DNA from: Agapetus fuscipes | Lineage: Eukaryota; Arthropoda; Insecta; Trichoptera; Glossosomatidae | Assembly: GCA_951799405.1 (NCBI GenBank) | Contig: OX637350.1 | Span: forward strand, 1,597,852 to 1,661,851 | DNA length: 64,000 nucleotides | Reading direction: 5' to 3' | Shown: piece after piece, positions 1 to 64,000 of the stretch | How positions within the stretch are numbered: the first letter of the stretch is position 1 | How the letters are laid out: each line of letters opens with the position of its first letter | The notes under the pieces: model-generated | Told to the model about the DNA's origin: nothing | The model's input: only the letters and a program-made list of their open reading frames with translations | Database searches by the model: none | Program-made: the position numbers and the translations under genes

Positions 1-79
1 TTCATTTATTATTATTATTATTATGGTTTTCTGAGGTATATTCTTGATGCTCAAGTTTTCGTCCTTGTTCAATAACAAC

Positions 80-345
80 ATACTGTAACTGTAACTTTGT
101 TTCCATTCCGCTAGGGGTGGCCAGATCCACTTCAGAGCTGCCTTCATCTTTCCTTACATCTTTCAATTTCAATTCCTATCCTTACATCTTTCAATTCATC
201 AAGTTTTATCACCTTTTTCATGCATTTCCTTCTCTCACACCCACTTTGTATATATCCCATTCTTTTACAATCTTGTCAATCTGATGACTCGATACTTTTC
301 TCGGTCATCCCTTTCCTCTTTTTCTATTCACACTCACAGTGACAA
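80..345 (-). mobile_element. LINE 3' fragment
   Basis: The end signature 'ccgctaggggtggcc' and 'gtaactgtaac' tail mark the 3' terminus. The decayed reading frame still shows the K-x-W-R-Q-type end when compared with the copy at 2404-2960. Confidence 0.75.
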
Positions 346-470
346 AGCAACACATGACTTTACATCACTTGAGAGGACCTCACATTACAAAACATCACAG
401 AAAAGTACTTCACATTACAAAACATCACAGAAAAGTACTTCACATTGATAAAACACATACCTAAAACAGA
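346..470 (-). repeat. Degenerate 'acatgaca / acatcaca' repeat
   Basis: A 33-bp unit ending 'cacagaaaagtacttcac' occurs twice in tandem within a longer run of acatcaca-like words. Similar runs are near 0.76, 13.6, 14.0, 35.4 and 59.9 kb. Confidence 0.6.
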
Positions 471-499
471 CCATATCATATACGGCACATGACGTTTGA

Positions 500-755
500 T
501 TCCTTGACTTATAGGTTGGTATGAGGCTGACCACCCATACTGTAAAAAATGGTTCACTTTGCCAATGTCACCCCTGTTTCAGGGAAGGTCGGCAAAAGTT
601 GTGGGGCTTATGTTCATTTGAGGTTTGGATTTTATTTGTAAGTACACATTCAGCATTTGTAAGCGCGAACTACACTTGTTGGTTTGTGGGCATACATCTG
701 AGAGCTTTAAATGAATATATCCTTGCAACTTAGATTATAGATTATTATTATTATA
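500..755 (+). repeat. Repeat A, nearly full length
   Basis: It runs from 'ttccttgacttataggttgg' to the 'cttagattatagatt' tail and serves as the reference copy for family A. Similar copies occur at least 15 times in the window. No tRNA-like promoter boxes are clear. Confidence 0.85.
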
Positions 756-880
756 GACGTGATGTGATTATTTGTCCTTGGGCTGTTTTATCATGTGATG
801 TACTGTCATTGTGATGTAATGTCACGTGTCGTTATGTCATGTGTAGTTTTGTCACTGTGGCGTTCTAACCTGTCACCGCT
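756..880 (+). repeat. Degenerate 'tgtcatgtgatgt' repeat
   Basis: Words such as 'tcatgtgatgtactgtcat' repeat imperfectly directly behind the repeat A tail. Confidence 0.6.
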
Positions 881-1309
881 ACTCGTATAATTATTGCTCC
901 AATATTCGTCCTTTGTTCGATGACTTCATTGTTTACCAATATGTCTGCGTTATCATAGTATCACCCTAAACAGCGTGTATTTATTGGTTGCTTATTACAC
1001 AAAAATAAAACATGTTTATGAGCTCACGGATTAATCATTTCTCGTGTGGAGAAAATATTGATAAAACTGACAACATATGAAGCTGATAGGCGACCAGATG
1101 TCTAGCAGTAACAGCATCTCAATAAAGGCAAGCAGTTGTCGCCATACTAAAAATTAAAAACAAAATGGATTCGTTTCTAGCTTATCCGAAATGTTTTTCT
1201 CTTACTTCAGAAGAGCTGAATACGCATGCTAGATACGTTATACTACTAGTACAGTTTTTTTACGATAAATTATTAAAATCGAAAAAAAATCCATATTGTT
1301 ATTTGAAAG
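881..1309. other. AT-rich sequence, no feature seen
   Basis: No conserved reading frame, repeat family or structured element was recognised. Confidence 0.5.
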
Positions 1310-1925
1310 ATGACAAGAGAACTTGAGAATAGGGTGTGCAAGGGAAAGCAAGTGGTCGGTGCAATAAAAAGAATAGCAAAGAACAAGCGATTGACGATGG
1401 ATCTGAGAATGGCGGTACACAATGGCATATTGTTACCGACTTTGATGTATGGAAGTGAAGCATGGACAGTGAATGATAGCGAAATGAGTAAAGTATGTAC
1501 GGTGGAAATGAAGCATTTGAGAAGTATGACAGGAAAAACTTTGAGGGATAGAGTTAGGAATGAATGGGTAAAAAAAGAATGTAATTTGAAAGAGGATGTG
1601 AAAGTTAAAGTACAAAATAATGTAATGAGATGGTTTGGGCATGTGGAAAGAATGAAAGATGATAGACTGACAAAGTATGTATACAAAGAAAGTGTGAAAG
1701 GAAAAAGAGGGAAGGGACGACCGAGAAAAGTATGGAGTGATCAGATTGAGGAGATTGTGAAAGAATGGGATATACAAAGTGACGTAAAAGAAGAAAATGC
1801 ATGAAAAAGGTGATGGATATGAAGGAATTGAAAGAGGTATGTCAGGATAGGAAAAAATGGAGGCAACTCTGCAGAGGCTCTGGCCACCCCTAGCGGAATG
1901 GCGACAGAGTTACAGTTACCTACAA
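1310..1925 (+). mobile_element. LINE ORF2 C-terminal fragment
   Basis: It encodes RIAKNKRLTMDLRMAVHN, YGSEAW, RWFGHVERM and GKGRPRKVW, the region after the reverse transcriptase in LINEs resembling F52C9.6-type or craniofacial-development-protein-2-like entries. Compared with the copy at 2404, one base is missing near 1783, which shifts the frame. It ends at the usual 'ggccacccctagcgg' and 'gttacagttac' terminus. Confidence 0.88.
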
Positions 1926-2251
1926 TCCATAAAGGTACAGCTGAAACGCTGAGCCTATGTAGTTTTTGTATAATCTACCTACTTACAGTAGCAACATGCC
2001 ATCTTTCACTTTAAATCGAAGAGGTAATTTGAATGAATTGGTATTTTTTTTAAACTAAAATTGATTTAAAATATCCTTAAATTATTTGACAGATTTAACC
2101 AACTTAAAAACTCCTAACAACCTCCAAATGATCTATCAGATTCAAATAACTTTGCATGCATGACAACGGCAGGACGGTATGCGGTTGTCATATTTGGTAC
2201 AACCCGGCCAAGTTACGTCATATTTTTTCCTTATTTTATATGTACAGATAT

Positions 2252-2403
2252 GTTCCTTGACTTATACGTTGGTATGCGGCTGACCACCCATTCTGTAAAA
2301 AATGATTCGCTTTGCCAATGTCACCCCTGTTTCAGTTTTAAGGACAGCAAGAGTTGCAGGGTGTATGTCTATTTGAGAGTTGAGTTTTTAAATTGTAGGT
2401 CTA
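2252..2403 (+). repeat. Repeat A, 5' part, joined to LINE
   Basis: The A sequence stops at 'aattgtaggtctag', where the LINE fragment begins at the same base as the shared part of the copy at 1370. Confidence 0.75.
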
Positions 2404-2960
2404 GAATAGCAAAGAACAAGCGATTGACGATGGATCTGAGAATGGCGGTACACAATGGCATATTGTTACCGACTTTGTTGTATGGAAGTGAAGCATGGAC
2501 AGTGAACGATAGCGAAATGAGTAAAGTATGTACGGTGGAAATGAAGCATTTGAGAAGCATGACAGGAAAAACTATGAGGGATAGAGTTAGGAATGAATGG
2601 GTAAAAAAAGAATGTAATTTGAAAGAGGATGTGAAAGTTAAGGTACAAAAGAATGTGATGAGATGGTTTGGACATGTGGAAAGAATGAATGATGATAGAC
2701 TGACAAAGTATGTATACAAAGAAAGTGTGAAAGGAAAAAGAGGGAAGGGACGACCGAGAAAAGTATGGAGTGATCAGATTGAGGAGATTGTGAAAGAATG
2801 GGATATACAAAGTGAGCGTAAAAGAAGAAAATGCATGAAAAAGGTGATGGATATGAATGAATTGAAGGAGGTATGTAAGGATAGGAAAAAATGGAGGCAA
2901 CTCTGCAGGGGCTCTGGCCACCCCTAGCGGAATGGCGACAGAGTTACAGTTACAGTTACA
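2404..2960 (+). mobile_element. LINE ORF2 C-terminal fragment, second copy
   Basis: About 555 bp, roughly 97% like 1370-1925 on reading, but with an open frame to the natural end (KKWRQLCRGSGHP). The open frame starts inside the preceding repeat A. The 3' tail is (gttaca)n. Confidence 0.88.
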
Positions 2961-3061
2961 GGTTTACATGCGCCATGTTCAACCGCAAACTTGTACGTGT
3001 CTTCTTGTGAGAATGCATATAATGTGAATCTTTAATGTTACATATATTTTGCAACTTAGAT

Positions 3062-3213
3062 TACCCCCACTTCAACTGAAAGTGGTTGGTGTGAGGCTGG
3101 CCCCCTTACCTGTAAAAATAAATAGGTCCCGAAGGGCCACATGCGACCCCTTCGGGGATAACGCAGGCAAGAAATTACACTATATGTGTAGCTTAGTTGC
3201 GTTGCGTTTTTTA
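3062..3213 (+). repeat. Repeat B, 3' half
   Basis: It begins within the 'cttcaactgaaagtggttgg' region and ends 'tagcttagttgcgttgcg' plus a T-run. The tRNA-like head is missing. Confidence 0.8.
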
Positions 3214-3950
3214 GATTAGATTACGAGTAGATTGCAATGATGATCACAAATCTTTACCGAAGAATTACGAGATGAAAAGTAATTTCAAGGCACGAAGTAA
3301 CGCACCTGCAGTAGTTCCAGAATCATTAGTTTTGACTTACGTACCTAAACACAATTATATCGGTGACTTTCGGAATTCTGAGAATTGTCAGTAATTAACT
3401 CTCAATTACACAGAGATGTTGAAATTCGTCACGCCTCAGCATTCGCAAAAAATGACAAAAAATAACTAAAAACTTTTATGTTTTCGGGTTTGTCCGCAAA
3501 AAAACTTTTCGATCGATTCGCTCGGTGAGTTTTCTTTTTATAAACGCGAACATTATCCAACTCGTTTGCGAAAAACTTCATCTAAAGTTTGACAAAAGCA
3601 TTATGTACCAGAAAACGCTTATATACTTTTTGTTTCAATCAGTCTTGGTATATATTTATTGTACATTAGTATGAAGAAAGCTCCTAGGAATTTGTGTTGA
3701 TAAAAAAACGAAGTATTTAGACAAGAGAATACAATAAAATGGAATTGGTTTCATGTACAAATTTAAACAATGAAATGAGTCATACAGAACGATCTGTGTA
3801 CAGAACCAAAGACGGAATCTAAGATTTCTTAAAAAAAAATGAAAAAACCAAAAAGCATAATATTCTTTTTTGTTGCATATTATACTTCCTTGTAGAACAC
3901 ATGTAACTTTTGGATATAAAGATAAAAAAAAAGTGAAGTCACACAGCTAG
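3214..3950. other. AT-rich sequence, no gene seen
   Basis: No ORF or known repeat was recognised. Confidence 0.5.
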
Positions 3951-3954
3951 GTTG

Positions 3955-4380
3955 AAGAGAAGCTGGAGAAAAGTCAAACAAATATTTTGTTAGTGGTTGC
4001 TAAATACCCTAGTCATGTGAACATAAACATGTGACATTTGCCCGCCGAGAAAAAATCGAAGCGCCGAGTCCATTTGAATACAGTCACGATGTAATTTTTA
4101 TTCCAGCGTAAAAGTTAAAATTAAAATCAAAATGGACATTGCAAAAAAAAAATCTAGAGAGCAAACGTCACACTTTTTCTTTGGACTACGGTACTGTAAC
4201 TGTAACTCTGTCGCCATTCCGCTAGGGGTGGCCATAGCCTCTGCAGAGTTCCTCCGGTGTTGACTACGGTTGTTGGCAAAATATTTGTTTACCTTTTCCC
4301 AGGTAGCAATCCAGCCGTGTGACGTCACAATTTTCTTTATGTCAATCGATGAGCGGACCTCATTTGATTTTTTTCACAAA
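3955..4380. mobile_element. Inverted pair of a dispersed repeat with an inserted LINE tail
   Basis: 'caaatattttgttagtgg' with 'ttgctaaatacc' on the left, and 'gcaaaatatttgttt' with 'gaccttcattt'-like sequence on the right, are in opposite orientation. Related single copies are at 6280-6420, 33890-34040 and 61505-61610. The LINE terminus at 4190-4258 lies inside. Confidence 0.55.
4190..4258 (-). mobile_element. LINE 3' terminus, about 70 bp
   Basis: Only 'gtaactgtaactctgtcgcc' through the 'ctaggggtggcc' signature and a few more bases are present. Confidence 0.75.
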
Positions 4381-4549
4381 TCTAAACAGTGGAAAAAGCG
4401 TTTTTATATAAAAAAAAAAAAAAACATTTCCCGACGGGTGTACAACTAGTAGGTAGGTACTCTTCCATTACCTTCAGGTATAAACATTTATATAAAACAG
4501 AGTTTAATTGCAATTAGTGGATGAAGTAAGCGTCATATCTGCCTTACCA

Positions 4550-4702
4550 TGCGGACAGGAAGTAGGATGCTGGACTTCCGGCGGATGCTCAGCTGCCTGG
4601 TCAACTCCTCACCATCTCACACGGCTCCGGAAGACGATGGCGGTGGAACTCTTGCAGGCGAAGGTGCTCGTAATCCAAATCACTCCGAATATTGAGGCAA
4701 CA
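4550..4702 (+). other. Possible terminal exon of an unknown gene
   Basis: A GC-richer patch reads MRTGSRMLDFRRMLSCLVNS, then SPSHTAPEDDGGG and a stop. The composition differs from the AT-rich surroundings and the translation has the look of a receptor tail, but there is no homologue I can name and no upstream exon. Confidence 0.2.
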
Positions 4703-4759
4703 ATCACTACGAATATTGAGGCAACTATGCACACACAAAATGCACTACTAATTTAAATT

Positions 4760-5300
4760 TGTCTTTTTTTATGTTTTACATAGTTTAAAAAATATTACTT
4801 TGAAATGATATTTTTATTTTTAATATAAAAGTTATTGAAGTAGACTCTGTAAATTAGAAAAATGGAAATTTGTTTCGATTTATGATAGCATGGCAATTAT
4901 CTTATTTTTTTATGTGATTTTTTGATTTGATAAATATTTCTGGATGAATCATTTAAAAAACGGATTGCTAAGTTAAGATGTCCCTACGATTTTTAAATAT
5001 GGAAATCAATATTTTATTTAGTGTAACTGTAACCCTCATTTACCACTGAGGGTGGGCGAAGATTCTCCTGTTCTTTTTTTAGCCTCTGATGATGGACGGA
5101 TAAAGTCCGATAGCGCTTAGGCCTTGTTAACTCAAATAAGTGAAAATAAAATTAATGCACTGTAGAAAATTCTCCTTTTCCTTTTATAATTTTGTACTCA
5201 TCTATTTTTTTGTATTTGAAATTTTCCGTAAGAGTAAAAATTGTTTATTAAATTATGTAACTAGGAATATCTATAGGTATGATTCAATGACAATTGAATA
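4760..5300. other. AT-rich sequence, no gene seen
   Basis: A 'gtgtaactgtaaccctc' word near 5021 resembles a LINE tail, but the rest does not match. Confidence 0.4.
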
Positions 5301-5305
5301 TATGA

Positions 5306-5960
5306 CAATTCCTTGACTTATAGGTTGGTATGAGGCTGACCACCCATACTGTAAAAAATGGTTCACTTTGCCAGTGTCACCCATACATTTGATAAAGTTC
5401 TTTTCAGTTCCGGTCGATAGCTCAGGTGGTAGAGTGCTTGCATTCCATGCCGAAAACTCGGGTTCGAATCCCACCGTGGGTGTCAGAAATGATTTCCCGT
5501 TTCGGTGTTTATTTCAAACCCCAAAATAAAATACCTGTGCCACCAAAATAAAATACCGGCAAGGTTTACTCAGCCTTCACAAGAAATGAGTACCAGCACT
5601 CTCGGGAGCTGGGAAACCTCCACTTCAACTGAAGTGGTTGGCGTAAGGCCGGCCCCCTTACCTGTAAAAATAAATAGGTTCAACTCGCCACATGCGACTC
5701 CTTCGGGGATAACGCGGCAAGAAGTTACACTATATGTGTAGCTTAGTTGCGTTTTTTTTTTTTTGCGTTACCCCTGTTTCAGGGAAGGTCGGCAAAAGTT
5801 GTGGGGCTTATGTTCATTTGAGGTTTGAATTTTATTTGTAAGTACACAATCAGAATTTGTAAGCGCGAACTACACGAGTTTGTTTGTGGGCATACATCTG
5901 ACAGCTTTGAATGAATATATCCTTGCAACTTAGATTATAGATTATTATAGATTATAGATG
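5306..5960 (+). repeat. Repeat A split by a repeat B insertion
   Basis: The A sequence runs to 'gccagtgtcaccc' (about 5388), is interrupted, and resumes at 'cccctgtttcagggaagg' (5766) to its 'cttagattatag' tail. Confidence 0.88.
5407..5765 (+). repeat. Repeat B (tRNA-headed SINE), full length
   Basis: The head has an A-box-like 'tagctcaggtggtagag' and a B-box 'ggttcgaatcc', spaced as in a tRNA, so it is a SINE transcribed by RNA polymerase III. The body ends 'tgtgtagcttagttgcg' with a long T-run. This is the reference copy for family B. Confidence 0.92.
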
Positions 5961-5964
5961 ATCA

Positions 5965-6040
5965 AGCCATAATAATTTAGGTATTTATTTGATGAGCGCT
6001 GTTTTTGTGTGAATCACACCTCAAGAGTCTATTCTACTAC
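5965..6040 (-). repeat. Repeat C 3' fragment
   Basis: 'gagcgctgtttttgtgtg' plus 'aatcacacctcaagag' match the 3' part of family C in reverse. Confidence 0.75.
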
Positions 6041-6417
6041 TACTAAGTAAGTAGGTATATAATGTGCACGAATATTACGTATACCTAAATTTACATTTTA
6101 TGTAAGTACCTAAAACCTACAACAAAAAATGTCCTTATAAGTTGAAAAGATAACTATATCTCGTACCAACAAGGAAAGGAATAAAAAATATATATTTGCG
6201 ATTATTTCCTATAAGACTCAGAGGAAATATACGTACCTAAGTAAGTAATGAGGTCGGAACAATTTTGAATTTGAAACTTTTTCTCAGCGAGCATACGTCA
6301 GTCTTGTAAGGGACTGCCGTCCTCAGCAACCAAAACAAAAATGTAGGCCTTTTCCCTAGCAACCCGGCTTCGTGACGACTCAATATTGTCTATACGTCAA
6401 GCCATGTGCGGACCTCA

Positions 6418-6540
6418 TTATCTAATCTAATCTAAGTTGCAAAATATAAGTAACATTAGAGACTCACATTACATGCATTTTCACAAAACAGACATGTTTA
6501 AGTTCGCGCTTAAACATGCCGTATGTAATCCTACTAAAAT
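6418..6540 (-). repeat. Repeat A, truncated
   Basis: The (tctaa)n tail and 'gttcgcgcttaaacatgcc' are present; the 5' half is missing. Confidence 0.75.
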
Positions 6541-6624
6541 CCTCTAGCCTAATAAGTGGTTAGAAACTATTTCTTACTTTAATTAGTATTTCTTTTAAGA
6601 AATCCCGTGCGGGAGACTCCCTAG

Positions 6625-6915
6625 ATTCTAGAGACTCTAGGGGTCTATGACACGTGTTGTAGTGCCGCAGAGGTGTACGAGCTTGGTCGTCGCTACAAAG
6701 CGCCAATACTCAAGCAAGACCCAGTTGCTGTAAGGCTGGATGAACCTTTGGTGACCGGTCATTGGTAAAGGTTTATGAAATTTTCAACCCAGCGAAGAGC
6801 AAATTTGAAAATATAAATGGTACTTACCTATATTTTTTGTGCTCCACCGGGATTCGAACCCACAACCTTCCCATTCAGAGTCTGCAGTGTTACCACTGAG
6901 CTACGGACCGGCCAA
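6625..6915 (-). repeat. Repeat C (tRNA-headed SINE), full length
   Basis: Read on the minus strand, the head is 'ggccggtccgtagctcagtg' with B-box 'gggttcgaatcc'. The body contains 'aaagacc'-like and 'caagcaagacccagttg' segments shared with the other C copies. Confidence 0.85.
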
Positions 6916-8880
6916 ACGTATAATTTGTTAAAAAATTCAAAACAAGTAAAACAAGAGCTTTGAAATTAATGGTATAAAAACATTTTTTGAATCAGAAAAT
7001 ATTTTTAAAGTTATGAACAACCATTTTATACCAAACGACAAAAATATTTTGTTATGTTATACAAAATAGCATAGTAAACCCCAGTGTTAAGAAATGGAAT
7101 ATTTGTTATATACGCAGTTAAAATACTTCTTATCGCCGTTATCAAAAATCTCATGCCTGCCTAAAATACCAACAAAAAGTTGCGCAGGTATTTTGCCTAC
7201 TCCACAAATACGAGATGACCCAAGTGTTTAATCTTACTGGCTAAAGACGTTTCCCCTCGGGCAAGGAATCTTCAACTCGGTAAAAGTAAAACTCGGCACA
7301 TAGTTATAGCGTTGATAACAAAGTTACAAAGGTCGAATGCACTATAAAGTGTCTTGTAAATTGGATATGATGATTACTGTCAAATACTATTTACATATTT
7401 CTGTGTTTATCGAAGCACTCATTCACGCACTGCTTGTCGCGAATAACACTGAGATTTGAGGCCAGTCTTGTTGTAAATCAAAGGAGCACTGGCATGTAGT
7501 TGAGTTCACTTTGCTCCGAGATGCATATTATCGTGTGGAAAATAATCAAAAGTGTCAACACACCTACTATAAATTAAATTAGCAAAATAAAGAAACCGAC
7601 ACACGAACGCGGCAAGTTTTTTTTTTAAGTTCACCGTTTTTTGTTTAATTTGCATACAATTTCGATGCGAAAAACTGCAACACTATTGCGGGTTTGTTAC
7701 TTTGGAATTTAGAGATTTTTTTTGTGACTTGACGTTTGCAAATTATTTCTAAGAAATAAACACAACGCGCTTTCAAGCGTCAAAAGTTGTCTCGACTATC
7801 GAAACTTGTTGATCACTTGCTCTGACTGCGGTTTACAATATACAACAATATGCATAGACGTTACTAACTTTCTGACAGTCTATACTTTTGTCTCATTTCA
7901 AGTTCCGAACTCCGACGGAGCCGAATGTAACTTGTACGAGAGCCGAAGATTTCCGACGACTGGTGTTTTGTTTTCCTGTGACGAAGTAGCCATCTAGGAA
8001 ATTTGCTTCAAAGCTTTTGTTTTCAAATAATTAATTCTATAGGTGGGTATATTACAAAAAGCTTTTCGTGATTTTGTATAGATGTCGCTTTACCCTGATT
8101 ACTTTTTTCAGGATTTTTATTTGATTCAGCAATCCAAAAAAATAAATAATAATAACAATATATATATATATCTTTGCTTATAGTAAGATAGTTCTCTACA
8201 TAATTACGGTTTTTTTTCTCTAGGTACTTATATAATTAGATGATTTCAAATGAATAGCTGTAGGTATCCTGCGGTAGGTAGGTATACCTGAAAAACAACA
8301 TTTATTTTTTGTAATGAAATTTAAATGTAAAAAATATTTGTGTAAATGTATGTTTATTATATATTATCAATTTACAAATATTAAACATGTAGGTACTTGT
8401 AACTAAACAAATAAGTACAATATATTAAAACATTATTTTATGATTTGTTCCTTTAATTATAAAATAGGTAAAATATAAACATACCTAAATACATTATCAC
8501 AGCTACCTGACATACACTTTTTTTACATACCTATACACTAACTTTAATTTAATTACCTATTGTTATACTTAAGTAATGACTAGAATTTAAATAAACATAA
8601 GTACAAACCTACTTAATAACATTCATATTTACTAAGTTATTTTTTATATTGTTTTGTATACTGAGGGTCATGTTTTTAAATACTCAGGCAATAAAGGCAA
8701 TACTGTTTTGTAGTTAGTAGCTATATAATATATTTTTTACTATAATATACACAATATAATTATTACTTAGTTTGTTGGTACCTACTTATAGAAAATGAGC
8801 AATTATGTAGGAAGAAAAATAATGTGAAAATGTAATACAATCATCCTACAATATAGTAGGTACATTAAACATTTGTCCAT
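6916..8880. other. AT-rich intergenic or intronic sequence, no gene seen
   Basis: Long stretches of low-complexity AT with many 'taggtacct' words (8.1-8.8 kb). No ORF with recognisable content; the short frame at 7806-7997 shows no domain. Confidence 0.5.
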
Positions 8881-8881
8881 T

Positions 8882-9028
8882 TGCCCCACTTCAACTGAAA
8901 GTGGTTGGTGTGAGGCCGTCCCCCTTACGTGTAAAAATAAATAGGTCCCGAAGCGCCACATGCGACCCCTTCGGGGAAACGCAGGCAAGAATTAAACTAT
9001 ATGTGTAGCTTAGTTGCGTTGCGTTGCC
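8882..9028 (+). repeat. Repeat B, 3' half
   Basis: It has the same left breakpoint region ('ccccacttcaactgaaag') as the copy at 3062, and ends 'gcttagttgcgttgcg'. Confidence 0.8.
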
Positions 9029-9800
9029 ATGGCTGTCACTTGTCAGCTAGTCTAGTAATTACGTAGACGTGGAAAATAATTTCCTTGTATAATTGTGGAT
9101 AAATATGATTTATTTTGTGAAAAAATATTTTTGACAAATAGGTACATTTTTTTTCAATAGAATCACTGGATTCAAAACAAGTAAAGCGAAAAACCTCGAA
9201 GATGCCGACAATGGGGAGAAATATTCTTGCTTCTCTGTGTACGTTTTATTCACACTGAGAGATTTTTCATTTCCCAATCCATTAAGTCAACTTGACACTG
9301 GCGCTCCTGCTCTCCACGGGAATTTGCCATAAAGAAGAAGAAGAAGAGACGATTTTCGTTAGGCCCTGTATTTTGAAGTAAGTACCTATAATAAAGTTAA
9401 CTAAAATGCAATTTTAGTTAAATTTATTATTCTTTTATTTTATAAAATACTGGGTAAGCAACAATAAAACCTGTGCGCTTGGTAGTGTATTTAATTAACT
9501 AAGTAGGTAAATTAAAAAAATGTTCATAAATCATGTCTCCTTATTTCCTATCCCTTCTATCTTCTAAGTACTCGTACATATCTTACTTTATATCTATCTA
9601 TCTCACTTTGTGAAAATACGCATTTTACAAAATACTGATTTATTTTTTTACTATACACATAAGCAATAGTAGCTTTAAACACATTATCCTTAAAATTATT
9701 TTGGACAATCCAATTTTCGTTTTTATGGATATTTTTACGATGAAAGCCTATAACACCTGAAAACCACATTGCGTTTCAATATTATTATTTACGTGAAATT
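9029..9800. other. AT-rich sequence, no gene seen
   Basis: There is a short (aag)n run near 9332, otherwise nothing recognised. Confidence 0.5.
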
Positions 9801-9804
9801 TTAA

Positions 9805-10340
9805 AGCAGTTGGCATAATCAGTGATTACGATAACCAGCTATTCGGATAATCAGCTCTTTGGATGTTTAACGATTCGGATAATCAGCTATTCGGTTAATC
9901 AGCTATGGGGCCGTCCATATATTACGTCATTCGAATTAAGGGGGGGGGGGGGGGAGTCTGGTCTGCGGATGATGGCAAATGACGTACGAGTACCAAAAGT
10001 GACGTCGTTCTTATAAATACCAATTTCTACAAAATATACATAATATTATGTAAGATATATAACATTATTAATTATTAAGCTCATCCATTATTACAGCATG
10101 AGGGGGGAGGGGTCATTAGATAATGACTATAGGATGATTGTAAAGGGGGGGGGGGGGGGGTCGAAAATCGGCAAAAATCGATGACGTAATTTATGGACTA
10201 TTCAGATTATCAACGATTCGGATAATCAGCTATTCGGATAATCAACAATTCGGATAATCAGCTATTCGGATAATCAGCTATTCGGATAATCAGCGATTCG
10301 GATAATCAGCGATTCAGATAATCAACGATTCATATAATTG
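9805..10340 (+). repeat. 15-bp minisatellite interrupted by a MITE-like insert
   Basis: The unit 'attcggataatcagc' repeats with small changes at 9830-9905 and again at 10200-10335. The insert between the two blocks is listed separately. Confidence 0.9.
9907..10198. mobile_element. MITE-like insert with two long G-runs
   Basis: The ends 'gtccatatattacgtca' and, reversed, 'gtccataaattacgtca' are inverted repeats, and CTA/TA flanks both sides, as for TA-targeting transposons. Two runs of 14-16 G are inside, near 9940 and 10150. Confidence 0.7.
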
Positions 10341-10379
10341 GAGTTTTCCTGTGCATGTCTTGTCTTGTATCCTGCCGCC

Positions 10380-10592
10380 ATTCCTCTAGGGGTGGCCAGT
10401 ACCTCCACATAAGTGCCTCCACTTGACTCTGTCCCTGCATACTTCTTTCATCTCATCTAATTTCATCACTCTTTTCATGCATGCTCTTCTCTTGTTTCCA
10501 CTCTGTAAATTCCATTCATTCCCAATCTCACTTATCTGATCAATCCATTCTTTTCTAGGTCTTCCCCTTCCACGCTTAATAGGTACTTTTAA
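10380..10592 (-). mobile_element. LINE 3' fragment at the end of the cyclase coding region
   Basis: The minus strand encodes KRGRGRPRKEWIDQI and VCRDRVKWRHLCGG before the terminal 'ggccacccctagagg' signature. This is the conserved C-terminus of the LINE family seen elsewhere here. It lies in the sense direction of the cyclase gene and touches its stop codon, so it probably forms the 3' UTR. Confidence 0.85.
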
Positions 10593-11013
10593 TCTTCCAG
10601 GCTGCTGCAGTCTGATGCAGACTGTATGTTGATTGTGCAACAATTGCCATCAAAGCCATTCAAAAGAGGAGTACTGAGCTCATCCTTGCCCATCGCACTG
10701 TCCATCCATTGCAACGCTACTCCATCATCTTTAATCACCACATCACCTTCAAAATTCACTTTTTCTCTGGACTTGCTGAAGCACAGCAGACCGTTCTTCA
10801 AACTCTCTTTGCTCCTATTGAACCCGTTCATCTTCAAACTGGTCTCACTTTGGTTGAACCCGTTTATCTTAATCGACGGACTGTTTGGTGCAGATCTGTT
10901 TTGCGATATTTCTGGTTTGTTTGCCAGGTTGCAGTTGAGGGATGGTACACTGTGGAAGCAGGACTTTTCTCCTGTTGGTTTCCTGATGTCTAGAGTTGGG
11001 AACACGCTGAGTT
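10589..11013 (-). CDS. Probable C-terminal tail exon of the guanylate cyclase
   Basis: The minus strand is open from 11194 to a TAA at 10589. It encodes a Ser/Asn/Lys-rich tail with repeated [12 protein letters not shown] / [12 protein letters not shown] segments, ending [10 protein letters not shown]. Low-complexity cytosolic tails are usual in some receptor cyclases. The obvious acceptor (cgtttcag at about 11169) gives the wrong phase after exon 12513-12738 and would reach a stop quickly. An AG at about 11014 (caactcag) would fit phase 2, so I start the feature there. A small missed exon is an alternative. A LINE fragment begins right at the stop codon. Confidence 0.55.
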
Positions 11014-14000
11014 GGGTCTGCGCCAAGGTTGCAGTTGATCCCACCATGTGTTCAATGCAAGGGCAAGAGGTGCTAGATGTGCGCACACATTCAGAACAGC
11101 AATCTGAAGACTCCAACAAAAGGGATCCGGATGATTTCTGGCACATGCTTTGGTCGGTGCCCTGAAACGATTTCCAAATTTGATGAAGAAGCAAATAACA
11201 ACTACAGACTACAGGTTCTCAATGTGATGGATAACGAATTGCTTACATCCATGAGGTGATCTTTGTTGTGTCCTGCGTTGAGATGGTGATGATGAGAATT
11301 CGCAGTGTAATTGTGGAACTCCAGCATGTTTCCTGATGCGAATCTCAGTTTCTTTGGGGATTCTAAACTGGAGCATCTGAAAACCAAAGTAGACCTCATG
11401 ACTCTCATGTATTTTTGACTCCGTGAGATACATTTGGGCATGTTGAAAGAATGGATGATGATGACTTACGAAGTGTGTATACAGAGGAAATTTGGAAGGG
11501 AAAAGAGGAAAGGGAAGACGGAGAAAAGTATGGCTGGATGCCTGGATCAGATTGGCGAAGTTGTGAAAGAATGGGATTTACAAAGCGAATTTGAAAGAAG
11601 GAAATATGTGAAAAAAGTGATGGATATAAATGAATTGAAAGATGTCCGTAAATTTGGGAAAAAATGTAGGCAAATCTGCAGTCTCTGGCCAACCTTATGG
11701 GAATCCTTATGGGAATGGCAATAGAGTTACAGAAGATGTTCTGCTATGGAATGGCTAGCCTGCGTGTCCAATTAAGTGGTTGATGGAAGACTGACACCCT
11801 TACCTGTCATGAAAACAGGTTGTAACGGTTTCCTTTCAGGAGTAAGGAGTAAAAAGACGATCACATGCATGTGCAAATTTACTTTTCTTATAACTGCAAA
11901 TATCCTCGTTTGCCGTTATTGTTTTGTGCATCCATGCATCCTATCCATGCAAACGCTTAAAGTTATTTGGAAATTGGAAGCCTTTTCATGCGTTTATAAC
12001 CCAGTGAGTTTGGCACCATGAAATGCTTCCACTGAGAAGTTGGCTCATGGACAGGTGCATTGTCCTCCTTCCCTTCATGGTCACAAAGCACTATGTAAGA
12101 AATGCAATCTAGAATCAAGCTCATCCTTATCAACTTCCCTAAATCACCACTTTGTCCTCCGTCTGAAATGTTTTATATTCACATGAGATCCACTTTGATG
12201 GCTAACATGTGGAATTACAGAGGCATTCGGTAAGATGGTCTGGTAGAGCCATTCCATGTCTGCTATTGGGAGCTATGGAGACCGGAGCATTCTGACGTCA
12301 GTTCACAAATAAGCCAACTTGCGTTGTTCCTATTTACCTGAGAAGCGGACTCTTGGAGAGGTGCTTGTTCTTGAGGGAGCTCCTGGGCTGCGTGGGCTGC
12401 TGAGACCTCCTGCCCGCCGCCCTGCCCACCGCCTGCCCCTCCAGCCAGAAGGTCGTCTGGTCGTGCTTCCCTTTCATGGTCACCATGTATTACATGCGTT
12501 GTTCCTATTTACCTGAGAAGCGGACTCTTAGAGAGGTGCTTGTTCTTGAGGGAGCTCCTGGGCTGCGTGGGCTGCTGAGACCTCCTGCCCGCAGCCCTGG
12601 CCGCCGCCTCGCCCTCCAGCCAGAAGGTCATCTGGTCGTGCTTCCCCTTCATGGCCACCATGCCCCGCTCCCCGCACACGTACCCGCCCAGCCGGTCCAG
12701 GAGCAGCTTGCACTCCTTGCTGCAGTGGATCTTCAGGGCTGTAACAATCATTCAAGCATCAATCATCAGAGATTCCTTTCCTGATTTTCTGAGGAATTTT
12801 GTTCAGAAAAATCCACAAACTAAAAAAGAAACGATTCTATATCGACAGTTAAAAGGCAGTATTAGCAACATTTTGGTCAAAAATGAGTTATGAATGCTAT
12901 CCTACTTGAAATTTTCCGCTCTTTCTAATGCACTAACTCATATAGCTCTATGATGATTTTTGTGTTGTTTATGCCCAAGCAAACAACTGCGTTTTCGAAG
13001 TATGGTTTTTGTGAAACCGACAAGATTTTGTCCTTTTTTTTGTCCTAAAGGCGCTCGTGACATAAAAAAAATCGTAAAACATCGTAAACCCACATTGATA
13101 GGAATGCCAATAAATGCCTTTATTTTTTCAATTTTAAAGCTGTTTTGATTTTAACGATATGATAAAAAATAAAATAAAAAGTTATGCCTTTTTTCTGCAA
13201 TCTCAAACTTTAAACTGCTCTCCTGAACAATTATTGCCCTACTGCCTTTTAACCGTCGATATGAAGTTTAGACGTTTGATCCAAATTTCATTATACTCAG
13301 TAAAAATAGGTGATAGTTGTTTTTTTTTATTAATTATGGAACTATAACGCTGCGTATGGTTCTCTCCAAGTGCCGATAATAAACAGAAGAATGTGATGAG
13401 TTGGATCCAGAACATTCTCGTGGAATTGAGAGATTTTCACGACTTCAATTACGATTGCAATGGCGTCGCGAAGTGCACTGAAATCTATTTTTATCAACAG
13501 AGCAAGCAATAAACGGAGCATTATTGGAAAAAATATATGAAATGCGAGGTGACAGGCTAGAACGGCAGCGTGGCAAAAAGACACATGACACAGCGACACA
13601 AATGACAGAACAACATTTGACAGAACATCACATGACAGAACATCACTATGAAAAAACAACACAAGTACAAAACATCACATACGATAAATGGCACGTGAAA
13701 AAACATCACATCACAAAACATCACAAACAACACGCCATATGCAACTCCTTCGGGGATAGCGCGGTAAGAAGTTGTTCTGTAGACTTTTTTGTGTCCTCTA
13801 TAATAAAAAAATAAAACTCTGTGTTTTTTTAAGTTTTCATAATTTCTTAAGTTATTCTTTGTATGCAGCTTAGTTAGTTTTTTTAAATTTTATAGTGTTA
13901 ATCAAGGGCGTCATTTTTTTAATAAGCTCTACCAAATAATATATGCATGAGTTCCATTTTCTCACGTCAATTTTTTGTCATGATGTTTATGGTGTTTTCT

Positions 14001-17000
14001 GTTGTGTGATGTTTTGTGATGTTTTGTCATGTGAAGTTTTTTCATTGTGATGTACTTTCCTGTGATGTTTAATGTTTTATCATGTGATGTACTGTCATTG
14101 TGATGTTCTGTCATGTGTTCTTCTGTCATGTGTCGTTATGTCATGTACCGTTTCATCACTGTGTCGTTCTATCATGGAACCGAAATGCGAATTGGCATTT
14201 TAAAATGAAAAACAGTACCGTTCTTGGAGAAGTGAAATTTTTCGTTTGAATGGTTTAAAAATGCGCCTAAATGCAGGCAATATTGCATTCTATAATATTA
14301 TATTTTCAACTTACGAAGTCCTGTAGATTCCATACGACTGGCTGTATTAACGGTGTCGCCGAACAAGCAGTATCTTGGCATTTTCAGTCCCACAACCCCT
14401 GCACAAACTGGTCCTAAAAGTAAAAAAAAAAAAAACAGAACATCATCATCATCATCTTGGCTCGACAGCCCTGGGTGGGTCTTGGCTGAATCCAGGATTA
14501 TCCTCCACTCTCGCCTGTCCATCGAATTTGCTCTTCAGCTACGTATGTCTGCTTTGACTGCATCTGCGCTCACACAGTCCATTCATCGTAATTTTGTCCT
14601 TCCTGGGCTGGAAGTCTCATCACTACGGTAATTCTTACCTACCGAATATCGGTAATATTTGTATGAAGACTAATCAGCTGGTCACTTGCGGCCGTCTTGG
14701 ATTGACAGGTCTCATACGAATTTTACCGATATTCGGTAGGTAAGAATTACCGTGGTGATGAGACTTCCAGCCCTGGGGTGGAAGTTTCGACAACTGTCGC
14801 TAGCTGTCACCGTACCTTTTTGAAGATAAGACGGAATGAAACATGGTGGTGACTGAACAGCTGATCGTTGTTCCAGATAAAGGGTATCATCCGTTGATAC
14901 GCCGCCATATTTTATTTCGTCCTGTTTTCAAATAAATACTGTTATGTAAATATAAATATTGAAATAAGTATGGGTAGTTATAGTGTTATGTAAATATAAA
15001 TATTGAAATAAGTATGGATAGTTATAGTTATAAGAATTCTCTAGGCTAAGTAGGTATTTGTTATAATTATAGGAATACTGTGTTACATTTGTAGGTAGGA
15101 TTTTGGTTGTATCTCTAGGTAGTACGTGAAGCGTCGAGAAGTAATAATTACTCTGGAACCGTCTGGCGACTTTAGTTCTGGATCATACTGCTCTGAAGAG
15201 TATAAAGGTGCGAATGGCCTGCAGAGCGGGCCAGTATCATAGAGACTTACAAACACATCGAAGTCATCTGATCAGTGAACCAAAACCAAGTGGAATAATC
15301 GAGAAAGTAGTGTGAAAATAAATTTTGTAACTGTGTAAAATAAATAACTATTGAAGAAGACCTGTGTATTTTTAATTTGAAGACAATTGAACCCTAATTT
15401 CGTAACAATTGGCGTCAGGTGCGGAATTGTCAAGAAAAATTAAGATCTTCTGTCTAAAAATAAATAAAATAAATTAAATAGTGTTAAAATGAACTTTATT
15501 CAAATTGAACTTTGTGTGAACTGACTTTTGTGAAAACAAGTGTTTAAATAAATTTTTGTTAAAAGAAAAGACGCAAAAGCAAGTTGCTTATAAATTCTGG
15601 AACGTCATATGGAACATAATTCTGGACATAACATAATGACTATTTTACCGCATTGAGAAAGTCATCAAATTGGACCATAGTTTTTTATTATTGTGTGTGA
15701 TTAAAAAAATAAAATAAATAAATAAAAATCTTGAAAAAAAAAAATATTACAAAAGAACGTTCCAGATTCATCGTAAAAAAGTTTTTGAATAACTGTGCTT
15801 CGTTTACAAGTGTGTGAATGTACATTAAGTACCTACCTGTGTGTTGGAGAGACTTGAGACGAAATAAATAATTATGTACTATCAGACATTATTATGTTAA
15901 AAATATTGGTGATTTAAAAATAAATATTAAAAGACAGTACCTACCAATCAGTGTAATCAGATAAATTATTATTTTGCTAAAGTACGTATTCAAAACAGCT
16001 ATATATATAAAACTCAAAACTTGTATTAAATAAATTTAAAAATATTTTCGTTTTGAAGTAAATTTAAAAAAAAATGGCAACCAAAGTGAACGTCAAGGAC
16101 CTCAAAGTCACAGAGCTTAAAAATGAGCTTCTGGAGAGGGACCTGGAGACCTCAGGAGGAAAGGCGGCCTTACAAGCACGCCTCATAGAGGCCTTGGAAC
16201 AGTCAGGCGAAGACCCGGCATATTTTGTCATGGCGTCTGGAGGGGACCGCGCCTTGGACGAGCTAAATATCAGCATCACAAAGTCCATGAAGGAGGAGCT
16301 AACACACAATGCCAAGACCCTGGAGGAGAAGATGGCTGACAACGCCAAGACCCTGGAGGAGAAGATGGCTGACAATGCCAAGACCCTGGAGGAGAAGATG
16401 GCTGACAACGCCAAGACTATGAAGGAGGACCTGGCAACCATGGAGGAGAAGATGACCAGCAACCTGACCGGGCTAGAGGAGAAGATGACTGGGCTGGAGG
16501 AGAAGATGACCAGCAACCTGACCGTGCTGGAGAAGAAAGTGGCAGAAAGCTCGCGAGCAATGTCAGAGATTGAGGCCCGTGTGGCAAGCCTGGAGGACCG
16601 TCTGCGTGCCGAGCTGGCTGACAAGTGCCAGATGGAGTCCACCAGAATCTCCCCCAAAGGCGGCCTTCACGACGAGACCGACCAGGGATGCTCAACTCCA
16701 ACCAGGGTCACAAGAGGGGATGATGACCCTTCCCTAGCAAAGCACAACCTCCCAACCTTCGACGGGAAGACGTCGTGGGAGGAATACTTGACCCTCTTTG
16801 AGACGGCTGCCATGATGGGAGCCTGGAGCCAGCAGAAGAAGGCTTCGGTTCTCAGCCTGTCGCTCCGAGGAGACGCTCTCAGGGTTCTGCAGGCCATACC
16901 CCTGGACAACCGTGGTGACTTTGGGCAGCTGAAGCAGCGCTTGGATATGCGCTATGGCCACAAGTGCCTGGAGCAGCTGTACAAGTCGCAGCTGAACACA

Positions 17001-20000
17001 AGGGTGCAGAAGCCCAACGAGAGCCTCCAGGAGTTTGAAATGGACATCGCCCGCCTGGTACGAGACGCTTACCCGACAGCCTCCGACGACATCTGTGAGA
17101 GCTTGGCAGTGGACAAGTTCCTAAATGGATTGCGGGAATGGGAGACGCAACAAGCCGTAAAACTGGCCCATCCCAAGGCTTTGAACGAGGCGCTCAGCCA
17201 AGCTCTCGAGTTTGAGGCTGTCAAACAGTCCATCAGGGGCCACGCCAGGGTTCGTGCAGTCGAGGCAGAGGAGGTCAAGCTACCTACAACCGAGGAGCTA
17301 ATTGAAAAAGTGCTGGAACGTCTGAGACCTCGAAGACGAGACCCACGCTGCTGGAACTGCGGACAGCTGGGCCACCTTAGCACCAAGTGTCCCAAGCCTC
17401 AGAAACCCAGAAAACAGGCTGCGGAAAACTAGAAAGGGTTAATGGGAAGGGGCAACCGTTGACCCACGCTGGAGAGGCCCTAAAATCTGCTGCTACTGTC
17501 GCAACCGTGAGAGGAAAAGCCAGCAGCATTTTTATCAATGGCATAATAGATGGAGTAACTCGTGAACTACTGGTGGACACGGGAGCAACCAGGACAATTC
17601 TGAGACGCGACATAGTGGCACGAGGTAAGCAGATTGCACCAACAAAGTGGTCTCTGCACACCGCCACGGGAGAGTCAGCACAGGTGTATGGGGAGACGAT
17701 TGCCACCTTCCAAATTGGCAGCACCACTTTTGATCATCGGACGTTGGTGGCCAACATTGAAGAAGACGTTATATTGGGAATGGACATACTGGACAGATTT
17801 GGGTGCAGTTTAAATTTAAAGAAAGGGTCCATTAAAATTGGAAATGAAGAAGTCATCCTGCAAAGACGGAAAGAACTGGCTGCACGTGTTATCCTAGCCA
17901 AGAATACCGAAGTGAAGGGGCGATCCGAGATGATAGTGAGTGCCCGCCTGGATTCCAGTAGTACAAATGACCAAATCTGTATGATAGAACCGGAGAACAT
18001 GGACAATGGTAACAAAGGAGTCATGGTGGCAAGAACAGTGATTCGCGCAAAGGAGACCATTCCTGTCAAGATCATGAATGTGAACAGCTACCCAGTTAAA
18101 ATGAATGAAGGTTTTGTTTTGGGCAGATGTGAGAGGATAACTTCCATTGTGCAACAGATGACAAACATGTCATGCGAAGGAAACAAATTGTCAACACAAT
18201 TGGAAGCCCTGGTCCACGACGCTTCCCAAGGTCTAACCGAGGAAAACAAACGGAGAGTGAGGAGTTTGATCTGCCGCTACCAGAACATTTTCGAGGACTC
18301 TAATGGCCGTCTGGGAAGAACCAAGGTAGTGCGACATAGCATAGACACCGGAGAAGCGAGACCAATAAAACAGGCTCCAAGAAGACTACCCTTTGCAAAG
18401 CGGGAAGAAGCTGACAAGATCATCAAAGACATGAGCAAGGATGGCATCATAGAACCATCAAGTAGCCCTTGGACATCCCCGGTGGTACTGGTGAAAAAGA
18501 AGGATGGTACCACGAGATTTTGTGTGGACTACAGACTGCTCAACGATGTTACGAAAAAGGATAGTTACCCTCTGCCAAGGATTGACGACACCTTGGACAC
18601 ATTGGCAGGATGCACCATTTTTTCCACATTGGACCTGAAAAGTGGCTACTGGCAAGTTGAATTGGATGCCAAAGATAAGGAGAAAACTGCATTCTCGACT
18701 GGATCTGGACTTTGGCAGTTCACCGTGATGCCATTTGGCTTATGCAATGCCCCCGCCACGTTTGAAAGGCTGATGGAGAATGTGCTGCGAGGACTATCAT
18801 GGGAAACCTGCCTGGTATACTTGGATGACATAATCATCCTGGGAAAGGACTTCAACCATCAGTTGAGAAATCTGGAGCAAGTTTTCGGGCGACTACAAGA
18901 CGCTGGACTGAAGCTCAACCCGAAAAAGTGTAACCTGTTCAAGAAACAAGTAAATTACCTGGGACACATAGTTTCTCAACGTGGAGTTGAAGTTGACCCT
19001 GCCAAAATCAAGGCAGTAAGAGACTGGCCCGTGCTGAAGGACAAACATGAAACTAGGAGTTTCCTGGGGCTGTGCACTTATTACAGGAGGTTTGTGCCAA
19101 GATTTGCGGACATTGCAAAACCGCTCACCAAGCTTACGGAAGAAAACACTCGCTTCCATTGGAGTGATTCCTGCGCACAAGCATTTGAAGAGCTTAAGGG
19201 AAGATTAACAAGTGCCCCCATCTTGAGCTACCCACGAAAAGATGGAAAGTTCATCCTGGATACCGACGCTAGTAATGTGGGGATAGGAGGCGTCCTTTCC
19301 CAAATACAGGATGGGCATGAGACTGTTCTGGGTTACTTCAGTAAAGTGCTTTCCAAGCCAGAACGAAATTATTGCGTGACCAGACGAGAGCTTCTTGCCG
19401 TGATAAAATCAGTGGAACACTTCCGCAAATACTTGTACGGGAGAAAATTCACACTACGGACTGATCATGCTGCACTGGTTTGGCTTCTGAAATTCAAAAA
19501 CCCAGAAGGGCAAGTGGCTAGATGGATTGAAAGGCTCCAGGAGTATGATTATGACTCCGAACATAGACCTGGCACGCTTCATCGAAATGCGGATGCATTA
19601 TCCAGACGACCATGCGCCAGTGACTGCAAACATTGCAGCAAGATGGAGGACAAGGTAGCAATTGTCCAAAGGACGACCACCGAAGATGAGGACTGGCAAG
19701 ATGAAAAATTGGCGCAAGACCAACTGAATGATCCGGACTTGAAGTATGTGATGGAATGGGCGCGAGAAGGAGAAAGGCCAACCTGGGAAAAACTCGCCCC
19801 CTTATCACCAACTGTCAAGGCTTATTGGGCTCAATGGGGATCCATAGTGATAGAAGGAGGGTTTCTGAAACGAAAGATCGAGAAGGAAGACGGCACACTT
19901 AGAAGAAAGCAAACCCTCGTTCCGAGGAGCCGAGTACCGGAAATCCTTGGACTGCTGCATGGAGGAACTTCTGGAGGACATCTAGGCGTTAAGAAGACGC

Positions 20001-23000
20001 TGGAGAAAGTGAAAGAGTGATTTTACTGGATCAACTGCAGCGAAGACGTCAAAGATTGGTGTCGAAAATGTGTAACCTGTGCAACGGCCAATGGACCGCA
20101 AAGGAAAAGGCGAGCACCAATGCGTCAGTACAATGTTGGCAGCCCCTTTGAAAGAATTGCCATCGACATAGCTGGCCCATTTCCTACAACTGAGAAGGGT
20201 AACAAGTACATCATGGTGGTGATGGATTACTTCAGCAAGTGGGTGGAAGCTTACTCAATCCCTAACCAAGAGGCCGTAACCGTGACTGAAGTTCTAGTTA
20301 CCGAATTTATCAGCAGGTTTGGCGTACCCCTGGAATTACATTCTGATCAGGGAAGGAACTTTGAAGCTGCTATCTTCCAGCAAATGTGTGAGCGGCTAGG
20401 GATCTACAAGACCAGGACCACTGCGCTACATCCACAGTCTGATGGAATGGTGGAAAGGATGAACCGTACCGTGGGGAGGTACTTAGCCAAAGTAGTGTCC
20501 AGCCATCAGCGGGACTGGGACCGACATCTGCCTTTGTTCTTATTGGCTTACCGGTCGGCTGTTCAGGAAACGACGAAGAAGACTCCCAGCAGCATACTGT
20601 TTGGGCGAGAAATGCGACTTCCTTGTGATCTCAAATTTGGCTGCAAACCAGGTGAAGACCTAGCCGGAGAAGACTATGTGACAGACCTTCGCAGGAGGCT
20701 GGATGACATCCATGATCAGGTCCGCATGAACATCGGGGAAGCCAGCGATCAAATGAAGGAGCGCTATGACACCAGAGCTGACAGCATGGGGTACAAAGCT
20801 GGTGACTGGGTGTGGCTTTTTGACCCCAAGAGGCGCCAAGGATACTGTCCGAAACTTCAGCGTTCCTGGGACGGGCCGTACGAGATCTTGGAGCGCATCA
20901 ACGATGTGGTCTACCGCATAAAAAAGAGACCAAACGGAAAACCAAGGGTCGTGCACTACAATCGCCTCTCACCATACCTAGGCGATAATGATGACCAACC
21001 AGCCCAAAAAGTACGACAGTGCGTCGCATCCGAAAGATCACTAGCCTTTGAGACGTTTTGGGAGAACGCGAAGGCAGGGCAGAAGTTTCGCCATGGAGTG
21101 ACCACAGAAGTCCACAAGGACTTATTTGAGGTCACTAGGGACCACACACTGGCATGCAGTGTACCGGAAGATCTAGATATGTCTAGAGGAATTGCACGGG
21201 TCTTCCGATACAAATTCGGAGAACCGCAACCCTCGAGCAGCCCGCAAGGAAGAGCTCTGAGACTACCGAAGGGGCGTCAACAAGCATACTGCCTGGTTGT
21301 CCCGGATTCCAGCAACCTGGAAGAGGACTACAAGGCATTGTGGGACGGCCTTGTTGAGCTGCGTGACTACATGTTGGAGGATCAGCAGGCGCGTCTGGCA
21401 ATACCGAAGATGGGTGGCGGCCGCGCTAATCGAGACTGGCGGATAATCCGGAGTATGATTGAAGCAGTGTTCTCGGGAGTCGGCATCAGCGTCATGGTGT
21501 GCTGCGAGCAAGCGCAGCCGAGAACCAGTGGGGAGAAATCCGTGGACTGCCACTTCTTCCTGACCACAGGGTGTCGACGTGGATCAGCATGCCCCTACCT
21601 ACACAGAGTCAAGACTGTTCCGGGACGAAACAGTCTAGGTGGGGGGTAGTGTTATGTAAATATAAATATTGAAATAAGTATGGGTAGTTATAGTGTTATG
21701 TAAATATAAATATTGAAATAAGTATGGATAGTTATAGTTATAAGAATTCTCTAGGCTAAGTAGGTATTTGTTATAATTATAGGAATACTGTGTTACATTT
21801 GTAGGTAGGATTTTGGTTGTATCTCTAGGTAGTACGTGAAGCGTCGAGAAGTAATAATTACTCTGGAACCGTCTGGCGACTTTAGTTCTGGATCATACTG
21901 CTCTGAAGAGTATAAAGGTGCGAATGGCCTGCAGAGCGGGCCAGTATCATAGAGACTTACAAACACATCGAAGTCATCTGATCAGTGAACCAAAACCAAG
22001 TGGAATAATCGAGAAAGTAGTGTGAAAATAAATTTTGTAACTGTGTAAAATAAATAACTATTGAAGAAGACCTGTGTATTTTTAATTTGAAGACAATTGA
22101 ACCCTAATTTCGTAACAATACAATAAAATCGACTGACGGCCATCGACACTTACAAACCTGGGCTCCTTTGACCTTTTGGTGTTTGAAAGTGCTTAATAGG
22201 GTTATAGTTGTCCATTCTACTTTTGTCACCACAAATCCCATCGGGCTCTGTAGATACAAAAGGGCATACAGTCTCTCCTTGGTCGTTTGAAATTTGAGAC
22301 TGGACTTGGATGAAAGACGTGGTTCATGAGTTATTCTGGACAGTCTTTGGGGTGATTGGAGGTCCTTGCAGGACACTCACCGAAGGAGATGGGAATAATT
22401 GGTACCTGAATGGATCCCTATGCGAAGTCTGAGTTGCTCCAGAGGACGATGTCTAATCCTGAACCTCCTCACGGCCGCCAGGAGATGGAGGGACATGGAG
22501 GCGATCTCTGCAGCATGCTGGTCACCATTCCGAATAGGCAAACCACTGACCTGGAAATATTGGATACACTTTGTGAGAGATAACCTATTCCCAATCTACT
22601 TTCCTACAAGTTGCTTAACATGAAGCTGAACACCACTCCAACAAGTGCTATAGACTTCTAGATTCTCTGAAATCTTCCAGATTTTCTGAGTCTTCCAAGG
22701 AAGATTCCGTTAAAGAATCATCAAATAAGTTATGGCCCTTTTGTTCCTTCACTAATAGGTTGGCCAATGCCACCCCAATTTCAGGGAAAGGCGGTAGAAG
22801 TTGCAAAGTTTATGTTCATGTGAGGTTTGGTTTATTTTGTATGTACATATGCTGCTGCATGTGCTGCAGCACGTGTAAGTGCAAACTTACATACGCCAGC
22901 TTGTGGACATGAGTTAAATATTAAATATTATAACTTCTTAGGTTGCTAAAATGAAAGAATCTTCCTTGCGATGCTTAGGAAAACGTAATAGAGTCAACCC

Positions 23001-26000
23001 AAATACCATAGATGGCATAGACAAAATTTTCGTGACGTTAAACGGCCACCCAGCCATAGCTTTACTAGGAACTTGGCTACCTATTTTTTGTATAGATTGC
23101 TAAAGGCGATGATTATAATAATAATAATAATAATTGATTCATAAAACTGTTTTACAGAAGATTAACATAGGGTGCAGCTTTTTAACTTAAGTAAGAAAAT
23201 AATACATGTGCCTGAACTAGAAAAACCTGTGTCTCAGGCGTGGGTTTTCCTAGTTTATGATGATGATGAGTTAATGATTTATTTATAGCGCCGTTTCGTG
23301 ATGTAGTCACTCCAAGGGCGCTGGTGCAAATGTTGCCAGAAATTTGTATGTCTTCAGTGCATTCCGGAACTTTCCATGGTCCTCTAGCTCTTTCACATGA
23401 TGTGGCAGGTGGTTCCAGTCCAGAAGACCAGCAACTGCGAATGCACGCTCTCCAAGCATTGTGTTAACTCTTCTTATCGGTTCTTCAATCTTGGATTTGA
23501 ATTACGCTAGTCGACATTTGTCCGCCGAGAAATTTAACATTCAATTCGAGTCCGTTATTACAAATAATACTTTAGCATTTATATTGAAATTGAATTGCCT
23601 TAAGTATTTTCTTCTATCGAAATTTCGTCAAAACCTTTTTGAGTTTAAATTGTATCCAGTCACCCTCATCATGGCTTTTGCTCGGCACGAGAGTGCTTTA
23701 TTCAAATAAATAGTTCGGCGACCTCGTCACAATCTTCATTATTTCAAAGGACAAATTGAAATTGAAATGAGACAGATGCCGTACCGCACCATCTGCTATC
23801 TCTTGCGCTCTTCAATATCGTCAACTTTATTGATATCTTTGTGATGAAATGAATGTTCCGTTGACTTAAAATATATGTGGACTAGAAACTAAGTAATTTG
23901 ATTAGATATATTACATAGTTCATTTGAGATTGGGTTTTTATAATGTAGGTCCACATGCGGCATGTGCTAGCGCGAAATTATACATGTCTGCTTGTGGGAA
24001 TGCATTTAATATAAATCTTAAATGATATATATCCTTGCAGCTTAGATTAGATTAGATTAGATACATTCCCACGATCAGACACGTATAAGTTCGCGCTTAC
24101 ACACGCCGCATGTGGACTTACAACATAAAACCCCAGAAATTATTGTCACAAATTGAATATTTATTTCACCTCGAGTACTTTCGACTTGCTTACGTCATTT
24201 TCTCTACTCCATGTTTTTTTTTTTTAATTTTATAAATCCTCGAAAAATGAATTTTTAACTGTGTGAATACACAAACTCTGAAAAGTTCATAAAAACCAAA
24301 TCTCAAATGAACCTTAACCCTGCAACTCTTGCCAACCTTCCCTGAAACAGGACAGTGACATTGGCAAAGTGAAGCATTTTTTACAGTACCTACCTATGGG
24401 TGGTCAGCCTCATACCAATCTATTAGTCAACTTGAAATATAAAATGGAGGAAGCAAGAAAACATAAGATTTCCCATGATTATTAAGTATTCTAAAAAAGG
24501 TCGATAGCTCAATTGTTAGAATGCTTGCATTCCATGCCAAGAGCAAGGGTTCGATCTCAAAGGCTTACTCAGCCTTCACAAGAAATGAGAACCAGCCCCC
24601 CGGGAGCTGGGAAACCCTCACTTCAACTGAAAGTGGTTGATGTGAGGCCGACCCTCTTAACTGTAAAAATAAATAGGTCCCGAAGCGCCACATGCGACCA
24701 CCTTCGGGGAAACGCAACCAAGAAGTTACACTATTTGTGTAGCTTAGTTGCGTTTTTTTTGCGTAGCGTGCTGGTTAACAGGTGAACCAAAAGTATGTAT
24801 CACAGATCACGGAATATAAAGTATGTATCACAGATCACGGAATATAAAGTATGTATCACAGATCACGGAATATAAAGTATGTATCACAGATCACGGAATA
24901 TAAAGTATGTATCACAGATCACGGAATATAAAGTATGTATCACAGATCACGGAATATAAAGTATGTATCACAGATCACGGAATATAAAGTATGTATCACA
25001 GATCACGGAATATAAAGTATGTATCACAGATCACGGAATATAAAGTATGTATCACAGATCACGGAATATAAAGTATGTATCACAGATCACGGAATATAAA
25101 GTATGTATCACAGATCACGGAATATAAAGTATGTATCACAGATCACGGAATATAAAGTATGTATCACAGATCACGGAATATAAAGTATGTATCACAGATC
25201 ACGGAATATAAAGTATGTATCACAGATCACGGAATATAAAGTATGTATCACAGATCACGGAATATAAAGTATGTATCACAGATCACGGAATATAAAGTAT
25301 GTACGAGTATCATAGCCGAAAGCTTGTTTCTTCTCCATCAAGATCATTACTCAATGGAATGCTCACTTTTGAGTTTAATTCGTTTTAATTTGTAGGGGTA
25401 AATTTCAGGCAATGTTACAGGAGATATTTCATCGGGACGCAAAGAATTTTATTAGCATTTCCGTGTCGAAGCCTCACGCAGGAAATGAGGTGTGTTTCAT
25501 CTCAGCTATGTTTCAGCGCGAAATTTATTGCCGACATTTTTCATTACCTGAAAGACGAATTCTAACGAGTGTAACATTTATTTCATCGCTTAAACGTGTA
25601 GCGTCAGAAATGTACGGCAGGTAATGAAATTCTTCGCCTTTTAATACATTATATTGTTATGAATATGCAAGATATTAGTAGTTGTGTTTGGTTTGTCTGT
25701 GTTAGTTGAATAAGTCTATGAAATCTCTAGAAATGAGTTGAAGCTTAGGTAGGTACCTAATAATAGTTTATATTTCGCACGTTTAATAATAAAGAGCAAT
25801 AACTCGAAAAACAAAAATGTTGGGAAATCGCGTTTGAAGTTCAGACACCCAGTACAACTTGTATGGGATGAAAAAGGCGGCCGATGTTTATCTCGGTCAT
25901 ATTCGTCCAAATTGAACGGCTGTCGCATTCTACCTATTCTTCTCGCATTGTTCTTGCGTTTTATTACAAAATCTCGATTTTCCTAATTTTCGAGTTATTT

Positions 26001-29000
26001 CTCTTTATTATTAAGCGTGCGATTTGTTCGACATGAAATAAGTGTTGCATCGAATATTCTGGTAAAATCCAGCCATGCAACGGTTCTCCATGTTTCGAGA
26101 ACGATCTTAATAATCTTTGTAAATTAAGGACCAAAATCCCCTGTAGAGGAGACATAAATGTCGTACTGTTCAAATGTAAAAACTCTGCCGGAAACGAAAG
26201 TGAGGAAATAATTTTTGTCAAATAAATTAACCACAGTATTGACTGAAATATTTATAATATGCCTGTACCAAAGACCGGTCACCAAAAGTCGATTCAGCAA
26301 CTGGGCATTATTTATGTCATTAGAGCTTTCTAAAGAGACGACCAAGCTTGCAGAGAGCTCGTGAGGTGTGATTTACACAAAAACAGCACTCACCGAATGA
26401 ATCATCATAATTTTTATTTATTTATTATCGAGGATATGTATTCGGTGTAAGCACTCTTAAACGAAAAGCTGTACATAAACTAAAAAAAAAAATCTCAGGA
26501 GCCAAGTTTTTTGTGCACTGAGCAAGAATGAACTAAGAACCTTAATAAGTGGATAAATCATGGTCAGTTCAACTTTCAAAATATATAATTTTTTAATTAA
26601 TTTAAATTCATAAAAAATAATTGTATGGTTCGTTTCTTATGAAAACACACGATATAATCAAATATACAAAAATATTGTAAATTTTTGTCTACGTGTAGGT
26701 ACCTTAGATACAGATTTATTGTCATCGTTTCTTTGTTTACTCCAGACCAGTACCCCGAGTATACAAACATCGCGTAAACTCATCTCGATTACGTAAATGT
26801 AAATAAATGTATGCAAACTATATCACTCGCTTCGAGTGCCGTCGTATATTCCATACATTTGTGCAATTTACGCGATCGAGGTGAGATATACGCAATGTTT
26901 TATACTAGTCTAGAAGTACAGATCTCTTTTGAGAATTTTCGTTTATTCCTGCAAGTATATCGAATCCGTAATCTTGTGCAATTTTATCTGCAAAACGAGC
27001 GCAGCATCTCAAAATCAAGCTACGTCTTTTGTCTGCAATCTTAGACGTGAACTGAGACTCCAGCAGAGCTATTTAGAGTCAAATATAGACTGACTCTGTT
27101 TCCCTACTTCCTGGAGGAGTTCCCCATTTCTTGTGTCGCCTAAGAAAACCTTACCGGAACCTATCTTCACCTCATCATCATCTTCTAAAGGCAGCGAAAG
27201 ATTGTCTATGAGGTATGTATGACTGGTCTGTAGCCTAGTGGTTAACTCTTTGGTATCGTGATTGCAAGTTTAAGGCTTTGAATCCCGGCGGAGCATAACA
27301 AATCTCACTTTCAGATATGAATCTGCCTTTACCAATGATTCATATACCTTCATTGTCGGTGTTATGGCCGAGGGGCCAAGTGGGCTGATCTTTCTAGCGT
27401 ATTTGGAATAGAATAACTTGGTTCGATCCCCGCTTGGGTCAATTAACGACAGCTTTGACCCTGGTTCAACAGATGTAATTGGGTAATTATTATTAATAAT
27501 TCATTAAAATAAACAATAATGAATTATTAATTGATGATATTAATACGTGTTTCTGGTCAGGCAGAATAGGTTGATGAATAGCATTCATCTTCACAAATCT
27601 ATTTTACAAAAAAGGTCCATCCAGCCTTACAGCAACTTGGTCTTGCTTGAGAATTTGCTATTTATGCAGCGACGTCTAAGCTTGAAGTGTGATTCACATA
27701 AATAAAGCGCTCACCAAATAAATAATCCTAATATTTTTATTATAATACGCGTGATGCATGTGTACTTCTTACAAAATAAAAAACCCTAATCTCAAATGAA
27801 CATAAACCCGTACAAACACGTTGCAGACCTTCCCTCAAACAGGGCAAAATGATCTTTTGATCTTTTTGACATTGACAAAATGATCTTTTTTTTACAGTAT
27901 GAGTCAGACAACAAACGAACCAAAACTAGGAAAAACTTAAAATTTGCTTTAGTTTACGACTGACTCTGAATACGAGTGGCAGTAGTTGAGTATGAAATAT
28001 CGTACGCGAACTTTATTTTGTTTTAAAAATCGAGCATGCACGCTGAGTCGGCGTTTATCAAATAAATAGATGGAATGTGTGATGACACAAATCTCCGTCG
28101 TCTTTTCATCCCCCCAGTGCTCTTTTGGCTTATCTACCATTTGATTCAAAGACGACCTTTCAATGAAATTGTCTTATAAATCACATTCTACACAATCTGA
28201 GCTGAGTAAAAAACGTAAAATACAGTAATGTGAATATTCTTTAAACCTACTCATAGTTTTCATAAGACACGTTGGTCCAGTGCACATACAAACATTGCTT
28301 GTGTGAAATTAGCTCTGAAGCAGATAAGACAAACAAGCACTAAAGTGACGTTTTGTCGAGGATCTTATAAGTTGGATCTCATAAGGGGGGTTGTTTGTAC
28401 CCCAAACATAAAGCTTTACGTTAAACTCTACCATAGAGTTAACCAAAAATTGTAAAGAAATTGAAACTCTCACTAGAGGCACTGTTTAAGTTTGCATACA
28501 TTATTTGGTAAAACGCTACGGTTGTGTTTAAAATGCAAAATTTTATACTTGAAATTGGTAACAGTGGCGCAAGGTCCTGATAACACAATTTTCACCGGCT
28601 TCCCTTTGAAAATCCCTTAAAAAGACATAAAATATTCATTGAGTTATCGGTTGGTATTAGGCTGACCAACCATACTGTAAAAAATGGTTCACTATGCCAA
28701 TGTCACCTCTGTTTCAGGGAAAGTCGGCAAGAGTTGCAGGGCTTATGTTCATTTGAGATTGGGTTTTTTTATATTGTAGGTCCACATGCGGCATGTGTTA
28801 GCGCGAACTTATACATGTCTGCTTGTGGGAATGCGTTTAATATGAATCTTAAATGATATATATATTTGCAGCTTAGATTTAGATTTATTTAGACTAGAAA
28901 TAATTCCCACACCCTGACTATGATGATGAGCTAGCCGGGAGGCGTCTTTCCCTCGCTACTGTGGGTTCGGCGACAATTTACGCTGAAGTACTGCCGCGCA

Positions 29001-32000
29001 CATTAAATTAATTATCAAGTTTCAGTTTTTTCATATTATCTCGAAAACTGTTCACATTACCTAAAATATTTTTCAAACACAAACACTTGTATCATTCTAT
29101 AATTATGAAGAAAAAAAATATGTCCAAAAAAAATGTGAACAAAAACGTGGTTTTTTAAATATTTTTTTGTAGCGTCATTTTTAAAGTTTTATAAAATATT
29201 TTAACTTTAAAATTTAGATAAAAATCAATAAACAGCCATAAAGTGTAAGAAACCATTTTCGTGTGTGTCGTCTGTCGAAATGGTCATTTGAAATGAAAGA
29301 CGCGGGACTAAATATCATAGGTACATCCTGGAGGTACCTCTCAATTCTGTACATAACATGGTAACACACTATTTTTGAGAAGTCAATCAGGTTAAGTTTT
29401 TTTTTGTAGAAATGAGGACTTCTATTTTTGTCCTGAAAAATCTCACCCCTCGCTACTGTTACCTACCCCCCCTTGCATTTGTATGACACATCCTGAGCAA
29501 TTTCCTACCTCCCCTCTGTTGGGGATATCGCGTCCAAGTTCTCTCTCACTTTGAATGTCTGATGCTGACAGCTGATGTTGATGATCTACCTACGCGTGGT
29601 ACATTATTATGACCTTTCGTTTGAAAATGCCAAGTTAGAATGTTGACAAAATTATCAACTAAATTAAATTCAACTAACACATAACTAATCTAATCTGAGT
29701 TGCAAAGATATGTAACATTAAAGATTCGCATTGCATGCATTTTCACAAGCAGACACGTATAAATTCGCGCTTAAACATGCCGCATGTGGACCTACAATAT
29801 AAAAACCCGAATCTCAAATGAACATACACCCTGCAACTCCTGCCGACCTTCCCTTAAACAGGGGTGACATTGGCAAAGTGAACAATTTTCTACTGCATGG
29901 ATGGTCAGCCGCATACTAACCTATAAGTCAAGGAACATACACAACAAAGGTTAAAAGGTTTTAATTGTTAAACCAGTATAAAGTCGGTTTCCCCATACTT
30001 ATAAGCTGGTTTAACTCTGATTTTGAGTTCAACCAATGTAATGAATAAGGCTGATTGTGTATCAAAGTAAACTCAACAAAAGGAGATTTTACAAAATATT
30101 TTTGTATTAAAATTTATAAGAAAATATTAAAAAATAATGACTTTGAAATACTGTTGCTTTGCCAATAAAGCTATTTTTCGAATGAAAATAAATACTCGTA
30201 TTATTTGTGTTTATTCGAAATATATTGCATTCAGTCAAGTGAAAGCTGCAAATTACCGGAAAAATCGATTGGCTTTTAAATGAAGTTTTCAGAGCAGCAG
30301 GTGCTGATTTCAGTGAAGCCGTAAATAAACTCGTCGTAGATATTTTACTTTTCAAATTTCATTTTGCAGGTACATTTTTTTTAAACAATATATCTCCAGA
30401 GGCTCGACATTAAAATATGCATTTTTTGTGATATTTCCTATCAAAGTAATTTCATTATATTATTGAAAATATACGATCATGTCCTAGTTTTTTTTTTAGA
30501 TTACCCTGTTTCGCCCCTTACGTGTCACAATGGAATTAGAACGTCATACATCTATGGAACTAGACTCCTTAGAACGCAACTAAGCTGAACATTACTCCGT
30601 ACCTGCACCGTTTGTGTCTTTACCATCATTGTGTTGAAAAGGAGGATCTTATTTTCACTGTCTGGTCATAAAAAAGCCTATTTATTTTTGACAAAGCTTT
30701 TTGTACTTTATATAAATGAGTTATCCAAGATTTTTTCTTTATTATTAAATGATTTATGTGAAAAGAAATACTTTAATAAAATAGGTCAGAAAAAATGTGT
30801 ACAAATATTTAAAAAAAAATTGGGCTGGTTTTCCTGCAATTGAATTGAGTTTCTCGTATCACATAAATCATTTAACAATAAAGAAGGTTCTTAATAGGTT
30901 ACTTGCTTATGTAAAAGTACAAAAACATCCACAAAAAATTATAAGAATTTTTATGGCCAGACAGCCAAAATCACATCCTCCCTTTCGACACAATGGTGGT
31001 AAGGGCGCTTCCCGTTTCGGTGTTTTCTTCAAATACAAAATATCGTAGTCACTTCTTCCAAATATGTGAATCTTATCCCTCAAAAGTAGGGAAAGCTTAA
31101 TACACACCAAAATATCATCTCCGAAAGTGTCGCGTGTAGTTTGTGGAGCCTTTCACTTCAGCGCCATATTGCCAGCATTTATCTTGCACGGGAAACTTTA
31201 ATATAACATTTAATATAACCCCACACACATTCTCCATCGGCAGGCGCCGCGGGCGGGGAGCAGAGAGTTTATCAAATTTAATCATGCATGGTGAAATATC
31301 TATTAAAGTTGTGAGGGACCATCCCCCACATCCCCCCTCACCCACTTCCTACATACATGCGGCTGAACACGTGACAAGCGCTTCATTTGTGTCGCCCCCT
31401 GTATATGTAGTCAGGGCCGCAACGCAACTCGCAACTAAGCTACACATATAGTGTAACTTCTTGCCGCGCTATCCCCGAAGGGGTCACATGAGGCGAGTTG
31501 AACCTATTTTATTTTTACAGGATAGGGGGCCGGCCTTACACCAACCACTGAGAGGGCTGGTACTGATTTCTTGTGAAGGCTGAGTAAACCTTGCCTGTAT
31601 TTTATTTTGAGGTTCGAAATAAACACCGAAACAGGAAATCATTTTTGACCCCCTCAGTGGGATTCGAACCCGAGCTCACGGCATAGAATGCAAGCACTCT
31701 ACCAACTGAGCTATCGATCCTAGTATTTCACAACTCAAAATATTCATTTTATGAAAATATTTTTTAGGAAAACATGTACGAGCAATTGTAAAGTTGAAAC
31801 AAAAAGGGCACTTAACACTTAAGAACAGCATTTGCATAAGCATTTGCACATTGCGTTGCCTCTGAAGGAGTCGCTTGGTAAATGTGTTATCTATTTATTT
31901 TCACACGCGAGGGGTCTATCCTTACGCCAGCCACTTCCCTTGAATTGGGCGTTTCCCAGCTCCCAAAGCCAAGGGTGCTTTTCCAGCAAAGGGTGCTTTG

Positions 32001-35000
32001 TATAAATGTTACTTTACACTTATTTTGGCCCTTTGGGCGCGGGGGCCCTGGTTCGGTCGCACCGCTCAAACCACCCTTAATCCGGGCCTGGTCAGGGGCT
32101 CAGCTGGAAAATGTATGAAGAAACACAAAACTTAGTATGCGCATAGCTAGTAGCGATAATAATGATGAAAATAATAATTCATTGTTAATTGAGAGTCTTT
32201 GAATAATAAAATAGTACCCGCGAAAGTCATAACGATGTCTTTAGACTCCACCACCTCCCTCAGGTTATCTCCCCTTTAGACTCCTAGTCCGTTAGGAGAC
32301 GCAACTCACCACCATGTAGGCGTCCCCGATGGTCTCCACTTTGTAGACGTCGTAGCTCTCGATAATGGAGTCGAAGCACGTGTACAGGTCGTTGAGGAAG
32401 TCCACGACCTGAAATTGCAGCAGAGGAATTTAAAGCCGACCCAGCACAATCTGCGGAAGCTACTTTTCCAAACTGCGCTGTTTACGGGATCGCAAGTTTT
32501 TTTTATGACTTGCTATTTGTTTGGTTTTGTTTCAAGGGATATTTATTTTCATCCCATTATATGATAATTGATAAATAAGTATAAATGTAAGAGAATGTAT
32601 CAATTTTTGAATTTCGAAAAAATAAATGAACTTTGAAGAAAATCAATTTGAGTAGATTTGAAAGGTATAAGATAACACCTAGGTACTAAAATGGTAACTG
32701 TTTTTAAAACTTATTTTTCTATTCCCATTTGGTAATTTACTCAATAAAAAACGTCGAATGATATCATAATGCGATACATTTATACAGCCTGTTGAGTAAT
32801 GGTTATTACGAAACGGCCAACAGGTGTTGAAATGATTTTTTTTTAATGCGTCATCATTTTTTACATGGGACTGCTTTCCTTAGCAACCAATAACAAACTA
32901 TTATTCTACTGCCAAGAAATGAGGGTCATTGTAACATAAGTGCTAGTTTGTGCCATGGGCAAAGCCGAATAGCAACGAGTGTTACAATGACCGATTTCGT
33001 GCAGTGGCTTACAATACTTTATTTTTTTATATGTTTAACTTGATTAAAAGAACTGTAATAAATTGCCTTCATGGATGAAAGTTAAAAATGACGCGAGACG
33101 CCCCCCTACCACGATGTCAAACATATTTTTATTTTTATTTTACGACAATTTTTAAGTTCAAACAACTGAATTTTGCAGTCAATGCCAAGAAACTATTTTA
33201 AAAGTTTTCATTGTAGTACAATTGACTTGTTTTGAAATGATCATTACGAAACGACCTGTGGGAATGATTAGCTTTGTGTTATGGTTTGCTGTTTTGTATT
33301 GAGTAAATTACCAAACGGGTGTAAAAAAATATTTTGTACGGTTTTTTTTTTCAAAGATAAACTAGGCCATTTTTTATTGTACATATATTTCACCTGCAGT
33401 GGCGTACTCTCGGCTGACATGGAAGTAAAGCCGACAATGTCACTGAAATAAATTGTCACACAGTCAAAGTTCTCGGGATCCACTCTGTTGCCCCTCTTGA
33501 GTTGTTCCGCCACTGGACGGGGGAGCATTTCCAAAAGTAACGCCTCTGTAAAGTTAAAAATCAAAATGTGAACAGAAATCCTACGGAATTGTCGAACAAG
33601 AGGAAAATATGTTATAACTATAACAAGTAATAAACTTCTACAGATTTCTTGAAAATTATTGTACAAAATTGAGTTTTTTAGAAAAAGGTTTTAGTGAAAC
33701 TTTTTTTTACCATTCCTCTAGGGGTGACCAGAGCCTCTATCTACAATTCTTCAAATTCTTGCATACCATTTTCAATTCATTTGTACCTTACACCTTTTTC
33801 ATACCCCTCACAGTTTTTCACCCGTAAAACTAAAGGTATTTTAATTTTTGGTATGTTCAATTTGTGACATTGCACTAAATTTGAACTAACAATTCTTCTC
33901 TGCGGGAAAATATCCACAGATTTTTGTGACTAGGGTATTTAGCAACCAAAAACTAAATATTTATTAGCCATCACCTTAGCAACCCGGCCTTGTGACTTAA
34001 AAATATGTCGTAGCGATTAATTTTCTGATCTCATTTAATTTTAATTTGAAAACAACACAACTAAGCTACTACAAATCATCATCATCATCATTCTCTCGAA
34101 TCTCATTGTTTTTTCTTCTCCTTTTTCTCTTCTCCCAACTCACCAGTCTTCTTCTTCTCCTCCTGCAGCTGGTCCGTCCTCTCGTCCACCAGGACCTCCA
34201 GGTTGTTGGCGTACTTCTCCATCATGGCCATCATGTTGTCGAATATGTTGGGCTTCCTGAAAATCCATGAACACATTCTTACCTAAAGCGTTAATATAAA
34301 AATAAATCAAAAATATAAAAAGTTTTTCTTCACGAGTTCAGTTTAATATCGCCAGTGATTTCTGAGTATTGACACAACATTTTATTTCTTTATTAATTTT
34401 TAATAAATCTTCCCTGTTCACAATACAATCAATACACTATCAATGACTTAGAATTATCGTTTCACAGTTTGATATTACTGAATATACGTTGGAGCAATGA
34501 ATTCGAGAGACTGGCTATCTTTTTATATTTTATCATTCTTTGAAAGCATACAGCCACATTTTTCCACCACAATTTTGTTTTCTCCCTTTAAATCTAACAA
34601 ATCGTCTCCTTGGTGCTTTTTTGTTTAATATTCATCAAAAGTAATTTCACATAAGCAATGTTTGCATGTTTAATTTATATTGTATACTGCACCCTTGTGT
34701 CTTACGAAAATTGGAAATTGATTTTAAAAATATTCAAAACAACTCTCACATTATCGTGTTGTACTTAATTTTCTTAGCTCAGATTGTGTACGATATTATC
34801 CTTAAGACAAATTCATTGGAAGGTCATCATTGAATCAAATAATAGATAAGCCAAAACAAGCTCTGGTGGAACAAAATCTCATTGTTCGAAACACTCGGGT
34901 CATAGTTTAGTACTTCAACTTTGACCTTAACTTTGTGGACTAGTATTTGGAATACGCAGATAGTTTTTGTAGCAATTAGAAAGTTGTGTACGTGGCACTC

Positions 35001-38000
35001 ACATCCCCTTCCTGAGAGGCCGAAGTTTGGTGCGGACAGCCTTGAAGTCCGGCCTATCTTCGGGAAGTTCCGCCCAGCACTCCCTCAAGCACTCGCGCAC
35101 GAAGTCGAAGCTGCTCTCCAGGGGGTCCAAACAGGGCCTGAGAAATCAACAACTATTATGCCAACAAATCAATAAAAGCCTACGGTTACATACGGATCGA
35201 CACGGCCCTAATTTAACGTGGTAAACAACTGCAATAAAAAAATCACATCCATAAAATCAGACTCACACATCCATCTTGCAAAACATCACTTTTGATAGTT
35301 AAATGCGATGTTAGCTTATTTGAAATAATTTAAGAAGAATTTTGTTAACAGAATAAGGAGACGAACTTACGCCAATGACCTCAAAATGGGCAAAATAAAT
35401 GTTTGTACTGTTTTGTCATGTGATGTTTTGTCATGTGTCGTTTACGGTATGTTCTGTTTTAGGTATGTGATGTTTAGTCTTTGCGTTGTTTTGTCATTGT
35501 CATGAACTTTCTGTGTTGTTTTATCATTGCGATGTTTTATCATGCGATGCTTTTGTGATGTATTTTCTGTGATGTTTTGTCATTGTCATGTATTTTCTGT
35601 TTTGTTTCATCATTGCGATCTTTTGTCATGTTATGCACTGTAATTGTGATGTAATTTCAAGTGTGTTTTTTCATGTGTTGTTGTGCCATATGAGGTTCTG
35701 TCTTGCAACGTTCCGTCATGTGTTATTTTGCCACTGTGCTGTTCTATCCTGTCACCATTACAGGAACTACCCTAATCCACTCAATTTGAGTTACAATCAC
35801 CTTGATTTACGTACCTAAACTTTTGATGATCTCTTTTTTCTCACCTGAAGTAAGGTCCTCCAGGCTCTGGTGCTGTGATTTTGGCCATCATCTCCGTGGG
35901 GCTGAGGTTGTGCTCCCCGTAGGGTCCCTTTCTCGTGTGCATCTCATACAGCAGCAGACCAAACGAGTAGACGTCTCCCTTGGGGGAGCCGCAGACGCTG
36001 GCAGAAGCTCGCAGCAACTCAGGAGCGCGGTACAGCAACCCTGGATAATAATAATATTAAGAAGATTTATTTGGAGAGCGCTGTTTTTATGTGAATCATA
36101 CCTCAAGAGCCCTCTGCGAGACCCAGTGACATTATTTGTTACTTGAGAGCATACTACCACTGATATATCTGACCTTCCATGTGCGCCTGTATCCTGGCCT
36201 GCTCTTGCGGCATCTCCTCGCCCCTCCTGAAGCTCTCCAGGCCAAAGTCTGCAAGCTTCACCACCCAGCGACATTACAAGTTACTTGAGGGAGAGCATAC
36301 TACCACTGACAACCCTGACCTTCCATGTGCGCCTGTATCCTGGCCTGCTCTTGCGGCATCTCCTCGCCCCTCCTGAAGCTCTCCAGGCCAAAGTCTGCAA
36401 GCTTCACCACCCAGCGACATTACAAGTTACTTGAGGGAGAGCATACTACCACTGACAACCCTGACCTTCCATGTGCGCCTGTATCCTGGCCTGCTCTTGC
36501 GGCATCTCCTCGCCCCTCCTGAAGCTCTCCAGGCCAAAGTCTGCAAGCTTCACCACCCAGCGACATTACAAGTTACTTGAGGGAGAGCATACTACCACTG
36601 ACAACCCTGACCTTCCATGTGCGCCTGTATCCTGGCCTGCTCTTGCGGCATCTCCTCGCCCCTCCTGAAGCTCTCCAGGCCAAAGTCTGCAAGCTTCACC
36701 ACCCAGCGACATTACAAGTTACTTGAGGGAGAGCATACTACCACTGACAACCCTGACCTTCCATGTGCGCCTGTATCCTGGCCTGCTATTGCGGCATCTC
36801 CTCGCCCCTCCTGAAGCTCTCCAGGCCAAAGTCTGCAAGCTTCACCACCCAGCGACATTACAAGTTACTTGAGGGAGAGCATACTACCACTGACAACCCT
36901 GACCTTCCATGTGCGCCTGTATCCTGGCCTGCTCTTGCGGCATCTCCTCGCCCCTCCTGAAGCTCTCCAGGCCAAAGTCACCAAGCAAGCTTCACCACCC
37001 AGCGACATTACAAGTTACTTGAGGGAGAGCATACTATCACTGACAACCCTGACCTTCCATGTGCGCCTGGATCCTGGCCTGCTCCTGCGGCATCTCCTCA
37101 CCCCTCCTGAAGCTCTCCAGGCCGAAGTCCGCCAGCTTGACGACCCAGCGGGAGTCCACCAGGCAGTTGGAAGACCTCAGGGAGCCGTGGCAGCGGAGGG
37201 GAGACTCGTGGAGGTAGCTCATACCCTGCATCATGATGGAAGTGACACAATTCAAAAGAACGAATTAATTCAAAGCAATAAAACGATACCTGAGATTACG
37301 GGTTCTGTACCCGTAGTAAGAGTTTTTTCACAATACTCGAAGCATAGAGTTTTCGAAAAAAAATGTATGGGTGCTTGAAAAGCAAACTTTTTTTTCCAGA
37401 GGCGCTTTTCAAGTTCACAGACATTTTTCTCGAATACTTGATACTTCGAGTATTCGAGAAAAAAACTCCTTCTACGGGTACAGGGCTGGAAATCCATCAC
37501 CACGATAATTCTTACCTACCGAATATCGGTAATATTTGTAAGACGACCTGTCAATCCAAGATGGCCGCAAGTGAACAGCTGATTAGCCTTAATACAAATA
37601 TTACGTATATTCGGTAAGTAAGAAGTACCGTGGTGATGAGACTTCCAGCTCAAGCTTGGCTGAAGAGAAGTGTAACAAAGGATTTAAATAGTTATGTAGG
37701 GTAAATAAAGAACAAAGTAAAATTTAAATATGGAATAGAAAAAAAACAAAAGAGGATTGACCTGGAGGAAAAATATAGCTGTGTGATAAATTCATATACC
37801 GTTACCAAAGACCGGTATCTAAAGGTCCATCCAGCCTTACACCAACTGGGTCTTGCTTGAGAATTGGCGCTTTCTACAGCGACGAACAAGCTTGCGGAGG
37901 GCTCTTGAGGTGTGATTTACACAAAAACAGCGCTCACCAAATAAGTCATCCTAATATTACTATTATTATTAGGTACATGGGACTTTTATTGGAATAAGAT

Positions 38001-41000
38001 TATCTGGGACACATTAGTTGAAGCCTTTCGAGTTTCGATTAGACCGCGAACATCAATAGAACCAAGAACCATTGTGGTGATACGCGAAGTATTCCCTTTC
38101 TGATGGAAGGATTATGCTCGTTATTGCCTGATGCTACAAAGACTACTTTCCCGATTCATATTGGAGGAAGCCTTGCGGTGATATTCTTAGACATTTTAGT
38201 CGTCGGTTGAGCCCACGCTTTGACAAACTAACGATGCATTTGTATGAATACCTGTCAATCCAAGATGGCCGCAAGTGAACAGCTGATTTGTTTTCATACA
38301 AATATTAAATTCAAGGACCGGTCCGTAGTCCAGTGGCAACACTTCGGTCTCGTAAATGGAAGGTTGTGGATTCGGATCCCGGCGGAGCACAAAAATATAC
38401 CATTCATATTTCGAATGTGCTCTTCGCTGAGTTAAAAAATTCATAAACCATTACCAAAGACCGGTCACTGAAAGGTCCATCCAACCTTACAACAACTGGA
38501 TCTTGCTTGAGAATTGGCGCTTTCTACAGCGACGACCAAGCTCGCAGAGTGCTCTTGAGGTGTGATACACACAAAAACAGCGCTCACCAAATAAATCATC
38601 CTAATATTATTATTAGTATTACAAAATTCTATAGGTAAGAATGATCGTGCTGATGAAACTTCCAGCTCAGGCACCATTAGTTTGTCAAAGCGTGGGCTCA
38701 ACCGACGACTAAAATGTCTAAGAATAGCCCCGTAAAGAGTAAGCAACTGTAGTTTTGTGCCATGCCTATCTGTGAACATAGATGTAAAGTATATCAATGC
38801 TGTAAATGGATGTGTATCTAAATGCTTTATTATTTTATTATTCTACTTTAAAAAAAATAGTTTAGTTTGAAAAACGCCGAAATCCAACTGAAAACATATT
38901 TGGTGAGCGCTGTTTTTGTGTGAGTCACATCTCAAGAGCCCACTGTGTATGTACTTGGTAGTCACTTTGTAGCTGACGCTCTACAGGCGCGGGTGGACTG
39001 GATCCGTCTTCTCACACTGTTCCTCTGTCAGCTGGTTGTAAGGCAGCTGCCTTTCCAATAATTCAAGATCTCGATGTCAGGGGGCAAAGCGGCGGGTCGT
39101 TGTATCGAAGATCTGAAGAGATGGTCAGGAAGAGTAGCAGGTCGAAGTTCTGAAGAAAGCGGAGAGTAGTAGTAAGAAGTCGGAAGTCGGAGAACAAGTG
39201 ATTTATTTCGAAGAACATACACATATTTATATTCAAGGAAACAAAAGGGATAACGGGACAAAGGATAACGGGAATTCTCACAAATAGGGATGGGAACGAA
39301 AACTAGGGATGGGGCGTGGGAGTGTCGGCACAAACGAGGCAAATCAACATATTTATCAATAATTGCTAATCCACGAGCTCCCCCGGTATTTGTGATAGTG
39401 GACCCTGAAGTTGACATGTTTCTTTATTAAAGGGTTCACATTTCACATTACACATACCGAGGTCGCCGCAATTATCGCACTTTATGTGGTTGCCCTAAGA
39501 AGGACCTTCTTTTGCTTAACGAATACTCTGAAGCTCGCTGCGTCCGCAACACACTTATTAGCTTTAACTTTGCAAGTAAGACCCAGGTTTTCTTCAACTA
39601 CAAAAAAACGTAACTCCGCGTTTTCCCCGAAGGGGTCGAGTCGCATGTGGCCAGTGGAACTTATTTATTTTTACAGTTTGTGGGGCCGATCTTACGCCAA
39701 CCAATTTCGTTGAAGTGGGGATTAACCAGCTTCCGAGTGGACTGGTACTCATTTATTGTGTAGGTTGTGTAAACCTTGCCGGTATTTTATTTTGGGTTTC
39801 AAATAAACACTGAAAGCGGAACTTCATTTCTGACACCCTTGGTGGGATTCGAACCTGAGATCTCGGCATGGAATGCAAGTAGGTACTCTACCAACAGATC
39901 AATCGACCGGATACAAGTACAAAATATAAAGTCTGTAGCAGTCAGTGGCGAAGGGTGCCATACAAGCCGATTCCCATTGGTTTCTTATCTAATCTAATCT
40001 AATCTAAGCTGCAAAGATATATATCATTTAAGATTTATATTAAATGCATTCCCACAAGCAGATATGTATAATTTCGCGCTAACACATGCCGCATGTGGAC
40101 CTACAATATAAAAACCCAATCTCAAATGAACATAAGCCTTGCAACTCTTGCCGTCCTTCCCTGAAACAGGGGTGACATTGGCAAAGTGAACCAATTTTTT
40201 ATATTATGGGTGGTCAGCCGCATAACAACCTATAAGTCAAGGAACATACATGACCTTGGACCGGTCCGTAGTCCGTAGTGGCAGCACTTCGGACTCGTAA
40301 ATGGAAGGTTGTGGATTCGGATCCCGGCGGAGCACAAAAATATACCATTTATATTTCGAATGTGCTCTTCGCTGAGTTGAAAAATTCATAAACCTTTACC
40401 AAAGACCGGTCACTGAAAGGTCCATCCAACCTTACAACAACTGGGTCTTGCTTGAGAATTGGCGCTTTCTACAGCGACGACCAAGCTCGCAGAGGGCTCT
40501 TGAGGTGTGATACACACAAAAACAGCGCTCACCAAATAAATCATCCTAATATTATTTTTATTTATGACAAATTACATTTTTTTAAATCAATAAATAACAA
40601 TATATACACATGGACATAAAAAACTAAATCATAAAACCAATTTCACTTTAACAAACCCTAGCCGCCAACATCACAGATCAACGGTTTCCCGTTTAAAATG
40701 AGACAAAAATGATAATAAAGTAGACTGCATGGTTTCAATGGGGAAAAAATACGTATTGTTTCTTTGGTTTTAAATGTATTTTTTTACTTTGTGCCTATAT
40801 ATTTTTAACTACTTTGTTACATCATTTTAAAAGGGAAGCCGATGGGAACCGGCTTGTATGGCACCCTTCGCCACTGGTAGCTGTACAGTTTATTGAATGG
40901 CAGCAACTCGAGCGCTATTCGAGGGGAAAGTAATGGCGAAATTGCAGTTTCTTATACTGTTGCTCTGCAGTCCTCGGAGAGCGCAGAGAATAACAAGAAA

Positions 41001-44000
41001 TACGGTCTGTGAAGGAGGCAGAAGAAAGGGGTAAGAAGGAGGTGAGATGGAGGTAAGAAGGAGGTAAGAAGCAAGACTTCTGGGCCGGAGGTGAACGATA
41101 AGAAACCTTTTGTACCTCCAGACTCCGTCCCAGGAAAGTCTAACGTTTCTTTTTTTTTTCGGCGTCTCTTTGGATTTTGTAGACCGAATGTAATTTAGTT
41201 TTTTCCGTGTTGTACCTATCATCGAGAAAGATGTATGAACCTTTTCAGTCGAGGAAATGAATCTGTATTCTGCTCGGGAGGTAGAATGCCACATTCTATG
41301 CCGAGGGCTAAAGTTCGATACTCACAAAAGGTGTTTTTCACAAAAAAAAATTTTTATTCCAATCATCAGTTTTGTCGATAGCTAATCTAATCTAATATGG
41401 GTAATCCAAGTCGCAAATGTATGTAACATTAAAGATTTACATTATATGCATTTTCACAAACAGACACGTTTAAGCTCGCGCTTAAACATGCCGCATGTGG
41501 ACCTACAATATAAAAACCCGAATCTCAAATGAAAATACACTCTGCAACTCCTGCCGACCTTCCCTGAAACAGGGGTGAAATTGGAAAAGTGAACCATTTT
41601 CTACAGCATGGGTGGTCAGCCGCATACCAACCTATAAGTCAAGGAACATACACAATAAATTACATTTGTACAGCTCAGTCGGTATAATGTTAGCATTCCA
41701 TGCCAAAGGCTTAAGTTCGATCCATACCAAAGGTGTCAGAAATAATTTACCGTTTCGGGTGTATTTCTAACCCGAAATCAAAATATCGGCAAGGTTTATT
41801 TAGCCTTTACAAGATATGAGAAGCAGCTTCCCCTGGAGCATGGAATTTCTCACTTCAGATGAAGCGGTTGGCGGGAAGAAGTTGCACTATATGTGCTTAG
41901 TTGCGTTTATTTTTCTAGGAGTACATGTGTGTTTCTCCAGACTACCATTGACCTCATTTGTTTTTGAAGGTAATAGAATCTTCGCAACGCAACTAATCTT
42001 GAAAATTTAAAAAATAATTGATGGATAACCCAACGATAAAATTATATACGAGTAGGAAAACAGAAAAGATTACGTATCAGAATCAATGCAGAATTGCACA
42101 ACATATCACATAAGCTCGCTGGCGTTTCAAAACTCGTTAAAATGATCAGATTGCGATGGGATTTGTATGCTAAGGTGTTAGATAAACGTGTCCCCATAGG
42201 GCTGATGTGTAGACACCTGGGGTGGAAGTCTTGACGGCCGTCGGTAGATCTTATCCTACCTATTTGAAGATAGGACCGTACGCGTATGCTAAATCCTCCT
42301 CATATATAATATGTATGTGTCATGCTCAAACCCTCCTCATATGTCTTGTATGTATGTGTTATACAGGAAATAGAACCGAATAAACCATGGTGGCACCTGA
42401 ACAGCTGATCGTTGATCTATATAAAATGTATCAACTGTTTCACATCACCATGTTTTATTTCGCCATATCTTCAAATAGATAATGCAAGATCTATCGACAT
42501 TCGTCGAGATTTCCACCCCTAGGTTAAAACAGGAAAACTACGGATATGCGAGGCACTTTTCCTGTGATTTTTTTTATTGACCGTCATGGAAATAAAAGTA
42601 ACTGTATGTGATTCAACTCATAAACGATACGTCAAGAATAATAATAATCTACTCCAAAAAAAACAGTGGTAGATTAAGTGTCGGGAGGTCAAAGCTGAGA
42701 TGGAAAGGGACTTGCGAGCTCTAGGAAGGAAGTCTCGACGACCGTCGATGGATCTTACCTAAGACCATTTTAAATGAAACAACGATCAGCTGTTCAGGCA
42801 TCGCCAGGTTTTGTTCGGTCCTATCTTCAAATAGATACGGTAAGATCTACCAATGGCCGTCGAGACTTCCACCCCTTGGCTTGATAAATTGGAGACGAGA
42901 AGTGATGGAGAACAAAAGGTGGAGGCAACTCCTCGAGGAGGCTAAGACCCACATCCAGTTGAAGCTCCTATGAAGAAGATGATGATGTGATTCTACTCAC
43001 CCTTATGATGTCTCCAACCAGTGAAGCAATAAACATGCTGTCCAGTTTCACATCGTCATTGTCAAGGATATCCTGAAAACAGTCATTCTATTTGTAAAAC
43101 GGAATTGAATTAATCATAATGGCGTGGTAAATGGTAAAGGTAATTTAGGCATGTCTACAAATGGTTAAGATCTTTCAAATGAAACTCTATGGCATGGAAG
43201 AGTCGACGCTTACACAGTGCTTCAAGAACATCCAATCATCATCCTTCGAATCATCCAATGCTTTTGAAATGTGAGTTTACCGTGGGATGCCAAAAAATCC
43301 CGAATGGATCACATGAATATGAATACCAATTAAAGATTTTAAGTCGTTCGACATTTTACAAAATGAAAAAAACGGATTTCGCTGACCGTGCAAAAGAGAA
43401 GAACGATTTATCTACGTTTCGTCGGAGTCATATCCGACGTCCTCCTACTAACTTCCATGATCCACCCTTTCATTAATCGGACGATTTCACGGAAAGACAT
43501 AATATCGTCCTTCTGTACAAGTGGAGCGATTGCGACATCTATGGATGCATCACCGAAGGTTAATAAATGTACCTACAACCTTCGAACTCGATTAAACAAC
43601 AATAACTCGACAGTTCGTGGTTCTTCTTTGTAGAAGACACACGCCTCCTGAGGACGTCGGATATGACTCAGACGAAACGTAGATAAATCGTTCTTCTCTT
43701 TTGCACGGTCAGTAAAATCCGTTTTTTTTTCATTTTATAAAATGAATACCAAAGCTCCTTGACTGATAGGTTGGTACGAGGCTGACCACCCGTGCTGTAA
43801 AAATCGGTTCACTTTTGCCAATGCCACCCCGGTTCAGGGAACGGCGGCAGGAGTTGCAAGGTTTATGTCCATGTGAGGTTTTCTTTATTTGTATGCACAC
43901 ATGCAGAATGTGTAGGCGCGAACCTACATGTGCCTGTCTGTAGGCATGCATTTCATATGAGCCTTTAATGCTTACATATCGTTGCAGCTTAGATTATAGA

Positions 44001-47000
44001 TTATAGATAGAATGTCTGTCAAAAGGCGAAAGTTGATTTATTTTGCCCATGTTATGAGAAATACTCACTCCTCCATCTCTTCGTACAGGGTAGATTTAAA
44101 TGAAGACGAGATTCAGGTTGAAGGTGAACATCTTGGTTGTAGAACCTAATACAGTGGTTTGCACAAGATCAGCAGTATTAAAGGTGCAAACGCCTTCACT
44201 GAAGAGGCACAAAAAGCAGAATATGATTATGAAAACTAGCAGTATAGTGTAACAGACCATAAGTTTTGCTGGTTCCACTCACCTTTAAGCTGCCCCTGGT
44301 GCAGTACTCCGTCACTATGCAGATATTGGGCGGCTCCGTGCAGGCGCCGATGAAGCCGTTCAGATTGTCGTGACGCAGGTCCCGCATCTGTCGGTAATAA
44401 AAACAAAAGAATAAACCCAAATCTCAAATGTAAACCCTGCAATCTTGCCAACCTTCCCTATAATGACATCGGCAACAGTGAAAAATTTTTTACTGCATGG
44501 CGGTTGGCCTCGCACCCACCTCATAGTCAAAACTAGACAAATCTGATATTATATTGTAACGAGCGTATGGTAGTATTAGTTCATACGTGATCCTTATCAC
44601 GCTGGTGGAACAACTTTGTGGTACTGATATCATCCAATATGTTCGAGAAATCAAAAACTGTCGAGAAACGTCCTAATGAACGTATATAAATGTAAGCCAA
44701 TTGTGTGCAGGCTACAGAGTCGATTAAAACATTGAGTCGTGAAGTCGAAAGCAAGAACTAGAAATCAGTAAATTGTAAATTGTGAACCAAACCATGTAAA
44801 ATAAATTCTGTTAAAATAAATAATTGCAGTTTAATTAAAAGAGAACCTAAACAAAATCTAAGCCCTAAAATATAGTATGATCTGATCATAACCAAAGGTC
44901 CATCAAGCGCCTTACAGAAAATAGGTCTTCCTTGAGAATTGGCGCTTTCTACAGCGATGACCAATCTCGCAGTGGGCTTTAGAGGTGTGATTCACACAAA
45001 AACAGCGCTCACCAAATAAATTAGCGTAATAATAATAAGTTCATTTGTATGGCGCCTTTTCATGACCCTTGGTCATCCCAAAGGCGCCATTAAAATGATT
45101 ACAAGGACATTACAATTTTGAGTTGCTTCTTCATCTCCCTTGTGATGTCAATGGACTTCTTGCGCACCCTCTTGAGCGCCAGCAGCCTGCCCTTGTACAC
45201 GCCCACCTCCGTGAAGATGGACGAGTAGCGGAAGTCTGCGTCAGGGTTGGAGCTCAGGGACACCTGGCTGGTGCGGATGAACGGCTGGATGGCCTGCAAT
45301 ATGGACACAAAGCCAACATTAAAGACAATTCATGTAAAAATGACGACGCCCACCTCCGTGAAGATTGACGAGTAGCGGAAGTCTGCGTCAGGGTTGGAGC
45401 TCAGGGACACCTGGCTGGTTTGGATGAACGGCTGGATGGCCTACAATATGGACACAAAGTCAAAGAAAATTAATTTGAAAATATATTGTAACGAACGAGT
45501 GATTGTGTGTGTTTTATGTGATTTGAGTCCTTGACTTATAGTTGGAGTACAAGGTCTGCTTAACTGTATTTAAGTCCTCGCAGAACATTGCGCCACTGTA
45601 TGTCCCAGAGCTATGTGTGGGGGACACAATAGGCGGTAGGCAGGGGACTTTGAGATCTGCATGCAGCACTGCTATGAATAGACTAAGGCAGCGGTTCCCG
45701 AATGGTGTTCTGCGGAACCCTGGGGTTCCGTAGAAGGCTCTCAGAGGTTCCGCGAAAATATTCAAGATTTCGATGTTTTTTTTCTAATTCTAGCTATTTT
45801 AAATCGCTTTACTCGTACCTTTGATATATTTAGATATAGAAATGGTAATTTTATAAATGAACGTAATTATTATCTTAATTTAAAATACTGTATTCCGAAA
45901 TTCCGTTTAGTTTAGTTCCATTTGTGTCAACTTATAGATGCGAGGCTGGGTTTTCAGCTTACGCCTACACGAAAAATAAGTTTAGGAGTAGGCTGAATGC
46001 TGCACCAGACCTCTGAATCCAATTGTCAGACATAAAACCTGACTTCAATGTTATTTTGTCAAAAACTATGAAAAGATTTCATTCTTCACATGAAGTTCAT
46101 CTAACTAAAGTAAATATCTTTTTGTTATAACTAAATAAATATTTTTATCTTAAAAAGTCTTTCTTTTAAAGTCAAACTATATTTACAAAATGTGAACACC
46201 AAGCCAAAAAGCCTCTTATCAATCTTACGTAAAAAAAACAATGTTACAGTTAGTTTACTTCTTACTTGAGCTCTAGGCCCTACTAGACTCTAGGGCAGTG
46301 TTTCCCACGGTGGGGCGTACGCCCCACCGGTGGGGCATCACGCCTCAGAGGTGGGGCATCACGCCTCAGAGGTGGGGCACGTCGAAAAATATCAAATATT
46401 CCATTTATAAATGTATAAAACGTATATGCAAATTCACGACTTAAATATACCTATCCGCAATTTCATTTTTGCATTCTGGCAATACTGTGCATACTGGCAA
46501 TTTAAAAATCTCGAAGGCAACGCTACGGCTTAAAAACAAAGATGGCAACGCTGACTGTCAATACATCGTAGTTCGACTGTTATTTCAATTGAATAGACGT
46601 GTGACTGAGCTCTGTTTTCTATCGCAAAACACATACCCTGGACGTCTCTAGAGTAAATGTTATTGTTTTATATTTACGTAGTTATTATTGACCCTTAAAA
46701 ATCAGCATTTTCTTATTATTTATCTCTTTTAGCCCATTACAAAATGAGTGATCAACCAAAATCAAAAATAAAAAAACGTCAGTACTCAGCGGAATTTTTA
46801 AAATTTGGATTCATACCTGCTGCACACGACGAATGCCTACCTTTTTGTCTTCTGTGTGAGAAATCCTTTACGAATGAAACTATGAAACGAGGCCGACTTG
46901 AAGCACATTTGAAGGCGAAACATCATGCATTTGTTAATTCAAATATAAATATTTTTCGAAATCTTAAGGAAAAATTTGAAAAACGACCAACATTAACAAA

Positions 47001-50000
47001 TCTATTTTCTGCACAAACTGAAATAGTTGATCGTAGTCTTGAGGCTAGTTACCAAATTTCATTACTCATCGCTAAATGTGGAAAAAACCATACTATAGGA
47101 GAGGATCTAATCAAGCCATCAATATCAGCATTTCTTAAAACAGTTTTACAACAAGATGATAAACTCGTGAAGGCTATGCCACTAAGCAACACTACTGTTT
47201 GCAGAAGAATAGATCAATTGAGTGAAAACGTTGAAATACAACTTGTTGAAAAGCTGAAAACAAGAAAATTTTCACTACAAATAGATGAATCAACTTTGAG
47301 AGACAGTGAAGCCGTGTTGATAGCTTACGTAAGATATATTGATGAAGGAGAATTTGCTGAAGAAATGTTATTCTGCAAATTATTAGAAAGCACCACCACC
47401 TCCAAAGATATATTTAGTAAGCTAAAAGAATATTTAGATTCTAAAAATATACCAATGAAAAATATAATATCTTGTGCTGCAGATGGTGCCCCCAATATGA
47501 TGGGCAAGAAAAATGGTTGCTTGAAATTAATGAAAGATGAGAATCCAGAAATGACTTTGGTCCATTGTGTCATTCACAGGGAGAACCTGGTGGCTAAACA
47601 TATTTCACCTGTTCTAAATGAAGTACTATACTGTGTTATTAAGTGTATTAATACAATTAAAACGAATGCCAAATGTGAGCGTCTCTTTAAGTTATTTTGT
47701 AAAGAACAAAATGCGGACCACGTTAGGTTGTTACTTCGCACTGAAGTAAGATGGCTTTCAAAAGGAAATTCCTTAAAAAGATTAATGGAATTATTTGATG
47801 TCCTTAGTGATTTTTTAAGCAACCGACCTGATATGAAGTTTTTGATGACAGTCGACGGTAAAGCATTTGTAAGCTATTTAACTGATATATTTGAAAAGTT
47901 AAATATTTTGAATAGCCAACTACAAGGATCTAATAAAACACTTATTGATGCAAAAGCAAAGATATTTGGATTCACTACTTTTATTGAATTATCTAAAACA
48001 AATATTTGTAACCACAATTTTGAAAAATTTTACTGGCTCCAAAAATGTGCAGTGACTGATAATGCTAAAACTGTTATTTTAGACCACCTGCAAACATTAT
48101 TAAATGATTTTAAAGAAAGATTTGCTGATTTAAAAGAAATAAATTTTCCAGCTTGGTTGACACAACCATTGCTGATAGATATTTCAAAGGAACCACTGTA
48201 TCAAGAAGAACTTTCAGAAATGCAAAATGATGATTCAATGACAAATTTATTTAATTTAAAAGGAATGATGTTATGGATGTGCGAAGAAACTAACACAAAG
48301 TATCCTAATATTACTTTACATGCCAGAAATTTATTATTACCCTTTCCATCATCTTATTTGGTGGAATGTGGTTTTAGCGCCATAAGCGATTTACTTAGTA
48401 AAAAAAGAAATCGAATGGATATAACTAACAGAGGGGACCTAAGACTGAAATTGACTAAATTAAATCCAGACATTAAATTTCTTTGCAGCAAGCATTAATT
48501 AAAAATTGAAGAATGGATTATGTGTCAAGATGTGAGTGTTTTTACATTACATTTTCAATTTGTTTTGTAATAATTTCAGTTTTGTTTTTTTGTTTTGTTT
48601 TATTTTGTTTCAAAAATTATATTATATTTGCAATATAACTATGAATTATAATTATAAATAAAGATGAATAAACATTATATATGTTATATATAATTCATGT
48701 TTTAAAAATTAGCTGTTGTTTTATTTATGAAGAGTCCGGTGGGGCATATGACTTTTGAAAAGACTTCGGTGGGGCACGGCATTAGGACGGTTGGGAAACA
48801 CTGCAGTCTAGGGCCTAGCTAGGGTTCCGCACAAAAACGGTGAGCCAAAAAGGGTTCCGTAGCCAAAAGAATTCGGGAACCGCTGGACTAAGGGTTCCCC
48901 GCAGAAGCAACATGGCTAATTATTTGGATCGTGCGTTTTGCATTGTCAGCCCTCTGCTGTAGCCTTACCACACGATCTGTGGAGTAAGGTGGAGAGAGAG
49001 AGGAGGTGGAGTAATCATGTGGAGAGTGCAAATGTTTTACAATCAGAATTGAACACATGTCTGTTCAGGAGGGGCTATGGCTCTGCAGCGCCCTTGCGGT
49101 GAAATCAAAACGGCGCTAAAAGTATTGTCAAATTATAATTAAAGGAGGCTGACCACCCAAGCTGCAAAAATAGTTCGCTTTGCCAATGTCACCCCTGTTT
49201 CAAGGAAGGTCAGCAAAAGTTGTAGGGTGTATGGAAAAAAATATTTTATTTTAAATTACCTACACGTGTCTGTTTGTGGGCATGCATTTGATATGAGTTC
49301 TGAATGTTAATATATCCTCGAAATTTTGATTGCAGAAGTAGAACCTAAATACACCCAAATAGACATTGTGAGTAATTTTTGGGGACATGTAATATTGTCA
49401 GGAAAAGTGTAACTCTGCCGGCAGGGTCAAGCGCACATGCCGCCGCTGTAAATCATTAGTCAGCTCTCTACGCAGCGCCCAGGTCACGTTTCACCCCCCT
49501 CCCCGGGTGTGTGTGTGTGCTTCCTCAGGGCGTGCACGACCTTCACCTTGTGGTCGCGAGTGTAGAGCGCCGGCCCACACGCAACCCGATTACTTTTTGG
49601 ATTTAACGGTGCGTTAAATTGCCCAAGTCTAGAAAAGGCATTTCAGACGGGGATGCTTGTTAAGTGATAAGTGGCAAGTAATTAGCGATTGGGTAGCCAG
49701 TAAAACTTAGAAAGGGTGAGTTACTTTCCTTCAAGACGTGTGTACTGTACCCCAAGTATAAAAAATCTCGTGAATACCCTTGGTCGCATATACATTATTT
49801 AAAGACTGAAGTGTGTAAAGCTTGTCAGGAGTCTAGTCCACTCTATTTTTCTCTATGCTGCTGAGACATGGACCATAAAAGCAGTAGAAAAGAGAATAAT
49901 TGATGTTTTTGAAATGTGGTGCTGAAGGCGCATGCTCCGTATCCAGTTAGTAAGACAGTTAGACGTGCCAACGAATCCATTTTTCGGGAGATGCGTTTGA

Positions 50001-53000
50001 ATGGCTTGACTGTGGCCAATATAAGATGTACACGCAGTAATGTTGTCTTCAGTTATTCGGACACGCTTCCTTTGTCTAAAGAGAAATTGTTGCGGACGCA
50101 GCGAGCTTCAGAGTATTCGTTAAGCAAAAGAAGGCCCTTCTTAGGGCAACCACATAAAATGCGATAATTGCGGCGACCTCGGTATGTGTAATGTGAAATG
50201 TGGACCCTTAATAAAGAAACATGTCAACTTCAGGGTTCACTATCACAAATACCGGGGGAGCTCGTGGATTAGCAATTATTGATAAATATGTTGATTTGCC
50301 TCGTTTGTGCCGACACTCCCACGCCCCATCCCTAGTTTTCGTTCCCATCCCTATTTGTGAGAATTCCCGTTATCCTTTGTCCCGTTATCCCTTTTGTTTC
50401 CTAGAATATAAATATGTGTATGTTCTTCGAAATAAATCACTTGTTCTCCGACTTCCGACTTCTTACTACAACTCTCCGCTTTCTTCAGAACTTCGACCTG
50501 CTACTCTTCCTGACCATCACTTCAGATCTTCGATACAACGACCCGCCGCTTTGCCCCCTGACATCGAGATTTTGAATCATTGGAAAGGCAGCTGCCTTAC
50601 AACCAGCTGACAGAGGAACAGTGTGAGAAGACGGATCCAGTCCACCCGCGCCTGTAGAGCGTCAGCTACATCTGGTCCTTCGCAGCCGGATCCCGTCTTC
50701 GACAGCAAGTTCACTTCCTGATGCCTGTTAAGGGATCGTTACACGCTGAGGAAGACGTTTCAAGAAGAAATGGAAGGAGACCGCGTTGAATCTGATTCGC
50801 GATCGTCCGAATCTGGGAGGACGACGATGGATTCATCAGTGGAAGAAGTGACAATGCGTATGGTTGTGGAGCTGAAGGAAATGATGGGAGAGTTCTTCAC
50901 ATTTATGAAGGCTCACTCCATCAAAGCCGGCCACGCTGCGCAAGGAGACAAGTCAACGGAGCAACTCGCCGAGGCGGTTGCTGTGCCGGAGCTGCCCGCA
51001 CCAGGTCCCACGATTGCCGGGAATGTTTGTGGGGCGGAGCCCGGACAGAAGGAGCGCGCGGTAACTCCGGACACCGCGTCTCCTAATGATTCAGCATCTG
51101 GAGATGCTGAAGACAAAAGACTCACCGGTGAATGGGTGAGGAGTTCACAAGAACATTCACAGCCCTCGATGGAAACGACGGCCGTGGCCTTCGTAAGGGC
51201 GAAGGAGGGCGCAGCGCCAAGCGGATTCCAGTTAGAATCTAGTAGGCCTGAGGGAAAGGTGAACAGAAATGCGGGTACACAGTGTGCAATGTGTGACGGA
51301 GTGCATCGCTTAGAGCAGTGTTGTGAGTTCGCAAGGCTTGGGGTGCATGCCAAGTGGAAAGTAGCGAGACAACGCCGATTGTGCTTCGGGTGTTTGAGTG
51401 GACGTTGTCGTACGTCAAAGTGCCGCGCGCCAAAGTGTAGTGTAGATGGCTGCGCGGGCAAACACCATCGATTGCTTCATGTCCCGCGGGACTCCGAGAG
51501 TGACTCGGAGGTATTACATGCGATGCGCAGTGAGGGTGGTATGGTGCTCGAAGTCCTGCCAGTTACACTCAGGGAGCCAGAAGGGTCGTTGGATGCGCAC
51601 GACCTTTTGGACGAAGGCTCTACAGTGACGCTGGTGAAAGAAGAGGAAGAAGAGGATGCTACCCACGTAGATGCGCGTCGAGGACCGTGCTCGGGATTAC
51701 AGACCACGGGAGCAACAGGGATATGCGCGAAGAACGCAGGCTCACGGCGCGTTAGCATATCCATGAAAGGGACCACAAGTGTGTGCCACGAAGCTGTAGG
51801 GCACACAGTGACGCAGCTGCGCTTACCAACGCGCGTGGTAAGCCAGCTGACAGCAGAAGCCTCCAGTTCGGCGGAGGTTAAGCCTATGAGTCTTATGGGC
51901 TTGGACTGTGGGTGGCTAGTCGTGCCACGCGGACACGTGCAGTTCAGATGGGATGACATGATCGTGAGTGACACTTTGCTGGGCCAAGTGTCTAGATCAA
52001 CATCTGAAGCTGCAGTGTACGGTGGAAAGATTGTAACGGGTTTCTCACAACGGGTGAGACCGACAGCGTGGGTGATACGCTTCGTAGACCGCTGCCGCCA
52101 TCATTGGAAGGAGGAGCAGCTGAAGAGGTCCGGAGATTCTTGGGAATTACGAGCTGAGATCACCAACGCTGGAACAACAGGGGTGCGCCTATCCCAGAGG
52201 TGCACAGTTGGCAACATGGAGGTCCTAGGACGGGAAGAGAAACTCCCGCCCGGTAGGCGTTGGCGAGCAGTGACGCCGTACGTAGACGGAGTCAACGTGC
52301 TGCACATGGATACGCGCCTGCGGGGGACACAAAATGTTGCACGACCGTTACCAGATGTAACGGGTTTCTCACAACGGGTGAGACCAACTGCGCGGGTGAT
52401 ACGTTTCGTAGACCGCTGCCGCCATCATTGGAAGGAGGAGCAGCTGAAGAGGTCCGGAGATTCTTGGGAATTACGAGCTGAGATCACCAACGCTGGAACA
52501 ACAGGGGTGCGCCTATCACAGAGGTGCACATGTGGCAACAAGGAGGTCCTGGCACGGGAAGAGCAACTCTCGCCCGGTAGGCGTTGGCGAGCAGTGACGC
52601 CGTACGTAGACGGAGTCAACGTGCTGCACATGGATACGCGCCTGCGGGGGACACAAAATGTTGCACGACCGTTACCAGATGTAACGGGTTTCTCACAACG
52701 GGTGAGATCGACTGCGCGGGTGATACGCTTCGTAGACCGCTGCCGCCATCATGGGAAGGAGGAGCAGCTGAAGAGGTCCGGAGATTCTTGGGAATTACGA
52801 GCTGAGATCACCAACGCTGGAACAACAGGGGTGCGCCTATCCCAGAGGTGCACAGTTGGCAACATGGAGGTCCTAGGACGGGAAGAGAAACTCCCGCCCG
52901 GTAGGCGTTGGCGAGCAGTGACGCCGTACGTAGACGGAGTCAACGTGCTGCACATGGATACGCGCCTGCGGGGGACACAAAATGTTGCACGACCGTTACC

Positions 53001-56000
53001 AGATGTAACGGGTTTCTCACAACGGGTGAGATCGACTGCGCGGGTGATACGCTTCGTAGACCGCTGCCGCCATCATGGGAAGGAGGAGCAGCTGAAGAGG
53101 TCCGGAGATTCTTGGGAATTACGAGCTGAGATCACCAACGCTGGAACAACTTGGGTGCGCCTATCCCAGAGGTGCACAGTTGGCAAGAGGATTGAGGTCC
53201 TGAGACGGGAAGAGCAACTCCCGCCCGGTAGGCGTTGGCGAGCAGTGACGCCGTACGTAGACGGAGTCAACGTCCTGCACATGGATACGCGCCTTCGGGG
53301 GACACAAAATGTTGCACGACCGTTACCAGATGTAACGGGTTTCTCACAACGGGTGAGATTACTGGTATTGACAGCGTATGTGACACGCTTCATGGACCGC
53401 TGCCGCCGTCATAGAAAGACAGGGCAGCCGAAGTGGCCCGGTACTGATTGTGAATCATGGGCTAAAGACATCATCAACGTAGAGGTGATATGGGTGCGCC
53501 TAGCTCTGAGGCACACATTTGTCTACGAGATGGAGATCCTAAGACGGGGGGAGCAGCCCCCGCCTGGTGGGCGCTTGCGAGCCGTGACGCCGTACATAGA
53601 CGGAGACAACGTGCTGCGTATGGACCTGCAGGGGACTCAAAAAGCCGCACCACCGATACTGGATAGAGACGACAAGTACGTGAAGCTGATGCTAACATAC
53701 GTACATGAAGCTGCTGGACATCCCGGTGTGGAGCGCACCAGAAGTGATGTGAGGGCCAAGTTCTTCGTTCTGAAACTTTGCACAACCTTACGATGCATCA
53801 TCAAAGGCTGCCGGGCGTGCAAGATTATGCGGTGCACGCCGCAGACACCGCTGATGGGGAAGCTACCAGCTGCAAGGTTGGCCCAAGGAGAACGACCATT
53901 TAACCACTGTGGGTTAAACTTCTTTGGACCCATGACGGTGAGGATTGGAAGATGCACCGAGAAGCGGCATGGTGCACTCTTCACATGCATGACGACGCGG
54001 GCAATGCACATCGAGTTGGCAAGTTCATTGTCCGTGGATCCGACCATAATGGCCGTGAGAAGGATGGCTGCACGATGTGGCTCCCCTAAAGTATTGTACT
54101 CTGACAACGGGACAAACTTCGTTGGGGCTGACCGTGAAATGAATGCAGCCATCAAAAGCTTGAGGAATGATGCTAAATTCCTGCAATTTACGGCGTTAAA
54201 GAGGATTGACTGGAGGTTTATCTCGCCGTCATCACCGCACTTTGGAGGTGCCTGGGAACGGCTTGTTCGTTCAGTGAACAAAGCCTTGACAGCAATGGTG
54301 AAGGAGAGGTCTCCGAACGAAGAGACGCTAGTGACAGCATTAGCAGAGGCAGAAAGAACCATAAATTCACGCCCGATGACTCGCGTATCAGTGGAAGTCA
54401 AAGATGATGAGCCTTTGACACCGAACCACTTCCTGGTGGGGTCAGCGGGTGGTATGACCTCCCTGGCAAGATACGACCAGGGAGATGAGAAGACCTGCCT
54501 GAAGAGACAGTGGAGATTGTCGCAACAAATGGCAGATGTGTTTTGGCGACGGTGGGTACGGGAGTACCCCCCCACACTGGCTCAACGTCCGAAGTGGAGG
54601 AGCCCAGTGGAGCCGATTCGAGAAGGCGGTTTAGTGCTGATCGCGGACCCTAAGCTGGTTGGCCGTGTTCGCCTCAGAAGACAGCAGCGTCCGGATTTAG
54701 TACAGCAGAGACTGCACGGGGGGAGTGTTGCGGACGCAGCGAGCTTCAGAGTATTCGTTAAGCAAAAGAAGGCCCTTCTTAGGGCAACCACATAAAATGC
54801 GATAATTGCGGCGACCTCGGTATGTGTAATGTGAAATGTGGACCCTTAATAAAGAAACATGTCAACTTCAGGGTTCACTATCACAAATACCGGGGGAGCT
54901 CGTGGATTAGCAATTATTGATAAATATGTTGATTTGCCTCGTTTGTGCCGACACTCCCACGCCCCATCCCTAGTTTTCGTTCCCATCCCTATTTGTGAGA
55001 ATTCCCGTTATCCTTTGTCCCGTTATCCCTTTTGTTTCCTTGAATATAAATATGTGTATGTTCTTCGAAATAAATCACTTGTTCTCCGACTTCCGACTTC
55101 TTACTACTACTCTCCGCTTTCTTCAGAACTTCGACCTGCTACTCTTCCTGACCATCTCTTCAGATCTTCGATACAACGACCCGCCGCTTTGCCCCCTGAC
55201 ATCGAGATCTTGAATTATTGGAAAGGCAGCTGCCTTACAACCAGCTGACAGAGGAACAGTGTGAGAAGACGGATCCAGTCCACCCGCGCCTGTAGAGCGT
55301 CAGCTACATCTGGTCCTTCGCAGCCGGATCCCGTCTTCGACAGCAAGTTCACTTCCTGATGCCTGTGAAGGGATCGTAACACGCTGAGGAAGACGTTTCA
55401 AGAAGAAATGGAAGGAGATCGCGTTGAACGCAGCGAGCTTCAGAGTATTCGTTAAGCAAAAGAAGGCCCTTCTTAGGGCAACCACATAAAATGCGATAAT
55501 TGCGGCGACCTCGGTATGTGTAATGTGAAATGTGGACCCTTAATAAAGAAACATGTCAACTTCAGGGTTCACTATCACAAATACCGGGGGAGCTCGTGGA
55601 TTAGCAATTATTGATAAATATGTTGATTTGCCTCGTTTGTGCCGACACTCCCACGCCCCATCCCTAGTTTTCGTTCCCATCCCTATTTGTGAGAATTCCC
55701 GTTATCCTTTGTCCCGTTATCCCTTTTGTTTCCTAGAATATAAATATGTGTATGTTCTTCGAAATAAATCACTTGTTCTCCGACTTCCGACTTCTTACTA
55801 CTACTCTCCGCTTTCTTCAGAACTTCGACCTGCTACTCTTCCTGACCATCACTTCAGATCTTCGATACAACGACCCGCCGCTTTGCCCCCTGACATCGAG
55901 ATTTTGAATCATTGGAAAGGCAGCTGCCTTACAACCAGCTGACAGAGGAACAGTGTGAGAAGACGGATCCAGTCCACCCGCGCCTGTAGAGCGTCAGCTA

Positions 56001-58337: not shown

Positions 58338-58339
58338 CT

Positions 58340-59505
58340 AAAAAAAAATACAATTAAATTAAGATAAGACTTTGATACGCCACTGCTTTTTCTGTTTGCG
58401 AACATCGCTCGGCGATGCAAGAAAAAAACTCGGCAGGACTCGGCACAATGCGCGCTCTGATTGGTTGCGATGCGGTGACTTTCAAACGAAAGGAATCATT
58501 ATAAAACGAGATGCCTTCTGTTCGACAGTCAGTCGCATTCGAGCCTCCGCGAGGTTGACAGTTGAATTCGAATGATATTTTTTAAATAGTTAAAAGTTCT
58601 AAGATTGTATTAATTATTGGTTGTCATATCCAAACTTAAGTTGCATTTCTTTCAGAGCAACGGATATTGTTAGGAAGCTTATAATAGCTGGAATTATTGA
58701 AGATTTAGGAAGCAGATCTTCAATTTTGTGGATTGACTGAGTGAACAAGATCACCCTTTCAATGCAGAACTCTATAAAGTGGCTTAGGGTGGAAATCTAT
58801 TAAAAAAAACGGGGGAGGTTGAGAGGAACCTACAATCTTCAGCAATGAGATGCAAGCCAAAGAAGATTTTTTTGTATACCTGGCGCTATATTTTTTCATT
58901 ATAAATAAAAATATTTTTTGCGATTATACGGGAAGAAAATAATGAGTGGTTTTTCTAATCATGGAGTTTGTAGTGTAAGTTGCAATTTTTTTTTTGCAAA
59001 CGTAGATCTATATTGCGATTATGTTTAAGTTAGCGCAATACATTCTACGTTTTGACTTTTAAAATAACTGCAACTAATGTCACCTTTCCCTAAAACAGGG
59101 AATAATTATTGTTAAAAAAATCGTCTCTGAAGTTTGTAAATTAAATTAAAATCTTATGAATCATAAAAAAAATATTTCAGGATTCATGAAAAATAAGAAT
59201 AAAAATAAAAAATGTAATTCTATTACGTCAACCCTTAAGAAAATTTTAAAAACAAAGACAGAGACTTCACAAAAGCTGGAATTTTATTAAGCCCTTAAAA
59301 AAAACTTTCCAGTTGAGGATTTAAAGTTAATGAAAAATCCTGGATTATGTGAGGGGACTCATCCCTGATGACAAGTGAGCAAATTGATTATTTCTTCAAA
59401 GCCGCCAGTAAATCCCGTCTAAGAAGAAAGAAATTCCTTCAAATATAGCTTCGCTGAAACTTGCTTTATAAAATTCCCATCGCATCAAGATTTACGATGG
59501 GATGC
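58340..59505. other. Intron 5' of the last ectodomain exon, no exon seen
   Basis: No cyclase ectodomain signature was found on the minus strand. Confidence 0.45.
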
Positions 59506-59509
59506 TGCC

Positions 59510-59806
59510 TCGCTGGGATGATCGAGGGGTTAAGGCGTTGGCACTCGAATTTGCATTATTGACATTAGCACCGGTTCGAACCCCGCCTGCGCCGTTTCCT
59601 ATTTACAATTGCTTCGACGCTGATTCAATAACACCTTCTCTCAGGGTCAGTCTCCCCTCCACTGACCCACGCCTTGTATATCCATCCCATCCGGGGATGT
59701 GTCACAGGACTCGCATGCAAAAGTTGTGTGAGATGCGAGTGGCAGAAGGCCCTCCCGTGAAGCTACACTTTCCCAAGTGTTTACACAAAGCAAAGGAGGC
59801 TTAGAA
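59510..59806 (+). repeat. Repeat E, tRNA-headed SINE
   Basis: The head 'gatgatcgaggggttaagg' is followed by B-box 'ggttcgaaccccgcc'. The body has 'gtctcccctccactgaccc'. It appears as a single copy here. Confidence 0.75.
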
Positions 59807-59924
59807 ATCAATGAAAGATTATAGCCGTGAGGGTTTAGGGCTCGATGATTTTAAATTTTCAAACAAAAATGCAAAGTGATTCTGAGCGTCTTAACGTATG
59901 ACTAGAATTTCGATGCTACTACTG

Positions 59925-60035
59925 AGACTACAGTGACAAAACGACACATTACAGAACAACTCATGAGAGACCAATCAAAATGACAGTAAATCACATGACA
60001 AAACATTATTATGACAAAACAACACCGGTCCGTAG
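59925..60035 (-). repeat. Degenerate 'acatgacaaaacat' repeat with a repeat C start
   Basis: 'cacatgacaaaacattatta' words precede 'accggtccgtagtccaag'. Flanking 59817-59900 is repeated at 60040-60120 ('tatagccgtgagggtttagg'). Confidence 0.7.
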
Positions 60036-60129
60036 TCCAAGATTATAGCCGTGAGGGTTTAGGGCTCGAGGATTTTAAATTTACAAACAAAAATGCAAAG
60101 TGATTCTGAGGGTCTTAACATATGACTTA

Positions 60130-60295
60130 AGGCCTAGAATTCGAGATGCTACTACTGATTCAACAGATGTCATTGGGTAATTATCATTAAATAATTCCTT
60201 CAAATATTAAATAACAAATTATTAATTGATAATGTTAACACCTGTTTCTGGCCGCGCCGTTGGTGAATTGCATCCCTCCTCACAAATCTATTTGA
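60130..60295 (+). repeat. Repeat D, 3' part
   Basis: 'gattcaacagatgtcattgg' to 'cctcacaaatctatttg' matches the copy at 27355. Confidence 0.75.
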
Positions 60296-60764
60296 AAATA
60301 AAATTAAACTTTCAAAAAAAATATTTTTTGACATAAACAATTCATCATTTTATGGGTCTCGTTTTTATATGTAAACTTATTCTGACGTAGGAAGGGAATA
60401 CCAGTAGGTACACATACACAGGATTTTCCTCTTTACGCGGTACTAGCAAATAAATTTAGCGGGAAATGTTTACAAGGGCGCGATATTGCATAGGTTGTTA
60501 AACCTTGGTAAAGAGTCCAGCAACGGTTTAAGGGTGTGAATAACAGGCAACGACTTAAGGCGTATGAATTCCATAGCATAATGTTATGAAAATATTATTC
60601 TCTTATAGCGATATGAAAGAGTTTTCTGAAGCAATACGGCCTAGCAGCTCTAGCCCATGTTGTACCCCACACCTTTGGTTGGAATCCCTAGTTTGTCTGG
60701 ACGATACTGAGCAAAAAAACAACGGTAATAAGATCAAATTAAATTTGACAAATTACCCAATCCG

Positions 60765-61058
60765 TCTTCTAGTGGTTAACACTTCCGACTCTTAAATGGA
60801 AGGCTGTGGGTTCGAATCCAGGCAAAATACCAAAAAATATACCAAGTGTATTTTCAAATATGCTCATCGCTGGGTGAAAAATTAATAAACCGTTACCAAA
60901 GACCGGTCACTAAAGGTACATCCAGCTGAGCAACAACTGGGTATTGCTTTAGAATTGGCGCTATCTACAGCGACAACATAGCTAGCAGAGGGCTCCTGAA
61001 GTGTGATCCACACTAAAACAGCGCCCGCCAAATAAATCATCCTAATATTATTATTTTT
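60765..61058 (+). repeat. Repeat C, full length, diverged
   Basis: Head 'cgtcttctagtggttaacac' with B-box 'gggttcgaatcc'; 3' end 'aataaatcatcctaata' and (tta)n. Confidence 0.82.
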
Positions 61059-61314
61059 AACCCAATAACTAAAGGGTAGCGGCTAGAGCGTTGGCCGGAA
61101 AGCAATAAGTATTTCACAAGCATCGTGCGGGTCTCACTTTTTTAACCTCACGTAAAAAGCTCAGACTTCTTACATATTATTTTAGTTTTACATGCGTATC
61201 ATTTGATAATTATAAGAATCAAGTACATAAATCTTATCATTAATTGATGAGGCATTCACTTTGTAACCTTTCATTTTTTTAAAATAAAAATTAAAAATAA
61301 AAATCAAATATTAT

Positions 61315-61402
61315 TAGGTTACGGGGCGAGTAAAATTCAATAATGTACGACCGGTTTCGGAAACAATGTTTCCATCGTCCATTATTGAATTTTACTCGCC
61401 CT
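61315..61402. repeat. Short perfect inverted repeat
   Basis: 'gggcgagtaaaattcaataa' and its reverse complement enclose 'gaccggtttcggaaac', about 85 bp in all. Confidence 0.88.
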
Positions 61403-62104
61403 TAAATTATGTATGTTTTGTGGTTATTAAAATCGGGTTTTTAAAATAACACCTAGATAATCCACCAACAGTTTTTCACATGAATTCGCATAGACAATAT
61501 TGTTATGTCACCTGGGTTGTCAGAGAAAAGGCAAACAAATATTTTGTTAATGGTTGCTAAGGACGGCAGTGACAACAGAATGTTCCGAGTCCATTGCATT
61601 ACCCCCCCCCCCCCCTCCTGTATAATATTCTTCTAATACTTCCTTTTGAACTACTGAACTGTTATTTTCCCAGGGCATACAAATATCCTGCGGCGGACCC
61701 TCAAGGCCGCGCGAAAGTGGGTACATGTCGCGCAGAGGTGACAGATGATCTCTTGTAACTGAAGTCGGGGGTCTGGGGGGTGCGGGGATTCGGGGGTTAC
61801 TGAACTGCGCCCGCTCGAAGGACCAGCTCGAGTTACACGGATGATTAGTATCGCAAAATACCGATGCCGACGATAACCAAACAAATCGTTATTTGCGACA
61901 AATCCTCTCGAGTGCGAAATAGACTTTCCATTCGGAGACATATTCCGGGAGCGAATCGTATCTGCCATGTCGACCGTACAACGGGAAATGTACTACGTAA
62001 TTTTATATTTAAAAAAACTAGTGTACACATATCGCTCCCCCAGTTCTTGTTTGCCGTATTATTCTGTCAAATATGACTTTTTAATGTTGTTGTCTTAAGA
62101 ATCA

Positions 62105-62285
62105 AATTCTACACAATCTGAGCTAAAAAAAACGTAAAACTCGATAATGTGAAAGTTGTTTAAAACATTTTTTAAATCAATATCCTGTTTTCATAAGACA
62201 CATTGATCCAGTACATATGCAAACATTGCTCATGTAAAATTAGCTTAATGGTCTATACGGCAAACAAGAACTAAGGCAGCGATAT
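62105..62285 (+). repeat. Unnamed dispersed repeat
   Basis: 'ttctacacaatctgagcta' and 'cataagacac' / 'aaacattgct' also occur at 28185-28340 in the same order. Confidence 0.6.
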
Positions 62286-62459
62286 ATGAAAGGACTGTTC
62301 TGGACGTGAGCTTGGTAGTGTATCTTTGGCAAAAAAAATTTAACGGTGTCTCGGAAAAAAAATTGCGTGTTTTTCCGTTTTGGCGGTACCTAATGCAAAT
62401 ATAAGACTTGACGTATGAATTTAAAAATTGTAACCTATAATAAGGACGAAAAATCGGTC

Positions 62460-63660
62460 AGAAAATAGTTATTTATGCCACTGCCTAGTAATGATAGTCT
62501 TTGTAACACGAGTGCTAGTTTGTGCCATGAGGCGCAGCCGAATGGCACAATAGACAGCAAGAGTGTTACAAAGACTAATTACGTGCAGTGGCATACAATA
62601 CTTTTTCTACGAACATGAAATAAATAACAAAATAGTAAATAATAGTCATTACACTGTACTCGTCCATTTGAAGTAATTAAAGCCCCACCTCTGTCAAACA
62701 GTGAAATTTATCATTCCCCTCGATTATCTAATCTAATCTGCAAAGATATATTACATTTGGAATTCATTTTAAATTTATGCCCACAAGCAGACACATATAA
62801 GGTTGCGCTTATACATGCCGCATATAAGATTTAACATTCAAACCCAACACTCAAATAAACATAAGCCCTGCAACCACTGAAGCAGGGGTGTCAAGCGATC
62901 AGCTGATTAGGCTTCATACAATATTAGTGATATTCGGTAGGTAGGAATTACCGTGGTGATGAGACTTTCAGCCCTGTTCAGATGAAAATAAATAAGTATA
63001 TTTTATGTGTAGAGTCAAATAAAAATTGTTAATAGTGCTAAAGTTTATCGAATTTATTTATCGGATTGCTCCAAATAAAGCTTTCATTTTTTCAATGGAA
63101 AATAAAAGGCTTGAAAGGAAAACAATACAAAAAATTTCACCGCAAAAAATAAACAAACTCAAAAAGTTACTTGGTTAATAGGTGAGTATGAGGTTGATCA
63201 CCTATGCTGTACAAATTTGGTTCACCTGCCAATACAACTGCAGGGCATATGTTTATTTGAGTTTTGGGTTTGAATGTTTAAGCTTATATGCAGGATGTAA
63301 AAGCGCGACCTTATACATATGTGTCGGCTTGTGGGCATGAATTCAATATGAAACCTAAATATAATTTATTTTTACAACTTAGGTTAGATTAGATAATCGA
63401 AGGGAATGATAAATCACACGTTTTGACAAAGGTAAGGTTTTAATTACTTCAAATGGACGAGTACATTATAATGACTATTATTCACTATTTTGTTAATTCT
63501 CTCATGGTCGTAGAAAAAGTATTGTATGCCACTGCACGTAATTAGTCTTTGTAACACTCGTGCTTTCTATTGTGCCATTCGGCTGCGCCTCATGGCACAA
63601 ACTAGCACTCGTGTTAAAAAGACTATCATTACTTGGCAGTGGCATAAATAACTATTTTTT
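62460..63660. mobile_element. Large inverted repeat with hairpin ends and two repeat A copies
   Basis: The outer arms (about 62460-62735 and 63395-63660) are inverted copies with roughly 90% identity. Each contains a stem 'agtctttgtaacac' around 'gtttgtgccatgagg'. Inside, repeat A copies at 62728-62890 (minus) and 63165-63400 (plus) are inverted too, and an M1 fragment is at 62893-62978. Confidence 0.88.
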
Positions 63661-63867
63661 AAAACGACAAAGTTTTATGTAGATCGTTTATATAACGGGT
63701 ATTTTAAATTCCTTTCCAATGTAACCACGGTGTGATCTTCAGTCAACATTCCTTTAAAAAGCTCCACATTATACATTTTAACAGCTTTTGTAATGATAAG
63801 TAGAATCTCCCTTTGATGTTGGATTTTATTTTGAAACTACCATATGTGGGTAGCAGTAACCGTGGCT

Positions 63868-64000
63868 ATGTTACCATTTCACTAGAGGTGGTCAGTGTTG
63901 ACTCCACTTCGTCCTATCCATTCTATGTTCATTCATATCCACATTTCCACCTTTTTCATGCATTTATTTATTTTACATACTTTGCCTGAAAAGCTATTTT
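63868..64000 (-). mobile_element. LINE 3' fragment, cut by the window end
   Basis: 'gttaccatttcactagaggt' starts the terminal signature, and 'ccacctttttcatgcat' matches the copy at 80-345. Confidence 0.75.

What the first reader, a model, noticed from the sequence alone, without database searches (positions are those of the whole stretch)
21080..21649. Gypsy retrotransposon encoding a TARG1-like macrodomain and a CCCH zinc finger behind its integrase
Seen: after the integrase GPY/F module the frame continues for about 230 residues. The pattern KDLF...TLACSVPEDLDMSRGIA..F..KFG...LAIPKMGGG....DW matches the TARG1/OARD1 class of macrodomains, and C-x7-C-x5-C-x3-H at residues 477-495 is a CCCH finger. 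Known: macrodomains bind or remove ADP-ribose, and several RNA viruses use them against host PARP defence; antiviral PARPs of the ZAP group carry CCCH fingers. Inferred: the element may read ADP-ribose marks, either to blunt a PARP-type defence or to reach damaged or PARylated chromatin for integration. The TARG1 catalytic Lys and Asp align with Pro429-upstream sequence and Ala436, so binding is likelier than hydrolysis. I do not know of a described Gypsy lineage with this architecture, but cannot search.
Basis: partly seen in the sequence, partly recalled or inferred. Interest (0 to 1): 0.93.

Follow-up and report, generated by a model that had tools for sequence, protein, structure and literature searches.

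The report
Gypsy integrase carrying inactive-looking macrodomain
A recently inserted jumping gene carries, joined to the enzyme that inserts its DNA, a relative of a protein part that recognises the cell's ADP-ribose tag, but with the part's cutting residues replaced; it may be a sensor rather than an enzyme, and what it does is untested.

The parts
14936..14939 (.). target site duplication ATAC, left copy
   Evidence: read directly
14940..15407 (+). 5' LTR, 468 bp, TG...CA, identical to the 3' LTR
   Evidence: one search compared from the second base on; the first base is T in both
15410..15419 (+). primer-binding-site-like stretch TGGCGTCAGG (its tRNA was not identified)
   Evidence: named from position and TGG start
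16074..17432 (+). gag ORF: N-terminal SAP domain (about 16092-16199), 11-residue tandem repeats in a region that looks coiled-coil-like (inference), CCHC knuckle (about 17346-17396)
   Evidence: SAP E=3.8e-8, zf-CCHC E=1.6e-5; 33-nt repeat
17381..20020 (+). pol, first open part: aspartyl protease, reverse transcriptase, RNase H, first half of the integrase zinc-binding domain; other frame than gag, 52-nt overlap
20018..20020 (+). in-frame TGA stop inside the integrase zinc-binding domain; this copy is interrupted here
   Evidence: PF17921 split over the two ORFs, each half below the Pfam cutoff
20021..21649 (+). pol, second open part: integrase core (about 20144-20419), GPY/F (about 20873-20974) and C-terminal tail
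   Evidence: rve E=8.7e-16, Integrase_p58_C E=1.1e-12
21098..21508 (+). TARG1/OARD1-type macrodomain lacking the catalytic Lys and Asp
21548..21604 (+). CCCH zinc finger, C-x7-C-x5-C-x3-H, CPSF30-like
21637..21649 (+). polypurine tract AGGTGGGGGGTAG; the stop codon of pol (21647-21649) lies inside it
   Evidence: read directly
21650..22117 (+). 3' LTR, 468 bp
22118..22121 (.). target site duplication ATAC, right copy

Best explanation
Shown: a young Ty3/Gypsy element whose Pol ends, behind the integrase GPY/F module, in a TARG1-related macrodomain and a CCCH finger; the macrodomain keeps most of the adenosine/pyrophosphate half of the TARG1 pocket and has lost all four named side chains of the distal-ribose/catalytic half. 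Inferred: the tail is a non-catalytic reader. It stays on (or travels with) the integrase, binds an ADP-ribose-type ligand on chromatin or chromatin proteins, and tethers the integration complex there, comparable to the chromodomain at the integrase C-terminus of chromoviruses; the CCCH finger adds an RNA contact.
Against: No binding, targeting or expression data. Two adenosine-site residues (Y150, L152) are lost, and the chain runs on where TARG1 ends. 37 of 62 columns conserved in the OARD1-like rows are not kept (2 of the 62 are gaps in the window, one of them the start Met). Without OARD1 sequences the model does not fold (mean pLDDT 41), so the confident model leans on the homologs. Two records only; none of 930 candidates of 298-948 residues in the protein set matched the tail region, so the fusion is not common there. 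No dN/dS. This copy's pol is interrupted.
Confidence: 0.4

Rival explanations
1. RNA-binding tail: the macrodomain has been turned to nucleic-acid or A-rich RNA binding and works with the CPSF30-like finger to hold the element's own RNA or cDNA (packaging, or integrase-RNA contacts during maturation).
For: The CCCH finger's best solved matches are CPSF30 fingers (E 0.0025; 0.0037); CPSF30 binds RNA (recalled). A Chikungunya macrodomain structure with RNA is among the fold matches (3gpq). The adenosine side of the pocket is mostly kept while the distal ribose side is lost, which would suit an adenine nucleotide in general.
Against: One finger only, borderline score; Gag already has a CCHC knuckle. 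No RNA-binding data.
Confidence: 0.25
2. Silencing antagonist: the tail binds and shields ADP-ribose marks used by the host to silence retroelements, without removing them.
For: A host link exists in mammals: SIRT6 mono-ADP-ribosylates KAP1 to silence L1 (PMC4695847, passages read). Macro-domain ORFs occur in epsilon-like fish endogenous retroviruses (PMC4977317 citing Basta et al. 2009, passages read), and proteins of arthropod-associated RNA viruses are among the structural matches.
Against: The TARG1 catalytic residues are gone; a Pol-borne protein is usually made in small amounts (recalled). The host and its ADP-ribose defences are unknown.
Confidence: 0.15
3. Passenger: a captured segment that is open only because the element is young, with no role.
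For: Identical LTRs mean little time since insertion; the catalytic and 37 of 62 family-conserved positions are not kept; two records only.
Against: 23-32% identity to OARD1-like proteins implies long divergence, yet the frame is open, 25 of 62 family-conserved columns are kept, among them both GxG glycines and the Trp, and the second record is open too.
Confidence: 0.17
4. Assembly or frame artefact joining a host gene to the element.
For: None positive; pol is interrupted by a TGA.
Against: The tail lies inside the element, between integrase and polypurine tract/LTR with matching target duplications; another record has the end of GPY/F (its last 8 matched residues), macrodomain and finger in one frame.
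Confidence: 0.03

Closest known systems
TARG1/OARD1 (C6orf130) terminal ADP-ribose glycohydrolase
   Same: Sequence, fold, most adenosine and pyrophosphate pocket residues.
   Different: Catalytic Lys84 and Asp125, plus S35 and T83, replaced; published active-site pattern not met; fused to integrase instead of standing alone.
Chromoviruses (Ty3/Gypsy with integrase C-terminal chromodomain)
   Same: A reader-type fold placed at the integrase C-terminus of a Gypsy element.
   Different: Macrodomain plus CCCH finger instead of a chromodomain; no chromodomain match at E up to 1; targeting untested.
Epsilon-like fish endogenous retroviruses with macro domain ORFs (Basta et al. 2009, as cited in PMC4977317; the original was not held)
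   Same: A reverse-transcribing element that has taken up a macro domain gene.
   Different: Described there as additional open reading frames in fish retroviruses; here a C-terminal extension of pol in a Gypsy element. Which macrodomain class they carry was not seen.
RNA-virus and phage macrodomains (alphavirus nsP3, Kadipiro virus VP8, phage proteins)
   Same: Same fold; best viral model match is Kadipiro virus VP8, Foldseek E 1.6e-10, 27% identity; best phage match at E 1e-8.
   Different: Different genomes and fusion partners; alphavirus nsP3 macrodomains are hydrolases (recalled), while here the TARG1 catalytic residues are absent.

Membership tests
Ty3/Gypsy LTR retrotransposon | two LTRs, target site duplication, primer-binding-site-like stretch, polypurine tract | tested here: met
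   (the priming tRNA was not identified)
Ty3/Gypsy LTR retrotransposon | pol order protease, RT, RNase H, integrase with GPY/F | tested here: met
   (open pieces scanned apart)
Ty3/Gypsy LTR retrotransposon | intact pol in this copy | tested here: not met
   in-frame TGA at 20018-20020; lowers 'autonomous copy', not family membership
Macrodomain superfamily | macro fold | tested here: met
   but no PF01661 match at E up to 1 (several OARD1 proteins also carry no precomputed PF01661), and no fold in the model made without homologs
Canonical TARG1 | catalytic Lys84 and Asp125 | tested here: not met
   Pro and Ala
Canonical TARG1 | pattern TKx(30,35)Px[IL]GxGxD (PMC6397177, passage) | tested here: not met
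   VP ... PKMGGGRA
Canonical TARG1 | ADP-ribose binding | not testable with these tools
   needs calorimetry or a pull-down
CCCH zinc finger | C-x7/8-C-x5-C-x3-H and Pfam cutoff | tested here: inconclusive
   spacing met; 21.5 bits on the tail, 19.0 on the whole ORF, cutoff 20.5
Chromovirus | chromodomain after integrase | tested here: not met
   no such Pfam match at E up to 1

The most novel reading that the evidence does not exclude
A Gypsy lineage has put ADP-ribose reading where chromoviruses put histone reading: its integrase carries a non-catalytic macrodomain that guides insertion to ADP-ribosylated chromatin, for example sites of PARP activity.
Probability: 0.25. Interest if true: 0.9.

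Novelty: new variant of a known kind. Interest (0 to 1): 0.66.

Why it matters
Known integrase-borne readers use histone methyl marks or transcription factors (recalled). A macrodomain in that slot would tie retroelement integration, or its escape from silencing, to ADP-ribose signalling, which is directly testable with a domain of about 140 residues. It also suggests that macrodomain capture by reverse-transcribing elements is not limited to retroviruses.

Tried and rejected
Host genome: the genome search where='own' with the tail was sent 23 times in the same form, each answered 'busy or cannot be reached'; so no copy number, dN/dS, empty sites or host identity. No tRNA (bacterial code) or Rfam match at gathering score in the window.

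Searches that gave no further copy of the fusion: viral contigs with the tail (no pattern match), with the window-TARG1 alignment (22 stretches matched one of two patterns, none confirmed) and with the integrase (2 stretches, none confirmed); genome contigs with the tail (16 stretches, none confirmed); the 5.8-billion-protein set with the ORF's residues 325-542 (930 candidates, none at E <= 0.001; by the length rule only proteins of about 298-948 residues could appear, so full-length pol entries were not covered). The tail alone gave one protein, P0001 (1 of 89 candidates). The window-TARG1 profile gave 2509 matches, of which 120 are listed: P0001 and 119 stand-alone OARD1-like proteins by name or likeness; rows below the best 120 were not seen. 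186 phage records match, none over 80% of the query, 10 listed.

Origin tree: 17 rows (2 Gypsy, 12 of the 119 OARD1-like proteins, 3 phage proteins); 11 of 14 inner branches open, Gypsy and phAPEC8 branches of length 10, so it says nothing on origin beyond the two Gypsy rows grouping. One search was an earlier form of that script and failed on a file name.

Model without OARD1 homologs: mean pLDDT 41, no usable fold. This counts against leaning on the model alone; the sequence evidence does not depend on it. No call shows a fold for the CCCH part (pLDDT below 50).

Literature: macrodomain/macro domain/OARD1 with retrotransposon, gypsy, integrase, LTR or Ty3 terms, and a five-term retrovirus query. 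Lists were capped (20 of 123; 15 of 16; 30 of 31; 15 of 192). No listed title or abstract start describes a macrodomain in a Gypsy element. I looked at passages of 4 of the 15 papers listed (PMC4977317, PMC5982333, PMC8195603, PMC4695847); two of these are the only ones opened of the 30. The passages of PMC5982333 and PMC8195603 shown do not describe a macrodomain fused to a retrotransposon. Basta et al. 2009 was not held. The library lacks most subscription journals.

Rejected: hydrolytic antagonist (catalytic residues replaced); ZAP-type finger (best solved matches are CPSF30); annotation as canonical TARG1.

Full report
What was claimed. A Gypsy retrotransposon at 21080-21649 continues behind its integrase into a TARG1-like macrodomain and a CCCH finger.

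The element. Read from the sequence, two 468-bp LTRs (14940-15407, 21650-22117) are identical and flanked by the 4-bp duplication ATAC (one search reports the identity from the second base on). A primer-binding-site-like stretch follows the 5' LTR and a polypurine tract precedes the 3' LTR. Gag has an N-terminal SAP domain and a CCHC knuckle; pol has protease, RT, RNase H, integrase core and GPY/F. At E <= 1e-3 no part has a further copy elsewhere in the window. The element is young, but pol carries an in-frame TGA at 20018-20020 in the integrase zinc-binding domain, so this copy is interrupted. I searched the two open parts apart and did not read through the stop.

The tail. From residue 319 of the ORF 20021-21649 to the stop there are 224 residues. 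The frame has no stop; the other two frames have 9 and 11, and 1 of 20,000 Markov simulations was stop-free. phmmer against solved structures gives five TARG1/C6orf130 sequences first (E about 6e-11 to 8e-11), then CCCH proteins headed by CPSF30 (E 0.0025), and unrelated chains only at E above 0.7. A profile of the two Gypsy sequences gives TARG1 at 5.8e-12 and CPSF30 at 0.0037. A profile of 32 OARD1-like proteins, without the window, aligns to the tail with probability 98.4% and picks the same stretch from the full ORF (98.0%). PF01661 (Macro) itself is not matched at E up to 1; NCBIfam's DarG model matches part of the domain weakly (24.5 bits, cutoff 250), and a phage family labelled phosphatase at 8.9e-9, also in part.

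Pocket. PMC6397177 (passages) lists the ADP-ribose site of TARG1. In the alignment, D20, L21, F22, I44 and P118 and both glycines of GxG are identical; L47 is Val; Y150 and L152 are Cys and Glu. On the distal ribose side S35, T83, K84 and D125 are Pro, Val, Pro and Ala; H32 and C33, which contact by main-chain amides, are Cys and Ser. All four named side chains are lost, including the nucleophile; TARG1 K84A failed to rescue cells from DarT (PMC8501950, passages). The published TARG1 pattern is not met. Over columns conserved in at least 90% of the OARD1-like rows (38 rows, column filled in 25 or more), the window keeps 25 of 62, two of the 62 being gaps in the window. So core and adenosine-side residues survive and the active half does not: hydrolysis is unlikely, binding of ADP-ribose or another adenine-containing ligand is possible but unproven.

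A second record. P0001, from a 996-bp ENA contig of unnamed source, matches 227 of 232 residues from the end of the GPY/F match (its last 8 residues) through macrodomain and finger. One of the five differences is its first residue, a Met where the window has a GTG codon, probably a start-codon call (inference); four changes remain. So the fusion is not an error of this one assembly. Whether P0001 is another insertion or a diverged allele of this one cannot be told; no DNA for it was available and dN/dS was not computed. No further copy of the fusion turned up, with the limits told under Tried and rejected.

How it may work. The C-terminus of Gypsy integrase is where chromoviruses carry a chromodomain (PMC3605345, abstract start). 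PARP1/2 recognise strand breaks and the ADP-ribose mark recruits repair factors (PMC8501950, passage). A non-catalytic macrodomain in this slot is best read as a tether of the integration complex to ADP-ribosylated chromatin (inferred). Rivals are an RNA-binding role together with the CPSF30-like finger, shielding of ADP-ribose-based silencing (SIRT6-KAP1 on L1 in mammals; PMC4695847, passages), and a passenger.

Novelty. Macro domain ORFs are reported in epsilon-like fish retroviruses (PMC4977317, passages; original not held). I found no description of a macrodomain at a Gypsy integrase C-terminus in the searches. I rate it a new variant of a known kind. The identity of the domain is near certain; the mechanism is not. 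The decisive test, copies in the host genome, could not be run because the genome server did not complete.

Noticed in passing
50722-54795 (+): A 1357-residue open frame with a BEL/Pao-like integrase end (Integrase_H2C2 E=1.2e-8, DUF5641 E=3e-12; BEL/Pao label recalled) but no RT match at E<=0.01; it holds four close copies, 108 residues apart, and a fifth diverged copy of a block starting GFSQRV. Possibly a non-autonomous element with a repeat block in place of RT.
   Followed up: partly
16074-16200 and 16274-16438 (+): The element's Gag starts with a SAP (DNA-binding type) domain (E=3.8e-8) followed by 11-residue tandem repeats.
   Followed up: no
46699-48498 (+): Intact 599-residue frame resembling ZBED/hAT-type transposase-derived proteins (recalled likeness; no Pfam match at E<=0.01).
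   Followed up: no
33268-33690 (-): Probable exon of a guanylate cyclase gene (PF00211, E=1.2e-6), the only likely host gene piece noticed.
   Followed up: no
24678-25433: Array of 28-bp tandem repeats, identical in its middle part.
   Followed up: no
viral model library: Best viral structural match of the domain is Kadipiro virus VP8 (Foldseek E=1.6e-10, 27% identity): a TARG1-like macrodomain in what I recall as an arthropod-borne dsRNA virus.
   Followed up: no
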